Below are positions 1-62,931 of a stretch of DNA of 62,931 bases, piece by piece; within the stretch, counting starts at the first letter, position 1, and every line of letters begins with the position of its first letter. The DNA comes from a bacterium (GTDB taxonomy: Bacteria; Electryoneota; RPQS01), in NCBI GenBank assembly GCA_013360195.1, contig JABWCQ010000002.1:1-62931 (forward strand). Reading direction: 5' to 3'. Below the pieces are notes generated by a model. That model saw only the letters and a program-made list of their open reading frames with translations, was not told where the DNA came from and ran no database searches. A program made the translations under genes and the position numbers.

Positions 1-702
1 AGCTATGAGGACTTTCCACCAAGCGGGGGTAATTATACCTACAGTGCACAAGCTATTGGTGATTGCGGAGCTTCGAATGTGCTTGATAACGTCTCAGGGC
101 AACTTCTTGACTACCCAATGGGTCCTGCAGAAGCATCAGCAATATCGGACAGTTGCGAGACCATTACTGTCAGTTGGGTTCCCGCTTTAGGAGACTTTGG
201 ATACTATGAGGTCTTTCGCGACGGTGTTTTGCTGGCGACCCTTCCAAACACTTCTGTAAGCTACGAAGATGCGAACGCCGTTGGTGGGAATACCTACGCC
301 TATACGGTCGTTGCCGTCAATGACACATGCGGAGCCAGCATGGATTCGACAACGGTTGAAATCGAGCTGGTGCCCGGTTCACCTCCGGCGGCACCGGAAG
401 TGGTGATCACGACGGAGGGGCTTGATGCGCACTTGAGTTGGTCGGTTGTGGATACTTCCGTGAGCGGGTGCGCGGTGAGCGGCTTATGGTATGCGGTGTT
501 CTATTCACCGACTTCGGGCGGGCCGTTCTATTATCATGGGTGGACGCCGGACACGACCTACACGCATGAGGGTGTAGTGAATTTCTCCGCGACGCAGTTT
601 TATCAGGTGACGGCGGTGGATGCGCCGAGTGCACTCGCAAGTTCGTTTGTGAAGGGAATGGAGATGGGAGAGGTTTTGGGGAAAATAGGAAAGAGGAAAT
701 AG
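1..702 (+). CDS. Fibronectin type III-like extracellular protein, 3' end (5' partial)
   Basis: The frame is open from the first base, so the start lies outside the window; 233 residues are visible. Two fibronectin-III-like beta-sandwich repeats can be seen, with the recurring YEVFRDG and NTYAYTVVAVND patterns typical of such modules in secreted FCB proteins. No membrane helix is visible, and the last ~15 residues (GMEMGEVLGKIGKRK) show no sorting domain. The stop codon lies inside a purine-rich AGGAAAG tract, so the natural C-terminus may have been replaced by repeat DNA. Likely a cell-surface or secreted structural or adhesion protein; no catalytic motif is visible and the specific role is unknown. 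Confidence 0.7.
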   Translation, partial: SYEDFPPSGGNYTYSAQAIGDCGASNVLDNVSGQLLDYPMGPAEASAISDSCETITVSWVPALGDFGYYEVFRDGVLLATLPNTSVSYEDANAVGGNTYAYTVVAVNDTCGASMDSTTVEIELVPGSPPAAPEVVITTEGLDAHLSWSVVDTSVSGCAVSGLWYAVFYSPTSGGPFYYHGWTPDTTYTHEGVVNFSATQFYQVTAVDAPSALASSFVKGMEMGEVLGKIGKRK

Positions 703-735
703 GAAATAGGAAAGAGGAAAGAGGAAAGAGGAAAG
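681..735. repeat. Low-complexity purine tract (AGGAAAG/T-type units)
   Basis: About 55 bases consist of irregular seven-base units of the AGGAAAG or AGGAAAT kind, all purine apart from a few T. The stop codon of the preceding gene falls inside the tract. It leads straight into the tandem 77-78 bp repeats, so both look like one block of accessory repeat DNA. Copy number in such tracts can vary by slippage. Confidence 0.8.
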
Positions 736-762
736 GCGGATTCCGGCGGGGAACCGCGACGC

Positions 763-1011
763 TAAATCCACGCTCGGCGAAGCTGGCCTCGCATGGCCCC
801 CCGCTGAAGCGAGGGGAAACAGAGCAGAGGGGTCCTTCACTAAATCCCCGCTCGGCGAAGCTGACCTCGCTTGGCACCCCGCTGAAGCGAGGGAAACAGA
901 GCAGAGGGGTCCTTCGCAAAATCCCAGCACGGCGAAGCTGGCCTCGCTTGGCCCTCCGCTGAAGCGAGGGGAAACAGAGCAGAGGGGTCCTTCACTTCGT
1001 TCAGGATGACA
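763..1011. repeat. Three tandem 77-78 bp repeats with internal palindrome
   Basis: Units lie at 763-840, 841-917 and 918-995, followed by a 16-base tail (996-1011) reading TTCGTTCAGGATGACA. Each unit begins (T/A)AAATCC, contains CGGCGAAGCTG and a palindrome close to CCCCGCTGAAGCGAGGGG, and ends GAGGGGTCCTTC(A/G)C. Unit-to-unit identity is roughly 85-90% by eye. Read on the minus strand, the tail and third unit give VILNEVKDPSALFP. No coding gene fits here. Between 1012 and 1127 nothing further is recognisable; the promoter of the next gene begins at 1128. Confidence 0.85.
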
Positions 1012-1127
1012 TAGGGCTTTACAGTTCGGTTCGCAATTCGGGTGTTACGAGTGTCCCATTCAGGAACTAATCGACACGAGTGTAGGTTTAGCAATACGGA
1101 ACGAAACATACTCCCTTAACTCGCACC

Positions 1128-1156
1128 TTGACAAGGCGGGGGGAAATGCTTATATT
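1128..1156 (+). promoter_or_regulatory. Sigma-70-type promoter for the zinc-ribbon/rdgB operon
   Basis: TTGACA (1128-1133) is separated by exactly 17 bases from TATATT (1151-1156). Transcription would start near 1163, giving a ~28-base leader that contains the Shine-Dalgarno AAAGGAAG (1177-1184) six bases before the ATG at 1191. This is one of the clearest promoters in the window and matches the E. coli-like consensus rather than the Bacteroidota one. Confidence 0.8.
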
Positions 1157-1190
1157 CCCTGTTGTTAGAAACCCAGAAAGGAAGCTATAA

Positions 1191-1382
1191 ATGGCAAAGA
1201 AACAGACCTTTACCGACAAGTTGTCGAAGGTAAAGTCGTCCGGTGCGAAGCACTGCCCGGTGTGTAATGAGATCCAGACTTCGGTGCGCGTACGTGAATT
1301 TGTTACGGAAGGCGGCCGCCGGAATCAGACCTCGAGGATGGTCAAGGTGTGCAAGTGCAACTCTGCTGAGGTGTACGGTTAA
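1191..1382 (+). CDS. Small zinc-ribbon protein of unknown function (63 aa)
   Basis: The 63-residue basic protein has two cysteine pairs, C22-P-V-C25 and C54-K-C56, arranged like a zinc ribbon or rubredoxin-type knuckle. Lysines and arginines are plentiful (MAKKQTFTDKLSKVKSSG at the N-terminus), which would suit RNA or ribosome binding. A strong Shine-Dalgarno (AAAGGAAG) and a consensus promoter precede it, so it is a real, probably well-expressed gene. It is first in an operon with rdgB, which starts four bases after its stop. It resembles small zinc-binding ribosomal proteins in size and charge, but I do not recognise it as any named one. Confidence 0.75.
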   Translation: MAKKQTFTDKLSKVKSSGAKHCPVCNEIQTSVRVREFVTEGGRRNQTSRMVKVCKCNSAEVYG

Positions 1383-1386
1383 GCCT

Positions 1387-2001
1387 TTGCAGCGGATCGT
1401 CATCGCAACGAACAACCCGAATAAGTTCCGCGAGATTCAGGAGAAGCTGACCGGCCAGCCGGTGGAGCTCTTGAGCCTCGCGGATTTTTCATTGCCAGCG
1501 ACCGTGGAAGACCAGCCGGATTTACTGGGGAATGCCATCAAGAAGGCGCGGGAAGCTGCCCGCGGGACGGGACTTTGGGCACTGGCTGATGACACGGGAC
1601 TTGAAGTGGAGGCACTCGGTGGTGCACCGGGAGTCTATTCTGCGAGGTATGCCGGAGAGGGGGCGACGTATGCGGACAACTGCGCAAAGCTCTTACGAGA
1701 AATGGCCGATGTGCCGGATGACAAACGGCAGGCGAAATTCCGGGCGGTGATTTGTCTGACGACGGAGGACGGAACCTATTGTACTGAGGGGAGGCTGGAG
1801 GGGCGTATTACCCGCGAGGCTCGTGGTGACAAGGGATTTGGATATGACCCGGTGTTTGAACTGGCTGACGGACGGACTTTGGCGGAGCTTGAGATGAGCG
1901 AAAAAAACCGCCTGTCACATCGTGGACTGGCGGTTGAGAAGATGATGAAGCTGCTGAAATTTCTGCTCTCAGATTCCGGCAGGGAGCCGCTGCGTGCTTG
2001 A
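1387..2001 (+). CDS. rdgB: RdgB/HAM1-type non-canonical purine NTP pyrophosphatase
   Basis: It hydrolyses dITP, dXTP, ITP and XTP to monophosphates plus pyrophosphate, cleaning the nucleotide pool. Family signatures are clear: N-terminal IVIATNNPNKFREIQ (substrate binding), central ADDTGLEVEALGGAPGVYSA, and C-terminal NRLSHRGLA. I chose the TTG at 1387 (LQRIVIATNN), four bases after the upstream stop, which gives 204 residues, the usual family length. The frame is open much further upstream, but that part overlaps the zinc-ribbon gene and lacks family similarity. It ends at a hairpin shared with the convergent outer-membrane gene. Confidence 0.9.
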   Translation: MQRIVIATNNPNKFREIQEKLTGQPVELLSLADFSLPATVEDQPDLLGNAIKKAREAARGTGLWALADDTGLEVEALGGAPGVYSARYAGEGATYADNCAKLLREMADVPDDKRQAKFRAVICLTTEDGTYCTEGRLEGRITREARGDKGFGYDPVFELADGRTLAELEMSEKNRLSHRGLAVEKMMKLLKFLLSDSGREPLRA

Positions 2002-2005
2002 CAAG

Positions 2006-2073
2006 CACTTCGCTGAATCCCTGCCCGGCGAATGAAGACTCACCCCCGAACCCCCTCCGCTTAAGCGAGGGGG
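2006..2073. repeat. Degenerate single copy of the 78-bp repeat
   Basis: The bases from CTTCGCTGAATCCC through CCGGCGAA to the palindrome at 2051-2073 follow the same order of motifs as the tandem units at 763-995: the CTTC(A)CTAAATCCC start, CGGCGAA in the middle, and CCCC..CGCT..AGCG..GGGG at the end. This second, diverged copy 1.1 kb away suggests a dispersed family. Confidence 0.6.
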
Positions 2074-2079
2074 AATTTT
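2051..2079. terminator. Hairpin terminator between convergent genes
   Basis: CCCCCTCCGCTTAAGCGAGGGGG (2051-2073) folds into a GC-rich stem around CGCTTAAGCG, followed on the plus strand by AATTTT. It sits between rdgB, ending at 2001, and the minus-strand outer-membrane gene, ending at 2083. A rho-independent terminator for rdgB is the natural reading. The palindrome is the same as the one in the 78-bp repeats, so the repeat supplies the terminator. Confidence 0.65.
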
Positions 2080-2082
2080 GTA

Positions 2083-3537
2083 TCAGAAGGTGACCATTGT
2101 TTCAATGCGGACGGTGCGATAGGTGTCGCCGTTGGCATAGGTGACGCGGTGGTCATAGACGATGTTGACGTTGTGCGCGATGCCAAAGAAGACCTTGCCG
2201 CCGTAAATGGTGCCGTCAGAGAGTTCGTTAAAGAACTCAGGTTGATTGGGCTGATAGAAGTAGCCCGCGACCTTGCGAATTTTGGAGGGATTTTCGGGCG
2301 GAGTCGCGGCGGCCTCACCGTAGAAAGTTTTGCCGGAGGGATAGTTTTCGCCGTGCATGTCCAAGGCCCAGCCGTAGAGATAGCCGATGTCGGTGAAGGA
2401 GAGTGTCAAATCTCCGTAGAAGCCCTCGGCTTTGCCGAGGCCTTTCAGGACGGATTCCTTGGTGGCGTAGGTGCTGTCACCGACGACTTGGGCCCGCTCG
2501 AGTTCGTAGGAAAAATCGAAATAATTTCCTATGAACTCTTTTTCGTAACGGCGATACTCAAGACCAATTTCGACGGGATGAAAGACTGCGCGCAAACCGG
2601 GAAAGGCCCAGCCCCAGCCGAAGTCGTGAACTTGCGCGGCTTGTGCGTAGCCCCAGAGGGAAAATTTCCTGGGCCGCAAGAGGGGAAGCCCAACATCAAT
2701 GCCGGTCATCATCATTTCATCGGTGCGGTTTCGATAGTCCTCAGGGAGACGATAGATATCGGGCAGATAGCCCCATTCGATGAGCTGAGCGATCTCTTCA
2801 GGTGTGAGCAGGTTCATGATCTCCTGCACACGCACGCGGTCGTCGATGTCGCCGAATAAATCAAGGCGATTGGGAACGCCGTCGTCGTCGGAATCGGCGA
2901 GACCGGCGTATTGATTTCCGTCGAGAGCGAGAGTGCCGCCGATGGTGAGATTGGATTTGGGAACGGGTTTCAGAGCTACGCGCGCAGCGACCACACCGGG
3001 GCCGTCGAGTTCGCGGATGTTGTTGGTCATAGCTTGGAAGGAGAGAAACCCTTTCTTGCCGGCTTCACCTTCGACATATGTACCGACTCGCTTAATCTCG
3101 GGATATTGAACGGTGTTGGCATAGCGGTGCATGACGATGCCATAGCCGAGCGTGACGTTGTCGAGGGCTCCGACCCGCAGGTAAAGCGGATCGCCGGGCG
3201 CACCGTAGCGGATGTAGTAGATTTTTTCGACGGCATCAAGGGGCTCGTCCCACTCATCCTCTTTGAGATTTCCTTCCTCGTCCATGCGCACGGTCAGGTC
3301 GAGTCCGACTCCCCATTTTCCGAGAGGGACATCCGGTCTGAGGCCGAATTGCTGATAGAGTTTGCCGTTAATGATGACCATGCCGATGGTGCCGTTCCAG
3401 CGAATCTTATTGCCTGTGGCGGCGGCTCCGCGGTAGGGAGGATCGAAGGCCGGGTCGAGAGCCTCCTGCGCGGACGCGGAAAGCGCGGCTGCGAACAGGG
3501 CGGCAAGCAAGCAGAGGAATCGGAATTGTGGGGCCAT
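2083..3537 (-). CDS. Predicted outer-membrane beta-barrel protein (484 aa)
   Basis: The protein begins with a classical signal peptide (MAPQFRFLCLLAALFAAALS then ASA-Q) and ends in phenylalanine (RIETMVTF), the usual BAM-recognised end of an outer-membrane barrel. Many alternating amphipathic strands with aromatic girdles follow. A middle segment contains DSDDDGVPNRLDLFGDIDD, a calcium-binding-like aspartate-rich loop. I started at the ATG at 3537 because it begins the signal peptide; an in-frame start 13 codons upstream would add non-signal residues. It is the only minus-strand gene called in the window, divergent from the cysteine desulfurase operon. Possibly a porin or specialised transporter; substrate unknown. 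Confidence 0.75.
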   Translation of the reverse strand: MAPQFRFLCLLAALFAAALSASAQEALDPAFDPPYRGAAATGNKIRWNGTIGMVIINGKLYQQFGLRPDVPLGKWGVGLDLTVRMDEEGNLKEDEWDEPLDAVEKIYYIRYGAPGDPLYLRVGALDNVTLGYGIVMHRYANTVQYPEIKRVGTYVEGEAGKKGFLSFQAMTNNIRELDGPGVVAARVALKPVPKSNLTIGGTLALDGNQYAGLADSDDDGVPNRLDLFGDIDDRVRVQEIMNLLTPEEIAQLIEWGYLPDIYRLPEDYRNRTDEMMMTGIDVGLPLLRPRKFSLWGYAQAAQVHDFGWGWAFPGLRAVFHPVEIGLEYRRYEKEFIGNYFDFSYELERAQVVGDSTYATKESVLKGLGKAEGFYGDLTLSFTDIGYLYGWALDMHGENYPSGKTFYGEAAATPPENPSKIRKVAGYFYQPNQPEFFNELSDGTIYGGKVFFGIAHNVNIVYDHRVTYANGDTYRTVRIETMVTF

Positions 3538-3596
3538 AATGATGGTTAAGTTACATAAAATCGCATGGTTTGTCAAGCGTAAGCGTATAAGAAAAC

Positions 3597-3625
3597 TTGC
3601 ATTTTGGGGGTATAAAGGTTATATT
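3597..3625 (+). promoter_or_regulatory. Candidate promoter for the cysteine desulfurase operon
   Basis: TTGCAT (3597-3602), a 17-base spacer, then TATATT (3620-3625). The -10 element ends only eight bases before the ATG at 3634, so a transcript from here would be essentially leaderless. On the opposite strand a TTGACA box (3576-3571) could serve the divergent outer-membrane gene, though its -10 is weak. Confidence 0.5.
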
Positions 3626-3633
3626 TATTGGCT

Positions 3634-4791
3634 ATGACAGGAATTGTATATCTGGATAATGCGGCCACGACTCAGCCTGATCCTGCGGTGGTCGCGGCAA
3701 TGTCGGACGCCCTTGCGGAAACGTGGGGTAATCCATCAAGTGTTCATGAGCGAGGCAAGCAGGCAAAGATGGCGGTGGAGACGGCTCGCAATTGGATTGC
3801 GAAGCTGGCCGGATGTCACGCGGACGAAGTGTATTTTACTTCCGGTGGGACAGAAGCGGATAATTGGGCACTTGAAGGCGCAATGGATGCGAGCGATAAT
3901 TCGCACAATCACTTTGTGGTTTCTTCGATCGAGCATCATGCCGTATTGGATTGCGCAAAGGCCTTGGACAAAGCGGGCGCGATGATGTCCATCGTACCCG
4001 TTTCGAAGGATGGGTATGTTGATCCCGCGGACGTTGAGAAAGCAATTCGCCCAGAGACTATCCTTGTTTCGGTGATGCATGTGAACAATGAGCTGGGGAC
4101 GATACAGCCGATTGAGAAAATCGGGGAGATTTGCAGGCGGCGGGGCGTTCTGTTTCACAGCGATTGTGTACAGAGTTTTGGGAAGCTGCCGCTGAATTTC
4201 TCGTCCATGGAATTAGACATGATATCGATATCAGCGCACAAGATTCACGGCCCGAAGGGGAGTGGTGCGTTAATCGTGCGACGGGGAACGCAGCTTGGGA
4301 GAAGACAGCACGGGGGCAGTCAGGAACGCGGACGGCGGACGGGCACGGAGAATGTTGCGGGGATAGTCGGTTTTGGCAAGGCGGCAGAACTCTGTCTTGA
4401 GAACATGCGAAGCGAAGGTGAGGGAATCAGAAAACTGCGTGACGCGTGTGAGCGTGAGTTGAGGTCAAGGATTGCCGACCTTATTGTAAACGGAGGCAGC
4501 GAGAGAGCAGCCAACATTCTGAGCGTTCGAGTGCCGGGCTGTGACGGCGAAGAGCTGTTAATCGCGCTGGACATGCAGGGAATATGCGTTTCGACGGGGG
4601 CCGCGTGCAGTGCAGGTGCGACCGGAGCCTCGCATGTCATGATGTCGCTTGGCCTGAGCACCGAAGAGGCAAGGTCGAGTCTGCGAATCAGTTTTGGACG
4701 GTTCTCCAAAGAATCCGATGTCAGGGCACTGGTCGAAGCATTGCCGAAAATCGTTACACGACAGCGGGAACATCGTCGAGCAACGGCATGA
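3634..4791 (+). CDS. Cysteine desulfurase, NifS/IscS family
   Basis: A PLP enzyme that removes sulfur from cysteine as an enzyme-bound persulfide for Fe-S clusters and tRNA thiolation. It starts with the typical IVYLDNAATTQ. The PLP lysine is K203 in SAHKIHGPKGSG and the catalytic cysteine is C325 in TGAACSAGATGAS, numbered from the ATG at 3634. The length of 385 residues is normal. A TTG two codons upstream (3628) is an alternative start, better spaced from AAAGG at 3614-3618. The nearby mnmA, a sulfur-using enzyme, suggests that tRNA 2-thiolation is a main customer. The gene overlaps the next one by ATGA. Confidence 0.92.
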   Translation: MTGIVYLDNAATTQPDPAVVAAMSDALAETWGNPSSVHERGKQAKMAVETARNWIAKLAGCHADEVYFTSGGTEADNWALEGAMDASDNSHNHFVVSSIEHHAVLDCAKALDKAGAMMSIVPVSKDGYVDPADVEKAIRPETILVSVMHVNNELGTIQPIEKIGEICRRRGVLFHSDCVQSFGKLPLNFSSMELDMISISAHKIHGPKGSGALIVRRGTQLGRRQHGGSQERGRRTGTENVAGIVGFGKAAELCLENMRSEGEGIRKLRDACERELRSRIADLIVNGGSERAANILSVRVPGCDGEELLIALDMQGICVSTGAACSAGATGASHVMMSLGLSTEEARSSLRISFGRFSKESDVRALVEALPKIVTRQREHRRATA

Positions 4792-5714
4792 GAAAGTCTT
4801 CGCCGCTGAAATGGTTTGTGATTTCCGCCGCACTGTTCACAGTTGTGGGATGGACAGTTTATTTGATTACTCAGAAGAACAACGAGCAGAAGTTTTCTGT
4901 AGAGCGATTGTGGCAGGAGCGGGCCACGCTGACCAAGAGTGACATGCGGTTTGTGTCACGCGGCAAGGATTTCGGTCACTATGTCATTCGTGCTGTGGGG
5001 GAGAAGGGGGACACGGTGGAGGCGGCATACAGGGTGCCAGCAAACAGCCGGAAGCTGAAGTCATTGTTGTGGGTGTATGACTCCCCAAGTGACGTGAATT
5101 TGAGCGCCATTCTTGACGGCAACACCCGTGCGCAGCATGCGGCGGTCGTTGCATACAACGTGCATCGCTGCTTTGAACGAGACGAGAATGGTGAAATCAA
5201 TTCTTCGCGCGCCAATTTGTTCAACGGTCTCTGGAGAACCCGGCGGGACATAGATTTGATACTTCAATTGTTGAAGAAACATCAGGTGCTGGACAGTACG
5301 CTTAATTTCGTTGCGGGTCAAGGGAACGCAGTTACACCGCTGCTGGGTGCGCTGGCGAAACAGCCGCACAGTATCCGCGAAGTCGCGCTGATAGAGGCAT
5401 CAAGCGGCTTGACGGAATGGGGCAAGATGGATGAATCCGGTTTTGCGACTTCTTACAAATTTGCACTTGAGGGACTTGGTCGAAAGCGAGTGTTGATAGA
5501 ACCGGAAGGAGCCGAGCCTTTTCAGTGGGAAGAGGGAGGGAACAGGCTTAGCGGCGATATCCTAAGCATGGGGGCCCTGGCAGGAGTATCCAGTACGGAC
5601 CGCTTGCGAGCCGGAATTGAAACGGCATTAATATGGGCAGTGGGAGGCGATACGACATCAGTACCGGTCCGGCCGGACACGACATTCACAAAAGTAGTCA
5701 AAGTGGCATCATAA
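4788..5714 (+). CDS. Membrane-anchored protein of unknown function, possibly degenerate alpha/beta-hydrolase fold
   Basis: The 308-residue protein has one N-terminal membrane helix (about residues 7-27, LKWFVISAALFTVVGWTVYL) and a large domain predicted outside the cytoplasm. A segment reading FVAGQGNAVTPLLGALAKQP looks like the nucleophile elbow and helix of an alpha/beta hydrolase, but the expected G-x-S-x-G serine is absent (GQGNA). It starts inside the cysteine desulfurase stop (ATGA) and ends one base before mnmA, so it is translationally coupled in a sulfur-transfer operon. I do not recognise the family; hydrolase kinship is an inference from one motif. Confidence 0.7.
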   Translation: MRKSSPLKWFVISAALFTVVGWTVYLITQKNNEQKFSVERLWQERATLTKSDMRFVSRGKDFGHYVIRAVGEKGDTVEAAYRVPANSRKLKSLLWVYDSPSDVNLSAILDGNTRAQHAAVVAYNVHRCFERDENGEINSSRANLFNGLWRTRRDIDLILQLLKKHQVLDSTLNFVAGQGNAVTPLLGALAKQPHSIREVALIEASSGLTEWGKMDESGFATSYKFALEGLGRKRVLIEPEGAEPFQWEEGGNRLSGDILSMGALAGVSSTDRLRAGIETALIWAVGGDTTSVPVRPDTTFTKVVKVAS

Positions 5715-5715
5715 G

Positions 5716-6867
5716 ATGACGACAGCAGCTCCAGCGATTCATACAAACTCAAAGACCGCAGTGAAGACAACGGTGGCGGTTGCCATGTCCGGCGGCGTGG
5801 ACAGCTCGGTGGCAGCTGCCCTGCTCGTGGACGAGGGCTATGACGTCATTGGTCTGACGATGCATCTTTGGACGGATGAAAAAGGTCAGGAGATGTCGCT
5901 AAACCGTGCGAGCGGATGCTGTAGTATCACAATGGCACAGGATGCGCGTGCGGTTTCAGACAGGCTGGGAATAAAGCACTATGTGCTGAATTTGTCCAAG
6001 GAATTTCACGGCTCCGTCGTTGAGAATTTTGCAGGAGAGTATTTGGCCGGAAGGACGCCAAATCCCTGTGTCCGCTGCAATACCTTTGTTAAGTGGCAGA
6101 CATTGCTTGACAAGGCACAGAAGCTTGGATGTGAGTATCTTGCAACAGGGCACTACGCACGAGTGCAGAAGACCGGGGACAGGGCTATGCTATTGAGGGC
6201 TCGGTATCTTGAAAAGGACCAGTCTTATGCCTTGTGGGGTCTCTCGCAGCACAGCTTACATCAAACGTTGTTTCCGTTGGGGGATTTGCCGAAGTCGCGG
6301 GTCAGAGAGCTCGCTCGCGGACTTGAATTAGTAACGGCTGATAAGCCAGAGAGTCAGGATATTTGCTTCGTGCCGGACAACAACTACCGCCGCTTTCTGC
6401 AGGACAATTTCGCAATGGAATTGAAGGTACTGGGGGGTGGTGAGTTCATCGGTCCGGACGGGCGAGTGCTCGGGCACCATGAGGGTATAACAAACTTCAC
6501 AGTTGGTCAGCGCAAGGGGCTGGGATTATCCGCAGGTCGGCCGCTTTATGTCAAGCGTATCGAGCCGGAGACTGACCGGGTATATTTGGACTACGATGAG
6601 AATTGTCTGGATTCAGTCGCGTTTGGTCATGACACGAATTGGGTGTCGATTCCGCGACCGTCCGATCCCGTCAAATGCGATGTGAAGGTCAGGTATCGGA
6701 GCGAAGCGGTGGCTGCAATCGTTACGTCATTGCCGGACGGCAAGGTGAGAATCGAGTTCGACACGCCCGTACGGGCGGTAACGCCGGGTCAGTCAGCGGT
6801 ATTTTACGACGGGGACATCGTGCTTGGTGGAGCAATACTTACCAGTATTGAAGGAGTCTCTCAATGA
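5716..6867 (+). CDS. mnmA: tRNA-specific 2-thiouridylase MnmA
   Basis: It makes 2-thiouridine at wobble U34 of tRNA-Lys, -Glu and -Gln using ATP and a persulfide sulfur. The PP-loop SGGVDSSVAAALL, the tRNA-binding TGHYARV and FTVGQRKGLG are all visible. The catalytic cysteine pair is C118 (NPCVRCN) and C217 (SQDICFVPD), corresponding to C102 and C199 of the E. coli enzyme. A ~17-residue N-terminal extension rich in T and A precedes the conserved TVAVAMSGG; the true start could be a little downstream. It lies in one operon with a cysteine desulfurase and overlaps panB by ATGA. Confidence 0.95.
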   Translation: MTTAAPAIHTNSKTAVKTTVAVAMSGGVDSSVAAALLVDEGYDVIGLTMHLWTDEKGQEMSLNRASGCCSITMAQDARAVSDRLGIKHYVLNLSKEFHGSVVENFAGEYLAGRTPNPCVRCNTFVKWQTLLDKAQKLGCEYLATGHYARVQKTGDRAMLLRARYLEKDQSYALWGLSQHSLHQTLFPLGDLPKSRVRELARGLELVTADKPESQDICFVPDNNYRRFLQDNFAMELKVLGGGEFIGPDGRVLGHHEGITNFTVGQRKGLGLSAGRPLYVKRIEPETDRVYLDYDENCLDSVAFGHDTNWVSIPRPSDPVKCDVKVRYRSEAVAAIVTSLPDGKVRIEFDTPVRAVTPGQSAVFYDGDIVLGGAILTSIEGVSQ

Positions 6868-7733
6868 GCAAGCAAGGTTCATTTCCTCGAGTGACGGCAC
6901 CACAAATAGTGGCCTGCAAGTCAGAAGGGAGAAAGATTGTCGGCCTGACCGCGTATGACGCAATCTTTGCGGCCCTTGAAGAAGAGGCCGGAGTGGATTT
7001 TCTCCTTGTCGGGGACAGCGCGGGTAACGTGGTTGCCGGTCACGCGACCACGATTCCGATGACGATGGATTCGATGCTATTCCTAACGCGGTGTGTTTCT
7101 CGCGGCACATCGAGAGTAATGGTAGTGGCGGATATGCCGTTCGGTTCGTTTCAGGTATCAGCAGAAGAAACTGTGCGCAATGCGATACGATTCTTGAAAG
7201 AGGGTGGTGCGCAAGCGGTGAAGATAGAGGGCGGCGGATATCTTGTGCCAACGGTGAAACGGCTTGTGGAGGCAGGGATTCCAGTCATGGGACATTTGGG
7301 GCTGACGCCGCAAATGATAAATGTGTTCGGCGGATATGGAGTCAAGGCGACCACTGAGAAGGAAGGCAAACAGCTGCTTCTCGAAGCGCTGGCACTGGAG
7401 GAAGCCGGCTGCTTTGCCATTGTACTGGAGAAAATCCCGGCCAGTCTTGCCGAGAAGGTTTCCAAGCACCTTCGCATACCGACCATAGGTATCGGTTCTG
7501 GCGTAAATTGCGACGGGCAGATACTGGTGAATTATGACTTGCTTGGAATATTTGACAAGTTCAAGCCAAGATTCGTCCGGCATTACATGAATGGGGCAGA
7601 CCTAGTCAGGAACGCGGTTTCAAACTGGGTAAATGACGTGCGGGAAGGGGCATTTCCCACAGCAAGTGAGTCTTATGAGGCTCCGGAAACTAATGAAGAG
7701 AGTAAGGCTGAGAAACGCAGCCGCAAAGCATAG
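6864..7733 (+). CDS. panB: 3-methyl-2-oxobutanoate hydroxymethyltransferase (ketopantoate synthase)
   Basis: First step of pantothenate synthesis: ketoisovalerate plus methylene-THF gives ketopantoate in the cytoplasm. The metal- and substrate-binding segments VGDSAGNVVAGHATTIPMTMD, VVADMPFGSFQVS, VKIEGGG and PVMGHLGLTPQ are present, as is IGIGSGVNCDGQILV. Length 289, slightly longer than the usual ~265 because of a charged C-terminal tail. It overlaps mnmA upstream (ATGA) and panC downstream (stop and GTG share a base). panD is not in the window. Confidence 0.95.
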   Translation: MSKQGSFPRVTAPQIVACKSEGRKIVGLTAYDAIFAALEEEAGVDFLLVGDSAGNVVAGHATTIPMTMDSMLFLTRCVSRGTSRVMVVADMPFGSFQVSAEETVRNAIRFLKEGGAQAVKIEGGGYLVPTVKRLVEAGIPVMGHLGLTPQMINVFGGYGVKATTEKEGKQLLLEALALEEAGCFAIVLEKIPASLAEKVSKHLRIPTIGIGSGVNCDGQILVNYDLLGIFDKFKPRFVRHYMNGADLVRNAVSNWVNDVREGAFPTASESYEAPETNEESKAEKRSRKA

Positions 7734-8578
7734 TGAAATTGCTAAAGACTCGCGCCGAGCTCAACGATGAGCTTGAACCGTTCTGGAAGTGTGCAGCGCG
7801 AATAAGCTTGATTCCGACGATGGGCGCCCTGCATGAAGGACATATGAGTCTTGCGCGCTTGTGCGGTCCGTGTGACGTCCGGGTACTGAGCATTTTCGTG
7901 AACCCCACACAGTTCGGTCCGAATGAGGATTTGACAAGATACCCCCGGACATTGGAAAACGACATTGAACTTTGCGAGCATGAGGGCATTGACTTTGTGT
8001 TCGCACCGTCGGTTGATGACATGTACCATTCAGATTCGGGTATTACTGTTAATCCCGGGGCGATGGGCAAGGTATGGGAAGGTGCAATACGCCCGGGGCA
8101 CTTCGAAGGAGTATTGACAATTGTTGCAAAACTCTTACATCTTGTCCGGCCGGATGCGGCGAATTTCGGTGAGAAGGACTTTCAGCAGCTTACGCTGATT
8201 CGCGCGATGTGCAGGTCACTGGACTGGCCGGTAAGCATAGTTGCAGGACAGACGTTGCGTGAATCGGACGGTCTTGCCATGTCTTCACGAAACCGCTTTT
8301 TGAAAGAATCTGAGCGTGCGCAGGCAAGCGTTCTTTACAAGGCCTTGCTCACAGGCCGCGACTTGATTCGGAGTGGCGAGAGGGACGTTGAGAAAGTCAA
8401 GCAAATCATGTTGGCGGATGTCAGCAAGTCAGCCGACGCGCAAGTCGAGTATCTAACAGGTGTAAATAGCGAAACACTTGTGGAAGAGGCGATTGTGCCT
8501 GAGAACGCAAGACTGATAGGTGCGATTCGGTTGGGCAGTGTTAGATTGATTGATAATATGGCAGTTTACGACGCTTGA
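7733..8578 (+). CDS. panC: Pantothenate synthetase
   Basis: ATP-dependent condensation of pantoate and beta-alanine. Conserved PTMGALHEGHMSLAR (HIGH-like), VSIFVNPTQFGPNEDL, NFGEKDFQQL and the KMSKS-equivalent LAMSSRNRFL are all present. Length 281 fits the family. The GTG start shares its G with the panB stop, so the pair is coupled and should be made in fixed proportion. Confidence 0.95.
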   Translation: MKLLKTRAELNDELEPFWKCAARISLIPTMGALHEGHMSLARLCGPCDVRVLSIFVNPTQFGPNEDLTRYPRTLENDIELCEHEGIDFVFAPSVDDMYHSDSGITVNPGAMGKVWEGAIRPGHFEGVLTIVAKLLHLVRPDAANFGEKDFQQLTLIRAMCRSLDWPVSIVAGQTLRESDGLAMSSRNRFLKESERAQASVLYKALLTGRDLIRSGERDVEKVKQIMLADVSKSADAQVEYLTGVNSETLVEEAIVPENARLIGAIRLGSVRLIDNMAVYDA

Positions 8579-8615
8579 GCGGAACATTCAACCAAGTAAA
8601 GAAGTTTTTCTAGTG

Positions 8616-9362
8616 ATGGATTCAACGCTGTCCGTGGTTATCCTTGCGGCCGGGAAGGGCACCCGCATGAATAGTGACCTCCCAAAGGTACTGCATGAAC
8701 TTGCCGGGAGGCCGTTGATCCTGCGGGTGCTTGATACTGCAGCCAAGCTTGGTGCGGGTCAAACGATTGTGGTCGTGGGGCACATGCGCGCACTGGTCGA
8801 GCAGACGGTGCGAGATATTGCCACGGGTACGGTTGTACAGGATCCACCTCTGGGCACTGGCCATGCGGTCTTGCAGGCGGAAGAGGCGATTTCACCAAAT
8901 TGTCAGGAAATTCTGATTTTGTCAGGTGACGTCCCACTTCTCCGTTCCGAGACCTTGACGGAGTTGATCAGGTGTCATCGTGAGGGCGGAGCGGATCTGA
9001 CCGTTCTTTCCACAACGGCACCCAATCCGTTCGGTTACGGCCGGATAGTCCGTGACCTTGATGGTGAATTTACGGGAATTGTCGAGGAAAAGGACGCCAC
9101 GACCGAGCAGCGTAACATTAGTGAAATCAATAGCGGAGTTTATCTGGCGAAGCGAGAACCGCTTTTTCAGGCATTGCACAAAGTAACCCCTCACAATGCC
9201 AAGGGGGAGTATTATCTTACGGACATCGTGGGGATTCTTGGCAAAGCCGGCAGAGTGACTCAGGCGGTGAACTGTGCGGAGTTTGGGGAGTTACAGGGGA
9301 TAAATACACCCGCGGAATTGGCCGAGGCGGAAGCCGTTTGGCTCGCCCGCCAATCGGCCTGA
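8616..9362 (+). CDS. GlmU-type N-acetylglucosamine-1-phosphate uridylyltransferase, single domain
   Basis: The 248-residue protein matches only the N-terminal nucleotidyltransferase half of GlmU: LAAGKGTRMNSDLPKVLHEL, then PPLGTGHAVLQAE, SGDVPLLRSETL, PFGYGRIVRD, GIVEEKDA, EINSGVY and GEYYLTDIVGIL. The left-handed beta-helix acetyltransferase half is absent; after the stop no hexapeptide repeats appear in any frame. It would make UDP-GlcNAc from GlcNAc-1-P if an acetyltransferase is supplied elsewhere. The ATG at 8616 lies just before the conserved loop. Other UDP-sugar pyrophosphorylases are possible, but the motifs are GlmU-like. Confidence 0.85.
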   Translation: MDSTLSVVILAAGKGTRMNSDLPKVLHELAGRPLILRVLDTAAKLGAGQTIVVVGHMRALVEQTVRDIATGTVVQDPPLGTGHAVLQAEEAISPNCQEILILSGDVPLLRSETLTELIRCHREGGADLTVLSTTAPNPFGYGRIVRDLDGEFTGIVEEKDATTEQRNISEINSGVYLAKREPLFQALHKVTPHNAKGEYYLTDIVGILGKAGRVTQAVNCAEFGELQGINTPAELAEAEAVWLARQSA

Positions 9363-9426
9363 AGTGTTGATTATTATGAGGTTTGTGCTTATCTTTAGGA
9401 ATACTCAAACGAGGTTGGAGAAGTCT

Positions 9427-9924
9427 ATGCGGTCGATTACGGCAGCGTGCTTGTTGATTTGCGTTCTTTCGCTACATGCGTTGGGGCAATACCGAACGCA
9501 ACCGACGAGTGGTTCGACGTCCGAGTACCTCCGGAGTCATGAACAGGGTCTTGGCTTGAACGGAGTCAAGGGTCTGCTTGATCCGTCTCGAATGCACATG
9601 TCGCATTCGGTAAGTTTTGGTTACGCAAACGGCGGTGGGACAAGCGTCTCCCGCGGGTTGTACATGAATAGGCTGGATTATCAGATATCGGCGCCGTTAA
9701 GCGTGACAACGCATCTCGGTTATCAATTTCAGCCGAGCGGACCAGCGGAGTGGAATCCAGCAAGAACCGGGAATGACTTTGTCGGAGCGGTTGACCTGAA
9801 TTGGCAGCCGAGCAAGAATTCTCTTTTTCGATTGTCAGTTGCGAAAGGGATGACTCCATATCGTGGCTGGGAGTACAATAGCTATGACTACTACTCACCA
9901 TGGCAGTTTCCCGGCCGTCCGTGA
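9427..9924 (+). CDS. Small secreted or outer-membrane protein, unknown function (165 aa)
   Basis: It begins with a signal peptide (MRSITAACLLICVLSLHALG, then Q). The rest alternates polar and aromatic residues (SVSFGYANGGGTSVSRGLYM; LSVTTHLGYQF; NSLFRLSVAKGM), as in a small beta-barrel or barrel fragment. A GGAG sits at 9415-9419 before the ATG at 9427. It lies between glmU and a LytR_C gene and is bracketed by a short direct repeat (9342-9357 and 9971-9987), so it may be a later arrival. I do not recognise the family. Confidence 0.65.
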   Translation: MRSITAACLLICVLSLHALGQYRTQPTSGSTSEYLRSHEQGLGLNGVKGLLDPSRMHMSHSVSFGYANGGGTSVSRGLYMNRLDYQISAPLSVTTHLGYQFQPSGPAEWNPARTGNDFVGAVDLNWQPSKNSLFRLSVAKGMTPYRGWEYNSYDYYSPWQFPGRP

Positions 9925-9970
9925 GCCGGCATGCTTTTGACTGATGCTCGACTGACCGTTTCGTTAATCA

Positions 9971-9987
9971 CTCGCCCGCCAAATCGG
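9971..9987. repeat. Direct repeat of the 3' end of the glmU-type gene
   Basis: CTCGCCCGCCAAATCGG here repeats CTCGCCCGCCAATCGG at 9342-9357 (the last codons of the uridylyltransferase gene), with one extra A. The two copies lie about 630 bases apart and flank the small secreted-protein gene. Such a long match is unlikely by chance at this distance. Confidence 0.7.
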
Positions 9988-10002
9988 TTGGCCACTATTA
10001 GC

Positions 10003-10036
10003 GACCGAGAGTCCTGAGATCTCGGTCATTTTTTTG
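10003..10036 (+). terminator. Rho-independent terminator
   Basis: GACCGAGA (10003-10010) and TCTCGGTC (10020-10027) form a perfect eight-pair stem around a nine-base loop, followed by ATTTTTTT. It should end transcripts from the panB-glmU side. The next coding region begins only six bases downstream (GTG 10042), so that gene either relies on read-through or has its start slightly further in. Confidence 0.85.
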
Positions 10037-10041
10037 AACCG

Positions 10042-10722
10042 GTGCCCAGGCGTTTTTATCCCCAATATGAAAATAACACCGGACGCCGTCGGGTGCAGAC
10101 TGGCACTGGATGGCGGCTATTGCTTTTTGTCATTTTACCGTTTGTTCTAATTCTGCTTGGCGTTGGTTTGTTTCGCGGGAATTCCGAGACCAGCAAGAGC
10201 CTTGAAAGACGATCGATCGGATCGACCGATGACATAGCTGGAAACCGGTCGGGTGAATTGCTCGATCAAATTGCTCAGATGCCGCCAGCGGAAGTTGATT
10301 CACCTTTTGCCGATTTGCTATTGGAAGCAGATGAGGCACATGTTCCCAAGGATTCAGGGGTGGCGGAAGAGATTGGCGATGAAGAAAAGGCAGAGGAAGG
10401 CGAAACATCTTCGGAGGAAGCAATGCCGAGGATTACTCTTTTCAATGGCTGCGGTGTCAAAGGGATAGGGGCCAGGGCCAAGTCAGCTCTTGAAGCGATG
10501 GGTTTTGAGGTTGTGGAAGTGCGCAATGCGCGTAACTTTGACTACGGTCGAAGCGAAGTATTAGACAGGCGACAGGACTTGAAGAACGGCACAACGGTGG
10601 CGGAGCGGCTTGGGATTGTTCCGGCACTTACAGCTTGGGACACCACGAGAAGTGATCGAAATTCAGACGTGTCACTGATTGTGGGATCAGATTACAAGAA
10701 GCTAAATTGGAAGATTAGGTAA
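10042..10722 (+). CDS. Membrane-anchored LytR C-terminal-domain protein
   Basis: A 226-residue protein with an N-terminal basic stretch, one membrane helix (about residues 25-45, LLLFVILPFVLILLGVGLF), an acidic linker, and a C-terminal LytR_C-like domain: ITLFNGCGVKGIGARAKSAL, VVEVRNARNFDYGRSEVLDR and ending in VSLIVGSDY. LytR_C domains occur at the end of wall-polymer ligases or alone; here there is no LCP catalytic domain. The GTG at 10042 follows a terminator closely and has no Shine-Dalgarno; GTG at 10093 is an alternative. It precedes rsfS, a pairing I recall as common in several phyla. Confidence 0.75.
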   Translation: MPRRFYPQYENNTGRRRVQTGTGWRLLLFVILPFVLILLGVGLFRGNSETSKSLERRSIGSTDDIAGNRSGELLDQIAQMPPAEVDSPFADLLLEADEAHVPKDSGVAEEIGDEEKAEEGETSSEEAMPRITLFNGCGVKGIGARAKSALEAMGFEVVEVRNARNFDYGRSEVLDRRQDLKNGTTVAERLGIVPALTAWDTTRSDRNSDVSLIVGSDYKKLNWKIR

Positions 10723-10743
10723 TAAAGTGTACGGAGAACGCGA

Positions 10744-11352
10744 CTGAGCACGGTTCGACCATTGGAGCTTGCCAAGCATGCCGCATTGGCGGCGCTTGAG
10801 AAAAAAGCTCTCGATGTCAGGATACTCGACCTGACCAAACTTGACACGGTTACGGATTACTTTGTGGTCTGCACGGGCGAAGTGAATCAGCAGGTGCGTG
10901 CTATAGCCACGCATATCGAGAAAAGCGCGCGCGAGCATGTCGGCGAGAAGGTCTTTCACAAGGAAGGAATGGACTCGCTGAATTGGGTACTCTTGGACTT
11001 TGTGGACGTGGTCGTTCACGTATTCCGGCCGAGTTTCCGGGATTATTACCGGCTTGAGGACCTATGGAGCGACGCGGATGTCATCGAAGTGAGCGATGAA
11101 GAAGGTTTTGTCGAAGTATCGCGCACAGGTCATGTTGCCAAATCGAAGAAAGCGCTGACAACCGGCAACGCGACAAAGAAGAGTGCGAAGAAAGCTGTCA
11201 AGAAGGCAGCAAAGAAAGCAGCAAAGAAAGCTGTAAAGAAGCGCGCGAAGAAGTCAGTGGGTACATCTGTAAGCAAGACACCAGCCAAGAAGAAGGCAGT
11301 CAAGAAGGCGGCCAAGAAACCTGCCGCCAAAAAGAAGTCCAATTTGGCGTGA
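10744..11352 (+). CDS. rsfS: Ribosomal silencing factor RsfS with histone H1-like lysine-rich tail
   Basis: RsfS binds L14 on the large subunit and blocks subunit joining during starvation. The core shows the family pattern: LEKKALDVRILDLTKL, YFVVCTGEVNQQVRAIA, WVLLDFVDVVVHVFRPSFRDYY and LEDLWSDA. From about residue 134 the protein continues for some 70 residues of KKAAKK/VKKAAKK repeats, like the tail of histone H1. The best-placed start is CTG at 10744, seven bases after GGAG (10733-10736), giving MSTVRPLELAK; a TTG at 10762 is the fallback. It overlaps argS by four bases. Confidence 0.88.
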   Translation: MSTVRPLELAKHAALAALEKKALDVRILDLTKLDTVTDYFVVCTGEVNQQVRAIATHIEKSAREHVGEKVFHKEGMDSLNWVLLDFVDVVVHVFRPSFRDYYRLEDLWSDADVIEVSDEEGFVEVSRTGHVAKSKKALTTGNATKKSAKKAVKKAAKKAAKKAVKKRAKKSVGTSVSKTPAKKKAVKKAAKKPAAKKKSNLA

Positions 11353-12983
11353 AGCGGGTACACGAGCATATACAGTCGGCCATTTCAAATGTTTTGGCGA
11401 AGCAGGGTGTGTCTTCGCCGACGGTCACTTTGGAAAAACCGCGCGATCCGGCACACGGGGATATCGCCACCAACGCGGCACTTGTACATGCAAAGCTTCT
11501 TGGCAAACCGCCTCGTCAGATTGCGGAGATGATCGTTGCGGGTCTTGATCTGGATGAGGGATTGTGCAAATGCGAAGGCGTCGCCGGCCCGGGTTTCATA
11601 AATTTTCGTTTTGCTGACAAGTACTTGCAGTCGATAGCCGCTCTGGCTATCAATCGATCGGATGAGTTTGGAGATTCGCGAGATTTATCGGGCAAGCGAA
11701 TCTTGATTGAGTTTGTGTCGGCGAATCCGACCGGCCCGCTGAATGTGGTAAGCGCACGCGCAGCGGCAGTCGGGGACAGTCTGAAGCGGATATTCACAGC
11801 ACTGGGGGCGGAGTGCGATTCAGAGTTCTACGTGAACGACGCAGGGAATCAGGTCGAATTGCTCGGCAAGTCGGTTTATGCACGGTACGCCAATATTTTC
11901 GGCCGAGAGTCGGAGATTCCTGAAGGCGGATATCATGGCGAGTATATCACCGAGTTTGCAAGTAGTCTTGCAGAGCAGCAAGGCGACAGATTCCTGAACG
12001 ATCCGGATGCAGCGGAGAAGCTCGGTGTTTTGGCCATTGAACGTCACGTATCAATGCACGAAAAGTCGCTTGCGATTTTTCGAGTTGAGATGGACAACTG
12101 GTTTCGAGAAAGCAGTCTGAGAAAGTCTGGGTCCGAGTGGAAGGCCTTGGAGGCATTGGAAAGGCGAGGAGCCATTTTTGACAAGGATGGGGCAAAGTTT
12201 GTCAGAACATCTGAGTTTGGCGACGGACAGGACTGGGTCGTCGTCACGTCGCAAGGCAAACCGACCTACTTTTTGCCTGATATCGCTTATCATTGGGACA
12301 AGTTTCGGCGCGGATATCATCATATCATAGATATACTTGGTCCGGATCATCATGCGTACCTGACCAAGATGGCCGCGGCGATGAAGGCACTTGGCGAGGA
12401 TTCGTCCCGGCTCGAGATCATGCTGCTGCAGCACATAAACCTGCTTCGTGACGGTGAACCGGTAAAGATGTCAAAGCGAGCGGGCAAGCTTATTGAAATG
12501 GATGAGTTGCTTGAAGAGGTTGGGGTAGATGCGGCACGCTATTTCTTTCTCTTACGAAGGACATCGACACCGCTGGACTTTGATATCGAGCTTGCCAAGC
12601 GGCAGTCAGACGACAATCCTGTATTCTATGTGCAGTATGCACATGCGAGAATAGAGTCCATTTTCAGACGAAGCGAGGTCCCGGTACCGGAGATTCCTGA
12701 AAACTTGGAACTCTTGACCCATGAGGAGGAGCTTGTCTTGTTGCGGAGACTCCGTGAATTGAACGACGTCCTGTATGAATGCGCGTTCAGTCGCGATCCC
12801 CATGCCTTGACAAATTGGCTTAGAGAAGTATCGGCTCAGTTTCACAGATTTTATCATCATTGCAGGGTATTGACGACACCGCCGGAGCTGCAGGCTGCGC
12901 GGTTGTGTCTCTGCCGTGCGACACAAATCGCTTTGCAGCGCGGCTTGACGCTCTGCGGAGTATCAGCACCTACGGAGATGTAG
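11349..12983 (+). CDS. argS: Arginyl-tRNA synthetase
   Basis: A class I synthetase charging tRNA-Arg. It has the N-terminal Add1-like domain, the HIGH-equivalent FVSANPTGPLNVVSARA and a KMSKRAGKLI loop, which many arginine enzymes lack. The C-terminal DALR anticodon domain ends at ALQRGLTLCGVSAPTEM. At 544 residues it is close to normal. The GTG start overlaps the rsfS stop. Confidence 0.95.
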   Translation: MKRVHEHIQSAISNVLAKQGVSSPTVTLEKPRDPAHGDIATNAALVHAKLLGKPPRQIAEMIVAGLDLDEGLCKCEGVAGPGFINFRFADKYLQSIAALAINRSDEFGDSRDLSGKRILIEFVSANPTGPLNVVSARAAAVGDSLKRIFTALGAECDSEFYVNDAGNQVELLGKSVYARYANIFGRESEIPEGGYHGEYITEFASSLAEQQGDRFLNDPDAAEKLGVLAIERHVSMHEKSLAIFRVEMDNWFRESSLRKSGSEWKALEALERRGAIFDKDGAKFVRTSEFGDGQDWVVVTSQGKPTYFLPDIAYHWDKFRRGYHHIIDILGPDHHAYLTKMAAAMKALGEDSSRLEIMLLQHINLLRDGEPVKMSKRAGKLIEMDELLEEVGVDAARYFFLLRRTSTPLDFDIELAKRQSDDNPVFYVQYAHARIESIFRRSEVPVPEIPENLELLTHEEELVLLRRLRELNDVLYECAFSRDPHALTNWLREVSAQFHRFYHHCRVLTTPPELQAARLCLCRATQIALQRGLTLCGVSAPTEM

Positions 12984-12985
12984 CA

Positions 12986-13939
12986 TTGGGACAGAGAAGT
13001 TCTAGCAAGACGCGAAGGTTGAATAGCGGCGGAAAACCGGATGTCGTTGTCGTAGGCAGCGTTGCCATTGACGTTTTACATACACCGATTGTCGAAGGAA
13101 AAGTCGTGCTTGGCGGTTCGGCGTTTCACTTTTCAAATGCGGCATCACGATTTGCAAAGGTGGGTATGGTCGGTGCGGTTGGCGAGGACTATCCCTTCGA
13201 GCAAGCGGAATTCCTGCGGCGTCGTGGCGTAGATTTTCACGGTGTGGAAGTGAAGCCAGGCCAGACCTTTCTTTGGGAAGGTCGATACCACGAAGGGTTT
13301 CGCACCAGGGAAACGATTCGAACAGAGCTAGGGGTGTTTGAGCACTTTTCGCCGAGTCTGCCGGCAGGCTACCGAACGCCTGACATCCTGTTTCTGGCGG
13401 CAATTGAGCCAAGGCTGCAGCTAGACGTACTCAGGCAGGTAAAGCGGCCCAAACTCGTCGCAATTGACACTTTCAAACTCTGGATTGACATTGCTCGGCA
13501 GGACTTTCTAAAGGTACTTGGAAAGGTTGACCTTTTGTTTGTTGACGAATTTGAAGCACTGTGGTTAACGGAGTCTTCAAACTTAATCGGAGCGGCGCGT
13601 GAGCTGTTGAGAATGGGGCCGAAGTGGGTGATTGTCAAAAAGGGCGAGCACGGCAGCTTCTTGATAGGTCCAAATGGTGTGTTCATGTCTCAAACATATC
13701 CCGTTGAACAGGTGATTGATCCGACGGGTGCGGGGGATTCGTATGCGGGAACGCTTCTGGGCTACCTTGCGGCATGCGGGACAGTAACTGACACAAACAT
13801 TCGCCGCGGAATGCAATGGGCAAGTGTTATCGGGTCGTTTTATGTGGAAGGATTCGGCCCGGACGGTTTGAAAGACCGCACGCGCGCGGAGTTGATTGAC
13901 CGCTACAATGCATTGCAGTCCATGACTCGAGTACCATGA
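12986..13939 (+). CDS. PfkB-family carbohydrate or nucleoside kinase
   Basis: A ribokinase-fold kinase. N-terminal DVVVVGSVAIDVL and GGSAFHFSNAASRF form the substrate side; C-terminal DPTGAGDSYAG carries the catalytic base D251 and the anion hole. TTG at 12986 was chosen because GGAG (12974-12977) lies eight bases upstream and the frame starts just after argS. Substrate cannot be read from sequence. The coupled neighbour is mtnA (ATGA overlap), which suggests a pentose-phosphate or methylthioribose-type substrate, but this is inference. Confidence 0.85.
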   Translation: MGQRSSSKTRRLNSGGKPDVVVVGSVAIDVLHTPIVEGKVVLGGSAFHFSNAASRFAKVGMVGAVGEDYPFEQAEFLRRRGVDFHGVEVKPGQTFLWEGRYHEGFRTRETIRTELGVFEHFSPSLPAGYRTPDILFLAAIEPRLQLDVLRQVKRPKLVAIDTFKLWIDIARQDFLKVLGKVDLLFVDEFEALWLTESSNLIGAARELLRMGPKWVIVKKGEHGSFLIGPNGVFMSQTYPVEQVIDPTGAGDSYAGTLLGYLAACGTVTDTNIRRGMQWASVIGSFYVEGFGPDGLKDRTRAELIDRYNALQSMTRVP

Positions 13940-14940
13940 GCAAAGTTACCCCGCTCAAATGGGCAGGCGAGGAGTTGTTAATCTTAGATCAGAGATTGCT
14001 GCCCAAGCAGGAGAAATGGATCCGGGCAAAAAGTGCAGAGACGGTCGCAAAGGCGATTGAGAGTCTTGCCGTGCGCGGGGCGCCTGCCATCGGGATTGCT
14101 GCGGCCTATGGAGTCGCTCTTGCGGCAGTTTCCTCAGGAGGGAACTGCAAGAAAGTCACGTCGGCGATTGACCGTTTGAGGATTACGAGACCGACCGGGT
14201 TCAATCTGTTTTGGGCGCTGCAAAGAATGCACGCTTGTGTATCACCGGATGAAAGAACTCCGGTCGCCCGCATTGTTCGCGAGGCAAAGGCGATTCATCG
14301 TGAAGATGCAGACGCATGCCAGCGGATGGGTGAATTAGGTGCGCGACAAATCAGACGCGGCGAGGGGATTCTGACTTACTGTAACACGGGTGCGTTGGCG
14401 ACAGGTGGGATAGGTACCGCGCTTGGCGTCATAAGGACGGGTTACAGTCAAGGAAAAGTGCGTGAAGTTTATGCGTGCGAGACCCGTCCTGTCGGTCAGG
14501 GAGCGCGGCTAACAGTGTGGGAGTGCGCAAAAGACGGGATTCCGGTTACATTGATTTGCGACAACATGGTTGCTGCATTGATGTCGATGGGGAAGGTGCA
14601 GCGGGTTTTTGTTGGCGCAGACCGGATTGCTCGAAACGGAGACACGAGCAACAAGATCGGCACGAGGGGTGTTGCCATACTTGCGCACGAATTCGGAATT
14701 CCTTTTCACGTGGTAGCGCCGAGTTCGACGTTCGATCTGGACATTGCGAGTGGAAGAGAGATTCGCATTGAAGAACGTTCAGCGGCGGAGGTTCTGAAGG
14801 CTACTGCAGGACTTAACAATGTCAAAGGCATGCGCGTGTGGAACCCGGCCTTTGACGTCACACCTTCCAAGTACATTACTTCAATAATCTCAGAGCGGGG
14901 AGTCCACCGAGCACCTTTTCGCTTTGGGAAGTTGAGATAA
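13936..14940 (+). CDS. mtnA: Methylthioribose-1-phosphate isomerase family (MtnA/aIF2B-like)
   Basis: An aldose-1-phosphate to ketose isomerase of the methionine salvage pathway. The catalytic cysteine C149 (YCNTGALATGG) and aspartate D229 (VGADRIARNGDTSNKIG) are in place, along with ETRPVGQGARLT and the N-terminal AVRGAPAIGIAAAYG. 334 residues. It overlaps the PfkB kinase gene. Related enzymes act on ribose-1,5-bisphosphate or 5-deoxyribose-1-phosphate; motifs favour MtnA, but the rest of the salvage pathway is not in the window. Confidence 0.88.
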   Translation: MSKVTPLKWAGEELLILDQRLLPKQEKWIRAKSAETVAKAIESLAVRGAPAIGIAAAYGVALAAVSSGGNCKKVTSAIDRLRITRPTGFNLFWALQRMHACVSPDERTPVARIVREAKAIHREDADACQRMGELGARQIRRGEGILTYCNTGALATGGIGTALGVIRTGYSQGKVREVYACETRPVGQGARLTVWECAKDGIPVTLICDNMVAALMSMGKVQRVFVGADRIARNGDTSNKIGTRGVAILAHEFGIPFHVVAPSSTFDLDIASGREIRIEERSAAEVLKATAGLNNVKGMRVWNPAFDVTPSKYITSIISERGVHRAPFRFGKLR

Positions 14941-14972
14941 CGGTTCCAAACCAAATTTGAGTGAGATTGAGC

Positions 14973-16199
14973 ATGAAGCGCATCATTACATTTATTATCC
15001 TGATGAGCGTCGGCGCTGCTGCTGCGTTCGCTGGAATGGAATTGCAGTCAGCGAAGATATACAAGAAACAGGGTGAGATTGCGAAGGCGATTGAGTTTTA
15101 CGATCAGGCGGTTGGAAAGGAGCCTGACAATGCCGAGGCGTTGTTTGAGCGGGGCGAACTACTGGGTATGATCGCGATGGACAATGTACACACGGGATTG
15201 CGTAAGAAGCTTGCCGGTGAATCAACAGATGCGCAAAGAAGTGTTTTGGAGCGTGCTATTGCTGATTTCAAGGGAGTGCGCGAGCTGTCGGCGAGCGGTG
15301 ACAAGAAGGCGAAAAAGTTTGAGTCAAAGATACAAGACATCATAGAGCGTTACTGGTGGGAATTTTACAGTAAGGCCGTTGCAGCGGATTCGAGTTACCG
15401 TGCCATGGAAGGGGCGAATAGCATGGAAAACGCGACGGTTGTCGTCGAGCAAGGGTTGAAGGCGGCCGAGACCGCCATCATGATTGACCCCGAGCATTGG
15501 AGCAGCAGATTCGTGTATGCACAGCTGAAGGGTTTTCAGGAGCGGGACGAGAGCTTTGTCAAGGCCTGGGAGGAAGCTGGAACGGCCCTTGAGAATTCTG
15601 ATTTGAAGACCAAAGAGCCGGAGAATTACAAGAACAACAGGTATTACGTACAACTGCAGTTGATTCAGCATTACTATTCGTCGCAGGATTACTTGAAGAC
15701 TATCGAGATGGCGGACAGGATGCTCACCGAGGATCCCGGTTCGGTAGAAGCTGTCCAGTACAAGGCGTTTTCGCTCGCGACAATGGCCAATGATGAGGAC
15801 CGGTCGCAGGCAGAGCGGGATTCGTTGAAGCGAGTAGCTTTGAAGGCATTGAATGATGCGAAAGTGTCCAATCCCGACGACGAGAACATAATCTTTTACA
15901 TTGGCCAGTTTAATTTGCAATTGGCAGATACATCCGCGGCACTGACGGCATTTGATGAGTTTTTGACGAAGTCACCAAGCGACAGAGACGTACTCTTTAC
16001 ACAAGGTCTGATTTACCTTGAGGGGGAAAAGTATGGGGACCTTGGCAAGGCTGCGGACAAGTTTAAGGCAATCACGGAATCGAGCCCCGAAGACGGCCCT
16101 GCGTGGATTAATTATGGTATCGCGCTGATTCGTCAGGGGAAGTCAGAAGAGGGAGCAAGAGCAATTGAGAAAGGCGATTCTCTGTCCAAGGGGCAGTAG
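14973..16199 (+). CDS. Periplasmic tetratricopeptide-repeat protein
   Basis: It starts with a signal peptide (MKRIITFIILMSVGAAAAFA) at the ATG at 14973, followed by several TPR-like helix pairs (KIYKKQGEIAKAIEFYDQAV near the start; GKAADKFKAITESSPEDGPA near the end). About 408 residues. TPR proteins in this position usually act as scaffolds for envelope complexes. It lies directly upstream of uppS and the tamB-bamA cluster, 32 bases after mtnA. The partner is unknown. Confidence 0.8.
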   Translation: MKRIITFIILMSVGAAAAFAGMELQSAKIYKKQGEIAKAIEFYDQAVGKEPDNAEALFERGELLGMIAMDNVHTGLRKKLAGESTDAQRSVLERAIADFKGVRELSASGDKKAKKFESKIQDIIERYWWEFYSKAVAADSSYRAMEGANSMENATVVVEQGLKAAETAIMIDPEHWSSRFVYAQLKGFQERDESFVKAWEEAGTALENSDLKTKEPENYKNNRYYVQLQLIQHYYSSQDYLKTIEMADRMLTEDPGSVEAVQYKAFSLATMANDEDRSQAERDSLKRVALKALNDAKVSNPDDENIIFYIGQFNLQLADTSAALTAFDEFLTKSPSDRDVLFTQGLIYLEGEKYGDLGKAADKFKAITESSPEDGPAWINYGIALIRQGKSEEGARAIEKGDSLSKGQ

Positions 16200-16211
16200 G
16201 CTCGTCGCAGG

Positions 16212-16916
16212 ATGCCGGAACAAGCGGGTTTGAAGGTTCCTCAACACGTTGCAATCATCATGGATGGCAACGGTCGCTGGGCGGCCGCAAAGGGTCTGAC
16301 GAAGATCGCGGGGCACAAGGAGGGTGTGAAGTCGGCTCGTGAGATTGTCAGGGTGTCTGGTGAAATCGGTGTGAAGTATCTGACATTGTACACATTCTCG
16401 ACTGAGAACTTTCGCAGGTCACGAGTCGAAGTGGACGCGCTCATGACACTTCTTGTCACAACGATTGGCAAGGAAGCGCGAAACTTGAACGAGAATAACG
16501 TGAAGCTAAGCGTTATTGGGCGACTGGAGGAAGTCTCCGGAGTAACCCGACGGGCACTGGAATCAGCGGTAGAAAAGCTTGCGAGCAATACCGGTCTGCA
16601 TTTGATTCTTGCGATTGCATACGGCGCCCGGACAGAAATTGTTGATGCGGTCAATCGTATTCTCAGTTCCGGCAAGAGTAGTGTTTCTGATCGAGATATA
16701 TCTCAGAATCTTTACACTTCGGAGATACCCGATCCGGACTTGATAATCCGAACGTCAGGCGAAATGCGATTGTCAAACTTTCTGTTATGGCAAGCAGCAT
16801 ATTCGGAACTTGTTGTGACTCCCGTACTATGGCCGGATTTTCGACGTGAACAATATCTCAGCGCGATTGAAGAGTATACGCTTCGGGAGCGCCGATTCGG
16901 AGCGAGACTGAAATGA
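16212..16916 (+). CDS. uppS: Undecaprenyl diphosphate synthase (cis-prenyltransferase)
   Basis: It extends FPP with IPP units to the C55 carrier for peptidoglycan and LPS. The catalytic D18 is in HVAIIMDGNGRWAAAKGL; LYTFSTENFRRSRVEV, IAYGARTEIVDAV and DLIIRTSGEMRLSNFLLWQ match the family. 234 residues. Its gene overlaps a FAD-domain gene and sits at the head of an envelope-biogenesis run that later includes dxr, another isoprenoid enzyme. Confidence 0.95.
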   Translation: MPEQAGLKVPQHVAIIMDGNGRWAAAKGLTKIAGHKEGVKSAREIVRVSGEIGVKYLTLYTFSTENFRRSRVEVDALMTLLVTTIGKEARNLNENNVKLSVIGRLEEVSGVTRRALESAVEKLASNTGLHLILAIAYGARTEIVDAVNRILSSGKSSVSDRDISQNLYTSEIPDPDLIIRTSGEMRLSNFLLWQAAYSELVVTPVLWPDFRREQYLSAIEEYTLRERRFGARLK

Positions 16917-17587
16917 CTCAAATCGTAAATTGGGAAGAGCGGCTGTCAAGTTCTGACTATGGATTGATGCAGTTGGCGCCATATCCGGTAGCGTCGCCAG
17001 CCAGTGTTGACGCTCTTGTTGGTATCGTGCAGCAATGTGCAGAACTGAATTGGCGCGTCCTGCCGATTGGTCAAGGAAGTTCGTTCCCGCAAAACTTTTC
17101 ACTAAGATCTGAACGAACATTCGCAATCTCAACCTCCAAGCTTCGTGAGATTTGCCGGTTAACAAACGGGAGAACTTACTGTCAGCCGGGAACTCCAGTC
17201 CAGCGAGTATTGATAAGCGATCATCCTTTGCACAGAAAGACGATAGGCGGCTTTCTATGCGGAGGCGGTGACTCTTCTGCCCGGAACGCGGTACGGTCAT
17301 TCTGGCATACCATTCAATGTTTGGAAGTGATTGACGCCAAGGGGAGGACGATGGCGCTACCCGGTCCTGCTTCACCTCAATTTCAACTTGGCCCATCGTC
17401 TTCTATTTTGATAGAATCACGCGGCAAGGCCGGAATAATAGTCGGAATTGAGTTCTGCGCGGATGAATTGCCGATAGACACCACCACCAAAAAACTTGTT
17501 TCAACTGCAACTGATACGTTGACTTCCCCATTGAGCAGGCAGGCGAGTGTCCGAAGTGCAGACGCTCTCTCTTTATACGACTGGTAG
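16913..17587 (+). CDS. Stand-alone PCMH-type FAD-binding domain protein
   Basis: The 224-residue protein resembles the FAD-binding half of glycolate oxidase (GlcD/GlcE) type flavoproteins. It has RVLPIGQGSSFPQN, KTIGGFLCGGGDSSARNAVR, LEVIDAKGRTM and GIIVGIEF, which form the FAD pocket. The substrate-binding C-terminal domain is missing. It overlaps uppS by ATGA and ends six bases before the tamB-like gene, an odd place for a glycolate-oxidase relative. A reduced redox subunit or a remnant are both possible. Confidence 0.75.
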   Translation: MTQIVNWEERLSSSDYGLMQLAPYPVASPASVDALVGIVQQCAELNWRVLPIGQGSSFPQNFSLRSERTFAISTSKLREICRLTNGRTYCQPGTPVQRVLISDHPLHRKTIGGFLCGGGDSSARNAVRSFWHTIQCLEVIDAKGRTMALPGPASPQFQLGPSSSILIESRGKAGIIVGIEFCADELPIDTTTKKLVSTATDTLTSPLSRQASVRSADALSLYDW

Positions 17588-17593
17588 AAGGCC

Positions 17594-20500
17594 ATGACTG
17601 AACATAGGGGGTTCAGGAACTGGCGCGGCTGGCGCCGAGTGGTGTGGGTTGCCGGTTTTGCGCTCGTGCTCATGACGTCAGTTGTACTGTTCTTTCCCAA
17701 CTCACTCGTGAACAAGCAGGTGGCCGCTGGAATAACAAGCTATCTCGTCGAGCAGTTAGGTCCAAGCGCAATTTGCGGCGAAATTGAGCTTGGTTGGCGT
17801 CACATTACTTTGCGGGATATACTGCTGCCTCTCGGAGGTTCGGGGTCCGAATTGACTATACCGTCACTTGAAGTTTCGATTGATCCGCTTGTCGCAATTT
17901 CCCAGCCAGGAGCATATGAGCGTATTGTCAGAACGATAAGTGTCCATGACCCGCGATTAACTCTAGTTCTTGAACAGGGTCAAAGCGCAAAGCAGGCAGA
18001 GTTACGAGTACCGGAAGAGGTTTTTATTGCGCTTGAACGTGTTGACAGCCTGCGCAACGTTGTCATCGACAGGGGCAAAATCACCATTCTGAAGGAAGAT
18101 TCAACTTTGTTCACGGTTTCTGACGTTCGCGGCAGTTTGAAAAACGAATCAGGGTATATTGACCTTTCAATAGGCGCCAAGACAAGGGGAACCGTTCCTT
18201 CCGCAATAAGATTCACCGGCACAATCTTTCCTCGAGAGCGAACGTTTCAAGTTTCGGGTTCAGTCGAGTTAAATGAAGTATTAATCGGTCTTGGCGGTTC
18301 GCAACGAGACTCTTTAGCGATTACCTCAGGCGAGATCAATGCTGAAGTTTCACAGTCGCACGACTCATTAACCTTAAAATGCGGTGTGGTCGCTTATGGA
18401 ACAGAGATAAGCCTATCAGGGAAATCACTATATGTTCCGGAGGCGAGGCTTGAACTTCGGAATGATGTTCTGAAGTGGTCGGATATCCGGATAAGGGGTG
18501 AAGGGATTAATGTCCACTCGAGCGGAACAGTGGACCTGTCTGATTCACTGAGACTGAGCGGCGCATTGAATTCCGAAGTGTCGTTGCCTGATGCACTCGG
18601 AGGATTTGTTCAATTTCCTCCAGGGACACGGGGCAAATTTCGAGTGAGCGGAGATTTGTCCGGGAGTTTGTTCTCGCCATTCCTCGACCTTGCGATTCGA
18701 GGCGACAGTATCACGTTCGCTTCAGAGCCAATTGATAGTCTGTTTGGCAATGCTCTGCTAAGTCGCACGGCAATAACTTTTGACTCAGTGCAGGTGATTT
18801 CCCAGTGGGGACCAATAGAGTTGGGCGGAGTTTACTCATTTTTTCAGAGTGATTCTCTGCACATATCCGGATGTTTTTGGCCGATCGATTTGCCGAGCTT
18901 GCTTGGTCAACAATGCGGAGTGCGGCAAGTTGAGTTTGCAGTTGACGGCACGGCAGCTAAACTTGAAACGGGCCTCGTTGTGCGCGATTCGACAGGCGAA
19001 CTTCTTGGAAGTGCCTCGGTCTTCGAATTTGATAAGACATGGAACTTTGTATTCCACAATCCCGACGGAGATAATGGACTAATACGATTCGGTCAACGTG
19101 AAGGCGCATGGAAATTGTCGGCATCGAACGCACACTCTCTGGTCCCGATTGCATTTCCAGGAATGAAGAGTGCATTGGAAACTATTCGGCAGTTCGAGTT
19201 TAACTTTGAAGGGGATCGAAATTCCGGTAAGAGCGATCTGGTCATTCAGACAGATGCTGAGAAGAACGAGGGTCTGACCAGAATCCTTCGAAATTTGGAG
19301 TTTGACGGTAATTACGAACGTAATGTGGCAGACCAGTTGGGGTTTACCGGCAATTGGTACGGGATTTCCGGTGACGGCGAGGAGTTCTTTGGACAAGGTA
19401 AAGTGCAGGTTGCCGGTGAGAGGATTACGATAGAGAGCATCTATATAGACGAAGCCGGCGCGCTGTCAGGCACAATTGATGTAGATTCATCTCAAGTTGA
19501 CTTGCGAATGTCCGTGGATGAATTGCCGTTGTCGAGAATGCCGTGGATAGCTCCTGCCGCTGAAAAGTGGCGACTTTCGGGAGACTTGTCAGGCGAAATT
19601 TCGGTGGCAGGCAATGTGGATTCGCTTGAGTGGTATGCGGACGTAAGTCTCGTTAACGGAATAGCCCAAGGTGTACCGGGGTACTGGGGACTTTTGACCG
19701 CCGATGGAAAGAAAGCGCGTGCCGATCAGCTCTACTTAAGCTTCGGAAGGGGAGTCCGAAGTATCTTTGAAGCGACGGGCAGCGTTGATGCAGGTTCAAA
19801 CTCAGTCGACCTACGCGTCAATTTTCCAGCTTCGGATTGTGCCGATTTCATTCAGGCTCTTGCGGGAAAGACCGGAATATTGTCCGGTGACCTTGATGGA
19901 GAGGTACTGATATTCGGGGACTTGACTCGGCCAGACGTTGTCGCCAGTGTGCGAGTCGAAGCGGGCGAATTACTTGGCGAACTTGCTGTCGACAGGTTCG
20001 CAATTGATGCAACATTGGGGACAGAGATTGATGGGCGCAGGCTGCTCGCCATCCCACAGCTTTCGTTTTACAAGGAAGGTGAGTATTCGTTTTCCGGCGA
20101 ATTGTCCGCAGAACCAGTTGAAGGCGGAAGATTCAAGGCATATCTTGGAGGCGAAGGGGACTTTCTAGACATGCTTGAACAGGTTGACGCGGATTTCACT
20201 TCCAACGGCAGCCAATCAAAGCTGCATGTCGAAGTAGGAGGAACATGGAACAATCCTCGATTTGAGGGTGGCGAGCTGACAATACAGAAGGGGGCGTTTA
20301 CCTATCCTCCTGCTGCGCCCGGCGAGCTGGTCATGACAACGTATATTAGTTTGAACAGCTCTGGAGTTGTTGACTCAGGTCTAATTAGAATAGATGAGGG
20401 TTCCGATTATCTACAGATTGAGTTGCTTGATTCAAGTGACGATAGAGTCATCGAACGAGACCCTCTCATAATACCAAAACCTCGCATTGAGTTGGGTGTG

Positions 20501-21748
20501 CTTTTGATCAGCACATCTCCGGACGGTATTAATGTACGACTCCCGGGCTTCATGAAGCCAGAATGGCTTGGACGGTTAAGAACATTGTCTGCAGATGAAT
20601 CGGGCATTAGTATTAGCCAATTGGGCGACTCTCGATTGAGTATAGCAGGTGACGTACAGATTGAAGACGCACGTTTCACGTTTCCGTTCATCTCATACGG
20701 TGGCAACCGAATGCGACCCGTTACGAAATGGCTGGTGGATAGATTGTATGAGGCAGAATGGGACCTCAGTATTACGATGGGGAACGGTTCGCATTATGAC
20801 GTCGAGATTACAGGATTCAAAGACTCGGAGTTATTCACACAAATTGGCCGGAATGCCTTTCTTGGCACAGTGGCTGAATATCTTGATCATATTTCGGTAG
20901 ACGCACTGGTTTCACCTACTGAATCACCATTGGTCATGGTCGGCTCACTTCAGGACTCAAGTTTAAGGATAAGCGGCAGATTGACGAGTACGAGTGGGAA
21001 AGCTGACTATCTTGACCAAACATTTTGGATCGAGGAGCTGCAAGCGGACTTCGACGAGACGGACATCTTCCCGGTTATAAGCGGACGAGCTGCGACATAC
21101 GGCCTGGACTCCGTCGGCAGAACCTTGCCGGTATTTCTAACAATATACGAAATAGACGAGGAAACCGGCACGCGAATACCGTACGGGAGATTTGAAGACG
21201 TTACGTACGTCCTCGAGGCTGACGGTTATCCAGCACAGGAGCAAGTCCTCGGGCTATTGGGCTATGATGTGACGGAATTCTCGCAAGGGAAAGCCGAGCA
21301 ATTGTTAACACGCACTGCGATGACAGCCGCAAAGAGATTATGGCTTGATCCAATTTCAAGAAAGCTCGAGCGCGCGACATTTCTCGACGAGATTTCTCTT
21401 GCGCCAGGCGGAGGGGCCAGCGCGAGTGTGTTTCGACAGCAGAGAAATGAGGTACTGGTGGACACTCTTGAAGCGACAGGTGTAATACGATTGCTTAAGG
21501 GCTCAAACGTTACTGTGGGGAAGTACGTGACAAAGGATGTATTTGTCACGTACACCGGTGAGCTAGCGGAAGCCGCAGGAGAGATAGAAGGCGGACGGCT
21601 CGGACTCATCCATTATTGGAACCTGCAGTATCGCGTAATTCCCGTGAGTCCGGATTTTGTGCTTGATTTTGCCGTTGAGTACGATGAAGCCAGCCGCCAA
21701 CGCGATGAATCAGTTGCCCTAAAGTATTCTTTTGTATTGGAGCCTTGA
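17594..21748 (+). CDS. tamB: TamB/AsmA-like envelope protein (1384 aa)
   Basis: A very long protein with one N-terminal inner-membrane helix (about residues 15-36, RVVWVAGFALVLMTSVVLFF) and over 1,300 residues of repeated beta-strand AsmA/DUF490-like sequence. This should form a hydrophobic groove spanning the periplasm for phospholipid transport or barrel assembly. The C-terminal part (YVLEADGYPAQEQVLGLLGY; TRTAMTAAKRLWLDPISRKL) resembles the TamB C-terminal domain. It is followed at once by bamA, as in many phyla where TamA is absent. I assign the name by architecture and context; other AsmA-like family members are possible. Confidence 0.85.
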   Translation: MTEHRGFRNWRGWRRVVWVAGFALVLMTSVVLFFPNSLVNKQVAAGITSYLVEQLGPSAICGEIELGWRHITLRDILLPLGGSGSELTIPSLEVSIDPLVAISQPGAYERIVRTISVHDPRLTLVLEQGQSAKQAELRVPEEVFIALERVDSLRNVVIDRGKITILKEDSTLFTVSDVRGSLKNESGYIDLSIGAKTRGTVPSAIRFTGTIFPRERTFQVSGSVELNEVLIGLGGSQRDSLAITSGEINAEVSQSHDSLTLKCGVVAYGTEISLSGKSLYVPEARLELRNDVLKWSDIRIRGEGINVHSSGTVDLSDSLRLSGALNSEVSLPDALGGFVQFPPGTRGKFRVSGDLSGSLFSPFLDLAIRGDSITFASEPIDSLFGNALLSRTAITFDSVQVISQWGPIELGGVYSFFQSDSLHISGCFWPIDLPSLLGQQCGVRQVEFAVDGTAAKLETGLVVRDSTGELLGSASVFEFDKTWNFVFHNPDGDNGLIRFGQREGAWKLSASNAHSLVPIAFPGMKSALETIRQFEFNFEGDRNSGKSDLVIQTDAEKNEGLTRILRNLEFDGNYERNVADQLGFTGNWYGISGDGEEFFGQGKVQVAGERITIESIYIDEAGALSGTIDVDSSQVDLRMSVDELPLSRMPWIAPAAEKWRLSGDLSGEISVAGNVDSLEWYADVSLVNGIAQGVPGYWGLLTADGKKARADQLYLSFGRGVRSIFEATGSVDAGSNSVDLRVNFPASDCADFIQALAGKTGILSGDLDGEVLIFGDLTRPDVVASVRVEAGELLGELAVDRFAIDATLGTEIDGRRLLAIPQLSFYKEGEYSFSGELSAEPVEGGRFKAYLGGEGDFLDMLEQVDADFTSNGSQSKLHVEVGGTWNNPRFEGGELTIQKGAFTYPPAAPGELVMTTYISLNSSGVVDSGLIRIDEGSDYLQIELLDSSDDRVIERDPLIIPKPRIELGVLLISTSPDGINVRLPGFMKPEWLGRLRTLSADESGISISQLGDSRLSIAGDVQIEDARFTFPFISYGGNRMRPVTKWLVDRLYEAEWDLSITMGNGSHYDVEITGFKDSELFTQIGRNAFLGTVAEYLDHISVDALVSPTESPLVMVGSLQDSSLRISGRLTSTSGKADYLDQTFWIEELQADFDETDIFPVISGRAATYGLDSVGRTLPVFLTIYEIDEETGTRIPYGRFEDVTYVLEADGYPAQEQVLGLLGYDVTEFSQGKAEQLLTRTAMTAAKRLWLDPISRKLERATFLDEISLAPGGGASASVFRQQRNEVLVDTLEATGVIRLLKGSNVTVGKYVTKDVFVTYTGELAEAAGEIEGGRLGLIHYWNLQYRVIPVSPDFVLDFAVEYDEASRQRDESVALKYSFVLEP

Positions 21749-24055
21749 TTGAAGAGATTCGTCTTGACATTTCTATCCGTCATATTACTTGTTCTATGTT
21801 CAGTCCCAGCGCTCGCGCAGGATCGGCTCCGCGTCCTGGGGATTTCAATTGAAGGCAACGAGGCAACGGACGCAGGCTTGATACGCGCCCATTCGGGACT
21901 TTCCGTTGGAAAGGATATCACTGGAGACGATATTCAAAGTGCGATTCGGCAGCTTTGGAAGCTGGGGTTGTTCAGCGACGTGAAAATTGTTGAAGAGCGT
22001 AGCACTGCAGAAGGTGTGTACCTCAGAATTGACGTAAGGGAGTTTCGAAGATTAGACAAGATAGAAGTTAAGGGCAATCGAAAGCTCAAGGGTGATGACC
22101 TTAAAAATGTGCTGACATTGACAACCGGCCAGGTTGTGCGCCCAGCAGATGTTTCCAGACTAAAGCAATCCTTGACCAAGAAATATGAAGAGATGGGGTA
22201 TCTGCTGTCAGAGATTCAAATTGAACAGGACACACTTGAAAGCAACGGCCGCGTCCGCGTAAACGTCGAGATTCAAGAGGGTGACCGGGTCAAAGTAAGG
22301 CAGGTTGAATTCGAGGGCAATGATGCATTCGCCGACAAGAAATTGCGCAAGCGCATACGAACCACGCGAAAAACGCTGTTTCGGTCGGGAGAATATAAAC
22401 GGGAAAAGATAGAAGAGGACAAGGCAGCACTCGTTGCGTTCTATCAGAGTCAAGGTTATCGAGATGCGGAAGTTGTAGGTGACACGGCAGTCTATACAGA
22501 AGACAAGCGCGGCCTGATTCTAACTTTCAGCATCAATGAAGGTCCAGTCTACAAGTACGGCACATTCACTTGGGCGAACCAGAGATTGTTCTCTGAGGAG
22601 GAATTGAGCAGGAAACTTCGCGTGGAGTCCGGTGAAAAATATAATAGAACGGACTTCGACAGAAGCATGGCCGAGATCGGTTCGATGTACTACGACAAGG
22701 GGTACATTTATGCAACGGTGAATCCGGTAGAAACGGTGAAAGACAGTCACATTGTCGACGTGAAACTTGAAGTTTCAGAAGGCAGTGAGTTCAAAGTAAA
22801 TCAGATTTACGTTACGGGAAACACCAAAACGAAGGAAAAAGTGATACGCAGAGAGTTCACTTTGTATCCGGGTGAGACATTTGATGTTTCAAAACTTCGC
22901 CGATCAATTCGCGAAGTGACAATATTGAATTATTTTGCCAGTGTAGTACCGGATGTATTGCCCATATCTGACAATCTGGTCGATCTATATATCAACGTAG
23001 AAGAGAAATCAACTGACCAGGCAAACGTTTCGGCGGGGTATAGTCAACGAGACGGTTTCATAGGCTCGGTTGGATTCCAGATGAACAATTTGCTCGGAAA
23101 CGGGCAACAGTTCGGATTAGATTGGAGCTTTGGGAATCGCTATCATTCTGTCTCACTCAGCTTTACGGAACCTTGGTTCAGAAACACCCGGACTTTGCTG
23201 GGGGTAAGTTTCTTTGACACATACAGAAGCCAGAACAACTTATACGGATTCAATGAGAACATTATCGGCGGCACACTTAGAGTAGGACGTCGGCTACGAT
23301 GGCCAGATGACTACTTCCGGATAGACTACATTTATCGTCTTGACAGATCAATATACACCGACTTTACGGACGACTTCATTGGCAACAATCCTCGCAATCT
23401 TGTGGAGGATGATCCTCGGATTTCCTCGAGTTTGACTCAGTTGATAACCCGTGACAGCAGGAATGAGGCAGAGTTTCCTTCACAAGGATCAGTCAACTCC
23501 TTGCGCCTTGAAATGACGGGCGGGCCAATGCTTGGAGATGATCAGTTCTTCAAAACGGAACTGGGCAATCAATGGTATTCGCCGCTTCTGGGTGATCTTG
23601 TCTTGATGTCAGAAACAAAGGCGGGAGTCCTTGAGCAGTTGAGCGAAGATTCGCGTGACGTGCCATATTTTGATTATTTCTTTATGGGAGGTTCGGGCCT
23701 CTCACTTGGCACCAGCCTCCGAGGCTATGACGACCGTGACGTCGGACCACAAAGCGGCAGCTATGCCTTGGGGGGCAAGACTATGTTCAAACAGTCGCTT
23801 GAGCTTCGATACCCGATTGTAAGGAATCCGACAATCTACGTGCTTGGATTTGCTGAGGGTGGTAACGTTTGGGCTCGGTACGAGGACACTAATCCTGGCG
23901 ATCTCCGCAAATCGATTGGCTTCGGAGCCCGACTATTCATGCCTTTCATAGGCATGATCGGTCTGGACTACGGGTACGGTATAGACAACTATGACAGCCG
24001 TGGAATTCGGTATGGCCGATGGCTGCCACATTTCCAATTTGGTCGCACATTCTAG
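21749..24055 (+). CDS. bamA: Outer-membrane protein assembly factor BamA
   Basis: The core of the BAM complex, inserting barrels into the outer membrane. Signal peptide MKRFVLTFLSVILLVLCSVP then ALAQ; five POTRA-like repeats (for example VYLRIDVREFRRLDKIEVKG) to about residue 425; then a 16-strand barrel with the conserved R658-G659-Y660 in SLRGYDDRD and a C-terminal FQFGRTF. 768 residues. The TTG at 21749 directly follows the tamB stop. Followed by a Skp-like chaperone gene as in many Gram-negatives. Confidence 0.95.
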   Translation: MKRFVLTFLSVILLVLCSVPALAQDRLRVLGISIEGNEATDAGLIRAHSGLSVGKDITGDDIQSAIRQLWKLGLFSDVKIVEERSTAEGVYLRIDVREFRRLDKIEVKGNRKLKGDDLKNVLTLTTGQVVRPADVSRLKQSLTKKYEEMGYLLSEIQIEQDTLESNGRVRVNVEIQEGDRVKVRQVEFEGNDAFADKKLRKRIRTTRKTLFRSGEYKREKIEEDKAALVAFYQSQGYRDAEVVGDTAVYTEDKRGLILTFSINEGPVYKYGTFTWANQRLFSEEELSRKLRVESGEKYNRTDFDRSMAEIGSMYYDKGYIYATVNPVETVKDSHIVDVKLEVSEGSEFKVNQIYVTGNTKTKEKVIRREFTLYPGETFDVSKLRRSIREVTILNYFASVVPDVLPISDNLVDLYINVEEKSTDQANVSAGYSQRDGFIGSVGFQMNNLLGNGQQFGLDWSFGNRYHSVSLSFTEPWFRNTRTLLGVSFFDTYRSQNNLYGFNENIIGGTLRVGRRLRWPDDYFRIDYIYRLDRSIYTDFTDDFIGNNPRNLVEDDPRISSSLTQLITRDSRNEAEFPSQGSVNSLRLEMTGGPMLGDDQFFKTELGNQWYSPLLGDLVLMSETKAGVLEQLSEDSRDVPYFDYFFMGGSGLSLGTSLRGYDDRDVGPQSGSYALGGKTMFKQSLELRYPIVRNPTIYVLGFAEGGNVWARYEDTNPGDLRKSIGFGARLFMPFIGMIGLDYGYGIDNYDSRGIRYGRWLPHFQFGRTF

Positions 24056-24074
24056 TTTAATCAGAGGATTTGTC

Positions 24075-24590
24075 ATGACACGCTTCAGCGTAGTTATACT
24101 TGCATTTGCATTGGGCATCGCGCCGAGCATTGCAAAGGAAATTAAGATCGGCTATATAGATTCAGAAGCAATTCTTCAGCAGTATCCTGACTATCAGGAG
24201 GCCCAGCGCAAGCTGCAGGAGGAAGAGCAGAAGTATATTTCGGAGGCGCAGGCGAAAGAGCAAGTTGTCAATTCGATGCTGGAAGAAATACAGCAGCAAA
24301 GTCTCATGCTGTCGGCCGAGGCTCGTACCGAGAGAGAGCAGAAGCTCATGGAGAAGAGGCGCGAGCTTGAGCAGTTTCGTGTTGAAACTTGGGGAGAAGG
24401 GGGCAAGCTTTACACGAAAAATCTTGAACTCTCACGACCAATTCTCGAGAAAATCAACCAAGCAATTGAGAAGATAAGCCAGCAGGACGGCTATGACATG
24501 GTATTTGATGCGGCTGGTGGAAACATTGTGTTCGCACTTCCGCAGCACGACATAACTGAAATCGTACTGGCAGAACTCAAGAAGGAGTAG
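24075..24590 (+). CDS. Skp/OmpH-like periplasmic chaperone
   Basis: It has a signal peptide (MTRFSVVILAFALGIAPSIA) followed by KIGYIDSEAILQQYPDYQEA, the usual opening of OmpH proteins, then a long coiled coil (about residues 45-125) and a small beta end domain (MVFDAAGGNIVFAL). 171 residues. AGAGGA-like Shine-Dalgarno (CAGAGGATTTGTC) precedes the ATG at 24075. It would hold unfolded barrels for BamA. Position between bamA and lpxD is conserved in E. coli as well. Confidence 0.92.
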   Translation: MTRFSVVILAFALGIAPSIAKEIKIGYIDSEAILQQYPDYQEAQRKLQEEEQKYISEAQAKEQVVNSMLEEIQQQSLMLSAEARTEREQKLMEKRRELEQFRVETWGEGGKLYTKNLELSRPILEKINQAIEKISQQDGYDMVFDAAGGNIVFALPQHDITEIVLAELKKE

Positions 24591-24592
24591 TC

Positions 24593-25639
24593 GTGACAAG
24601 CATCACGGCCGGTCAGCTGACCAAACTTGTGAACGGTAAACTTTTCGGCGATGGCGATAGGGAGCTTATCGGAGTTGCACCGCTTGAGACGGCGGATCGC
24701 TCAGAGGTTTCGTTTCTCGCCAATGCGAAGTATGCCCGGCTGCTTGAGGAAACACAGGCAGGTGTTGTTTTGGTGGCACAAGGAATTCGGAGATCTACTG
24801 GCGACTGCATAGAGACTCTTGATCCTTATGCCGCATTCGTAATGGCGCTGGAGTTTTTCAATCCTGCGCCGGTATTTGGTACCGGCATTCATCCCACTGC
24901 AATTATTTCCGAGGAGGCCGCAATTGATGAGGATGTGTATGTTGGCCCGGGATGCATTATCGAATCATCAGCACGGATTGGCAAAGGCAGCAGACTGATA
25001 GCAATGAACTACATCGGCCAGAATGCGCGCATTGGGGCAGGGAGTATCTTACACCCGGGTGTCCACGTAAGACATGATTGTGAAGTCGGCGAACGAGTTA
25101 CAATACACTGTGGAACGATTGTTGGTTCAGATGGATTTGGATTCGCAATGGAAAGCGGCCGATTTCGCAAGATTCCGCAAGTTGGAATTGTCGTAATCGA
25201 GAGTGACGTTGAGATTGGTGCAAATTCGACAATTGACCGCGCGACAATGGGTGAGACTCGAATTGGAGAAGGCACCAAGATTGACAATTTGGTACAGATC
25301 GCGCATAACGTACGAATCGGGAAGCACTGCGTCATCGCAGCACAAGCGGGAATATCGGGATCTACCCAGATAGGAGACTATTGCCGGATCGGAGGACAGG
25401 CAGGGTTTGTCGGACACATACGAATCGGCGATGGTTCAGCCTTTGGTGCTCAAAGCGGCGTTGCGACGGACGTTGCAGCAGGTGAGATTCTCTCCGGCAG
25501 TCCCGCACGCCCGCACAATTTGTGGAAGAGAATGGAAGCAGCGCTTCCGAGACTTCCGGAATTGCTGCGTCGGGTGCGAAGGATAGAGGAGCGTTTAGGA
25601 ATCGAGCATCGCACAAACGAGGAGAAGAGTGAGCGATAA
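24593..25639 (+). CDS. lpxD: UDP-3-O-acylglucosamine N-acyltransferase LpxD
   Basis: The third step of lipid A synthesis: N-acylation of UDP-3-O-acyl-GlcN. An N-terminal uridine-binding domain (VSFLANAKYARLLEETQ) leads into a left-handed beta helix of hexapeptide repeats; the catalytic histidine region is IDNLVQIAHNVRIGKHCVIAAQ. 348 residues. AAGGAG (24582-24587) lies five bases before the GTG start. It overlaps lpxC-fabZ by eleven bases. Confidence 0.95.
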   Translation: MTSITAGQLTKLVNGKLFGDGDRELIGVAPLETADRSEVSFLANAKYARLLEETQAGVVLVAQGIRRSTGDCIETLDPYAAFVMALEFFNPAPVFGTGIHPTAIISEEAAIDEDVYVGPGCIIESSARIGKGSRLIAMNYIGQNARIGAGSILHPGVHVRHDCEVGERVTIHCGTIVGSDGFGFAMESGRFRKIPQVGIVVIESDVEIGANSTIDRATMGETRIGEGTKIDNLVQIAHNVRIGKHCVIAAQAGISGSTQIGDYCRIGGQAGFVGHIRIGDGSAFGAQSGVATDVAAGEILSGSPARPHNLWKRMEAALPRLPELLRRVRRIEERLGIEHRTNEEKSER

Positions 25640-27023
25640 GCAAAGGACAATCGGCACGGCGATTAGCGTGTCAGGAATTGGATTGCATACCGGAAAACCG
25701 GTAAGCATGACTTGCAAGCCTGCGCCGGCAAATCACGGTATCGTTTTCATCCGTACGGACCTTCCCGGGTCTCCACCAATTCCCGCCCTGGTCGACTATG
25801 TGATCGATATTGCCCGAGGTACCGTATTGGGAATTGGGGATGCTCGAATACATACGGTCGAGCATGTGCTTGCCGCGATTGCCGGGCTTCAGATTGATAA
25901 CCTGGTCATAGAGCTTACGGACGAGGAACCGCCTGCTTTGGATGGCAGCGCGTTCCCGTTCATAGAGGCATTGCGCAAGGCTGAGATTGTCGAGCAAGAC
26001 GCCGAGCGAGTGTACCTTGAACTGGAGAAAACTCTCACATACCACGATGACAAGGCCGCTATTGACATCGTGATGGTGCCCTCTTCGGAGTTTCGAATCA
26101 CATACATGATCGACTATCCGAATACATTGCTCGGCACTCAGTACACGTCAATGTATTCGATCAGCGAGTTTGTTGACGAATTCTCCAAAGCCAGGACATT
26201 TTGCCTGTTGTCAGAAATGCAGGAGCTAAAAGAGAGGGGGCTGATTAAAGGGGGCAGTCTGGATAATGCCGTAGTGTTCGTTGACCAGACGCTAGATGAG
26301 GCACGATACAGCGAACTGAAGAAGTCGTTCAATTTCTCGGGGGAGTTGAAGCACGATGGGAAGGTACTAGGAGATTTTCCGCTTCGGTTTCCGAACGAGC
26401 CTGTCCGCCATAAGACGTTGGACTTGGTCGGTGATCTTTTGCTTGTCGGGGCGCCACTAAAATGTCACGTGCTTGCAGCCAGAGCCGGACATTCATCACA
26501 CGTTGAAGTCGCTCGAATGCTTCGCCGTTACCTTGAAGCACAGAAGGTCGCCAGAAAGTTCGGCGGCAAGAGCGGCCAAGGGTACGTTTTTGACTCCGAG
26601 GCAATTGAGCGGCTGCTTCCGCACAAATACCCGATGCTCCTTGTTGACAGAGTATTGGAATTGGTTCCCATGGAGCGAGTGGTAGGCCTAAAGAATGTCA
26701 CCCGAAATGAACCGTTCTTCAACGGGCATTTCCCTGGCCATCCCGTCATGCCGGGTGTCCTAATTATTGAGGCAATGGGACAAACCGGTGGAGTTCTGCT
26801 CTTGAACTCCGTCGAGAATCCCGAGAACAAAGTGGTTTACTTTACAGGTCTAGAGAACGTGAAATTCAGAAAGCCGGTCACCCCTGGCGACCAGATTAGA
26901 TTCACTGTTGATATGCTTCTTTTCAGACGAGGAATCTGCAAGATGAAGGGAACGGCACATGTTGATCAAACACTTGTTGCGGAAGCAGAAATGACCGCAG
27001 CAGTCATCGATCGCCAAGGGTAA
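25629..27023 (+). CDS. LpxC-FabZ fusion: UDP-3-O-acyl-GlcNAc deacetylase and 3-hydroxyacyl-ACP dehydratase
   Basis: Two enzymes in one 464-residue chain. LpxC (about 1-305) has zinc ligands H75 (HTVEH), H261 and D265 (RHKTLDLVGD) and the GHSSH loop. FabZ (about 315-464) has its active-site H367 in HFPGHPVMPG and E381 in IIEAMGQTGG. LpxC commits UDP-GlcN to lipid A; FabZ dehydrates the same hydroxyacyl-ACP pool, so fusion may balance lipid A with phospholipid. This fusion is characteristic of Bacteroidota and relatives. GTG start preceded by GAGGAGAAG. Confidence 0.96.
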   Translation: MSDKQRTIGTAISVSGIGLHTGKPVSMTCKPAPANHGIVFIRTDLPGSPPIPALVDYVIDIARGTVLGIGDARIHTVEHVLAAIAGLQIDNLVIELTDEEPPALDGSAFPFIEALRKAEIVEQDAERVYLELEKTLTYHDDKAAIDIVMVPSSEFRITYMIDYPNTLLGTQYTSMYSISEFVDEFSKARTFCLLSEMQELKERGLIKGGSLDNAVVFVDQTLDEARYSELKKSFNFSGELKHDGKVLGDFPLRFPNEPVRHKTLDLVGDLLLVGAPLKCHVLAARAGHSSHVEVARMLRRYLEAQKVARKFGGKSGQGYVFDSEAIERLLPHKYPMLLVDRVLELVPMERVVGLKNVTRNEPFFNGHFPGHPVMPGVLIIEAMGQTGGVLLLNSVENPENKVVYFTGLENVKFRKPVTPGDQIRFTVDMLLFRRGICKMKGTAHVDQTLVAEAEMTAAVIDRQG

Positions 27024-27028
27024 AAGCT

Positions 27029-27838
27029 ATGTCAAGAATTCATCATACAGCTCAGGTTTCCCCGAACGCAGAGTTGGGCGACAATGTCGTGATCGACGCG
27101 TATGCAGTCATTGATGAAGACGTTAGTATCGGAGATCATACATGGATTGGGAGCTCATCCCGTATTTTTTCAGGTGTGCGGATCGGCAGCGGCGTCAAAG
27201 TCTCACCGATGGTGTCAATTGGGGGCGAACCTCAGGATAAGAAATTCACCGGTGAGCCATCGAATGTCTTCGTAGGTGACAATACGATACTTCGCGAGTT
27301 TGTAACGATTAACCGTGGAACAGCTGCGACGGGCAAAACAACGGTCGGATCAAATTGTCTGATAATGTCCTATGCACACATAGCACACGACTGTCGCGTC
27401 GGTGATCAGGTTATTCTATCCAATTGTGTCCAACTCGCAGGTCACGTGCATGTTGGAGATTATGCAATACTCGGCGGCATGGTGCCAGTGCATCAGTTTG
27501 TGCACATTGGGCGTCATTGCATGATTGGCGGAGCATTCAGGGTGCCAAAGGATGTACCTCCGTATGTACTTGCTGCCGGACATCCGTTATCCTATATGGG
27601 ACTGAATGTAATTGGACTGCGCCGCCGAGGCTTCACGAATGACCAAATAAGAATGTTGAAAGAGATATATTTGCTTCTATTCAGGTCAGAGTATAATGTC
27701 AGTCAGGCTGTGAATGAGATATCGCGGCGCTTTGAAGGACACGAGTATGAGAAAGAAATCACTGAGTTTGTCAGAGCATCCAAGCGGGGTCTCATGCCAG
27801 GTCGTAGCAGAAACAAGGTAGAAGAGGAATCCATATGA
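27029..27838 (+). CDS. lpxA: UDP-N-acetylglucosamine O-acyltransferase LpxA
   Basis: First enzyme of lipid A synthesis. A left-handed beta helix of hexapeptide repeats begins at HTAQVSPNAELGDNVVIDAY; the catalytic histidine lies in MSYAHIAHDCRVGDQ, and the C-terminal helical domain (LRRRGFTNDQIRMLKEIYLL) binds ACP. 269 residues. It starts five bases after lpxC-fabZ and overlaps the next gene by ATGA. With lpxD and lpxC it gives the early lipid A pathway in one operon; lpxB, lpxH/I and lpxK are not here. Confidence 0.95.
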   Translation: MSRIHHTAQVSPNAELGDNVVIDAYAVIDEDVSIGDHTWIGSSSRIFSGVRIGSGVKVSPMVSIGGEPQDKKFTGEPSNVFVGDNTILREFVTINRGTAATGKTTVGSNCLIMSYAHIAHDCRVGDQVILSNCVQLAGHVHVGDYAILGGMVPVHQFVHIGRHCMIGGAFRVPKDVPPYVLAAGHPLSYMGLNVIGLRRRGFTNDQIRMLKEIYLLLFRSEYNVSQAVNEISRRFEGHEYEKEITEFVRASKRGLMPGRSRNKVEEESI

Positions 27839-28590
27839 GACTGGAAATCAGACAAGATGGCCCTTTGTCTGGAAAGTTCTTAATGGAGCGTGATTTTCAC
27901 GACTTGGAGATGGCAGCCAAGGGTCAAAGATCCGCCCCGAGACTGTATCTCTATCAATGGGAAGTTCCAACGCTATCACTTGGTTATCACCAGGAGACAG
28001 GAAAAATAGACCTCGCGAAACTTGAAGCAAGCGATGTTCCTCTTGTCCGGCGTCCGACTGGAGGTGCAGCTGTGTTACATAGTGAAGAGTTAACATATTC
28101 GATTGTCATACCCGAAGCCGATGATCTGCGCATTGGTTCTTTACTTCTCGAGTTCGCTGGTCGGGCACTAAAGGCGGGACTTACGGCAATTGGTGTGGAC
28201 GCACAGTTAGATGAACGCGGAGAAACGCTGGCTCCCCTGCAAAACCGGACTTCATGTTTTGCGCGAACGTCTCGCTGGGAGGTTACTGCGAATGGAAAGA
28301 AGATAGTTGGAAGCGCACAGCGACGGCTGGAATCGGCACTCCTGCAGCACGGATCAATATTGATCGGCCCTGACCACTTGCGGATCGTGGATTTCCTCGT
28401 TACAAAAGACGAAACAGAGAAGATGCATCTGCGAGCAAGACTGGCCGACAAATCCACATGTGTAGGGGAAGAAATTGGCAAGTCAGACATAGTGCCCGCG
28501 TTGCGCGAGTCAATGGCAGATGCGTTTTTGACAGAATATGAACGATTTCGCAGCCGAGTCGATGACACAAGAATGGTGACCATAGATTGA
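27835..28590 (+). CDS. Lipoate-protein ligase A / LipM-type octanoyltransferase
   Basis: A BPL/LPL-fold transferase attaching octanoyl or lipoyl groups to lipoyl domains. The signature RRPTGGAAVLHSEELTYS, the lysine loop NGKKIVGSAQRR and LLQHGSIL are clear. C141 in RTSCFARTSRWEV sits where LipM enzymes carry their catalytic cysteine, which favours octanoyl transfer from ACP over ATP-dependent ligation. 251 residues. Placed between lpxA and dxr with overlaps on both sides; acyl-ACP is a shared substrate with LpxA and LpxD. Confidence 0.85.
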   Translation: MRLEIRQDGPLSGKFLMERDFHDLEMAAKGQRSAPRLYLYQWEVPTLSLGYHQETGKIDLAKLEASDVPLVRRPTGGAAVLHSEELTYSIVIPEADDLRIGSLLLEFAGRALKAGLTAIGVDAQLDERGETLAPLQNRTSCFARTSRWEVTANGKKIVGSAQRRLESALLQHGSILIGPDHLRIVDFLVTKDETEKMHLRARLADKSTCVGEEIGKSDIVPALRESMADAFLTEYERFRSRVDDTRMVTID

Positions 28591-29765
28591 AACGTATATT
28601 GTTGCAGGGATCCACTGGATCAATAGGCAATTCAGCTCTCTCTGTAATAGAGGTAAATGAAGAGCACTTTTGCGTCGCTGGATTATCAGCGGGGCACAAG
28701 GAACGCGAGCTATTGGCGCAAGCCAGACGTTGGAAACCGGAGAGTCTGGCTCTGCTGAAACCATCTGACGAAGCGAAGTTTCGATCTGCGGCCTATGAGA
28801 TCGGTGTAGCGAAGATCTTCACTGGACCTGATGCCTTCACCAGACAAGCAGAAGAGCTCGAATACGACTTGCTGCTTAATGCGGTCATGGGTTCGGCCGG
28901 TGTTCTGCCGACGTTTGCCGCACTTCGAAAATCAGTTAACGTTGCACTCTCAAACAAGGAAACTCTGGTAGCCGCCGGCGAATTGGTCATGGCGTGTGCG
29001 CGTGATCATGGCGCGACAATCCTACCAATTGATTCTGAGCACAGCGCGTTGTATCAGTGTTTGCAAGGTGAACGAATTTCAGATGTGCGAAAACTGTGGT
29101 TGACGACTTCAGGCGGTCCTTTCTGGAACAGAAAGCCGGATACCCTGCAATTCGTGTCACCCAATGAAGCATTGTCACATCCGACGTGGACAATGGGTCC
29201 GAAAATCACGATCGACTCAGCGACTCTTTTTAACAAAGGGCTCGAAGTGATTGAAGCTTGCAGGCTGTTTGACGTATCAATAGAAAAGGTGGAAGTTGTT
29301 CGGCAACGCGAATCAGTGATTCACTCCATGGTCGAGTTTATTGACGGAAGCTTCAAAGCTCAGCTTTCAACGCCGGATATGCGATTGCCGATCCTGTATT
29401 CGCTTAGCCATCCGGTCAGAATAGCTAGTAACATTGTTAGCACGGCACCGAATAGGATAGAGGCCTTGCATTTTGATGAAGTTGACATCGAGTGCTATCC
29501 TTGCCTCAAGGTTGCCTTTCATGCGGCGAGTGCCGGAGGCACGGCGCCGGCAATTCTCTCGGCGGCGGATGAAGTGGCAGTGGAGTCCTTCTTAGCCGGT
29601 CAAATCCGGTTTACCGCAATTGCGGAGTTAATAGAAGAGTCGCTGAACACGCTTGAAATTACGCCTGCTGACTCAATCGAAGTCGTCATGGAAGCGGACA
29701 GAAAGTCTCGAGTTCTTGTTGGAGAATTAGTCAAGGAGTACACGGGATCAACAATCCTGAACTAA
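28587..29765 (+). CDS. dxr: 1-deoxy-D-xylulose 5-phosphate reductoisomerase
   Basis: Second step of the MEP isoprenoid pathway, NADPH dependent. The nucleotide-binding LLQGSTGSIGNSALSVI opens the protein; ALSNKETLVAAGELV, PIDSEHSALYQCLQG, TTSGGPFWN and ATLFNKGLEVIEA form the metal and substrate site. 392 residues. The TTG start overlaps the preceding TGA. Its product ultimately feeds uppS, located 12 kb upstream in the same run. Confidence 0.95.
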   Translation: MKRILLQGSTGSIGNSALSVIEVNEEHFCVAGLSAGHKERELLAQARRWKPESLALLKPSDEAKFRSAAYEIGVAKIFTGPDAFTRQAEELEYDLLLNAVMGSAGVLPTFAALRKSVNVALSNKETLVAAGELVMACARDHGATILPIDSEHSALYQCLQGERISDVRKLWLTTSGGPFWNRKPDTLQFVSPNEALSHPTWTMGPKITIDSATLFNKGLEVIEACRLFDVSIEKVEVVRQRESVIHSMVEFIDGSFKAQLSTPDMRLPILYSLSHPVRIASNIVSTAPNRIEALHFDEVDIECYPCLKVAFHAASAGGTAPAILSAADEVAVESFLAGQIRFTAIAELIEESLNTLEITPADSIEVVMEADRKSRVLVGELVKEYTGSTILN

Positions 29766-29766
29766 C

Positions 29767-30819
29767 ATGCTGGTCACGATTCTTTCCTTTGTACTCGTTG
29801 CGGGTATAATTATCACTATCCACGAATTCGGACATTTCGTCGCGGCGCGATTGACAGGAATGCGCGTGAAGAAATTCTCCATAGGGTTTCCACCACGAAT
29901 ATTCACGAAAAAATACGGCGACACGGAGTTCTCCTTGTCGTGGATACCGCTGGGCGGATTTGTCCAGATCGCCGGAATGGTGGATGAATCATTGGACGAG
30001 GAAGGTATTACCGGTGCCCCGGATGAATTCATGTCCAAGAATGCAGCGCAAAAGATTTTCGTGCTTTCAGCGGGAGTCCTGATGAATTATCTAACCGCCG
30101 TTGTTATCCTCATTGGTTTGACGGTTGCGGTTGGACTGCCTGACGTTGGCAGATCGGAGATTGGACAAACAGTTGAGGGAAGGCCCGCCCATTCGGTCGG
30201 CTTAAGAGCAGGGGATCTCATTACGAGCATCGATGGCATCGCAGTTACTGAATGGGAAGAGGTCGTCGAGAGAATCACGGCGTCAAGTGATTCTGTGCGC
30301 ATGACGGTGCTTCGGGGCAGCGAGAATCTTAGTTTTGTAGTTCCAACGGAGGAGATGCAATCCGGGGACAGCAGCCGGAAGGTCATTGGAATATCGCCCG
30401 CAGTCGTTTATCGTGACGCATCGTTCGGCGAGGCAATTTCGAGCGGTTTTGTGTTCTGTTATCGAACAACCGCAAATTTGGCCGTGTTTATTGGCGATCT
30501 TGTTTCCGGAGAGGGAAGCCTTTCACAGCTTTCCGGACCTGTTGGCGTCGCACAGTTGTCCGGGGAAAGTGCACGTCAGGGTATGAGCGAGTTCCTCTTT
30601 TTTATTGCTTTCGTCAGCGTATCGATCGGTTTCCTAAACATCTTGCCTTTTCCAGTACTTGATGGTGGCCACATTGTAGTGGTCTTGATTGAATCGATAA
30701 TCAGAAGACCGATTCCGACCCGGGTGAAATTGGCAATCCAGCAGGCTGGCATGGCAGCGTTGCTTTTGCTGATTATTGTCGTGTCCTATCATGACATCGT
30801 GAAACTATTCAGCCGCTGA
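29767..30819 (+). CDS. rseP: RseP-type site-2 zinc metalloprotease
   Basis: An intramembrane protease that cleaves anti-sigma factors and signal peptides. Zinc ligands H19 and H23 with catalytic E20 lie in the first helix (HEFGH); the third ligand D299 is in PFPVLDGGH. A PDZ domain sits between (GRPAHSVGLRAGDLITSIDG, about residues 140-215). Four membrane helices are visible. 350 residues. Its order after lipid A genes and dxr is conserved in many Gram-negatives. No sigma factor or anti-sigma gene is adjacent. Confidence 0.95.
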   Translation: MLVTILSFVLVAGIIITIHEFGHFVAARLTGMRVKKFSIGFPPRIFTKKYGDTEFSLSWIPLGGFVQIAGMVDESLDEEGITGAPDEFMSKNAAQKIFVLSAGVLMNYLTAVVILIGLTVAVGLPDVGRSEIGQTVEGRPAHSVGLRAGDLITSIDGIAVTEWEEVVERITASSDSVRMTVLRGSENLSFVVPTEEMQSGDSSRKVIGISPAVVYRDASFGEAISSGFVFCYRTTANLAVFIGDLVSGEGSLSQLSGPVGVAQLSGESARQGMSEFLFFIAFVSVSIGFLNILPFPVLDGGHIVVVLIESIIRRPIPTRVKLAIQQAGMAALLLLIIVVSYHDIVKLFSR

Positions 30820-32192
30820 TGAAAACGAAGACCATTAGTGTTCTTGGAGTTGTTGTGCTGCTCTTGGCCGTGGCAGCAGGCGGTCAGGAGAGTATGGATG
30901 GCGCTGACGTGAGAGCACTTGATCAGTTCATCAAGGGTAACGCGGCGGCTCAGCAGGGTAACCCGTACCAGGCAATATACTTCTTTGAGGAAGCCATAAG
31001 ATATGATTCGGATTCACCGTTTCTCTATGTGGCGCTGGCGGAGCAATATCTGGTTTTGGCTGATGAGAACAAGTCGTCTGAAGCAATTGAGCGGGCTGAA
31101 AAGGCGCTTCAGCAGGCACTTTCCATAGACCCGATGTATGAACCAGCACTTGAACTTCAGAGCAGGCTTTTGGCCGCGCGCGGAAATGCAAGGGAGGCAG
31201 AGAGAATTGTACGCCTGCTCCTCGATAAGAATCCGAATAATAGGGGCTATCAGATTGATTTATTAGGTCTGAGCCTAAGTACGGGATCATTTGACACGGT
31301 AGATTCGCTGTATACGGAAATCTCAAAGAGTGATGGCGAAAACCTTGACCTTACCCGGCGAATACTCGCGATCTATCTCGTGTCAGGAGAGAGCAAGAGA
31401 GCAATCCCATATTTAACCGAGTTGTATAATGCGGATACGACAGACGCGGGAATTGTATACACGCTTTCGACGTTATACTTGCAATCAAATGACACATCGC
31501 GTGCACTTGAAGCCGTCGAAGAGGCGATACGCCTTGATTCTTCTGATGCGAGATTTTGGTACTTGCGACTCGTAATCGAATACGAGGCCGAAAGATACGA
31601 TAGTGTCCTTAGAATTGCGGAGTCGGCCCGTAAGAGCGCCGGAGACGATGCGCGAACCTTCAATTTAGAAGGACTTGTTCATTTGCGTAATATGGATTCG
31701 ACCAGAGCAAAGGAATGCTTTCTTCGAGCCTTGGAGCTTGATTCAACTTTGTACCCATCGGCAGGCAGTCTTGCACTTATTTATGATTCAGAGGACAGCG
31801 TTGAACAGTCCGAGCGATATTACAGTATTGCTATGTCACTTTCAGACAGTGCCGCAATTTACTTAAACAACTGCGCGTATATGTATGCGGTGAGGGGATT
31901 GAAACTGGAGACAGCCATGTCGCTGGTCGACGAGGCATTAAAGAAGGAACCGGAAAATCCATCTTATCTTGACACAAAAGCATGGATTTATTTCAAGCAG
32001 AGTAGATTCAAGGACGCCTTGAAATGGATAAAGAGGGCATTGAAACATGATCCGAGGAGTGCGCCAATCTTTGAACATCTCGGGGATATCTACGAAGCAA
32101 TGGGCAAGCCCAGCTTAGCATCAGAGAACTGGAAGACTGCACTTGAACTCGACCCAAAGAATGCGAGTGTTCGTCAAAAACTCGGCGAATAG
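30819..32192 (+). CDS. Periplasmic tetratricopeptide-repeat protein
   Basis: It has a signal peptide or anchor (MKTKTISVLGVVVLLLAVAA) followed by about ten TPR units over 430 residues; typical pieces are YQAIYFFEEAIRYDSDSPFL and MGKPSLASENWKTALELDPK. Its ATG shares a base with the rseP stop. The following gene encodes a lipoprotein that may be of DUF4292 type; from memory a TPR/DUF4292 pair is frequent in FCB genomes. Probably a scaffold for envelope complexes; partner unknown. Confidence 0.82.
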   Translation: MKTKTISVLGVVVLLLAVAAGGQESMDGADVRALDQFIKGNAAAQQGNPYQAIYFFEEAIRYDSDSPFLYVALAEQYLVLADENKSSEAIERAEKALQQALSIDPMYEPALELQSRLLAARGNAREAERIVRLLLDKNPNNRGYQIDLLGLSLSTGSFDTVDSLYTEISKSDGENLDLTRRILAIYLVSGESKRAIPYLTELYNADTTDAGIVYTLSTLYLQSNDTSRALEAVEEAIRLDSSDARFWYLRLVIEYEAERYDSVLRIAESARKSAGDDARTFNLEGLVHLRNMDSTRAKECFLRALELDSTLYPSAGSLALIYDSEDSVEQSERYYSIAMSLSDSAAIYLNNCAYMYAVRGLKLETAMSLVDEALKKEPENPSYLDTKAWIYFKQSRFKDALKWIKRALKHDPRSAPIFEHLGDIYEAMGKPSLASENWKTALELDPKNASVRQKLGE

Positions 32193-32796
32193 AATCGCCG
32201 TACTTTTCTGTTTATTGACATTGTGTCAAGGCTGTGCGTCTACTTTGCCGGAGTTGAAGTTTCAGAAGGCGGACCAGCGCTCGACGAGACCCGAGGAATT
32301 TGAGTGGCCGATTGGTAAGACAAGTCTTGCCAAAGTAAAAGTCAGTCTGGATTCTCCGAAAATGCGCGGAAGCGCGAAGGGCACGATTCGAGCGACAAGA
32401 AATGGACACGTGCTATTGGAAGTACTTGGACGTAACGACGTCTTCCTGAAGGTCTATTTTACGGACAAGCAAGTTATTGTCTGGCCAGAGGCAGGACAGC
32501 CCCAATCCAACATGATTACCGATATCCCCAGCATCAACGATGTGATGAATCAGAGCATGCCGAATTGGCGGATTGATGACATACTGCCGATCTCAATGGA
32601 ATTGAACGATGAAGGTGAGCGTAGCTGGGCATTAGGAGGGGACTCGCGCTATCTTGAGAGAATTCGACGACAAGGGTTCGATGACATATATAAAGAGTAC
32701 TCAAAGCCGGAACGCGATTCAATATGCCCGTTCAGGAAAGTTGTGCTTCGTGACAGCAGCGGGAAATTTAGGATGACCTGGACGATCAAAGATTAG
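32161..32796 (+). CDS. Putative outer-membrane lipoprotein, DUF4292/LolB-like
   Basis: It begins NSANRIAVLFCLLTLCQGC, a lipoprotein-like signal with cysteine at the expected position, though the lipobox (CQGC) is weak. The mature part has a beta-rich LolB/DUF4292-like pattern: AKVKVSLDSPKMRGSAKGTI and LLEVLGRNDVFLKVYFTDKQ. The start is uncertain: ATG 32161 or GTG 32167, both inside the end of the TPR gene. About 211 residues. If LolB-like, it would receive lipoproteins at the outer membrane. Assignment rests on pattern and context only. Confidence 0.6.
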   Translation: MRVFVKNSANRIAVLFCLLTLCQGCASTLPELKFQKADQRSTRPEEFEWPIGKTSLAKVKVSLDSPKMRGSAKGTIRATRNGHVLLEVLGRNDVFLKVYFTDKQVIVWPEAGQPQSNMITDIPSINDVMNQSMPNWRIDDILPISMELNDEGERSWALGGDSRYLERIRRQGFDDIYKEYSKPERDSICPFRKVVLRDSSGKFRMTWTIKD

Positions 32797-32824
32797 TACC
32801 GAACTTCAGCAACTTCATTCGAAC

Positions 32825-33772
32825 ATGAGTTCACCAAGTATCAGTGTTGTAATCACGCTTTTTGACGAGGTTGAGTCACTGCGGGAATTACACAGACAGT
32901 TGAGCGATTCACTTCACGCCCTTGGCAGGCCATACGAGTTGCTTTTTATCGACGACGGAAGTAGGGATGGATCACTTGATCTGCTTATAGAGCTTGCTCG
33001 AATTGACGAGCACATCAGGGTGATATCGCTGAGGCGCAACCACGGCAAATCTGCAGCTCTTGCTGTAGGCTTTCAGGAAGCAAGCGGTGAATTCGTAATT
33101 ACAATGGATGCGGACTTGCAGGATAATCCTGCAGAAGTCGGAGCTTTGCTCGCAAAGATCGAGGAAGGATATGATCTCGTATCCGGTTGGAAAAAGATCC
33201 GTCACGATCCACTGGAGAAAACTCTCCCGTCAAAGTTTTTCAACATGGTAACAAGCAAAGTCTCCGGAATAAAACTGCACGATTTCAATTGCGGACTTAA
33301 AGCCTATCGACGTAATGTTGTGAAGGATTTATTCGTATACGGCGAGCTGCACCGATTCTTGCCTGTGCTTGCGCACAAAATGGGATACAAGTGCACCGAA
33401 ATTCCGGTTGTTCATCGAGCGCGGCAATTTGGTCACTCGAAATTCGGAATGAGAAGATACTTGAACGGTTTTCTTGACTTACTTACGGTTGTATTTCTGT
33501 CGGGCTTTAATCGAGCACCTCTGCATTTTTTCGGCACGATGGGTCTGCTAAGCGGACTTGTCGGCTTCTTCATCAACCTGTACTTGTCAATAATCTGGAT
33601 GATGGGGACTCCGATTGGGAACAGACCGTTGCTTTTTCTTGGCGTTTTACTCATGGTAATTGGAGTCCAATTTTTCTCGTTCGGCTTAATTGGCGAGATG
33701 CTGACACATGCTAATGAACGGCAAAGAACATATCCTATCAAGTATGATAGCAATAGCTCTGGCATCGTTTGA
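32825..33772 (+). CDS. Family 2 glycosyltransferase, polyprenyl-phosphate type (DPM1/GtrB/ArnC-like)
   Basis: An N-terminal GT-A domain has ISVVITLFDEVESLRELHRQ, LLFIDDGSRDGS and TMDADLQDNP (DXD), typical of transferases that load a sugar on undecaprenyl phosphate. Two C-terminal membrane helices (about 233-257 and 268-292) complete the GtrB-like layout. 315 residues. The sugar cannot be deduced. No flippase or partner transferase lies beside it. No clear Shine-Dalgarno before the ATG. Confidence 0.88.
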   Translation: MSSPSISVVITLFDEVESLRELHRQLSDSLHALGRPYELLFIDDGSRDGSLDLLIELARIDEHIRVISLRRNHGKSAALAVGFQEASGEFVITMDADLQDNPAEVGALLAKIEEGYDLVSGWKKIRHDPLEKTLPSKFFNMVTSKVSGIKLHDFNCGLKAYRRNVVKDLFVYGELHRFLPVLAHKMGYKCTEIPVVHRARQFGHSKFGMRRYLNGFLDLLTVVFLSGFNRAPLHFFGTMGLLSGLVGFFINLYLSIIWMMGTPIGNRPLLFLGVLLMVIGVQFFSFGLIGEMLTHANERQRTYPIKYDSNSSGIV

Positions 33773-33795
33773 GTATCAGAATCGTCGGAGAGTGA

Positions 33796-34983
33796 TTGAG
33801 GCTAACTAGCAACAATGCGGGGACGTTCAAAGGCGTCCTCTTTCTTATCGCAATCATTCTGGTGATTTCGGTGCTTGCGTACTCGCAGTTCATTGTAACG
33901 CAGCTCAAGGAGAGTACTCGCAAGTCGCTTACACAGAAGATTGCAACTTACACAGCGCTTATTCGAAGTGACAATCCTGAGTTGATAGGATTCGCGCTGC
34001 AGCAGATCCAGGATGTTGATTTCCCAATCATTGTGACAGACGACGCGGGCATACCGAAGCTTTGGAAAAACGTGGACGTATCTCCTGGAGACAGTTCAAG
34101 TGAATCAAGACAGGAAATCGCCAGGCTTGTCCGGGAAATGGATGCGCAAGGAAATCCGCCGCTGCCAATCAGAATTGCAGAAGGGACGACAGACTGGTTT
34201 CATTACGGCGATTCTTTAGTGATTCGTCAGCTCCGCTGGCTTCCGTGGATAGAAATTCTAGCGACCGGACTTTTCATTCTTGTCGGCTATGTCGGATTCC
34301 AGAATATTCGGCGAAGCGAAGAGCGAATGGTCTGGGTTGGACTAGCAAAGGAGACGGCGCACCAATTGGGAACACCTCTGACTTCACTCCTCGGCTGGAT
34401 TGAGTTGCTAAAGGCAAATGGCGCAGATGCGCATGCGGTTGCAGAAATGGAGCGGGATCTTGCCAGATTGAATCGAGTGACCGCGCGGTTTTCTCAGATC
34501 GGAAGTAAAACTTCTGTGCAGTCAGCAAACGTAAGGTCTGTGATCGAGGAGACAGCCGATTACTTCAGATTGAGACTTCCAAAGGGAGAAAACGCCGTAA
34601 GGATTGAATCCGTTTACGAGAGTGAACCACGATTGAGTGTGAATATCGAACTATTTGGTTGGGTGCTTGAGAATCTGATTCGCAACAGTATCGACTCGAT
34701 GCGAGATGGCGGCGGAAGGATACGCATCCTATGCTCAGAGTCGTCCGGTGTCGCGCATATTGACATTGAAGACAATGGTGTTGGCATAGCACCAAGAAGC
34801 AGGAAATTGGTCTTTCGACCCGGGTACACTACAAAGAAACGGGGCTGGGGACTCGGACTTTCGTTATCTCGAAGAATCATTGAAGAGTATCACGGCGGCA
34901 AACTTTTCATAAAAGAAACGTCTTTAGGACGCGGGACCACCATGAGAATCGTACTTCCGACTGCGGAGAGTGCAAAGCCATGA
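33796..34983 (+). CDS. Sensor histidine kinase, no adjacent response regulator
   Basis: Two membrane helices (about residues 12-32 and 153-173) flank a periplasmic sensor domain of ~120 residues. H189 in KETAHQLGTPLTSLLGW is the phosphoacceptor; the ATPase region has N-box ENLIRNSIDSM, G1 DIEDNGVGIA and G2 GWGLGLSLSRRIIEEYHGG. No HAMP domain is obvious. The TTG at 33796 lies five bases after GGAG (33787-33790). It overlaps mltG by four bases, which suggests an envelope-sensing role; no response regulator is in the window. Confidence 0.88.
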   Translation: MRLTSNNAGTFKGVLFLIAIILVISVLAYSQFIVTQLKESTRKSLTQKIATYTALIRSDNPELIGFALQQIQDVDFPIIVTDDAGIPKLWKNVDVSPGDSSSESRQEIARLVREMDAQGNPPLPIRIAEGTTDWFHYGDSLVIRQLRWLPWIEILATGLFILVGYVGFQNIRRSEERMVWVGLAKETAHQLGTPLTSLLGWIELLKANGADAHAVAEMERDLARLNRVTARFSQIGSKTSVQSANVRSVIEETADYFRLRLPKGENAVRIESVYESEPRLSVNIELFGWVLENLIRNSIDSMRDGGGRIRILCSESSGVAHIDIEDNGVGIAPRSRKLVFRPGYTTKKRGWGLGLSLSRRIIEEYHGGKLFIKETSLGRGTTMRIVLPTAESAKP

Positions 34984-36035
34984 AGAGTAGGGGATGGCGA
35001 ATGGCAACAAGTCTTGGTTTGTTGCTGGTAATACTTGTGGTGCTTGCCGGATTGGAGCTCTGGTCACGCTTGTTTCTAGAGGGAGCTGTCGTGCATGGAG
35101 CAAGACGGGAAGTTACCGTACGTATTCCGCAAGGTGCCACACTTGATGATATTTCGACAATCCTGTATCGGGAAGGTCTAATTGAACACCCGCGCCTGTT
35201 TGGAATTGCAGCTCGATTTCTTGGAGTGGACACAAAGCTGCAGGCGGGTACAATACGATTGGCGCTTGGCCAATCTTTGGTAGAGCTTATCCAGGCCTTA
35301 AGCAGAGCCAAGGCCGTTGGAATCCCGGTCACATTTCGGGAAGGACTCACGATTTATCAATATGCGGGGATCTTGGCCAGGGAGATTGGAATCGATTCTG
35401 CACAGTTTGTCAAGGCGGCGTTTGACACACGACTCCTTCTGAAACTCGGTGTTGACAGCCCTTCGTTTGAGGGTTACTTGTTTCCCGACACATATTTCTT
35501 CACGGGCAATGAAAGTCCGGAGCAGATTATCGAAAGAATGCTCGCGAACTTTCGTGTGCAACTCCCGCCTGACACCGATGAACGGCTGCTGGCTCTGGGT
35601 CTTTCGCTGAATGAGTTAATAGCTTTGGCTAGTATCGTGGAATGGGAGTGTCAAGTACAAAGTGAAGCGCGCATAATTTCATCAGTCTATCATAATCGGC
35701 TCCGGAAAGGCATGCTTCTTCAAGCGGACCCCACGGTTGGCTATGCACTTGGTAAAGGTCCATCCCGTCTTTACTACAGTGACTTGAGAGTCGATAGCCC
35801 TTACAACACATACATGTACCCGGGGCTGCCGCCGGGTGCAATCAATAACCCGGGGAAGAAGTCTATTGAGGCTGCGCTTCATCCTGCTTCCACATCGTAC
35901 TTGTTCTTCGTAGCCCAAGGCAATGGGTTGCACACGTTTAGCGGAACATTTGAAGAACATTTGCTCGCCAAGGAAAGACTGGATGATTTGCGACGCAACC
36001 AGGCATTGGAAGCAGATACTAGTTCTGGGGGCTAG
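34980..36035 (+). CDS. mltG: Endolytic murein transglycosylase MltG (YceG)
   Basis: It cleaves nascent glycan strands near the inner membrane and so ends their growth. One N-terminal helix (about residues 10-30), a LysM-like segment VTVRIPQGATLDDISTILYR, then the catalytic region ALASIVEWECQVQSEARIIS with the expected glutamate in VEWE, and RLRKGMLLQADPTVGYALG. C-terminal YNTYMYPGLPPGAINNPG completes the family pattern. 351 residues. Coupled to the upstream histidine kinase. Confidence 0.93.
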   Translation: MKSRGWRMATSLGLLLVILVVLAGLELWSRLFLEGAVVHGARREVTVRIPQGATLDDISTILYREGLIEHPRLFGIAARFLGVDTKLQAGTIRLALGQSLVELIQALSRAKAVGIPVTFREGLTIYQYAGILAREIGIDSAQFVKAAFDTRLLLKLGVDSPSFEGYLFPDTYFFTGNESPEQIIERMLANFRVQLPPDTDERLLALGLSLNELIALASIVEWECQVQSEARIISSVYHNRLRKGMLLQADPTVGYALGKGPSRLYYSDLRVDSPYNTYMYPGLPPGAINNPGKKSIEAALHPASTSYLFFVAQGNGLHTFSGTFEEHLLAKERLDDLRRNQALEADTSSGG

Positions 36036-36046
36036 AGAGTAGTTTT

Positions 36047-38257
36047 ATGTTGACAATGCATCAGGATTTCTTGAGCACATTGAACAACGAGCAGCGTAAT
36101 GCGGTGACGGTGGACACAGGACCGACACTCATTCTCGCGGGAGCAGGATCAGGAAAGACGAGGGTACTGGCGGGACGCGCTGTCCACTTAATTGAGCACT
36201 CACGAGTACCTGCAAGCTCAATTGCCGTGATGACGTTCACGAACAAAGCTGCACAGGAGTTAAGAGGCCGACTCGCCGAATATCTGTCGGGCAAACCGGA
36301 TCTACCTTGGGCCGGTACGTTTCATAGTTTTTGCGTACGCTTGATGAGGAGTTATTCTAATGCATGCGGAGTACCGCCAGACTTTTCCATATACGATGAA
36401 GAGGATAGCGTACGAGTTATATCAGAATTGATGCACGAGCGACAGTTGTCGAATGAAGGAGTTACCGCCCGCCAGGTCAAGAGTCTCATTTCCCGCATTA
36501 AGAATGGCGGCAAATTCGATCATCGAAACCCGATAGCGCGTTTGGCTGAGCAACTTCTGGAGTACTATCAGGAAAGACTAAGATCAGCGGCGGCATTTGA
36601 TTTTGACGACCTACTGTTGGTTCCACTGGAGTGCATGAAACAGAATGAAGCTTTTCGAACCCTTCTCCAGCATAAGTACGATCATCTCTTAATTGATGAA
36701 TTTCAGGACACAAATCAAGTCCAGTTTGAACTTGCCTGCCTCATTGCAAGTCCGCAGAACAATCTCTTTGCCGTGGGCGACGACGATCAGTCAATTTACA
36801 GCTGGCGTGGTGCAAACTACCGCAATCTTCTGGACTTTGGCAAAAAGCTTCCCGGCGCGCGGATACTAAGGCTGGAGCGGAACTATCGGTCTACGCAGCA
36901 AATTCTCGATGCGGCAAATGACATTATCTCAGCAAGCAGCCATCGTCATGATAAAAAACTGTGGACGGAGCGGATCTCAGGCGAAAAGGTAACGTTGAGA
37001 TCATACGGTAGGCCTGCCGACGAAGCGAATGAAATTATCGCGGAAATTGAGCACATTCGCCAAAAACAGGGACTAAGTCTAAGTAATTTTGCAATATTGT
37101 TCAGGACTAATGCTATCAGCCGTTACTTTGAAGAGGTCCTTGTACAGCACAGAGTGCCCTACACTGTAGTTGGTGGTTTGAAGTTCTATGAGCGTAAGGA
37201 GGTCAAGGATTTGATTGCTTACCTTCGAGTGATTTCAAATCCGTATGATGAACAGGCTTGGACGCGCGTTTTGCGCGAGCTTGCGCCGGGGGTTGGTCAA
37301 ACTTCCATCGACAAGTTGATTGGTTCATGCAGAGGGAGTTCACTGGGCTGCTCAGCCTTGCTTGATGTGTCATGGGTGGTTTCGACGTTAAGTGGTTCGC
37401 CCCGTGCAAAGGCACAGGAATTCATTGCCAGGATTGTCGAACTTCGGGCAATAAGTGAATCGTTGAAGCTCTCTGAAGTAGTCGATAAGGCTTTGGTAGC
37501 AAGCGGTATGGAAACGCGCTATTCTGAACTTGAAGACCAAGATTCACGCGATCGACTTGAAAATCTTCGGCAGTTTCAGACCGGTGCATGGGAGCGTTCG
37601 CAACAGATGCCGGAACTTACTTTATCAGAGTTTCTCTCTGATTTAGCACTGGTTTCAGATATCGACGAGTTGGAGTCGAATTCAGACAGATTGCCTTTGA
37701 TGACCATTCACTCAGCAAAGGGACTTGAATTTTCAGTTGTGTTTGTCGTTGGAGTGGAGGAGAATATTATTCCGCACAGCAGAAGCATGGAGTCCAGTGA
37801 AGCAATAGATGAAGAACGCCGGCTGCTGTATGTCGCCATGACCCGGGCAAAGGACAGATTATACCTTTCGTATTCAGAGGCTCGTCCGATAAACGGCAGG
37901 CTCGAGTACCAATTGCCGTCCAGATTTCTGTCAGATATTGATCCCACACGTTTGAGGGGTGCTGGGGTTCCATCCCGATCGTCTTTTCGATATGTTTCGA
38001 CCGATGAAGAGCGCGCAATCAGCTATTCCGTTCCCCGTACTTCACGAACTCTTGAGAGACAATCGAGTCTTAGAGGTAGTGTGAAATCTTCCATCGAGTT
38101 TCGCATCGGGGATGTTGTTGAGCACGCAGAATTCGGAATCGGCACTGTTACCGCAAAGTCAGGAGACCTGGATTCACTGAAAGTGCGGGTAGCCTTTAGC
38201 GGCTACGGTTCAAAATTGTTAGCTGTCAAATTCGCAAACTTGAAGAAATTGTCGTGA
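36047..38257 (+). CDS. UvrD/PcrA superfamily 1A DNA helicase
   Basis: An ATP-driven 3'-5' helicase for nucleotide excision and mismatch repair, and for clearing recombination intermediates. Walker A is ILAGAGSGKTRVLAGRA; further motifs are AVMTFTNKAAQELRGR, LLIDEFQDTNQVQFE, FAVGDDDQSIYSWRGA, LMTIHSAKGLEFSVVFVVG and LLYVAMTRAKDRLYLS. A C-terminal Tudor-like PcrA domain (GDVVEHAEFGIGTVTA) ends the 736-residue protein. This tail favours PcrA/UvrD over Rep. Confidence 0.94.
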   Translation: MLTMHQDFLSTLNNEQRNAVTVDTGPTLILAGAGSGKTRVLAGRAVHLIEHSRVPASSIAVMTFTNKAAQELRGRLAEYLSGKPDLPWAGTFHSFCVRLMRSYSNACGVPPDFSIYDEEDSVRVISELMHERQLSNEGVTARQVKSLISRIKNGGKFDHRNPIARLAEQLLEYYQERLRSAAAFDFDDLLLVPLECMKQNEAFRTLLQHKYDHLLIDEFQDTNQVQFELACLIASPQNNLFAVGDDDQSIYSWRGANYRNLLDFGKKLPGARILRLERNYRSTQQILDAANDIISASSHRHDKKLWTERISGEKVTLRSYGRPADEANEIIAEIEHIRQKQGLSLSNFAILFRTNAISRYFEEVLVQHRVPYTVVGGLKFYERKEVKDLIAYLRVISNPYDEQAWTRVLRELAPGVGQTSIDKLIGSCRGSSLGCSALLDVSWVVSTLSGSPRAKAQEFIARIVELRAISESLKLSEVVDKALVASGMETRYSELEDQDSRDRLENLRQFQTGAWERSQQMPELTLSEFLSDLALVSDIDELESNSDRLPLMTIHSAKGLEFSVVFVVGVEENIIPHSRSMESSEAIDEERRLLYVAMTRAKDRLYLSYSEARPINGRLEYQLPSRFLSDIDPTRLRGAGVPSRSSFRYVSTDEERAISYSVPRTSRTLERQSSLRGSVKSSIEFRIGDVVEHAEFGIGTVTAKSGDLDSLKVRVAFSGYGSKLLAVKFANLKKLS

Positions 38258-39105
38258 TTACAGAACAACTTGAAATCATTAGATTGGCATTGGAAGAGGA
38301 TCTGGCTAGCGGAGTTGATGTTACGACGGACTGGCTGGTTGAGACTTCTCTCGTGGGAGAAGCATGGATTGAAGCGCGCGAAAACGCCTATATTTCTGGC
38401 TTGAATACCGTGAAGGAGGTCTTTGCAGCGATAGATCCTGAAGTCGTCGTCACGCCTCTTTGTGAAGACGGCGCGAAAGTAAGACCTTTGAATCGTGTTG
38501 TGTCGATTTTTGGCAAAGCGTCCTCAATACTAAAGGCGGAACGAACAGCCCTTAACTTTCTCACACACTTATCAGGTGTCGCAACCAGAACAGCTGAGCT
38601 TGTCGAAATTGCACGGCCGTATGGCACGAAAGTGTGGTGCACGCGCAAGACCACGCCGGGGCTAAGAAGGCTGGAAATTGAAGCAGTGAGGGCAGGCGGT
38701 GGTGACACCTATCGCGACAGTCTCTACTCTAAGATTTTGATTAAGGACAATCACTTAAGCATCATCGGCGGGATAGAGTCATTGGCTAAGAGATTGGAGG
38801 GAGATCTTGATGCGGAGATGAACTTGAGGGAGGGAAAGATCGAGGTTGCAAGTCTTTATGAACTCGATGTCGCTGTCCGAATGGGGTGGAAGAAGGTGTT
38901 GCTTGACAACTTTGCACCTGAGCAGGTGCGTGAAGCTGTGGAGAGGTACGCGAAAGACGTATCGCTCGAGGCTTCAGGCGGGATCCATTTGGGGAATATC
39001 AGAGAGTACGCGGCAACGGGTATCGAAGCGGTATCAGTAGGCGAGTTGACACACTCAGTTGACTCCATAGACTTTGCATTAGAAGTAGACTGGTCAGTGA
39101 ACTAG
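38254..39105 (+). CDS. nadC: Nicotinate-nucleotide pyrophosphorylase (carboxylating)
   Basis: It converts quinolinate and PRPP to NaMN in NAD synthesis. Visible motifs are LEEDLASGVDVTTDWLV, LNFLTHLSGVATRTAELVEI, VWCTRKTTPGLRRLEIEAVR, ILIKDNHLSIIGG and VLLDNFAPEQVREAV, with SLEASGGIHLGNIREYAATG at the end. 283 residues. GTG start overlaps the helicase stop. nadA and nadB are not in the window. Confidence 0.95.
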   Translation: MITEQLEIIRLALEEDLASGVDVTTDWLVETSLVGEAWIEARENAYISGLNTVKEVFAAIDPEVVVTPLCEDGAKVRPLNRVVSIFGKASSILKAERTALNFLTHLSGVATRTAELVEIARPYGTKVWCTRKTTPGLRRLEIEAVRAGGGDTYRDSLYSKILIKDNHLSIIGGIESLAKRLEGDLDAEMNLREGKIEVASLYELDVAVRMGWKKVLLDNFAPEQVREAVERYAKDVSLEASGGIHLGNIREYAATGIEAVSVGELTHSVDSIDFALEVDWSVN

Positions 39106-39109
39106 GACA

Positions 39110-40066
39110 GTGGCTGAATTCAGAATAGACCCGTTACGAGGACATACTGTTCTAATAAACGGCCAGCGTGGCGCTCGACCTTCCGAGTTTACGGTATCAA
39201 TCACGACACCGGACAACTCGAATTGCGCATTCTGCCGAGGAAACGAGCATATGACGCCTTCTGCTATCGAACAGGATAATGAAGGCAATTGGGACATGCG
39301 CCTATTCCCGAATCGCTTTCCTGCCGTCGAGAAGGACGCGAAGTGCAGCATTGAGTTCAACCTGGCCTTTGCTGCAGTTGGAAGTCACGAGGTTCTTGTG
39401 GAGACAGCTGATCACTTCGCACAGGCGTTCGATTACAGTGTCACAAAATGGTTATCCATTTTTCAGCTATGGCAAAGGCGACTTAGGGCACTGTATCAAG
39501 TCCAAGGCACAGCATATGTACATATCTTTCGGAATCAAGGTTATCGAGGCGGTGCTACTTTAGTTCACCCGCATCAACAGATCGTTTCTCTGCCGGTCGT
39601 CCCGGATTACATTGAAAGACGAATCAGCAAGTCTGCATTTGATCAAGATGAAGGCTGTCAGCATTGCAGATGGGTTGCCTTCGAACGCGACAACAAGGTT
39701 AGAATTCTGGAGGAACGGTGTGACAGCATATTGTTGGTCGCTTTCGCGCCACGATTTTCATTCGAGATGCAAATCCTGTCAAGTCAGCATATGAGGTTTG
39801 ATGAGTTGAGCAACGAGCAGTTGCTTGCAGTTGCTGAAATGCTCAGTCGCTCACTCAAGGCGTTGGCAAGGTCAAATGACAATCCGGATTACAATCTAGT
39901 TCTATTCTCCACCCCTCCAAACCGGTACGATGCCAAGCTATGGGCTATTGATATCATTCCCAGAATAGGCACTCAGGCAGGTTTTGAATGGGGAACAGGC
40001 GTTCACATTGTGTCCATGCCTCCTGAAGAGGCTGCGAGAACTCTCCGAAGCCATTGGCCGGATTGA
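39110..40066 (+). CDS. Galactose-1-phosphate uridylyltransferase family (GalT)
   Basis: It transfers UMP between UDP-glucose and galactose-1-P. Zinc-site cysteines NCAFCRGNE and the active-site HPH motif (H153-P-H155 in GATLVHPHQQIVSLP) are present; H155 is the expected nucleophile. LAFAAVGSHEVLVETADH and TPPNRYDAKLWAIDIIPRIG fit the HIT-like fold. 318 residues. The family includes ADP-glucose phosphorylases, so the exact substrate is uncertain. No galK or galE is nearby. Confidence 0.85.
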   Translation: MAEFRIDPLRGHTVLINGQRGARPSEFTVSITTPDNSNCAFCRGNEHMTPSAIEQDNEGNWDMRLFPNRFPAVEKDAKCSIEFNLAFAAVGSHEVLVETADHFAQAFDYSVTKWLSIFQLWQRRLRALYQVQGTAYVHIFRNQGYRGGATLVHPHQQIVSLPVVPDYIERRISKSAFDQDEGCQHCRWVAFERDNKVRILEERCDSILLVAFAPRFSFEMQILSSQHMRFDELSNEQLLAVAEMLSRSLKALARSNDNPDYNLVLFSTPPNRYDAKLWAIDIIPRIGTQAGFEWGTGVHIVSMPPEEAARTLRSHWPD

Positions 40067-40130
40067 AGCAAAATAATACAAAACAATAAGTTACAATTAA
40101 GTACATAACATTTGCGGTACTCGGGAAGCC

Positions 40131-40159
40131 TTGACATTTTGGTCGTCATCCATTAAATT
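40131..40159 (+). promoter_or_regulatory. Sigma-70-type promoter for the rplM-rpsI operon
   Basis: TTGACA (40131-40136), 17-base spacer, TAAATT (40154-40159). Directly upstream (40069-40120) is a very A/T-rich stretch that could act as an UP element, as expected for a ribosomal-protein operon. The 5' leader would be ~25 bases with AAAGGA before the ATG. Confidence 0.8.
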
Positions 40160-40190
40160 TCAAGACTTTGCACGTAAAGGATAAACATAA

Positions 40191-40619
40191 ATGACAACTT
40201 TCTTAGCTCGAAACGAGACGACTGAGCGCGGTTGGGTGGTGGTGGATGCCACAGACCAGGTGCTTGGCCGTCTTAGCACACGTATCGCGTCAATTTTGCG
40301 CGGCAAGAACAAGCCAACTTTTACCCCACATGTTGACACAGGTGATTTTGTCGTAGTCATCAACGCAGACAAAATTCGTGTGACAGGCAAGAAATGGGAA
40401 GACAAGATATACTTCTCGCATTCGCGTTATCCCGGCAGCGGTACGTACACACCTCTGCGCAAGCTTGCGGAGAAGCATCCTGAACGCGTTATTTTCGAAT
40501 CTGTTAAGGGAATGCTTCCTCGAACCCGCTTGGGCAGAAAACAATTGGGGAAGCTCAAAATCTACGCTGGAGCCTCGCATCCGCACGAAGCGCAGCAGCC
40601 CTCTGGGATCAAGTTTTAA
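40191..40619 (+). CDS. rplM: 50S ribosomal protein L13
   Basis: An early-assembling large-subunit protein. Signatures: GWVVVDATDQVLGRLSTRIA at the start, PTFTPHVDTGDFVVVINADK in the middle, and VKGMLPRTRLGRKQLGKLKI then GASHPHEAQQP at the end. 142 residues, the normal size. A consensus promoter and AAAGGA Shine-Dalgarno precede it. Followed 13 bases later by rpsI, the standard pair. Confidence 0.97.
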   Translation: MTTFLARNETTERGWVVVDATDQVLGRLSTRIASILRGKNKPTFTPHVDTGDFVVVINADKIRVTGKKWEDKIYFSHSRYPGSGTYTPLRKLAEKHPERVIFESVKGMLPRTRLGRKQLGKLKIYAGASHPHEAQQPSGIKF

Positions 40620-40632
40620 ATCACGATAGACC

Positions 40633-41025
40633 ATGAAAGACTCACGAATATACGCGACCGGACGCCGCAAGACGGCAATTGCCCGTGTCTGGCTTGCCCC
40701 TGGAACGGGGAAAATTTCAGTTAACGGAAAAGACGTACTCGGCTATTTCAAGCGTGACGTTCTGCAAATGCTTATTGAACGTCCATTGACTGTTACCGAG
40801 ACGATGGGCAAGGTGGACATTCATGCAACTGTCAAGGGCGGTGGCAAGTCCGGTCAGGCAGGAGCCTTCAGACTAGGGATTTCCCGCGCGCTGACCGTTC
40901 TTGATGAGGCTCATCGCGCGGTACTGCGGGCGAATGATCTGATGACACGCGATCCGCGTGAGAAGGAACGGAAGAAGTACGGAAAGCCTGGCGCTCGTAA
41001 GAGTTTCCAATTCTCAAAGCGTTAA
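40633..41025 (+). CDS. rpsI: 30S ribosomal protein S9
   Basis: A head protein of the small subunit whose C-terminal tail reaches the P-site tRNA. IYATGRRKTAIARVWLAPGT, GGGKSGQAGAFRLGISRAL and the basic end RDPREKERKKYGKPGARKSF with terminal FSKR are diagnostic. 130 residues. No strong Shine-Dalgarno, so translation is probably coupled to rplM. Confidence 0.97.
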   Translation: MKDSRIYATGRRKTAIARVWLAPGTGKISVNGKDVLGYFKRDVLQMLIERPLTVTETMGKVDIHATVKGGGKSGQAGAFRLGISRALTVLDEAHRAVLRANDLMTRDPREKERKKYGKPGARKSFQFSKR

Positions 41026-41147
41026 GAAATCAGCAGGATCTCCTGCTATAAACTCTCACTTGGCCTGATCTGACTGTGGGTGTTCCGATCCGGAATTACA
41101 GAAAGAACTGACGGCTGGGTAGGACCAACCCCAACTAAGGAGCCTTC

Positions 41148-42011
41148 ATGTCTCGTGTTACATTGCAGCAATTGCTGCTTGCAGGTGCCCATTTCGGGCA
41201 CTTAACCCGCCGCTGGCATCCCAAGATGGCACCGTATATCCTGATGGATAAGAACGGTATACACTTGGTCGACCTCCGCCAAACACAATCCTTATTAGAG
41301 CGAGCCTGTGCCGCTGTATCAGAAGTCGCAGCCAATGGACAGCAAATACTCTTGGTGGGGACCAAGAGCCAGGCCAGAGAAGCGATATCGGTAGAAGGCA
41401 AGCGCGCCCAGACTCCGTTTGTGGTAGAGCGCTGGCTTGGCGGCATGCTCACCAATTTCGCCACGATTCGTCAGGGTATCAAGACCCTCGAGAGCATCGA
41501 GAAAATGATGACGGACGGTACGTTTGAGAAGATCTCGAAGAAAGAGAGACTGACCAAGCAGCGTCAGCATGCAAAGATGATTCATACTCTGGGCGGTATT
41601 CGTGACATGCGTCATTTGCCGGGGGCAATCTTTGTCGTCGATATTATTCGTGAGAAAATCGCGGTTGCGGAGGCCCGTCGATTGGGAATACCTGTTGTCG
41701 CGATTTGTGATACCAATGTTGATCCAAGCTTAGTCGACTTTCCCATTCCTGCCAACGACGATGCGTTCAAGTCAATTGCTCTGATAACTCGAGCGATTGC
41801 CGAATCTGTCATTGAAGGCACCGCTCGGTACCGGGCAAACGCGGACCTTCGTCAAGCACAAGCTGATATAGAAGCGCGTGAGGCAGAAGCTACGGGTGAA
41901 GCACGAATTCGTGAACGTGAGCGTGGCCGGGGCGGCGATCAGGGAGCTGAGTTGCGTCGTAGAAGAGTAAGACGTCCGCATGACGAGGCCAAGCCGACAG
42001 GCGGTCAGTAA
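41148..42011 (+). CDS. rpsB: 30S ribosomal protein S2 with charged C-terminal extension
   Basis: S2 joins head and body of the small subunit and helps recruit S1. LLLAGAHFGHLTRRWHPKMA, HLVDLRQTQSLLERAC, ERWLGGMLTNFATIRQGI and VVAICDTNVDPSLVDFPIPA are conserved. After about residue 235 the sequence becomes highly charged and repetitive (REAEATGEARIRERERGRGG, then LRRRRVRRPHDEA), making it 287 residues against the usual ~240-260. AAGGAG precedes the ATG by six bases. The 122-base gap before it contains a small palindrome AGCAGGATCTCCTGCT (41032-41047) that may be part of a regulatory leader. Confidence 0.96.
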   Translation: MSRVTLQQLLLAGAHFGHLTRRWHPKMAPYILMDKNGIHLVDLRQTQSLLERACAAVSEVAANGQQILLVGTKSQAREAISVEGKRAQTPFVVERWLGGMLTNFATIRQGIKTLESIEKMMTDGTFEKISKKERLTKQRQHAKMIHTLGGIRDMRHLPGAIFVVDIIREKIAVAEARRLGIPVVAICDTNVDPSLVDFPIPANDDAFKSIALITRAIAESVIEGTARYRANADLRQAQADIEAREAEATGEARIRERERGRGGDQGAELRRRRVRRPHDEAKPTGGQ

Positions 42012-42040
42012 ATTCAATTTTTACCTAATGGAGATAGACA

Positions 42041-42916
42041 GTGTCTGAAGTAATGATTAATGCCGCCGACGTTGCGATGTTGCGTCGAGAAACCGGCGCC
42101 GGCATGATGGACTGTAAGAAGGCCTTGGCCGAAGCCAACGGTGACCGCGACAAGGCACTTGAAATCCTGCGAAAGAAGGGCCAGGCTGCTGCAGAGAAGC
42201 GAGCGGAACGATCTGCTGAGGAGGGGGTAGTTGCAGTTGTTACATCGTCAGATGGTAAGAGTGCTGCAATGGCCGAAGTACGCTCTGAAACCGACTTTGT
42301 CGCCCGTAATGATGAGTTCAAGCAGTTTGCGACCGACATCGCAACCCTGGTGCTGAACTGGAAGGACGCAGATGGCAAGTCGTTGGACGACCTGAAGAAG
42401 TTGCCATTTGGCGGATCTGATGTGGGATCGAGCCTTACTGCTCTCATTGGCAAGATTGGCGAAAAGCTCGAGATTGCACGCTTTGGACGAATTGAATTGA
42501 CAGACGGCTACGTCGGGAACTACCTACATTCTGACAACAAACTTGGCGTCCTGGTAGCCTTGAGCGGCGTGGATGGATCCAGGAACGAAATACAGACTCT
42601 GGGACGAGATCTAGCTATGCAGGTGGCAGCATCCGCACCTGATTTCCTGACGCGTGAGCAGGTTCCTGCCGACAAGATAAGTGCGGAGATGGAACTCGAG
42701 AAGGATCGTGCAAGATCAGAAGGAAAGCCTGAGCCGGCCGTTGCCAAAATTGCTGAAGGCCGTGTTAACAAGTGGTTGGCAGGCATTGTCCTGCTTGAGC
42801 AGCCATTTATCAAAGAGCCGAAACAGACAGTCAAGGATGTTATCGCTGCAGCGGAAAAGGCAGTCGGCAAACCGATAGCAGTCAAGTCGTATTTGAGATT
42901 CCGGGTAGGCGCCTGA
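42041..42916 (+). CDS. tsf: Elongation factor Ts
   Basis: It releases GDP from EF-Tu. N-terminal UBA-like LRRETGAGMMDCKKALAEAN, core SETDFVARNDEFKQFATDIA and the C-terminal VNKWLAGIVLLEQPFIKEP are typical. 291 residues. I keep the GTG at 42041 (GGAGA six bases upstream); an ATG four codons in (42053) is an alternative. Standard rpsB-tsf-pyrH-frr order. Confidence 0.96.
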   Translation: MSEVMINAADVAMLRRETGAGMMDCKKALAEANGDRDKALEILRKKGQAAAEKRAERSAEEGVVAVVTSSDGKSAAMAEVRSETDFVARNDEFKQFATDIATLVLNWKDADGKSLDDLKKLPFGGSDVGSSLTALIGKIGEKLEIARFGRIELTDGYVGNYLHSDNKLGVLVALSGVDGSRNEIQTLGRDLAMQVAASAPDFLTREQVPADKISAEMELEKDRARSEGKPEPAVAKIAEGRVNKWLAGIVLLEQPFIKEPKQTVKDVIAAAEKAVGKPIAVKSYLRFRVGA

Positions 42917-43648
42917 TTGAGCGGCGAGCTTAGATACCATCGCGTGCTGTTAAAGCTTTCGGGCGAAGCACTTTCAGGCGAAGGAGCTTACGGCATTGAC
43001 CCTGCGACCATGAATGCGATGGCAGAAGAGGTCGCTGAGGCTACAAGGCTCGGAGTTGAGATCGGTATCGTGATTGGGGGCGGAAACATATTCCGCGGTC
43101 TTAAAGGTGCTGCATCGGGAATGGACAGGGTGTCCGCAGACCAGATGGGAATGTTGGCGACTGTAATCAACAGCCTCGCCGTTCAGGATGCTCTTGAGAA
43201 GCTTGGGGTTACTACTCGTGTACAGTCTGCGATTCCCCTACAGACTGTCGCAGAGCCGTTCATACGACGCCGCGCGATGCGGCATTTGGAGAAAGGGCGC
43301 GTAGTGATTTTTGCAGCCGGCACGGGCAGTCCCTTTTTCACAACAGATACGGCCGCAGCCCTTCGCGCAAAAGAGATGCGCGCTGATGTACTCCTTAAGG
43401 GAACAAAAGTGGACGGCATATATACGGCTGATCCTGTGCTTGATAAGACGGCGACGAAATATGACAGAATTACCTACTTGGAATTCGTTGAACGTCAGCT
43501 GCGGGCTATTGACTCAACTGCCGTGACGTTTTGTATGGAGAACGGGATCCCTATTCAAGTCTTTAATTTCAAAATTCGCGGAAACCTATTGCGACTCCTA
43601 AAAGGAGAGCAAATCGGTACTTTAATCGCGAACCCAATTGCAGCATGA
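42917..43648 (+). CDS. pyrH: UMP kinase
   Basis: It phosphorylates UMP to UDP as a hexamer, regulated by GTP and UTP in most bacteria. [52 protein letters not shown] and [20 protein letters not shown] are the amino-acid-kinase-fold motifs. 243 residues. TTG start directly follows the tsf stop; the end overlaps frr by ATGA. Confidence 0.96.
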
Positions 43649-44202
43649 TTAAGGAAATTATAGCAGATTGTGATCTGCGAATGAAACGATCGGTCGAGGT
43701 ATTGCGTCAAGAATTGACGAGGATTCGTACCGGCAAGGCGTCTATTGGACTGATCGAACCAATTCGAGCAGAGGCTTATGGTGCGGAGATGCCACTTTCA
43801 CAGATGGCCAATATTTCCACGCCGGATGCCAGGACAATTCTTATTCAGCCTTGGGACAAGAGCACACTACACTCGATCGAAAAGGCAATTCAGAAGTCAG
43901 ATTTGGGAATAAACCCAAGTAATGACGGCCAGCAGATTCGATTGACGCTCCCACCGTTGTCGGAGGAGCGCCGTAAGGAGCTTGTCAAAGTCGTAAAGAA
44001 GTATGTTGAGGATGCGAAAACCGCGGTCAGAAACGTGCGCCGCGATGCCAATGAGCACATAAAGAGGATTGAGAAGTCGCACGAGATTTCTGAAGACCAA
44101 TCGCGGGGTGCACAGGACGACATTCAGAAATTGACGGATAAGCATATCAAGGAGATGGAGCATCTCCTTGAACTCAAGGAAAAGGAAGTCATGGAAATCT
44201 GA
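43645..44202 (+). CDS. frr: Ribosome recycling factor
   Basis: With EF-G it splits post-termination ribosomes. [40 protein letters not shown] and [20 protein letters not shown] mark the family; the rest is a long helical bundle. 185 residues, exactly typical. It ends 18 bases before the heptose kinase gene. Confidence 0.96.
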
Positions 44203-44220
44203 GTAAGTCTCAGAGCCGTT

Positions 44221-45219
44221 ATGTCCCCGTCCAAGAGTCTCTTTGAAATACTGTCGATTGCACGCGGCAAGCGAGTTGCGGTAATTGGCGACTACATGCT
44301 TGACAGGCACATCGTTGGAAGCGTCAGGCGTATCAGTCCTGAAGCTCCTGTACCGGTTGTTGACATAGAGGAAGAGCGCAGCAGCCTTGGCGGGGCCGGT
44401 AATGTGGTCGCAAATCTCGCTTCTCTGGGAATCACACCTGTCGCCTTCGGTGTGTGCGGGACGGACAGTGCTCGCGACATTTTGTGTGAGCACTTGGAGG
44501 CATTTGCGTGCGACCGATCCGGATTGCTTGCACTGAATGGCCGAAGGACAACTGAGAAGATTCGCGTTATAGCGCATGATCAGCACGTTGTACGAGTAGA
44601 CAGAGAGACTCAGGATCCGCTTGGCGAAATTGACAGCGGCAAACTGCTCGAGATTCTTAAGTCACAGATCAGCTCTTTGGACGCGATAATTCTACAGGAC
44701 TACAACAAAGGTGTGCTCACGACTGGTGTCATTATTTCCGTCATGGAGCTAGCCGGCAAGAACGACATTCCTGTCGCAGTTGATCCGAAATTTGACAACT
44801 TCATGCAATATCGCCGGGCACATCTTTTCAAGCCGAACTTGAGGGAAGCCGAACGTGCGTTAGGTATGAAGATTCACGATGACTCGTCCTTAGGTGAGGC
44901 AATTGGCAAACTCAAGAATGCCTTATCACCCGATGTCCTGATGGTCACTCGCGGCGATAAGGGAATGACAATCGTCTTTGAAGGTGAACTGACCACAATT
45001 CCGACACATGCAAGGGATGTCGCAGATGTTTCGGGAGCCGGAGACACAGTCATTTCAACCTATGTGGCCTGTGAGCTTGGGGGAGCCGGAGTCGTCGAAT
45101 CAGCAAAGCTTGCAAATATCGCCGCCGGCATTGTATGTGAACAAGTCGGTGTAGTACCCATTGACCTTGCGCGTCTGGCTGCAGCGTACGACACTACTGA
45201 ATTACTTTCGGGCGACTAG
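44221..45219 (+). CDS. D-glycero-beta-D-manno-heptose-7-phosphate kinase (HldE N-terminal domain equivalent)
   Basis: A PfkB-fold kinase making heptose-1,7-bisphosphate for the LPS inner core. VAVIGDYMLDRHIVGSVRRI, SPEAPVPVVDIEEE and GGAGNVVANLASLG form the substrate side; DVSGAGDTVISTYVACE carries the catalytic aspartate. 332 residues. The second HldE activity is a separate gene at 45308. The last ten bases of this gene, including its TAG, are the first ten of a tRNA-Val gene, an unusual overlap. Confidence 0.93.
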   Translation: MSPSKSLFEILSIARGKRVAVIGDYMLDRHIVGSVRRISPEAPVPVVDIEEERSSLGGAGNVVANLASLGITPVAFGVCGTDSARDILCEHLEAFACDRSGLLALNGRRTTEKIRVIAHDQHVVRVDRETQDPLGEIDSGKLLEILKSQISSLDAIILQDYNKGVLTTGVIISVMELAGKNDIPVAVDPKFDNFMQYRRAHLFKPNLREAERALGMKIHDDSSLGEAIGKLKNALSPDVLMVTRGDKGMTIVFEGELTTIPTHARDVADVSGAGDTVISTYVACELGGAGVVESAKLANIAAGIVCEQVGVVPIDLARLAAAYDTTELLSGD

Positions 45220-45283
45220 CTCAGCTGGTTAGAGCGCTGGTCTCACATACCAGAGGTCACAGGTTCAATTCCTGTGTCGCCCA
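45210..45283 (+). tRNA. tRNA-Val (anticodon CAC)
   Basis: A 74-base cloverleaf folds cleanly: acceptor GGGCGAC/GTCGCCC (45210-45216 with 45276-45282), D-arm GCTC..GAGC, anticodon arm CTGGT-CTCACAT-ACCAG with anticodon CAC, T-arm ACAGG-TTCAATT-CCTGT, and discriminator A. CCA is not encoded. The 5' ten bases belong also to the end of the heptose kinase gene. It lies between the two halves of the HldE pair, 24 bases before the second. Confidence 0.96.
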
Positions 45284-45307
45284 CAACGACGCAAGTAAGA
45301 AGGCGGA

Positions 45308-45775
45308 ATGAAAGGACTACTGACTCGACGCGAAGCTGCAGCTAGATGTTACCTTGAGCGATTGCGGCAAGGCGAAGCCGTTTTTACGAACGGAGTTTTT
45401 GATATCCTTCATCGGGGACATGTTGAGTATTTGGCAGACGCGAGGGCTTTGGGTCACTTCTTGATTGTCGGTTTGAACTCCGATGAATCCGCAAAACGGC
45501 TGAAAGGACCTTCCCGACCTATCAACGGGGAGCTCGATCGCGCGGCTGTTCTTCTTGCATTGAAGTCCGTTGATGCTGTTGTCCTGTTTGAAGAGGACAC
45601 TCCCGAGGAACTGATTCGGGACATAAAGCCTACCGTTCTCGTGAAGGGGGGCGATTATGAGATCGGTCAGATAGCCGGATCGGAGTTTGTCAAGTCAATA
45701 GGCGGCAGAGTCCTGACTATTCCCTTCAGAAGTGGGTATTCAACCACATCAATGCTTAAGCGCTCCGGTATTTGA
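45308..45775 (+). CDS. D-glycero-beta-D-manno-heptose 1-phosphate adenylyltransferase (HldE C-terminal domain equivalent)
   Basis: A cytidylyltransferase-fold enzyme making ADP-heptose precursor. FTNGVFDILHRGHVEYLADA (HxGH), VGLNSDESAKRLKGPSRPI and VKGGDYEIGQIAGSEFV are typical RfaE2 motifs. 155 residues. A Shine-Dalgarno AAGGCGG stands before the ATG, so it is translated independently of the kinase. Together with the kinase it supplies the LPS inner-core heptose; gmhA, gmhB and hldD are not in the window. Confidence 0.94.
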   Translation: MKGLLTRREAAARCYLERLRQGEAVFTNGVFDILHRGHVEYLADARALGHFLIVGLNSDESAKRLKGPSRPINGELDRAAVLLALKSVDAVVLFEEDTPEELIRDIKPTVLVKGGDYEIGQIAGSEFVKSIGGRVLTIPFRSGYSTTSMLKRSGI

Positions 45776-45786
45776 GGACCTGATTC

Positions 45787-47106
45787 GTGTTTGATGACTT
45801 AACATCCAAGCTGGACAAGGTATTCCGAAATCTTCGGGGCGTCGGGAAGATAACGGAGTCCAACATCCGTGACGGGCTGTCGGATGTACGACGCGCACTT
45901 CTTGAAGCAGACGTTAGTCTGCAGGTTGCGCGGGACTTCCTAAGTCGAGTTGAGCAAAAGGCGCTCGGTCAGGATGTCCTGAAGTCTTTGCAGCCGGCGC
46001 AGCTTTTTGTGAAGATCGTTCATGACGAACTTGTGGTCCTGCTCGGCGAGAAGGAAGCGCGGCTGAACACTGCCAAGCGACCGCCGACAGTGATTATGGT
46101 TGTGGGTCTTCAAGGATCGGGCAAGACAACGTTTTGCGCGAAGCTTGCGCGTCACTTCAAAGCAAAAGGCCGCAGACCATTGCTGATCGCTGCCGACCTT
46201 CAACGTCCTGCTGCGCAGGACCAGCTCCAAGTGCTTGGTGAGTCAATCGGCGTCAGCGTTTATCGCGGTGAAAGTAAGAATCCGGTTGAGGTCTGTGAAG
46301 CTGGTTTAAGACATGCGCGCAAGGTTAGTCTTGATCCCGTGATCCTGGACACTGCTGGCCGGCTGCACGTCGACGATGACTTGATGAGCGAACTCGAACG
46401 TGTCCGGAGTTCAACTGAACCGGCCGAAATCCTGTTTGTCGCAGATGGAATGACGGGACAGGACGCGGTGAATTCTGCAAAAGCGTTTTATGACCGTCTG
46501 AGCTTTACCGGTGCCGTTTTGACGAAGATGGACGGCGATACGCGCGGTGGAGCGGCATTGTCAATCCGGGCGATTACAAATGCTCCGATTAAGTTCCTTT
46601 CAGTCGGCGAGAAACTTGATCAGCTGGAGCCTTTCTATCCTGATCGCATTGCCGGTAGAATACTCGGGCGCGGCGACATCGTTAGTCTGGTTGAGCGGGC
46701 GCAGGCAACATTTGACGAGGATAAGGCTGCCGAACTCGAGGCAAAGCTGCGCAGGGCGGAGTTCACATTATCAGATTTTCTTGAGCAGCTCAGGCAACTG
46801 AAGAAAATGGGATCGATGACAGAACTCCTGGGTATGATCCCGGGAATGAGCCAGAAGATGAAGAACGTGCAAGTCGACGAGCGCGCACTCAAACACACTG
46901 AAGCTCTCATTCTCTCGATGACTCCGTTTGAACGGGAGCGTCCGCAAGTGCTCAACGCCAGTCGACGAAAGCGGATTGCGTCAGGAGCCGGATTGAGTGT
47001 TCAGCATTTGAACAGAATGATCACGCAGTATGAGCAAATGGTTCAAATGATGAAGCAGCTGCGGAAAGCGGGTCCTGGCCAAATCAAGCGTGTTTTCGGA
47101 AGATAA
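45787..47106 (+). CDS. ffh: Signal recognition particle protein Ffh
   Basis: The GTPase that binds signal sequences and 4.5S RNA for cotranslational targeting. N domain, then G domain with MVVGLQGSGKTTFCAKLARH, DLQRPAAQDQLQVLGE, ILDTAGRLHVDDDLM and TKMDGDTRGGAALSIRAITN; M domain with LGMIPGMSQKM and RKRIASGAGLSVQHLNR (RNA binding). 439 residues, normal. GTG start after GAGG. Confidence 0.96.
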   Translation: MFDDLTSKLDKVFRNLRGVGKITESNIRDGLSDVRRALLEADVSLQVARDFLSRVEQKALGQDVLKSLQPAQLFVKIVHDELVVLLGEKEARLNTAKRPPTVIMVVGLQGSGKTTFCAKLARHFKAKGRRPLLIAADLQRPAAQDQLQVLGESIGVSVYRGESKNPVEVCEAGLRHARKVSLDPVILDTAGRLHVDDDLMSELERVRSSTEPAEILFVADGMTGQDAVNSAKAFYDRLSFTGAVLTKMDGDTRGGAALSIRAITNAPIKFLSVGEKLDQLEPFYPDRIAGRILGRGDIVSLVERAQATFDEDKAAELEAKLRRAEFTLSDFLEQLRQLKKMGSMTELLGMIPGMSQKMKNVQVDERALKHTEALILSMTPFERERPQVLNASRRKRIASGAGLSVQHLNRMITQYEQMVQMMKQLRKAGPGQIKRVFGR

Positions 47107-47144
47107 GACAAGAATTACAAATTGAATTAAATAGGAATACTACC

Positions 47145-47624
47145 TTGGCAGTTCGCATCCGTTTAACTCGCGCAGGCCGCAAGAAAGTACCATGCTTTCG
47201 CATCGTAGTAATGGACGGCCGCAAACGTCGTGACGGCGCATATCTTGATCAATTAGGGGTCTACTATCCTTCGCAGCAGCCAGCCCTCATTGAATTGTCC
47301 GCACAAAAAGCTCTTGACTGGTTACGTAAGGGGGCTCAACCGTCCGACACAGTGCGCAGCCTTTTTTCTCGTGAAGGTGTTATGATACAGTACGACCTTC
47401 TTAAACGAGGTGCCACGGCCGAACAAGCCGCTTCGGAAGGTGCGCGCGTAAAGAATGCGGCGCTTCTTCGCACTCAAACAAAACTCGCAACAGTAGCGGA
47501 CAAGAAGAAGGCCAAAGAGCTTGAACAGGCAAGAGCTGCGGAAGCGGCCAAGGCCGCAGCTGAAGCGTCAAAGACCTCAGAAGCAAGCAACGAAAACGCA
47601 GTTAGCGAGCCCCAAGGCGAGTAA
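47145..47624 (+). CDS. rpsP: 30S ribosomal protein S16 with Ala/Lys/Glu-rich C-terminal extension
   Basis: S16 helps fold the 5' domain of 16S rRNA. VRIRLTRAGRKKVPCFRIVV, RDGAYLDQLGVYYP and LDWLRKGAQPSDTVRSLFSR give the family core (about residues 1-85). The next 70 residues are low-complexity, rich in A, K and E (KKKAKELEQARAAEAAKAAA), making 159 against the usual 80-90 residues. TTG start, spaced from AGGAA by nine bases. First gene of the rpsP-khpA-rimM-trmD-rplS group. Confidence 0.95.
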   Translation: MAVRIRLTRAGRKKVPCFRIVVMDGRKRRDGAYLDQLGVYYPSQQPALIELSAQKALDWLRKGAQPSDTVRSLFSREGVMIQYDLLKRGATAEQAASEGARVKNAALLRTQTKLATVADKKKAKELEQARAAEAAKAAAEASKTSEASNENAVSEPQGE

Positions 47625-47686
47625 ACTCGCACGGGGCATTGTACGCCCTTTTGGTTACTCACTTATAACAGACGAGCGAGAGTGCG

Positions 47687-47989
47687 ATGGAAGACTTCAT
47701 CAGCTTTATCGTCAAACACCTTGTCGAGAAACCTGAATCCGTACGGATTGAGACGATCAAGGAAGAGAATGGGCGGGTACTCTACAAATTGTATGTAGGG
47801 CAGGGTGACTTGGGTCAAGTCATCGGGAAGGAAGGCCGAACGGCACGATCATTGAGAACACTCGTATTTGCCGCTGCGGCGAGAAGAGGGATACGAGCAG
47901 GGTTTGAGATCGTCGATCCCGCTCTTCCGCCCAAGGGTGCTTCGCCCCCTGCCTGGGATAGTATGGACAGTTCGGGCGAACATGCCTGA
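47687..47989 (+). CDS. khpA: KH-domain RNA-binding protein KhpA (YlqC)
   Basis: A small single-KH protein that usually pairs with KhpB. The KH signature VIGKEGRTARSLRTLVFAAA follows LYKLYVGQGDLGQ. 100 residues; the last 30 are Pro/Ser-rich and look disordered. It sits between rpsP and rimM, its usual place, and overlaps rimM by eight bases. Confidence 0.93.
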   Translation: MEDFISFIVKHLVEKPESVRIETIKEENGRVLYKLYVGQGDLGQVIGKEGRTARSLRTLVFAAAARRGIRAGFEIVDPALPPKGASPPAWDSMDSSGEHA

Positions 47990-48545
47990 CACCAGCGGGC
48001 CGTCAGAAAGAGTTGAAATCGGCATCATCGTGGGATCTCACGGGCTGCAAGGTACCGTGAAAGTGAATCCTCGTACCGATTTTCCGGAACGGTTTGCGGC
48101 CTTGAAATCTTGCTTTGTTTGTCGAGATAGTTCAGATATAATTGAGGTAACTATCCGTCGAAGCAAGTTTTCGAATCGTATGATTTTGCTGACATTTGAC
48201 GGAGTGAGAACTCGAGAGGAAGCAGACAGACTCAGAGGCTCAACGATCGAAATACCCATTAGCGAACGATGGACTCTGCCAGAGAATACTTTTTACATAA
48301 GCGATTTAATTGAATGTGCCGCATCTGATGAGCATGGTCAGCCTCTTGGTACTGTCAAGGAAGTGATACGCGGACCGCAGGACGTTCTTGTGATTCAAGG
48401 TGAGTCGGGGGAGTTACTGGTTCCATTTGTATCTGAATGGGTTGGGCGGACCGACATCAATTCAAGAGTAATAGAAATTCGAAATGCGACTCGATTGAAG
48501 TACGCGGAAGAGATTCCGCCAGCTGTGGGCGAAAGTGACGATTGA
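47982..48545 (+). CDS. rimM: Ribosome maturation factor RimM
   Basis: It helps assemble the 30S head around S19. VEIGIIVGSHGLQGTVKVNP opens the N-terminal barrel; EADRLRGSTIEIPISE and FYISDLIECAASDEHGQPLG then VLVIQGESGELLVPFV belong to the PRC-like second barrel. From ATG 47982, chosen because the family starts here; 187 residues. Overlaps trmD by eleven bases. Confidence 0.94.
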   Translation: MPDTSGPSERVEIGIIVGSHGLQGTVKVNPRTDFPERFAALKSCFVCRDSSDIIEVTIRRSKFSNRMILLTFDGVRTREEADRLRGSTIEIPISERWTLPENTFYISDLIECAASDEHGQPLGTVKEVIRGPQDVLVIQGESGELLVPFVSEWVGRTDINSRVIEIRNATRLKYAEEIPPAVGESDD

Positions 48546-49242
48546 CATACTAACTGGTTTTACCGGAATATTCCGTGGACCGTTCAGCGAGTCCATTGTG
48601 TCACGGGCTCTTTCGGAGAGAAAAGTGGAGATATGGGTTCATGACATTCGTCATTATACTCATGACCACCACGGCAAGATCGATGATATACCTTACGGAG
48701 GTGGGGCGGGGATGGTCATGATGGCACAACCGATCATAACCTGTCTTGACAAGATTCGTTCGTACCGGCAAAGTTTCGACCCTCCAAGACTCATTTACAT
48801 GACTCCGCAGGGAACGCAACTTAATCAGGAGATTATAGACAGTTTTGCGAACGAAGAGTGGCTAATAATTCTTTGTGGCCATTACAAAGACGTCGATCAT
48901 CGAGTCTTTGAACGCGATAGGTGGGAAGAAGTTTCCGTTGGAGACTTTGTTGTCAGCGGTGGTGAATTGCCTGCGGCGTTGCTTGTGGACGCCATAGTCC
49001 GAAGAGTTCCGGGTACGCTGGGTAATGAGGAATCGGCAAACAGCGACAGCTTCACTCGCGGAGATCTCGATTCCAATTACTATACGAAGCCCGAGAATTA
49101 TCAGGGCATGAAGGTTCCGGACGTATTGATATCCGGCCATCACTCGAGAATCGCCGAGTGGCGCGACGAACAGCGGCGGGTCAGAACAAGCGAACGACGC
49201 CCAGATCTACTGCAGGAAAATAACAAGAAGAAATCGAAATAG
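48535..49242 (+). CDS. trmD: tRNA (guanine37-N1)-methyltransferase
   Basis: A SPOUT methylase making m1G37, which prevents frameshifting. [20 protein letters not shown] at the start, [37 protein letters not shown] and the trefoil-knot loop [20 protein letters not shown] are all conserved, as is [18 protein letters not shown]. 235 residues with a short basic tail. GTG start inside rimM. Confidence 0.96.
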
Positions 49243-49250
49243 AGGCAATC

Positions 49251-49625
49251 ATGAATCGCATTGCAAACTGGACAATGGACGACTTGCGTCAAGACATTCC
49301 GAGCTTTGTGCCGGGAGATACATTGAATGTCAGTGTCCGGGTTATTGAAGGCGACAAGGAGCGTATTCAGGCGTTTCAAGGAGTTTGCATCGCGCGCCAT
49401 GGCGGCGGTCTGGATGAAACGTTTACAGTAAGAAAACTTTCAATGGGCGTCGGCGTGGAGCGTGTCTTTCCGCTCCATTCGCCGCGAATCGCAAAAATTG
49501 AAGTGACACGTCGTGGCCGCGTTCGACGTGCAAAATTGAATTACCTCCGCGGACTAACCGGTAAGAAGTCGCGTATCCGCGAGAAAGCTCGAGCACTCGT
49601 CACTGAAGACAAGGCGACCGCCTAG
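49251..49625 (+). CDS. rplS: 50S ribosomal protein L19
   Basis: A large-subunit protein at the 30S interface. [55 protein letters not shown] and [20 protein letters not shown] are diagnostic. 124 residues. GAGG before ATG. No terminator is seen after it: the cobalamin riboswitch begins about 20 bases downstream, so read-through into the B12 genes is possible. Confidence 0.96.
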
Positions 49626-49647
49626 CCGGTAAGCAGTTTTAAGAATT

Positions 49648-49752
49648 AGGTCGCAGGTGTCCGCTACAGGCGGACGAAGAGGGAAGACGGTGCAAATCCG
49701 TCGCTGTCCCGCAACTGTATTGGGCTTGTTCCCTTAGCCAGGAGACCTGCCT
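49648..49752 (+). promoter_or_regulatory. Cobalamin riboswitch aptamer
   Basis: The conserved core GGTGCAAATCCGTCGCTGTC, then CCGCAACTGT (49689-49718), and the B12 box AGCCAGGAGACCTGCC (49736-49751) are textbook. P1 pairs GCAGGT (49653-49658) with ACCTGC (49745-49750). Adenosylcobalamin or a related cobalamin should lower expression of the four genes that follow. Confidence 0.96.
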
Positions 49753-49794
49753 GCGGCTTTCACCAGCCTTCGGAGACAAGGAAAGTGGTGGAGG

Positions 49795-49813
49795 CTCTTC
49801 GCATGTCGAAGAG
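49795..49813 (+). promoter_or_regulatory. Riboswitch expression-platform hairpin covering the Shine-Dalgarno
   Basis: CTCTTCG (49795-49801) pairs with CGAAGAG (49807-49813) around a five-base loop. The 3' strand forms the GAAGAGAG ribosome-binding site just before the TTG start (49817 or 49820). A competing pairing of AGCCTTC (about 49775) with GAGGCT (49791-49796) could undo it. Control at translation is therefore more likely than termination; no U-run follows. Confidence 0.65.
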
Positions 49814-49816
49814 AGA

Positions 49817-50374
49817 TTGTTGGAAAAAGCCGGCGGAGCAGTAAATCCTCCTCTGCTGTTAACGCGATCGGCCGCATTTATTGCGGTCGGGATCGCGCTG
49901 GGCTATCTTTTCGCCCCTGTTCCTAACGTTGAGTTAGTAACCGCCACATGCTTTTGTGCCGGTTATTTGCTCGGGTTCGGTGCAGGGGTTTTGTGCTCAA
50001 TCATGATCGAAGCGTTGTTTGCCGGCTTCCATCCCATGGGCAGCTCAATCGGCCTCATGCTGGTAGCACAGTGTCTTGGAATGGCAGGCGCCGGTGTGCT
50101 TGGCACTGTCTGCGCACTGCTGACTCGCAACAGAGCAAAGTGGCTAACCGCCCCCTTGGTGACGGGATTTGGTATCTTGTCAACGGTATGGTTTGATTTT
50201 CTAACCAACTTGGCCTTTCCCATTACCGCCGGTTTTTCTCTTTCACAGACAGCCGCATCTTTTGGCCTTGCTGCACCGTTTATTCTAATCCACCTGGTGT
50301 CAAACACAATCATTTTTTTGTTCGCCGTATCACCTGCGCTTCCGAAGCTCGTGAGAATGATTGAAAATCCATAG
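49817..50374 (+). CDS. ECF-transporter S-component-like membrane protein, probably cobalamin uptake
   Basis: The 185-residue protein has about six membrane helices with small-residue packing (FCAGYLLGFGAGVLCSIMIE; VAQCLGMAGAGVLGTVCALL), as in S components that bind a vitamin. It is first under a cobalamin riboswitch, so B12 or a precursor is the expected cargo. No EcfT or EcfA genes accompany it, and no BtuCDF. It may use a shared ECF module elsewhere or act alone as proposed for BtuM proteins. Cysteines C45, C47, C60 and C86 lie in or near helices; BtuM-type cysteine ligation of cobalt is conceivable but unproven. TTG start. Confidence 0.78.
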   Translation: MLEKAGGAVNPPLLLTRSAAFIAVGIALGYLFAPVPNVELVTATCFCAGYLLGFGAGVLCSIMIEALFAGFHPMGSSIGLMLVAQCLGMAGAGVLGTVCALLTRNRAKWLTAPLVTGFGILSTVWFDFLTNLAFPITAGFSLSQTAASFGLAAPFILIHLVSNTIIFLFAVSPALPKLVRMIENP

Positions 50375-50397
50375 CAAAGAATGATTGAGAATTTGAT

Positions 50398-52206
50398 ATG
50401 AAGAGAAGTACCATCATAGTAATTGCGATCCTTGTTCCATATTTGCTAAGCGGACAGACCCTGACGCGGACAGAAATGTCCACAATGTCCTATGAGGACT
50501 TGGCAGATTGGCTTCGGAGGCTGAATGGAACCTACTTGATGGATTATGGCGTAGCCGGTGCACCAATTGTCAACCGGCCGTGGGGTATGAATCCCTGGAT
50601 AGTAGGAACGCAACGCGATGGGATACCATGGTCGCGTGTCTCAGACGGGCTCTATGAATCCAACCTCGACACTCCTGAGGAGTTTGCAACAATTCGCTTG
50701 TCGACACTTGGCGAGGGCACAACGCCGACGATTGAATTGACTACGCGTCGACTAGCTACCGACTCAGCGACAACAGAATTCAGGCTACGAGAAGGATACT
50801 ATGGATTTGGACGGCTTGACTTTGCACACGGTCAAGAATTGTCTCCAAGAATAATCGGTGAAGTCCGAGGGAGACTTTTTTGGTATGACGGAATGAGGTC
50901 TCAGGCAGAGAACAGATATAGTGAGGCACGGTTTTATAATTTAGCGGGACGATTGAGCTATCAAATTTCGAACAAGATGTCCGGCGAGCTTGAGTACGGG
51001 GGGCAGAACGTTGATTCCAGGTCACCAGTTGTACTCCTGGAAAACAGTTTTGCACGTTGGCCTGAGATCTACACGGAGCGCGAGTTTGGAACCGCTTCAC
51101 TGAAATACAGGCTTGGATCCATCGGCATCAGGTTTGGGTTGCATGCTCGTCAGGATCGGGAGCAACGTACAGACCCTGCAAACGGTCATCGGATCTTTAG
51201 TCTGCGGGAACAATTTCATTACGGTTTTGCGGAAGGACGTGTTTCTTTTCGCAATGGTGAAGCTAGCACCAGAGTGGCCGCAGAGTCATCAGAATTCGGC
51301 TTTGACGATTCCGGTCATTTTGATCAGCATGCAGCCGGATTTGCTGCAGCAGCAAGACGGACATTCCGGTTCATTGAGTTATCCGCGCATGCGAATGTAA
51401 AGAGCCTTTCCGGGTCTTCTCAGGCTGGCAGCTCAAAAGTGGAATCTTTGCTTGGAATGTCGGCGCGTGCACCAGTAACATCAGGAGTGAGTTTATTCGG
51501 AGAAGGAGCCACTGCGAAGAGTACAGCACCTGCTTTCTGGCGGTATGCAAGCTTTAGCATAGTTAATCGTCCGCTCTTGGTTGATCCGGAGTTTGCCACT
51601 GGGCGATACTACTCCGGTGCGATTAGTAACGAGAACTCGGGAGAGTTTTCGATTGAAACAGACATTTGGACGGCTGGAGTGAATGTGAAAAGTGCGCATT
51701 CATCCTTAAGCCTTGGTTGGAAAGTTGTCGATAACTTGGGACCCCGATTTGTGTCAATCAATGACACAGTGTTTCTCCAGTCAGGGCATTCACAGAGTGG
51801 CAAATGGACAGGACCGGAATTGTACTGCGACTTACCCATAGTGCTAGGTATGAAAGTGCACTCTTTGTCAAGTGCACAGGTTGACAATAGCGACCTTACA
51901 AGGGCAATTCAGACACGTACCTTTACAAGACTGGTTTATCAAAACAAGTTCTTCAAATCAAGACTTGGTATTCTGGCATATGCGGCACATGAGCTGATCG
52001 GAAGGCACCGAACTGTTTCTGAAGTCGAATCGAAGGTTGTTGGTCCGGCGAACCTATTGCACTTTCGCATCGAGGGTACAATTGAGGGTGTAACTCTAAT
52101 TTGGGGTGCGGAAAATCTTACCGCTCAGCACTATGAATATCTTCCCGGGTACATGATGATCCGAAAGGAAGAGTACTTCGGGCTAAAATGGACTCTTAAG
52201 TTGTGA
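50398..52206 (+). CDS. Outer-membrane beta-barrel protein in the B12 operon, function unknown
   Basis: 602 residues with a signal peptide (MKRSTIIVIAILVPYLLSG, then Q) and many alternating strands ending in YFGLKWTLKL. There is no plug domain or TonB box: residues 20-110 are a polar N-terminal region (MSYEDLADWLRRLNGTYLMD), followed by barrel strands. It sits between the S-component and the BtuB-like gene, overlapping the latter. Its place under the cobalamin riboswitch implies a role in corrinoid uptake, perhaps as a second pore or a partner of the receptor. I do not recognise the family. Confidence 0.75.
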   Translation: MKRSTIIVIAILVPYLLSGQTLTRTEMSTMSYEDLADWLRRLNGTYLMDYGVAGAPIVNRPWGMNPWIVGTQRDGIPWSRVSDGLYESNLDTPEEFATIRLSTLGEGTTPTIELTTRRLATDSATTEFRLREGYYGFGRLDFAHGQELSPRIIGEVRGRLFWYDGMRSQAENRYSEARFYNLAGRLSYQISNKMSGELEYGGQNVDSRSPVVLLENSFARWPEIYTEREFGTASLKYRLGSIGIRFGLHARQDREQRTDPANGHRIFSLREQFHYGFAEGRVSFRNGEASTRVAAESSEFGFDDSGHFDQHAAGFAAAARRTFRFIELSAHANVKSLSGSSQAGSSKVESLLGMSARAPVTSGVSLFGEGATAKSTAPAFWRYASFSIVNRPLLVDPEFATGRYYSGAISNENSGEFSIETDIWTAGVNVKSAHSSLSLGWKVVDNLGPRFVSINDTVFLQSGHSQSGKWTGPELYCDLPIVLGMKVHSLSSAQVDNSDLTRAIQTRTFTRLVYQNKFFKSRLGILAYAAHELIGRHRTVSEVESKVVGPANLLHFRIEGTIEGVTLIWGAENLTAQHYEYLPGYMMIRKEEYFGLKWTLKL

Positions 52207-54128
52207 GAATACGTCTGGCAGTACTAAGTGCATTGATACTGCTTTCAGATGCACACTCCAGCGAAGTTTCGTTCACTTTGCCTGAAGTTACGGTCGTCGG
52301 CCTTCACATGAGTTCAATTAGCAGGTATTCTCGAGAAGATGTCAAACGTAGTGGCGCAAATTCGGCGGCCGAGTTTCTGAGTCGCGTTTCAGGACTTTCG
52401 ATACGAGATGACGGCGCATCCGGTGGAAAGAAGTTTGTTAGGTTGATGGGCGCGAATGTAAACCAAGTGCTTGTCCTGGTTGACGGAATTAGAATCGCAG
52501 AGGTGGGGAGCGGGGAATCTAATTTGAGCAGGATCGCTGCGGACGAGATTGAGTCAATTGAAATTGGTTTTGGCAGCCACTCAGAATACGGTGGCGAGGC
52601 GATTGGAGGTGTAGTCTCGATCCGCACGTCCATTCGAGCAAAGAGTGACATGCGAATTGGAGTACGGACCAACGACAAAAGTACATTGTTCGAATCTCAT
52701 AGATCACTATCGCACGGGAGTCTGCGCGCGTGTGTTTCCATAAGCCACGAAAAAGGCAGCGGCGCCTATAGGTATCGAATCACGGAGCAAGACGGGAATG
52801 GTTCGCACACTTTGAATCTCGGAGAAACGCGTCGCCGTGAGAATAACGACATTAACAAGTTTACCGTTCGTACAACTGTCATCCGTGAGTTGCAGCATGG
52901 TGAACTGCGTGGCGTGGCTGGCTTCGAAAAGTCCGAGTATGGACTTCCAGGCTACTTGGTACCGAGGGCAACACTTCTCGCTCGGCAAGAGGAAGAGTGG
53001 CGCGAATGGCAGTTGTCATGGATGCACAGTCTTAAGCGCAAGTTTTTCAGCGCTGCCATTGCCGCACAAAGTCACAACCGTGTATTCAATGACCCTGACC
53101 CGCTAAGTTATATTCACTTTTCTCACGAGAAATCTGACAGGTTGACGGGATCCTCTAGTTTTCAAACAAAGATTCTGGGAGGACATCTCAGCAACTCTCT
53201 GAGAATCGAGCATGAGCGTTTGTCAAGTGAAGTACTCAGCAATTCTTCCGCTCGCAGAAATAAGTGGCAAGTGGGCGCAACATTGAGCCGTACATTTGTA
53301 CTCTCAGCTCGAAGTGGTCAGCTCTTGCATGCTTCAAGTGGTACAAGTATCGAAAGATATGGTGACCAGGCAATTCAAGTACTCCCAAACGCGGAGCTAT
53401 GGCACTCGATTGGCGACAAAAACTCGATTAGAGTGGGAGCAAGACTCTCACGAGCATATCTGTCACCCAGTTTTTACTCACTGTTCTGGAACGATGAGTT
53501 GCTTGCGCAGGGCAATCCGGACTTGAGTCCTGAAGAATCTGAAATGACGCAGCTATTCCTGCGTGCGAAAACCGGCAATCCCCTGGAGTCGAACGTGGAA
53601 GTAACAGCCAGTCACAATAACGTGACGAATCTCATCTACTGGAGCCAGAGTTTTGATGGACGCTGGAAGCCCCAGAATTTGCGAAGAGCAGTTGTTAGAC
53701 AAATTGGAGTAAGCTACAATCAGGTGCTGGTACCTTCACTGCTTACTGGTTCAGCAAGAATGGAATGGTTAGACGCACGTGACAGAAGCGGCGAACGAGT
53801 CTCAGAGGGCAAATACCTGATCTACAGGCCGTTAAGAAGCGGTGGCGTTTCTCTGAATGCCACACTCTTTGGGTATAAGTGCTTTGTCCATTATCAATCA
53901 GTCGGCAGACAGGCAGTATTGGCAACAAACTCCAAGTGGCTACAGGGGTACGAACTAGTTGATGCAGGAGTTTTCAAGGAAATTGCTTTAAATGGCAAAG
54001 TCCTTGAAGTTGGAATCTCCTTTGACAATTTGACGAATACTGATTACAGGACAGTCCGGTTTGCGCCGATGCCCTTGCGGGAAATCTCAATTTCAATATC
54101 ATACAGCGCGGGAGGGAAAGTTGACTAG
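52203..54128 (+). CDS. TonB-dependent receptor, BtuB-like, probable cobalamin transporter
   Basis: It has a short signal peptide, a TonB box near residues 26-33 (LPEVTVVG), then a plug domain (SGANSAAEFLSRVSGLSIRD; VNQVLVLVDGIRIAEVGSGE; IESIEIGFGSHSEYGGEAIG; GVVSIRT) and a ~500-residue barrel ending with EISISISYSAGGKVD. The terminal residue is not aromatic, which is unusual. 641 residues, slightly longer than E. coli BtuB. Riboswitch control makes corrinoids the likely substrate. GTG start overlaps the preceding stop; the next gene starts inside its 3' end. TonB, ExbB and ExbD are not in the window. Confidence 0.88.
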   Translation: MRIRLAVLSALILLSDAHSSEVSFTLPEVTVVGLHMSSISRYSREDVKRSGANSAAEFLSRVSGLSIRDDGASGGKKFVRLMGANVNQVLVLVDGIRIAEVGSGESNLSRIAADEIESIEIGFGSHSEYGGEAIGGVVSIRTSIRAKSDMRIGVRTNDKSTLFESHRSLSHGSLRACVSISHEKGSGAYRYRITEQDGNGSHTLNLGETRRRENNDINKFTVRTTVIRELQHGELRGVAGFEKSEYGLPGYLVPRATLLARQEEEWREWQLSWMHSLKRKFFSAAIAAQSHNRVFNDPDPLSYIHFSHEKSDRLTGSSSFQTKILGGHLSNSLRIEHERLSSEVLSNSSARRNKWQVGATLSRTFVLSARSGQLLHASSGTSIERYGDQAIQVLPNAELWHSIGDKNSIRVGARLSRAYLSPSFYSLFWNDELLAQGNPDLSPEESEMTQLFLRAKTGNPLESNVEVTASHNNVTNLIYWSQSFDGRWKPQNLRRAVVRQIGVSYNQVLVPSLLTGSARMEWLDARDRSGERVSEGKYLIYRPLRSGGVSLNATLFGYKCFVHYQSVGRQAVLATNSKWLQGYELVDAGVFKEIALNGKVLEVGISFDNLTNTDYRTVRFAPMPLREISISISYSAGGKVD

Positions 54129-55383
54129 TCTCTTAGTTGCATTGGTCTTTATCGCAAATGTTTCGCTGGCAGCAAGAATATACGTCGTGAATTCATTGGA
54201 TGAAAGCCTTGGTTGGGCAGATACTGAGACAGGTGAATCTCATCCTCAAGCGGCAACGCTCGGTAACCTTGCCAACCATTTAGATGTTGATGGCAACCGC
54301 ATATTCGTCGTAAACTCTGGCCTTGGCACGCTTCAGATTATTGATAGATTGACTCTGCAAACCATCGATGAGTTCGCGGTGAATGGTGCGGTAAATCCGT
54401 ATGCTGCGGCAGTATTGGATGAGCAAAGAGTGGCAGTGACAGGGCTCCTCAGCGGTACGCTTTCTGTACTGTACATTGATTCCGGTATTGCCGATACGGT
54501 GTTCGTCACCGGCATCAGCCCACAAGCAGTCCACAGATTTGGTGACCAGATTTATGTACTGAACACCGGCGTGGATTTTCCCGAATACCATCAAGGAACT
54601 TTGAAGAGATACGATTTGGAAACTTACGAACTCGTGGATTCCATTTCTGTTGGAATTAACCCGCAGGACATGTTGGTCGTTGATGACGAAATCCACGTCT
54701 TATGCACCGGCAATTACCTCGACACTTTTGGGACAGTTGAAATCCGAGGAATGGAAACCCTTGAATTAGACACAGTACTGCATGTTGGGGGATCACCAGG
54801 CGCGTTCAGCAGTGACGGTTCGACAGTGTACATTGCCGCAGGCGGTTGGGCGGGTTCAGGACGCATATTTCGTTATGATGTGGGATCGAGAACTATTTTG
54901 AATGACGATAGCAATCCAATTTCTTGCGGAACAGGCGCTTCAGATATCATTTCTTTACCGGACGGCGGATTTGCAGTTTCCTGCTTTGTCAGCGCAACTG
55001 TTGAGCACCGTACTTCATCTGGGGAACTGCAACGTGAGTTTCTGATGTCCGCCGGTACTGGTGCAATTGACATGTTCGAATTACCGAGTTACTCTGAACC
55101 AGTAGAAGTCGTTCCAAACTCCCGGGCAATTGTCAAGGCGTACCCGAATCCGTTCAATTCTGTCTTAATTCTTGAAATTTCAGGTGTTAACACAGCCTCC
55201 GCCGTGGATATCGTTGACATTTCCGGGCGCTCAGTTGCTTCACTGCCAGTGGAATCTGGCCAAGACCGGGTATTCTGGAAACCTTCTAACGCTTCCAGTT
55301 ACCATGTTGCTTCCGGCTGTTACTTTGCACGGCTGCGGTCACCAGAACAAGGTAGACCAGTTAAGCTCTTATATATAAAATAA
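54121..55383 (+). CDS. Secreted beta-propeller (YncE/BtuG-like) with type IX-like C-terminal sorting domain
   Basis: The signal peptide TSLLVALVFIANVSLAA is followed by about seven beta-propeller blades (DVDGNRIFVVNSGLGTLQII; RFGDQIYVLNTGVDFPEY; SSDGSTVYIAAGGWAGSGRI). The last ~85 residues are a sorting-type domain beginning AYPNPFNSVLILEIS (Y341) and closing with GCYFARLRSP..KLLYIK. In Bacteroides, BtuG is a beta-propeller lipoprotein that grabs B12 for BtuB; here the propeller lies beside a BtuB-like gene but has no lipobox. TTG at 54121 is placed five bases after GGAGG (54111-54115). 420 residues. B12 binding is inferred from context. Confidence 0.82.
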   Translation: MTSLLVALVFIANVSLAARIYVVNSLDESLGWADTETGESHPQAATLGNLANHLDVDGNRIFVVNSGLGTLQIIDRLTLQTIDEFAVNGAVNPYAAAVLDEQRVAVTGLLSGTLSVLYIDSGIADTVFVTGISPQAVHRFGDQIYVLNTGVDFPEYHQGTLKRYDLETYELVDSISVGINPQDMLVVDDEIHVLCTGNYLDTFGTVEIRGMETLELDTVLHVGGSPGAFSSDGSTVYIAAGGWAGSGRIFRYDVGSRTILNDDSNPISCGTGASDIISLPDGGFAVSCFVSATVEHRTSSGELQREFLMSAGTGAIDMFELPSYSEPVEVVPNSRAIVKAYPNPFNSVLILEISGVNTASAVDIVDISGRSVASLPVESGQDRVFWKPSNASSYHVASGCYFARLRSPEQGRPVKLLYIK

Positions 55384-55420
55384 ACAATATGTTAAAAATC
55401 GACGAAGTTGTCCGTCCGTG

Positions 55421-55449
55421 TTGCATTTCTGCAGGAAAAGTCGTATCTT
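55421..55449 (+). promoter_or_regulatory. Candidate promoter upstream of trpS
   Basis: TTGCAT (55421-55426), 17 bases, TATCTT (55444-55449), in the 105-base gap after the B12 operon. The -35 is weak. A possible eight-codon leader frame (ATG 55462 to TAG 55488) ends exactly where the trpS ATG begins (TAGATG); it has no tryptophan codon. Confidence 0.4.
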
Positions 55450-55488
55450 CAACGATTACCTATGTTAGACAGGGAAACCCTTACTTAG

Positions 55489-56490
55489 ATGATATCGCGC
55501 AAGAAACGAATCCTGTCGGGAATGCGACCGACTGGCCGACTGCATCTCGGTAATTATGTTGGCGCACTTGAAAACTGGGTACGATTGCAGGAAGATTACG
55601 AGAATTATCACCTTGTTGCGGACTGGCATACACTGACGACCGACTACGAACACACTCGTCAGATTCCACAAAATGTTCACGAGATGGTGACGGATTGGTT
55701 AGCAGCTGGCATTGACCCCGAGAAGAGCCCGATTTTTGTACAGTCTCAGGTGAAAGCGCACGCTGAACTATACCTGCTGTTGAACATGATTATCGCAAAA
55801 GGGCGGCTCGAACGAAATCCGACCTTGAAGGATCAAGTACGAGACTTGGAACTCGAAGACTCGGTTACTGCCGGCCACTTGACTTATCCCGTGCTGCAGG
55901 CCGCGGATATCATGATGTACAAGGGCGAGGTTGTGCCGGTAGGCGAAGATCAGCTTCCTCACATCGAAGTGACACGCGAACTGGCAAGACGATTCAACAA
56001 TCTTTACTCACCAAATCATCCCATTTTTCCTGAACCAGAGGGGCTCCTAACGAGTTTCCCGCGTTTGCAGGGGCTGGACGGAAGAAGAATGTCAAAGTCG
56101 CTTGGCAATACGATTCTTCTTGCAGACTCACCGGAAGAGATTTCGGCAAAGTTGCGGAAAGCGGTCACCGATCCACAGAAGGTGAGGAAAAACGATCCGG
56201 GCAGGCCGGACTTGTGTCTGGTGTTTGGATATCATCAGAAGTTTAATGAATCCGAAACCGCTGAGATTCGATCCGGTTGTGAATCCGGCGCGCTTGGCTG
56301 CGTAGAGTGCAAGAAACGATGTGCTGATAGGATTATCTCGCACCTTGCGCCAATTCACGATCGGCGAAAGAATCTTGAGAAATCCCCTGATTATGTCAAT
56401 GAAGTGCTTCAGTTTGGGAAAGAGCGTGCATGCGAAATCGCTGACATGACAATGTCCGAAGTACACGCAGCAATGGGATTCGGAGCGTGA
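55489..56490 (+). CDS. trpS: Tryptophanyl-tRNA synthetase
   Basis: A class I synthetase. HIGH-equivalent SGMRPTGRLHLGNYVGALEN, YPVLQAADIMMYKGEVVPVG, EDQLPHIEVTRELARRFN and the KMSKS loop DGRRMSKSLGNTI are clear. 333 residues. The C-terminal half has four cysteines in CESGALGCVECKKRC (about residues 264-278), matching the CxxCK pattern I recall in many bacterial TrpS enzymes. Overlaps scpA by ATGA-type GTGA. Confidence 0.95.
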   Translation: MISRKKRILSGMRPTGRLHLGNYVGALENWVRLQEDYENYHLVADWHTLTTDYEHTRQIPQNVHEMVTDWLAAGIDPEKSPIFVQSQVKAHAELYLLLNMIIAKGRLERNPTLKDQVRDLELEDSVTAGHLTYPVLQAADIMMYKGEVVPVGEDQLPHIEVTRELARRFNNLYSPNHPIFPEPEGLLTSFPRLQGLDGRRMSKSLGNTILLADSPEEISAKLRKAVTDPQKVRKNDPGRPDLCLVFGYHQKFNESETAEIRSGCESGALGCVECKKRCADRIISHLAPIHDRRKNLEKSPDYVNEVLQFGKERACEIADMTMSEVHAAMGFGA

Positions 56491-57227
56491 GTACGTGGCA
56501 GGTGAGATTGCCCCGATTTGAAGGTCCGCTCGACCTCTTGTTGTTCCTTGTTACCCGCAAAGAGTACGACATACTTGACCTGCCGATGGCTGAAATCACT
56601 GAGTCGTACTTAGAAGCGCTTGACTCTATTGGTGTGGACAATCTTGAGGACGCAGGCGACTACCTGCTTATGGCTGCGACATTGTTGTCGATAAAAGTTC
56701 GGATGCTTTTGCCGCAGTCCCCAATGCACGACGAACTTGACATGGAAGATCCTCGCAGGGAGTTGGTGAATAGACTGCAAGTATACGCTCGAATTAAGGA
56801 AGCGGCCGAGGATCTTGGAAGATTTGAATCTGAAATGTACGATCGGCGCGCATTGGCACGAGAAGCGGTACCTGATGAGGCAAGGCCTGAAGGCTTGGAG
56901 TTGCTAATGCCTGTATCGATCTACGATTTGGCTCGCACGATGGAGGAGATTCTGGCACGAGGCGATTCAAAGGTATTCCATGAAGTGAAGTTACTAAGAG
57001 TGTCGGTCGAAGAGCGTATTGCGTGGGTAGTGAACTCTCTCAAGCACATGGACAGATTCGGACTCTTGGAGAAACTAAGAAGCGTTCCGGATCGAATCGT
57101 CTGGGTCGCGACTTTTCTTGCTTTGCTTGAACTCACACGTCAAGGCAGGATTAACATTGAACAGAATGCACCATTTCAGGAAATTTACATTTCACGTCCG
57201 GACACTTCGGACGCTCAAGCTGCCTAA
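56487..57227 (+). CDS. scpA: Segregation and condensation protein A
   Basis: The kleisin subunit linking SMC heads. N-terminal RLPRFEGPLDLLLFLVTRKE and ITESYLEALDSIGVDNLED, then YLLMAATLLSIKVRMLLPQ; C-terminal winged helix VATFLALLELTRQGRINIEQ. 246 residues. GTG start overlaps trpS. Followed two bases later by scpB, as usual; smc is not here. Confidence 0.94.
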   Translation: MSTWQVRLPRFEGPLDLLLFLVTRKEYDILDLPMAEITESYLEALDSIGVDNLEDAGDYLLMAATLLSIKVRMLLPQSPMHDELDMEDPRRELVNRLQVYARIKEAAEDLGRFESEMYDRRALAREAVPDEARPEGLELLMPVSIYDLARTMEEILARGDSKVFHEVKLLRVSVEERIAWVVNSLKHMDRFGLLEKLRSVPDRIVWVATFLALLELTRQGRINIEQNAPFQEIYISRPDTSDAQAA

Positions 57228-57229
57228 AA

Positions 57230-58018
57230 ATGACCATTCAAGAAGAGTCACTTGCCCCAGATGACAAACAAAAAGCACCTGATGGCTCGGTGAATGAGTT
57301 TGAAATCGATGAGTCTGCCGACGATTTTGACGGCGCAGAAGCTCGATTTGAACGAAGGAAGTCACAGCTGGAAGCTTTGCTGCTGGCAAGCACTGAACCA
57401 ATTACCGAGGCCTCGTTTTCCAACGCGGCCGGGAAGCGGGCTGGGGCGAGACTTAAGGAACTTGTTCAAGCCTTAAATCAGGACTACCTGTTACAACAGC
57501 GCGCATTTGAAATTCTGCCTGTGGCAGGCGGTTACATGCTTTTTACTCGTCCCGAGCACGGTGACTTGATAAGGCGTTATCTGGCGGAGAAGGCAAGAAC
57601 TCGTCTTTCAAGAGCTGCACTCGAGTCCTTGGCTGTCATTGCCTTCAAGGGTCCGGTAACTCGAATTGAGATTGATGAGATCAGAGGAGTTGACTCCGGT
57701 GGCGTGCTTCGAAACCTGCTCGACAGGCGCCTGATCAAAGTCAAAGGCAGAGCGGAGATTGTTGGACGTCCTTTGCTGTACGAGACTACGGACGAGTTTC
57801 TGAAGTACTTTGGAATAACAAGTATCTCGGATCTGCCACGCCACGCAGAACTCACCAGAGAACTTGGAGAGCTGAGATCGGCTGAAAATCATCAGGAAGG
57901 ACTGCCTCTCTCTGAACATGAAGCGGAGGCAATTGACCCGGCACATGAGGTTGGAAAGGCCGGTAATGGACATCGTGATTTGGCGCCACAAAACCTTTCT
58001 GATAGTTCTGAAGAATAA
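57230..58018 (+). CDS. scpB: Segregation and condensation protein B
   Basis: A dimer of winged-helix units that binds ScpA. ALLLASTEPITEASFSNAAG, then LSRAALESLAVIAFKGPVTR and IEIDEIRGVDSGGVLRNLLD with LYETTDEFLKYFGI are family signatures. 262 residues, with an acidic N-terminal extension of about 40 residues and a disordered tail. Its TAA shares a base with the ATG of the next gene. Confidence 0.93.
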   Translation: MTIQEESLAPDDKQKAPDGSVNEFEIDESADDFDGAEARFERRKSQLEALLLASTEPITEASFSNAAGKRAGARLKELVQALNQDYLLQQRAFEILPVAGGYMLFTRPEHGDLIRRYLAEKARTRLSRAALESLAVIAFKGPVTRIEIDEIRGVDSGGVLRNLLDRRLIKVKGRAEIVGRPLLYETTDEFLKYFGITSISDLPRHAELTRELGELRSAENHQEGLPLSEHEAEAIDPAHEVGKAGNGHRDLAPQNLSDSSEE

Positions 58019-59718
58019 TGAACATTCGGAATAGTCGCATATTGGTGTTGGGCGGTTGGGGTTTGGTTGGAAGCGCAGTGTGCAAGAAGCTGCTTGAGTA
58101 TGAGCCTTCTTTTTTGGCTGTGACATCGTTGCGAAAAGCTGAAGTTGAAGAATCCATACTCGAACTTGATCCGTATCGCCGCAATTGTGAGATTGTCGTA
58201 GATTGGGGCGACATTTTCGTCACCAGTGACTTGAAAGATATGTCCCGTGTCGAGATTCTGAATGACCCCTTAACACGCCGCAGATTCATTGACGGAATCT
58301 TTGAAAAGCCGACAGATGAAAGGTTGAAGTCGTTTTTTCTACACTCAGTAATAACGAAGCATCGACCCGACATCATAGTTGATTGCGTAAACTCGGCTAC
58401 AGGCCTTGCGTATCAAGATACCTACACGGCATACTACGAAGTACGAGACCTGATGGATGCGCTGGACCAAGGACACACTTTTAATGATATCAGAGACCGC
58501 GTTGAGCGACTTGCAAGCACGATCAGCGTGCCGCAGTTGATTCGACATTTACAAGTTCTTAATCATGCTTGCAGATTAGGCAAGGTCAGAATGTACGTGA
58601 AAATCGGAACCACAGGAACCGGTGGAATGGGCCTGAACATTCCGTATACGCATTCCGAAGATAAGCCATCGGGTCAGCTGCTAAGTAAGTCATCGCTTGC
58701 CGGTGCTCATAGTTTACTTCTCTTCTTGATGGGACGCACGCCAGGATCACCTCACGTGAAGGAAATTAAACCTGCAGCCGTCATCGCTTGGAAGAAAATT
58801 GGTTACGGAGAGATCAGGAGAGCAGGGAAGCCTCTTCCATTGTTTGATTGTGATCCATCCGCGTCTGTTCCACTTGGTTCGGTGTTCCGTCGAGTTGAGT
58901 CAGCCTGTGGAGAAAGTAAAGGACGAAATCTCGAAGCCGTCTACATAGACACAGGTGAAAACGGGATTTTTTCCACGGAAGAGTTCTTTACCATTACTGC
59001 AGCTGACCAAATGGAGTTTGTCACTCCCGAAGAAATTGCCAACTCTGTTGTTGCCGAAATTGAAGGCGGTAACAGCGGATTTGACGTCGTCGGTGCGCTG
59101 GATTCAGTTGTAATGGGACCAACTTATCGAGCCGGAATCCTGCGTCAGCACGCGCTAAATGAAATGGTGCGTTTGGAACGTGAATGTGGCGAGCGCAGCA
59201 TCGCTTTCGAGATGCTTGGACCGCCTCATTTGTCAAAGCTGCTTTATGAAGCGTTTCTGATTTGGCTGGCCTTCCCACGGGTACTCGACTTTACAAAACT
59301 TACTGTGGAAGAATGTTCGAAATCATTGGAAAATGTAATTCGCGCAAAGGAATCGCTGCGATCCACGATCATTTCAATAGGTATCCCGATACTTTTACCT
59401 GACGGGAAGAGAATACTTCGCGGCCCTGAAGTCAAGATTCCCTCGTATGCCGGTTCGAACGAATTTGCTGTGACGGACGAGAACCTGAATGAATGGGCGA
59501 AGAAGGGGTGGATTGATCTACGACCTTCAAACATGCGCTTATGGCAGGAACGAATCGAGACGCACTTGAAGTTTGACGACGTGCTTCGACGCGAAGATAA
59601 CTCATCCGGCTATCCATGGTCAACTCGATTTGAGGGTGAAGATGACAGACATTTTGTCGGTAAGATCGTCACTCGGATCTTTATTGATGAAGAAAATGGC
59701 GGCCGTATCAAAGCATGA
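58018..59718 (+). CDS. Rossmann-fold (SDR/epimerase-like) protein of unknown function, 566 aa
   Basis: The first 30 residues form a nucleotide-binding fold with G12-x-x-G15-x-x-G18 in ILVLGGWGLVGSAVCKKLLE, and later HRPDIIVDCVNSATGLAYQ and KIGTTGTGGMGLNIPYTHSE resemble extended short-chain dehydrogenases. Beyond about residue 260 I recognise nothing: a long C-terminal part includes PAAVIAWKKIGYGEIRRAG and a final acidic tail. A Tyr-x-x-x-Lys pair is not evident. It overlaps scpB and cmk at both ends, so it is translated with chromosome-segregation and nucleotide genes. Cytoplasmic; function unknown. Confidence 0.75.
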   Translation: MNIRNSRILVLGGWGLVGSAVCKKLLEYEPSFLAVTSLRKAEVEESILELDPYRRNCEIVVDWGDIFVTSDLKDMSRVEILNDPLTRRRFIDGIFEKPTDERLKSFFLHSVITKHRPDIIVDCVNSATGLAYQDTYTAYYEVRDLMDALDQGHTFNDIRDRVERLASTISVPQLIRHLQVLNHACRLGKVRMYVKIGTTGTGGMGLNIPYTHSEDKPSGQLLSKSSLAGAHSLLLFLMGRTPGSPHVKEIKPAAVIAWKKIGYGEIRRAGKPLPLFDCDPSASVPLGSVFRRVESACGESKGRNLEAVYIDTGENGIFSTEEFFTITAADQMEFVTPEEIANSVVAEIEGGNSGFDVVGALDSVVMGPTYRAGILRQHALNEMVRLERECGERSIAFEMLGPPHLSKLLYEAFLIWLAFPRVLDFTKLTVEECSKSLENVIRAKESLRSTIISIGIPILLPDGKRILRGPEVKIPSYAGSNEFAVTDENLNEWAKKGWIDLRPSNMRLWQERIETHLKFDDVLRREDNSSGYPWSTRFEGEDDRHFVGKIVTRIFIDEENGGRIKA

Positions 59719-60410
59719 ATTCAGAGAGAACCAGACTCATTATCGCGATTGACGGTCCGGCAAGCAGCGGAAAGTCAACTACAGCAAAGCGTGTCGCCGA
59801 GAAACTCGGTCTTATGTATCTTGATACTGGAGCGATGTACCGTGCTGTTGCACTCAAGATTTATCAAAGTGGTACTGAGCTAACTGACAGAACAGCTTTG
59901 ACCAAACTGCTTTCAAGTACGACAGTTACTCAGAAATTTGAAAGCGGTGAAGTACGATTCCTTCTCGATGGCAAGGACGTAACAGAAGAGATACGCACAC
60001 CTGAAATCTCGTTGTGGGTCGGACCTGTGTCGGAACATTCCTTGGTACGGGAGCATCTTGTCGGATGGCAAAGGGAAATCGGCAAATCAGGGGGATTGGT
60101 GGCTGACGGGCGAGACATTGGAACCGTAGTATTCCCCAATGCAGATATCAAGATTTTTTTGGTTGCAGACTCCCATGTCCGGGCTGTACGAAGACAGAAG
60201 GAACTAGCGGCTCGCGGGATTGTACAAAACGTCGAAGAAGTCGAAGAAGCTTTGATCAAGCGAGATCATCGTGATTCCACAAGAGAACACAGTCCGCTAA
60301 GCATGGCGCCTGATGCGGTAGAAATCGACACAACGCATTTGACAATTGGCGACCAGGTAGAACGAGTTCTGTCACTGGTTAAGAAGCTTCAGGACTCGAT
60401 CTCGAAATAG
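59715..60410 (+). CDS. cmk: Cytidylate kinase
   Basis: It phosphorylates CMP and dCMP. P-loop IAIDGPASSGKSTTAKRVAE, LMYLDTGAMYRAVALKI, VADGRDIGTVVFPNADIKIF and RDHRDSTREHSPLSMAPDAV are all typical. 231 residues. Follows the Rossmann gene with an ATGA overlap. cmk upstream of rpsA is a conserved pairing; here plsC is inserted between. Confidence 0.95.
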   Translation: MNSERTRLIIAIDGPASSGKSTTAKRVAEKLGLMYLDTGAMYRAVALKIYQSGTELTDRTALTKLLSSTTVTQKFESGEVRFLLDGKDVTEEIRTPEISLWVGPVSEHSLVREHLVGWQREIGKSGGLVADGRDIGTVVFPNADIKIFLVADSHVRAVRRQKELAARGIVQNVEEVEEALIKRDHRDSTREHSPLSMAPDAVEIDTTHLTIGDQVERVLSLVKKLQDSISK

Positions 60411-60415
60411 GGAAA

Positions 60416-61096
60416 GTGCGCATTTTTTATGCTACAGTGGCGCGTATCGCACGGACGCTTTTCTGGGTCCTTTACGGTGTGCGTGTTACCGGCCTGGAAA
60501 GGCTACCAAAGTCCGGACCCGTGCTAATTTGCTCAAACCATCGGTCAAATCTTGATCCGCCACTACTTGGTTCTCATTTAGATCGTGAAGTCAGCTACTT
60601 TGCAAAGGCAGAGTTGTTTAAAAACCTGTTCTTTGGGCCATTTCTGCGCAAGTTGAACGCATTCCCCGTTAAGCGCGGACAGATGGACAAATCGGCGATG
60701 TCAACCTGTATAAAGATACTGAAGTCCGGTGGTGCACTGGTATTCTTTCCAGAAGGCACACGCGCACCAGACGCCGGATTCCTCACGCCAAAATTCGGAG
60801 TCGGTTGGGTCCTGTGCAAGACGAAGGCACAGGTAGTTCCGGTTTATCTTCATGGTACAGGAAACGCCAAGGCATTCACCAAAAAGCGTCCTAGCCTTGA
60901 AATTGTAATCGGGGAACCAGTTGATGCGAATCAAATTATTAGTGACTCTCCCGACTCCCGTGAGGGATACCAACAAGTAGCAGAGAGAATCATGGAAATC
61001 ATTCGCGGGCTTTCACTTCGAACGACACTTTGTGCTATCAAAGAACCGCATGAGGTGTTCCCGCGAAGCGCAATTGAAGATGAGCGATTAAGATGA
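60416..61096 (+). CDS. plsC: 1-acyl-sn-glycerol-3-phosphate acyltransferase
   Basis: The second acylation of phospholipid synthesis. The catalytic NHRSNLDPPLLGSHL (HX4D) and the FFPEGTRAPDAGFLTPKFGV block are present, with a hydrophobic N-terminal segment (IARTLFWVLYGVRVTGL). 226 residues. GTG start six bases after cmk. Consistent with envelope lipid supply being tied to translation genes here. Confidence 0.93.
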   Translation: MRIFYATVARIARTLFWVLYGVRVTGLERLPKSGPVLICSNHRSNLDPPLLGSHLDREVSYFAKAELFKNLFFGPFLRKLNAFPVKRGQMDKSAMSTCIKILKSGGALVFFPEGTRAPDAGFLTPKFGVGWVLCKTKAQVVPVYLHGTGNAKAFTKKRPSLEIVIGEPVDANQIISDSPDSREGYQQVAERIMEIIRGLSLRTTLCAIKEPHEVFPRSAIEDERLR

Positions 61097-61162
61097 CTCG
61101 AGACTTCGAGCATTAATATTAAACCAACCCCGTTTCCCGGCGGGCATAAAAAATCGGGTGTA

Positions 61163-62931
61163 ATGAGCATGGAAGAATTAACACATTCGTCTTCTGAGGA
61201 AACGAAGACAACAGCTTGGGTTGACGAGGTCTTTTTCAAGGGCCGCAAAGTTAAGCGCAGCGAGCTTCCGGAAGAGAAGCAGAGAATGACTCAGGAGGCG
61301 CAGGACCTCGCCAACTTGTATAGCAAGCTGGTTATGGAGTTCCGCGAAGGAGAGATTGTCCAGGGCAAGATCGTGTCCATAAGTGACAAGGAAATCTCAA
61401 TTGATATCGGATTCAAATCAGAGGGAACTGTTGCTCGGGACGAATTCGCAAACCTCGCAGATGTAAAGATTGGTGACGATGTCGAGGTATTTCTTGATAG
61501 GGTAGAGGATCATTCTGGTCAGCTTGCCCTTTCGAAGCGCAAGGCGGACTTCATGAAGACCTGGGAGCGTATCCAGTCAATTCATGAAAAGCAGGATGTC
61601 ACAACGGGTAACATTCAGCGCAGGATTAAGGGTGGCTTTGTCGTAAACGTCATGGGTGTAGAGGCCTTCTTGCCGGGATCACAGATTGATGTTCATCCTG
61701 TGCGTGATTTCGATGCGCTGGTTGGCCGTGACATGGATTTTCGTATCGTAAAGTTAAACGACGCTCGCAAGAACATAGTCGTATCACGCAAAGTTATCAT
61801 TGAGGAAGGGCTCAAGGGAGTTCGCGAAAAGATACTTTCCGAGCTGCAGGTTGGTGACGTCATGGAAGGCACAGCGAAGAACATTACGGACTTCGGCGTC
61901 TTTGTTGATCTTGGCGGGGTAGACGGCCTGCTTCATATCACAGATCTTTCTTGGGGCAGAGTGAGTCACCCATCAGAAGTCGTGCAACTCGATCAGAAAC
62001 TGACTGTGAAAGTACTTGACTATGATCGTGAGCGGCAGCGTATTTCAGTCGGTCTGAAACAGCTTCAGGCTCATCCATGGGATGGCGTGGACGATCGCTA
62101 CCCGGTCGGAGCAAAGGTCCTTGGAAAGGTTGTCTCAATTGCCAGGTACGGCGCTTTTGTAGAACTTGAAAAGGGACTTGAGGGGCTCGTACACATATCG
62201 GAGATGAGTTGGACTCAGCATGTCAAACACCCATCTGCGATGCTTTCCGTCGGCGACGAGATTGAAGTCGTTATATTGAATATTGACAAGGAAGGCCGCA
62301 AGATTTCACTTGGCATGAAGCAAGTGGATGCGGATCCCTGGGAGAATCTCGAGCAGAAGTATGCGCCCGGTTCGCGTCACACCGGCAAGGTGCGAGATCT
62401 AGTACCGTTTGGTGCGTTTGTTGAATTGGAGGATGGGATTGACGGCTTGGTTCACATCTCAGACCTTTCATGGACCAAGCGTGTAAGACACCCCGGCGAA
62501 ATTCTGCAGAAAGGTGAAGAGGTCGAGATTGTCGTCTTAGGATTTGACCGCAATGAAAGGCGAATCGCACTTGGCCTGAAACAGGCGCAGTCGAATCCTT
62601 GGGACGAGTTTGAATCTCTTTATTCTGTGGGATCACAAACTGCTGGCAAAGTAATTAGGGTCATGGACAAGGGCGTCATTGTGGAACTACCACGGGAAGT
62701 CGAGGGCTTTGTTCCGGCAAGCCAGCTTAAGCGACTTACCAAGGGTTCAAAGCAAACTGTAAGCGTTGGAGACGAGATTTCTTTGGAAGTCATTGAGTTC
62801 GACAGAGAAAACAAGAAGATTATTCTAGCAGCCCAATCACCGGACGGCGTAGAAAACGATGAGGAGATTGACTCAGAGACACGCGACCAGTACATAGTTG
62901 GAAGTGATAGCCCGCCCGCTGGATCAGAGCC
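61163..62931 (+). CDS. rpsA: 30S ribosomal protein S1 (3' partial, cut by window end)
   Basis: The frame is open from ATG 61163 to the last base, about 589 residues without a stop. Six S1 (OB-fold) domains begin near residues 61, 142, 228, 313, 400 and 488; domains 3-5 share the pattern FVDLGGVDGLLHITDLSWGR and GLVHISEMSW. The N-terminal ~55 residues are acidic and variable. The leader has a small stem (CCCG..CGGG near 61129-61144) and no strong Shine-Dalgarno, as is common for S1 genes. Confidence 0.96.
   Translation, partial: MSMEELTHSSSEETKTTAWVDEVFFKGRKVKRSELPEEKQRMTQEAQDLANLYSKLVMEFREGEIVQGKIVSISDKEISIDIGFKSEGTVARDEFANLADVKIGDDVEVFLDRVEDHSGQLALSKRKADFMKTWERIQSIHEKQDVTTGNIQRRIKGGFVVNVMGVEAFLPGSQIDVHPVRDFDALVGRDMDFRIVKLNDARKNIVVSRKVIIEEGLKGVREKILSELQVGDVMEGTAKNITDFGVFVDLGGVDGLLHITDLSWGRVSHPSEVVQLDQKLTVKVLDYDRERQRISVGLKQLQAHPWDGVDDRYPVGAKVLGKVVSIARYGAFVELEKGLEGLVHISEMSWTQHVKHPSAMLSVGDEIEVVILNIDKEGRKISLGMKQVDADPWENLEQKYAPGSRHTGKVRDLVPFGAFVELEDGIDGLVHISDLSWTKRVRHPGEILQKGEEVEIVVLGFDRNERRIALGLKQAQSNPWDEFESLYSVGSQTAGKVIRVMDKGVIVELPREVEGFVPASQLKRLTKGSKQTVSVGDEISLEVIEFDRENKKIILAAQSPDGVENDEEIDSETRDQYIVGSDSPPAGSE

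Follow-up and report, generated by a model that had tools for sequence, protein, structure and literature searches.

A cobalamin riboswitch operon encoding a BtuG-like beta-propeller with a type IX sorting tail: a probable B12 uptake system

Can a B12-capturing propeller serve as a receptor lid when it carries a type IX sorting tail in place of a lipid anchor? In published accounts, BtuG and lidded TonB receptors occur exclusively in Bacteroidetes and take lipoprotein form (PMC6143338, PMC10404256). The question is raised by the window analysed here (the whole stretch of DNA, 62,931 nucleotides), in which an earlier note had placed a four-gene B12 capture module under one cobalamin riboswitch. 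A cobalamin riboswitch aptamer was indeed found at 49638..49768 on the forward strand (RF00174, 94.3 bits against a gathering score of 31.5, full model 1-189), and it is the single RF00174 match across the 3.23 Mb genome, which is 95.8% complete. Downstream of it lie four closely packed genes on the same strand, encoding an S-component-like protein, a second barrel, a BtuB-like receptor and the propeller. Their order is kept in same-family genomes where contigs are long enough, and the sorting tail of the propeller is present in 10/10 of the same-family genomes. Such recurrence of both gene order and tail is more than chance, and on the latter count a chance origin of the tail was rejected. 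Judged from its sequence, the operon as a whole is likely to direct cobalamin-repressed uptake of B12 (corrinoid) of the BtuBG kind, with the propeller as a type IX-delivered lid.

The host would have a use for such a system. Two proteins with a B12-binding domain are encoded in the genome, one of 155 aa and one within a 1239-aa frame, the size of which is consistent with MetH. A search of the assembly (3.23 Mb, 95.8% complete) gave no CbiC. Given the presence of B12-binding proteins and the missing CbiC, the host probably scavenges B12.

The first gene encodes an ECF S-component-like inner-membrane protein of 185 aa (49817..50374, forward strand; exact start uncertain). The protein itself gave no direct Pfam match, and its homology was recognised via family members, with L065 and L073 matching PF12822 (44.5 and 38.3 bits, cut-off 30.7). 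These matches place it in the S-component sequence family and bear out its earlier description as S-component-like. It probably provides the inner-membrane step for B12. EcfT (PF02361) was not found in the 95.8% complete genome, and FecCD matches of 24.9-34 bits were rejected as BtuC because they were too weak, leaving a genome that appears to be without a clear BtuC. For these reasons the S-component-like protein may work alone, as has been proposed for BtuM (PMC6072759). As with BtuM and other solitary S-components, a small S-component-type membrane protein is found beside BtuB and no EcfT was found in this genome. However, BtuM has an invariant cobalt-ligating cysteine (PMC6072759), whereas there is no invariant cysteine in the alignment of the present family. 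In one relative, L079 (12311-14614, reverse strand), a single 767-aa frame is matched by the S-component family as well as by that of the second barrel, and where the two parts join it has a segment resembling a signal peptide; the two genes are either fused here or have lost the stop codon between them.

The third gene encodes a TonB-dependent receptor of 641 aa (52203..54128, forward strand) with plug (PF07715, 64.7 bits) and barrel (PF00593, 33.6 bits) domains, and a TonB-box-like LPEVTVVG near the N-terminus, ahead of the plug (alignment A5). It thus combines the plug, TonB-dependent barrel and TonB box expected of BtuB, in agreement with the earlier assignment. Among NCBIfam models it scores highest against that of the B12 receptor, TIGR01779. 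The score of 115 bits is far under the cut-off of 599.7, and therefore the receptor is described here as BtuB-like rather than as a BtuB orthologue. The second gene (50398..52206, forward strand, 602 aa) had been called an unknown barrel, a label that can now be replaced. The profile of this family matches that of the BtuB-like receptor family with 99.2% probability over 525 columns, and in the homologue L071 both domains are clear, Plug scoring 62.8 bits and the barrel 58.2 bits. The idea of a new family was accordingly rejected; the protein is a paralogue of the BtuB-like receptor in which the plug is eroded. The mature protein appears to start at the plug-like segment, with no TonB box visible (alignment A2). 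An AlphaFold2 model of this barrel from six sequences reached a pLDDT of 47.7 and was left out of the results. Where the contig is long enough, every locus found to encode the plug-eroded receptor encodes the S-component too, which suggests that the two act together.

The propeller is encoded by the last gene (54121..55383, forward strand). Its likely start is the TTG at 54121, which overlaps the stop of the BtuB-like gene and has a ribosome-binding site, GGGAGG, at 54110-54115; the references used in propeller searches started at 54124, one codon past this TTG. The N-terminal Sec signal peptide, MTSLLVALVFIANVSLA, occupies 54121..54171 on the forward strand (recognised from the sequence, boundary by eye; helix at residues 2-11 in the model). 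Counted from this TTG, the protein is free of cysteine up to about residue 194. There is therefore no lipobox, and the propeller was rejected as a lipoprotein for want of an N-terminal cysteine. The propeller domain (54175..55077, forward strand; model residues 18-318) consists entirely of strands, mostly at pLDDT >90. It is succeeded by a C-terminal sorting domain (55126..55380, forward strand; model residues 335-417) that reads AYPNPFNS...KLLYIK. This tail passes TIGR04183 (25.0 bits, cut-off 23) and is narrowly under the gathering cut-off of PF18962 (23.6 bits vs 27). Together with the seven strands in the model, the number published for the fold of type A sorting domains (PMC11285876), this identifies a type A C-terminal sorting domain. 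The plain signal peptide, the lack of a lipobox and the AYPNPFNS sorting-type domain were thus all as first described.

An AlphaFold2 model of the propeller protein (36-row alignment, mean pLDDT 90.5) comprises a propeller, a disordered linker and the seven-stranded C-terminal domain. The top Foldseek match of the propeller model is an archaeal YVTN surface-layer propeller, and ranks 2-17 are taken entirely by entries for BtuG1, BtuG2 or BtuG3 or by 3DSM, the structure of BtuG from Bacteroides uniformis. With the exception of the fused chain 8blw_B, the BtuG matches have a target-normalised TM of 0.73-0.80 and an rmsd of 3.0-3.6 A. A structure prediction of the propeller alone therefore agrees with the proposal of a BtuG-like protein. 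Identity to BtuG is ~15-19%, and the archaeal propeller scores above BtuG by sequence profile alone, so that the assignment as BtuG-like draws on the predicted fold in combination with gene context.

How far this likeness extends to the ligand pocket was assessed from 92 distinct related propellers, most of which come from FCB-group genomes and have a BtuB-like gene as neighbour. The relatives were collected with a narrower alignment, as a diverse one offered no stretch suitable for searching; scanning named genomes with a single protein gave no propeller relatives. The BtuG2 sequence for alignment was taken from L223, which matches chain 8bmx_D end to end. The position of Tyr239 in the BtuG2 ligand loop is aromatic in 89/92 propellers. 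The pocket residues Trp194, Trp272, Tyr316 and Tyr335 are not conserved among the 92, suggesting that the pocket differs from that of BtuG2 in detail. Such divergence would also be expected if the operon imports B12 but the propeller serves some other ligand or purpose, such as that of a generic surface YVTN propeller that binds no corrinoid; propellers of the YVTN type are diverse, and the archaeal surface-layer protein is the best structural match. However, BtuG entries occupy the next 16 Foldseek ranks and cobalamin riboswitches head propeller loci across phyla (loci that were partly picked by a B12-box-like motif), making a non-corrinoid role very unlikely. The propeller most likely works like BtuG, and it is acidic (pI ~4.2), which may be compared with the negative ligand face of BtuG.

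Comparison with the Bacteroides thetaiotaomicron BtuB-BtuG system (PMC6143338, PMC10404256) reveals further likenesses. Both are under cobalamin riboswitch control, in both a TonB-dependent BtuB-like receptor adjoins a propeller of the seven-bladed type (predicted, in the present case), and BtuG1/2/3 are the nearest solved folds after the archaeal propeller. In contrast, BtuG has a lipobox and lipoprotein export signal where the present protein has a sorting tail, and the propeller gene is downstream of the receptor rather than upstream. Moreover, BtuCDF was not found in the present genome, the pocket tryptophans and tyrosines differ, and the operon contains the additional receptor paralogue and S-component. 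As it has no lipobox, the propeller does not strictly belong to BtuG; the system is a variant of BtuBG.

If the propeller is delivered by its tail, the genome should encode a type IX translocon. The search for porU, porV and sov homologues found all three: PorU (633 bits, cut-off 420) with PorV alongside it on the contig of the window, and SprA/Sov (730 bits, cut-off 200), so a lack of type IX genes is ruled out. The porU and porV genes adjoin at G000:C2:100155-104250, ~37 kb downstream of the end of the window. At least 150 type IX sorting tails are encoded in the genome. The tail could nevertheless be no working sorting signal, leaving the propeller in the periplasm, and its score slightly under the Pfam gathering cut-off is in keeping with this. 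Given that the tail passes TIGR04183, is retained throughout the same-family genomes and coexists with PorU, PorV, Sov and the many other tails, we consider a periplasmic propeller barely credible. Export by the type IX route is further suggested by resemblance to known cargo with type A domains, which share the signal peptide, seven-stranded domain, PNPF motif and conserved Lys-rich end, and come from genomes that likewise contain PorU, PorV and Sov (PMC11285876). The present cargo differs in being a putative vitamin-capture lid, from a lineage outside the classical Bacteroidota. The core T9SS proteins are missing from Bacteroides and may exist in other FCB phyla (PMC11285876). This fits with the BtuG of Bacteroides, which is known solely in lipoprotein form.

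The related propellers do not share a single anchor. Many of the 92 belong to named records, with the labels Calditrichota, KSB1, LCP-89, Zixibacteria, Cloacimonadota, Marinimicrobia, WOR-3, Gemmatimonadota and Ignavibacteria. A sorting tail was found in 43, a lipobox in 36 and a dockerin-like tail in 13 (tail types were assigned by script, with ~10 decided by eye). On a quick tree anchor type changes at least 13 times, in either direction, and the well-supported branches by themselves force fewer changes (4, 3 and 2 by group). The clearest swap is in family f7, where the close kin L065 and L066 have a sorting tail and L067, L069 and L073 a lipobox. SprA is present in 5/5 genomes tested, including one with the lipobox form and one with the dockerin form. 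As SprA is there whatever the tail, anchor type is, on this genomic evidence, not dictated by a missing translocon.

Dockerin-like repeats end many of the Zixibacteria-side propellers found in this operon slot (L110, L117, L119, L121, L122, L125, L127, L134, L139, L140 and L143), and likewise those of L075 and L090. Pfam Dockerin_1 is over its cut-off in L110 and L121 and under it in L075. These tails imply another route of surface attachment. Tandem propellers were observed within one locus in L111, L114 and L116, and also in L174, L175, L191 and L194; one propeller of the pair has a sorting tail, whereas the other has none and in most cases bears a lipobox.

Sorting-tailed propellers also lie behind BtuB-like genes in genomes from the Ignavibacteria-side phylum to which a Melioribacteraceae record belongs, a phylum that we take to be Bacteroidota in GTDB's broad sense. 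Cobalamin riboswitches were found in 14/14 scanned loci of this phylum, a biased rate in that the loci were preselected for long frames and a B12-box-like motif; the same preselection bias applies to a second set of loci (10/10). The earlier suggestion of type IX-like delivery outside Bacteroidota is therefore upheld as regards the type IX signals and genes, but such propellers are, as far as these records indicate, not strictly confined to lineages outside that phylum.

A BtuB-like gene is found no more than 400 bp upstream of the propeller in 65/85 loci, these being the loci with >1.5 kb of sequence upstream of it. This adjacency bears on whether the propeller, once displayed or released by type IX secretion, binds B12 close to the receptor as a trap, either surface-held or free, in the manner of BtuH, instead of acting as a lid on BtuB. 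In L066, L067 and L068 the propeller directly follows a cobalamin riboswitch of its own and lacks an adjacent upstream BtuB-like gene, as might be expected of such a trap. Furthermore, type IX cargo can be anchored to polysaccharide or released (PMC10202324), neither of which need place it on BtuB. Against this, the receptor gene is adjacent in most loci and the fold resembles BtuG, itself a lid (PMC10404256), and we regard a trap as improbable. BtuH and DUF4465 proteins are also accessory B12-binding surface proteins from riboswitch-controlled loci, but with jelly-roll type domains instead of a propeller (PMC8941943, PMC13398666).

In the preferred reading, the propeller would act as an extracellular lid that catches B12 and passes it to the TonB-dependent BtuB-like barrel, with the S-component-like protein probably moving B12 over the inner membrane. 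The lid itself would cross the inner membrane by Sec, and its C-terminal domain would take it through the type IX translocon (Sov/PorV). PorU would then cleave off this domain and tether the C-terminus of the lid to surface polysaccharide. The two ends of a propeller normally meet in one blade, and hence a tether at the C-terminus could provide the hinge that BtuG owes to its N-terminal lipid.

More broadly, the lid may be an anchor-independent module, in which one type of propeller and operon slot has repeatedly exchanged lipoprotein export, type IX tail and dockerin across the FCB group; we hold this proposal to be evenly balanced. No paper on a type IX-delivered BtuG was found in the open-access literature, most subscription papers lying outside the search. 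These data point to a BtuG-type lid recurring in many FCB phyla, where a type IX tail or a dockerin takes the place of the lipid anchor. If the module is indeed anchor-independent, the lids of TonB receptors could hinge on a C-terminal tether, and dockerin tails would be a third, undescribed route of surface attachment. The natural swap pairs offer a means to test what the tether of a lid must do and, if the overall interpretation is true, vitamin capture would join the jobs of type IX secretion.
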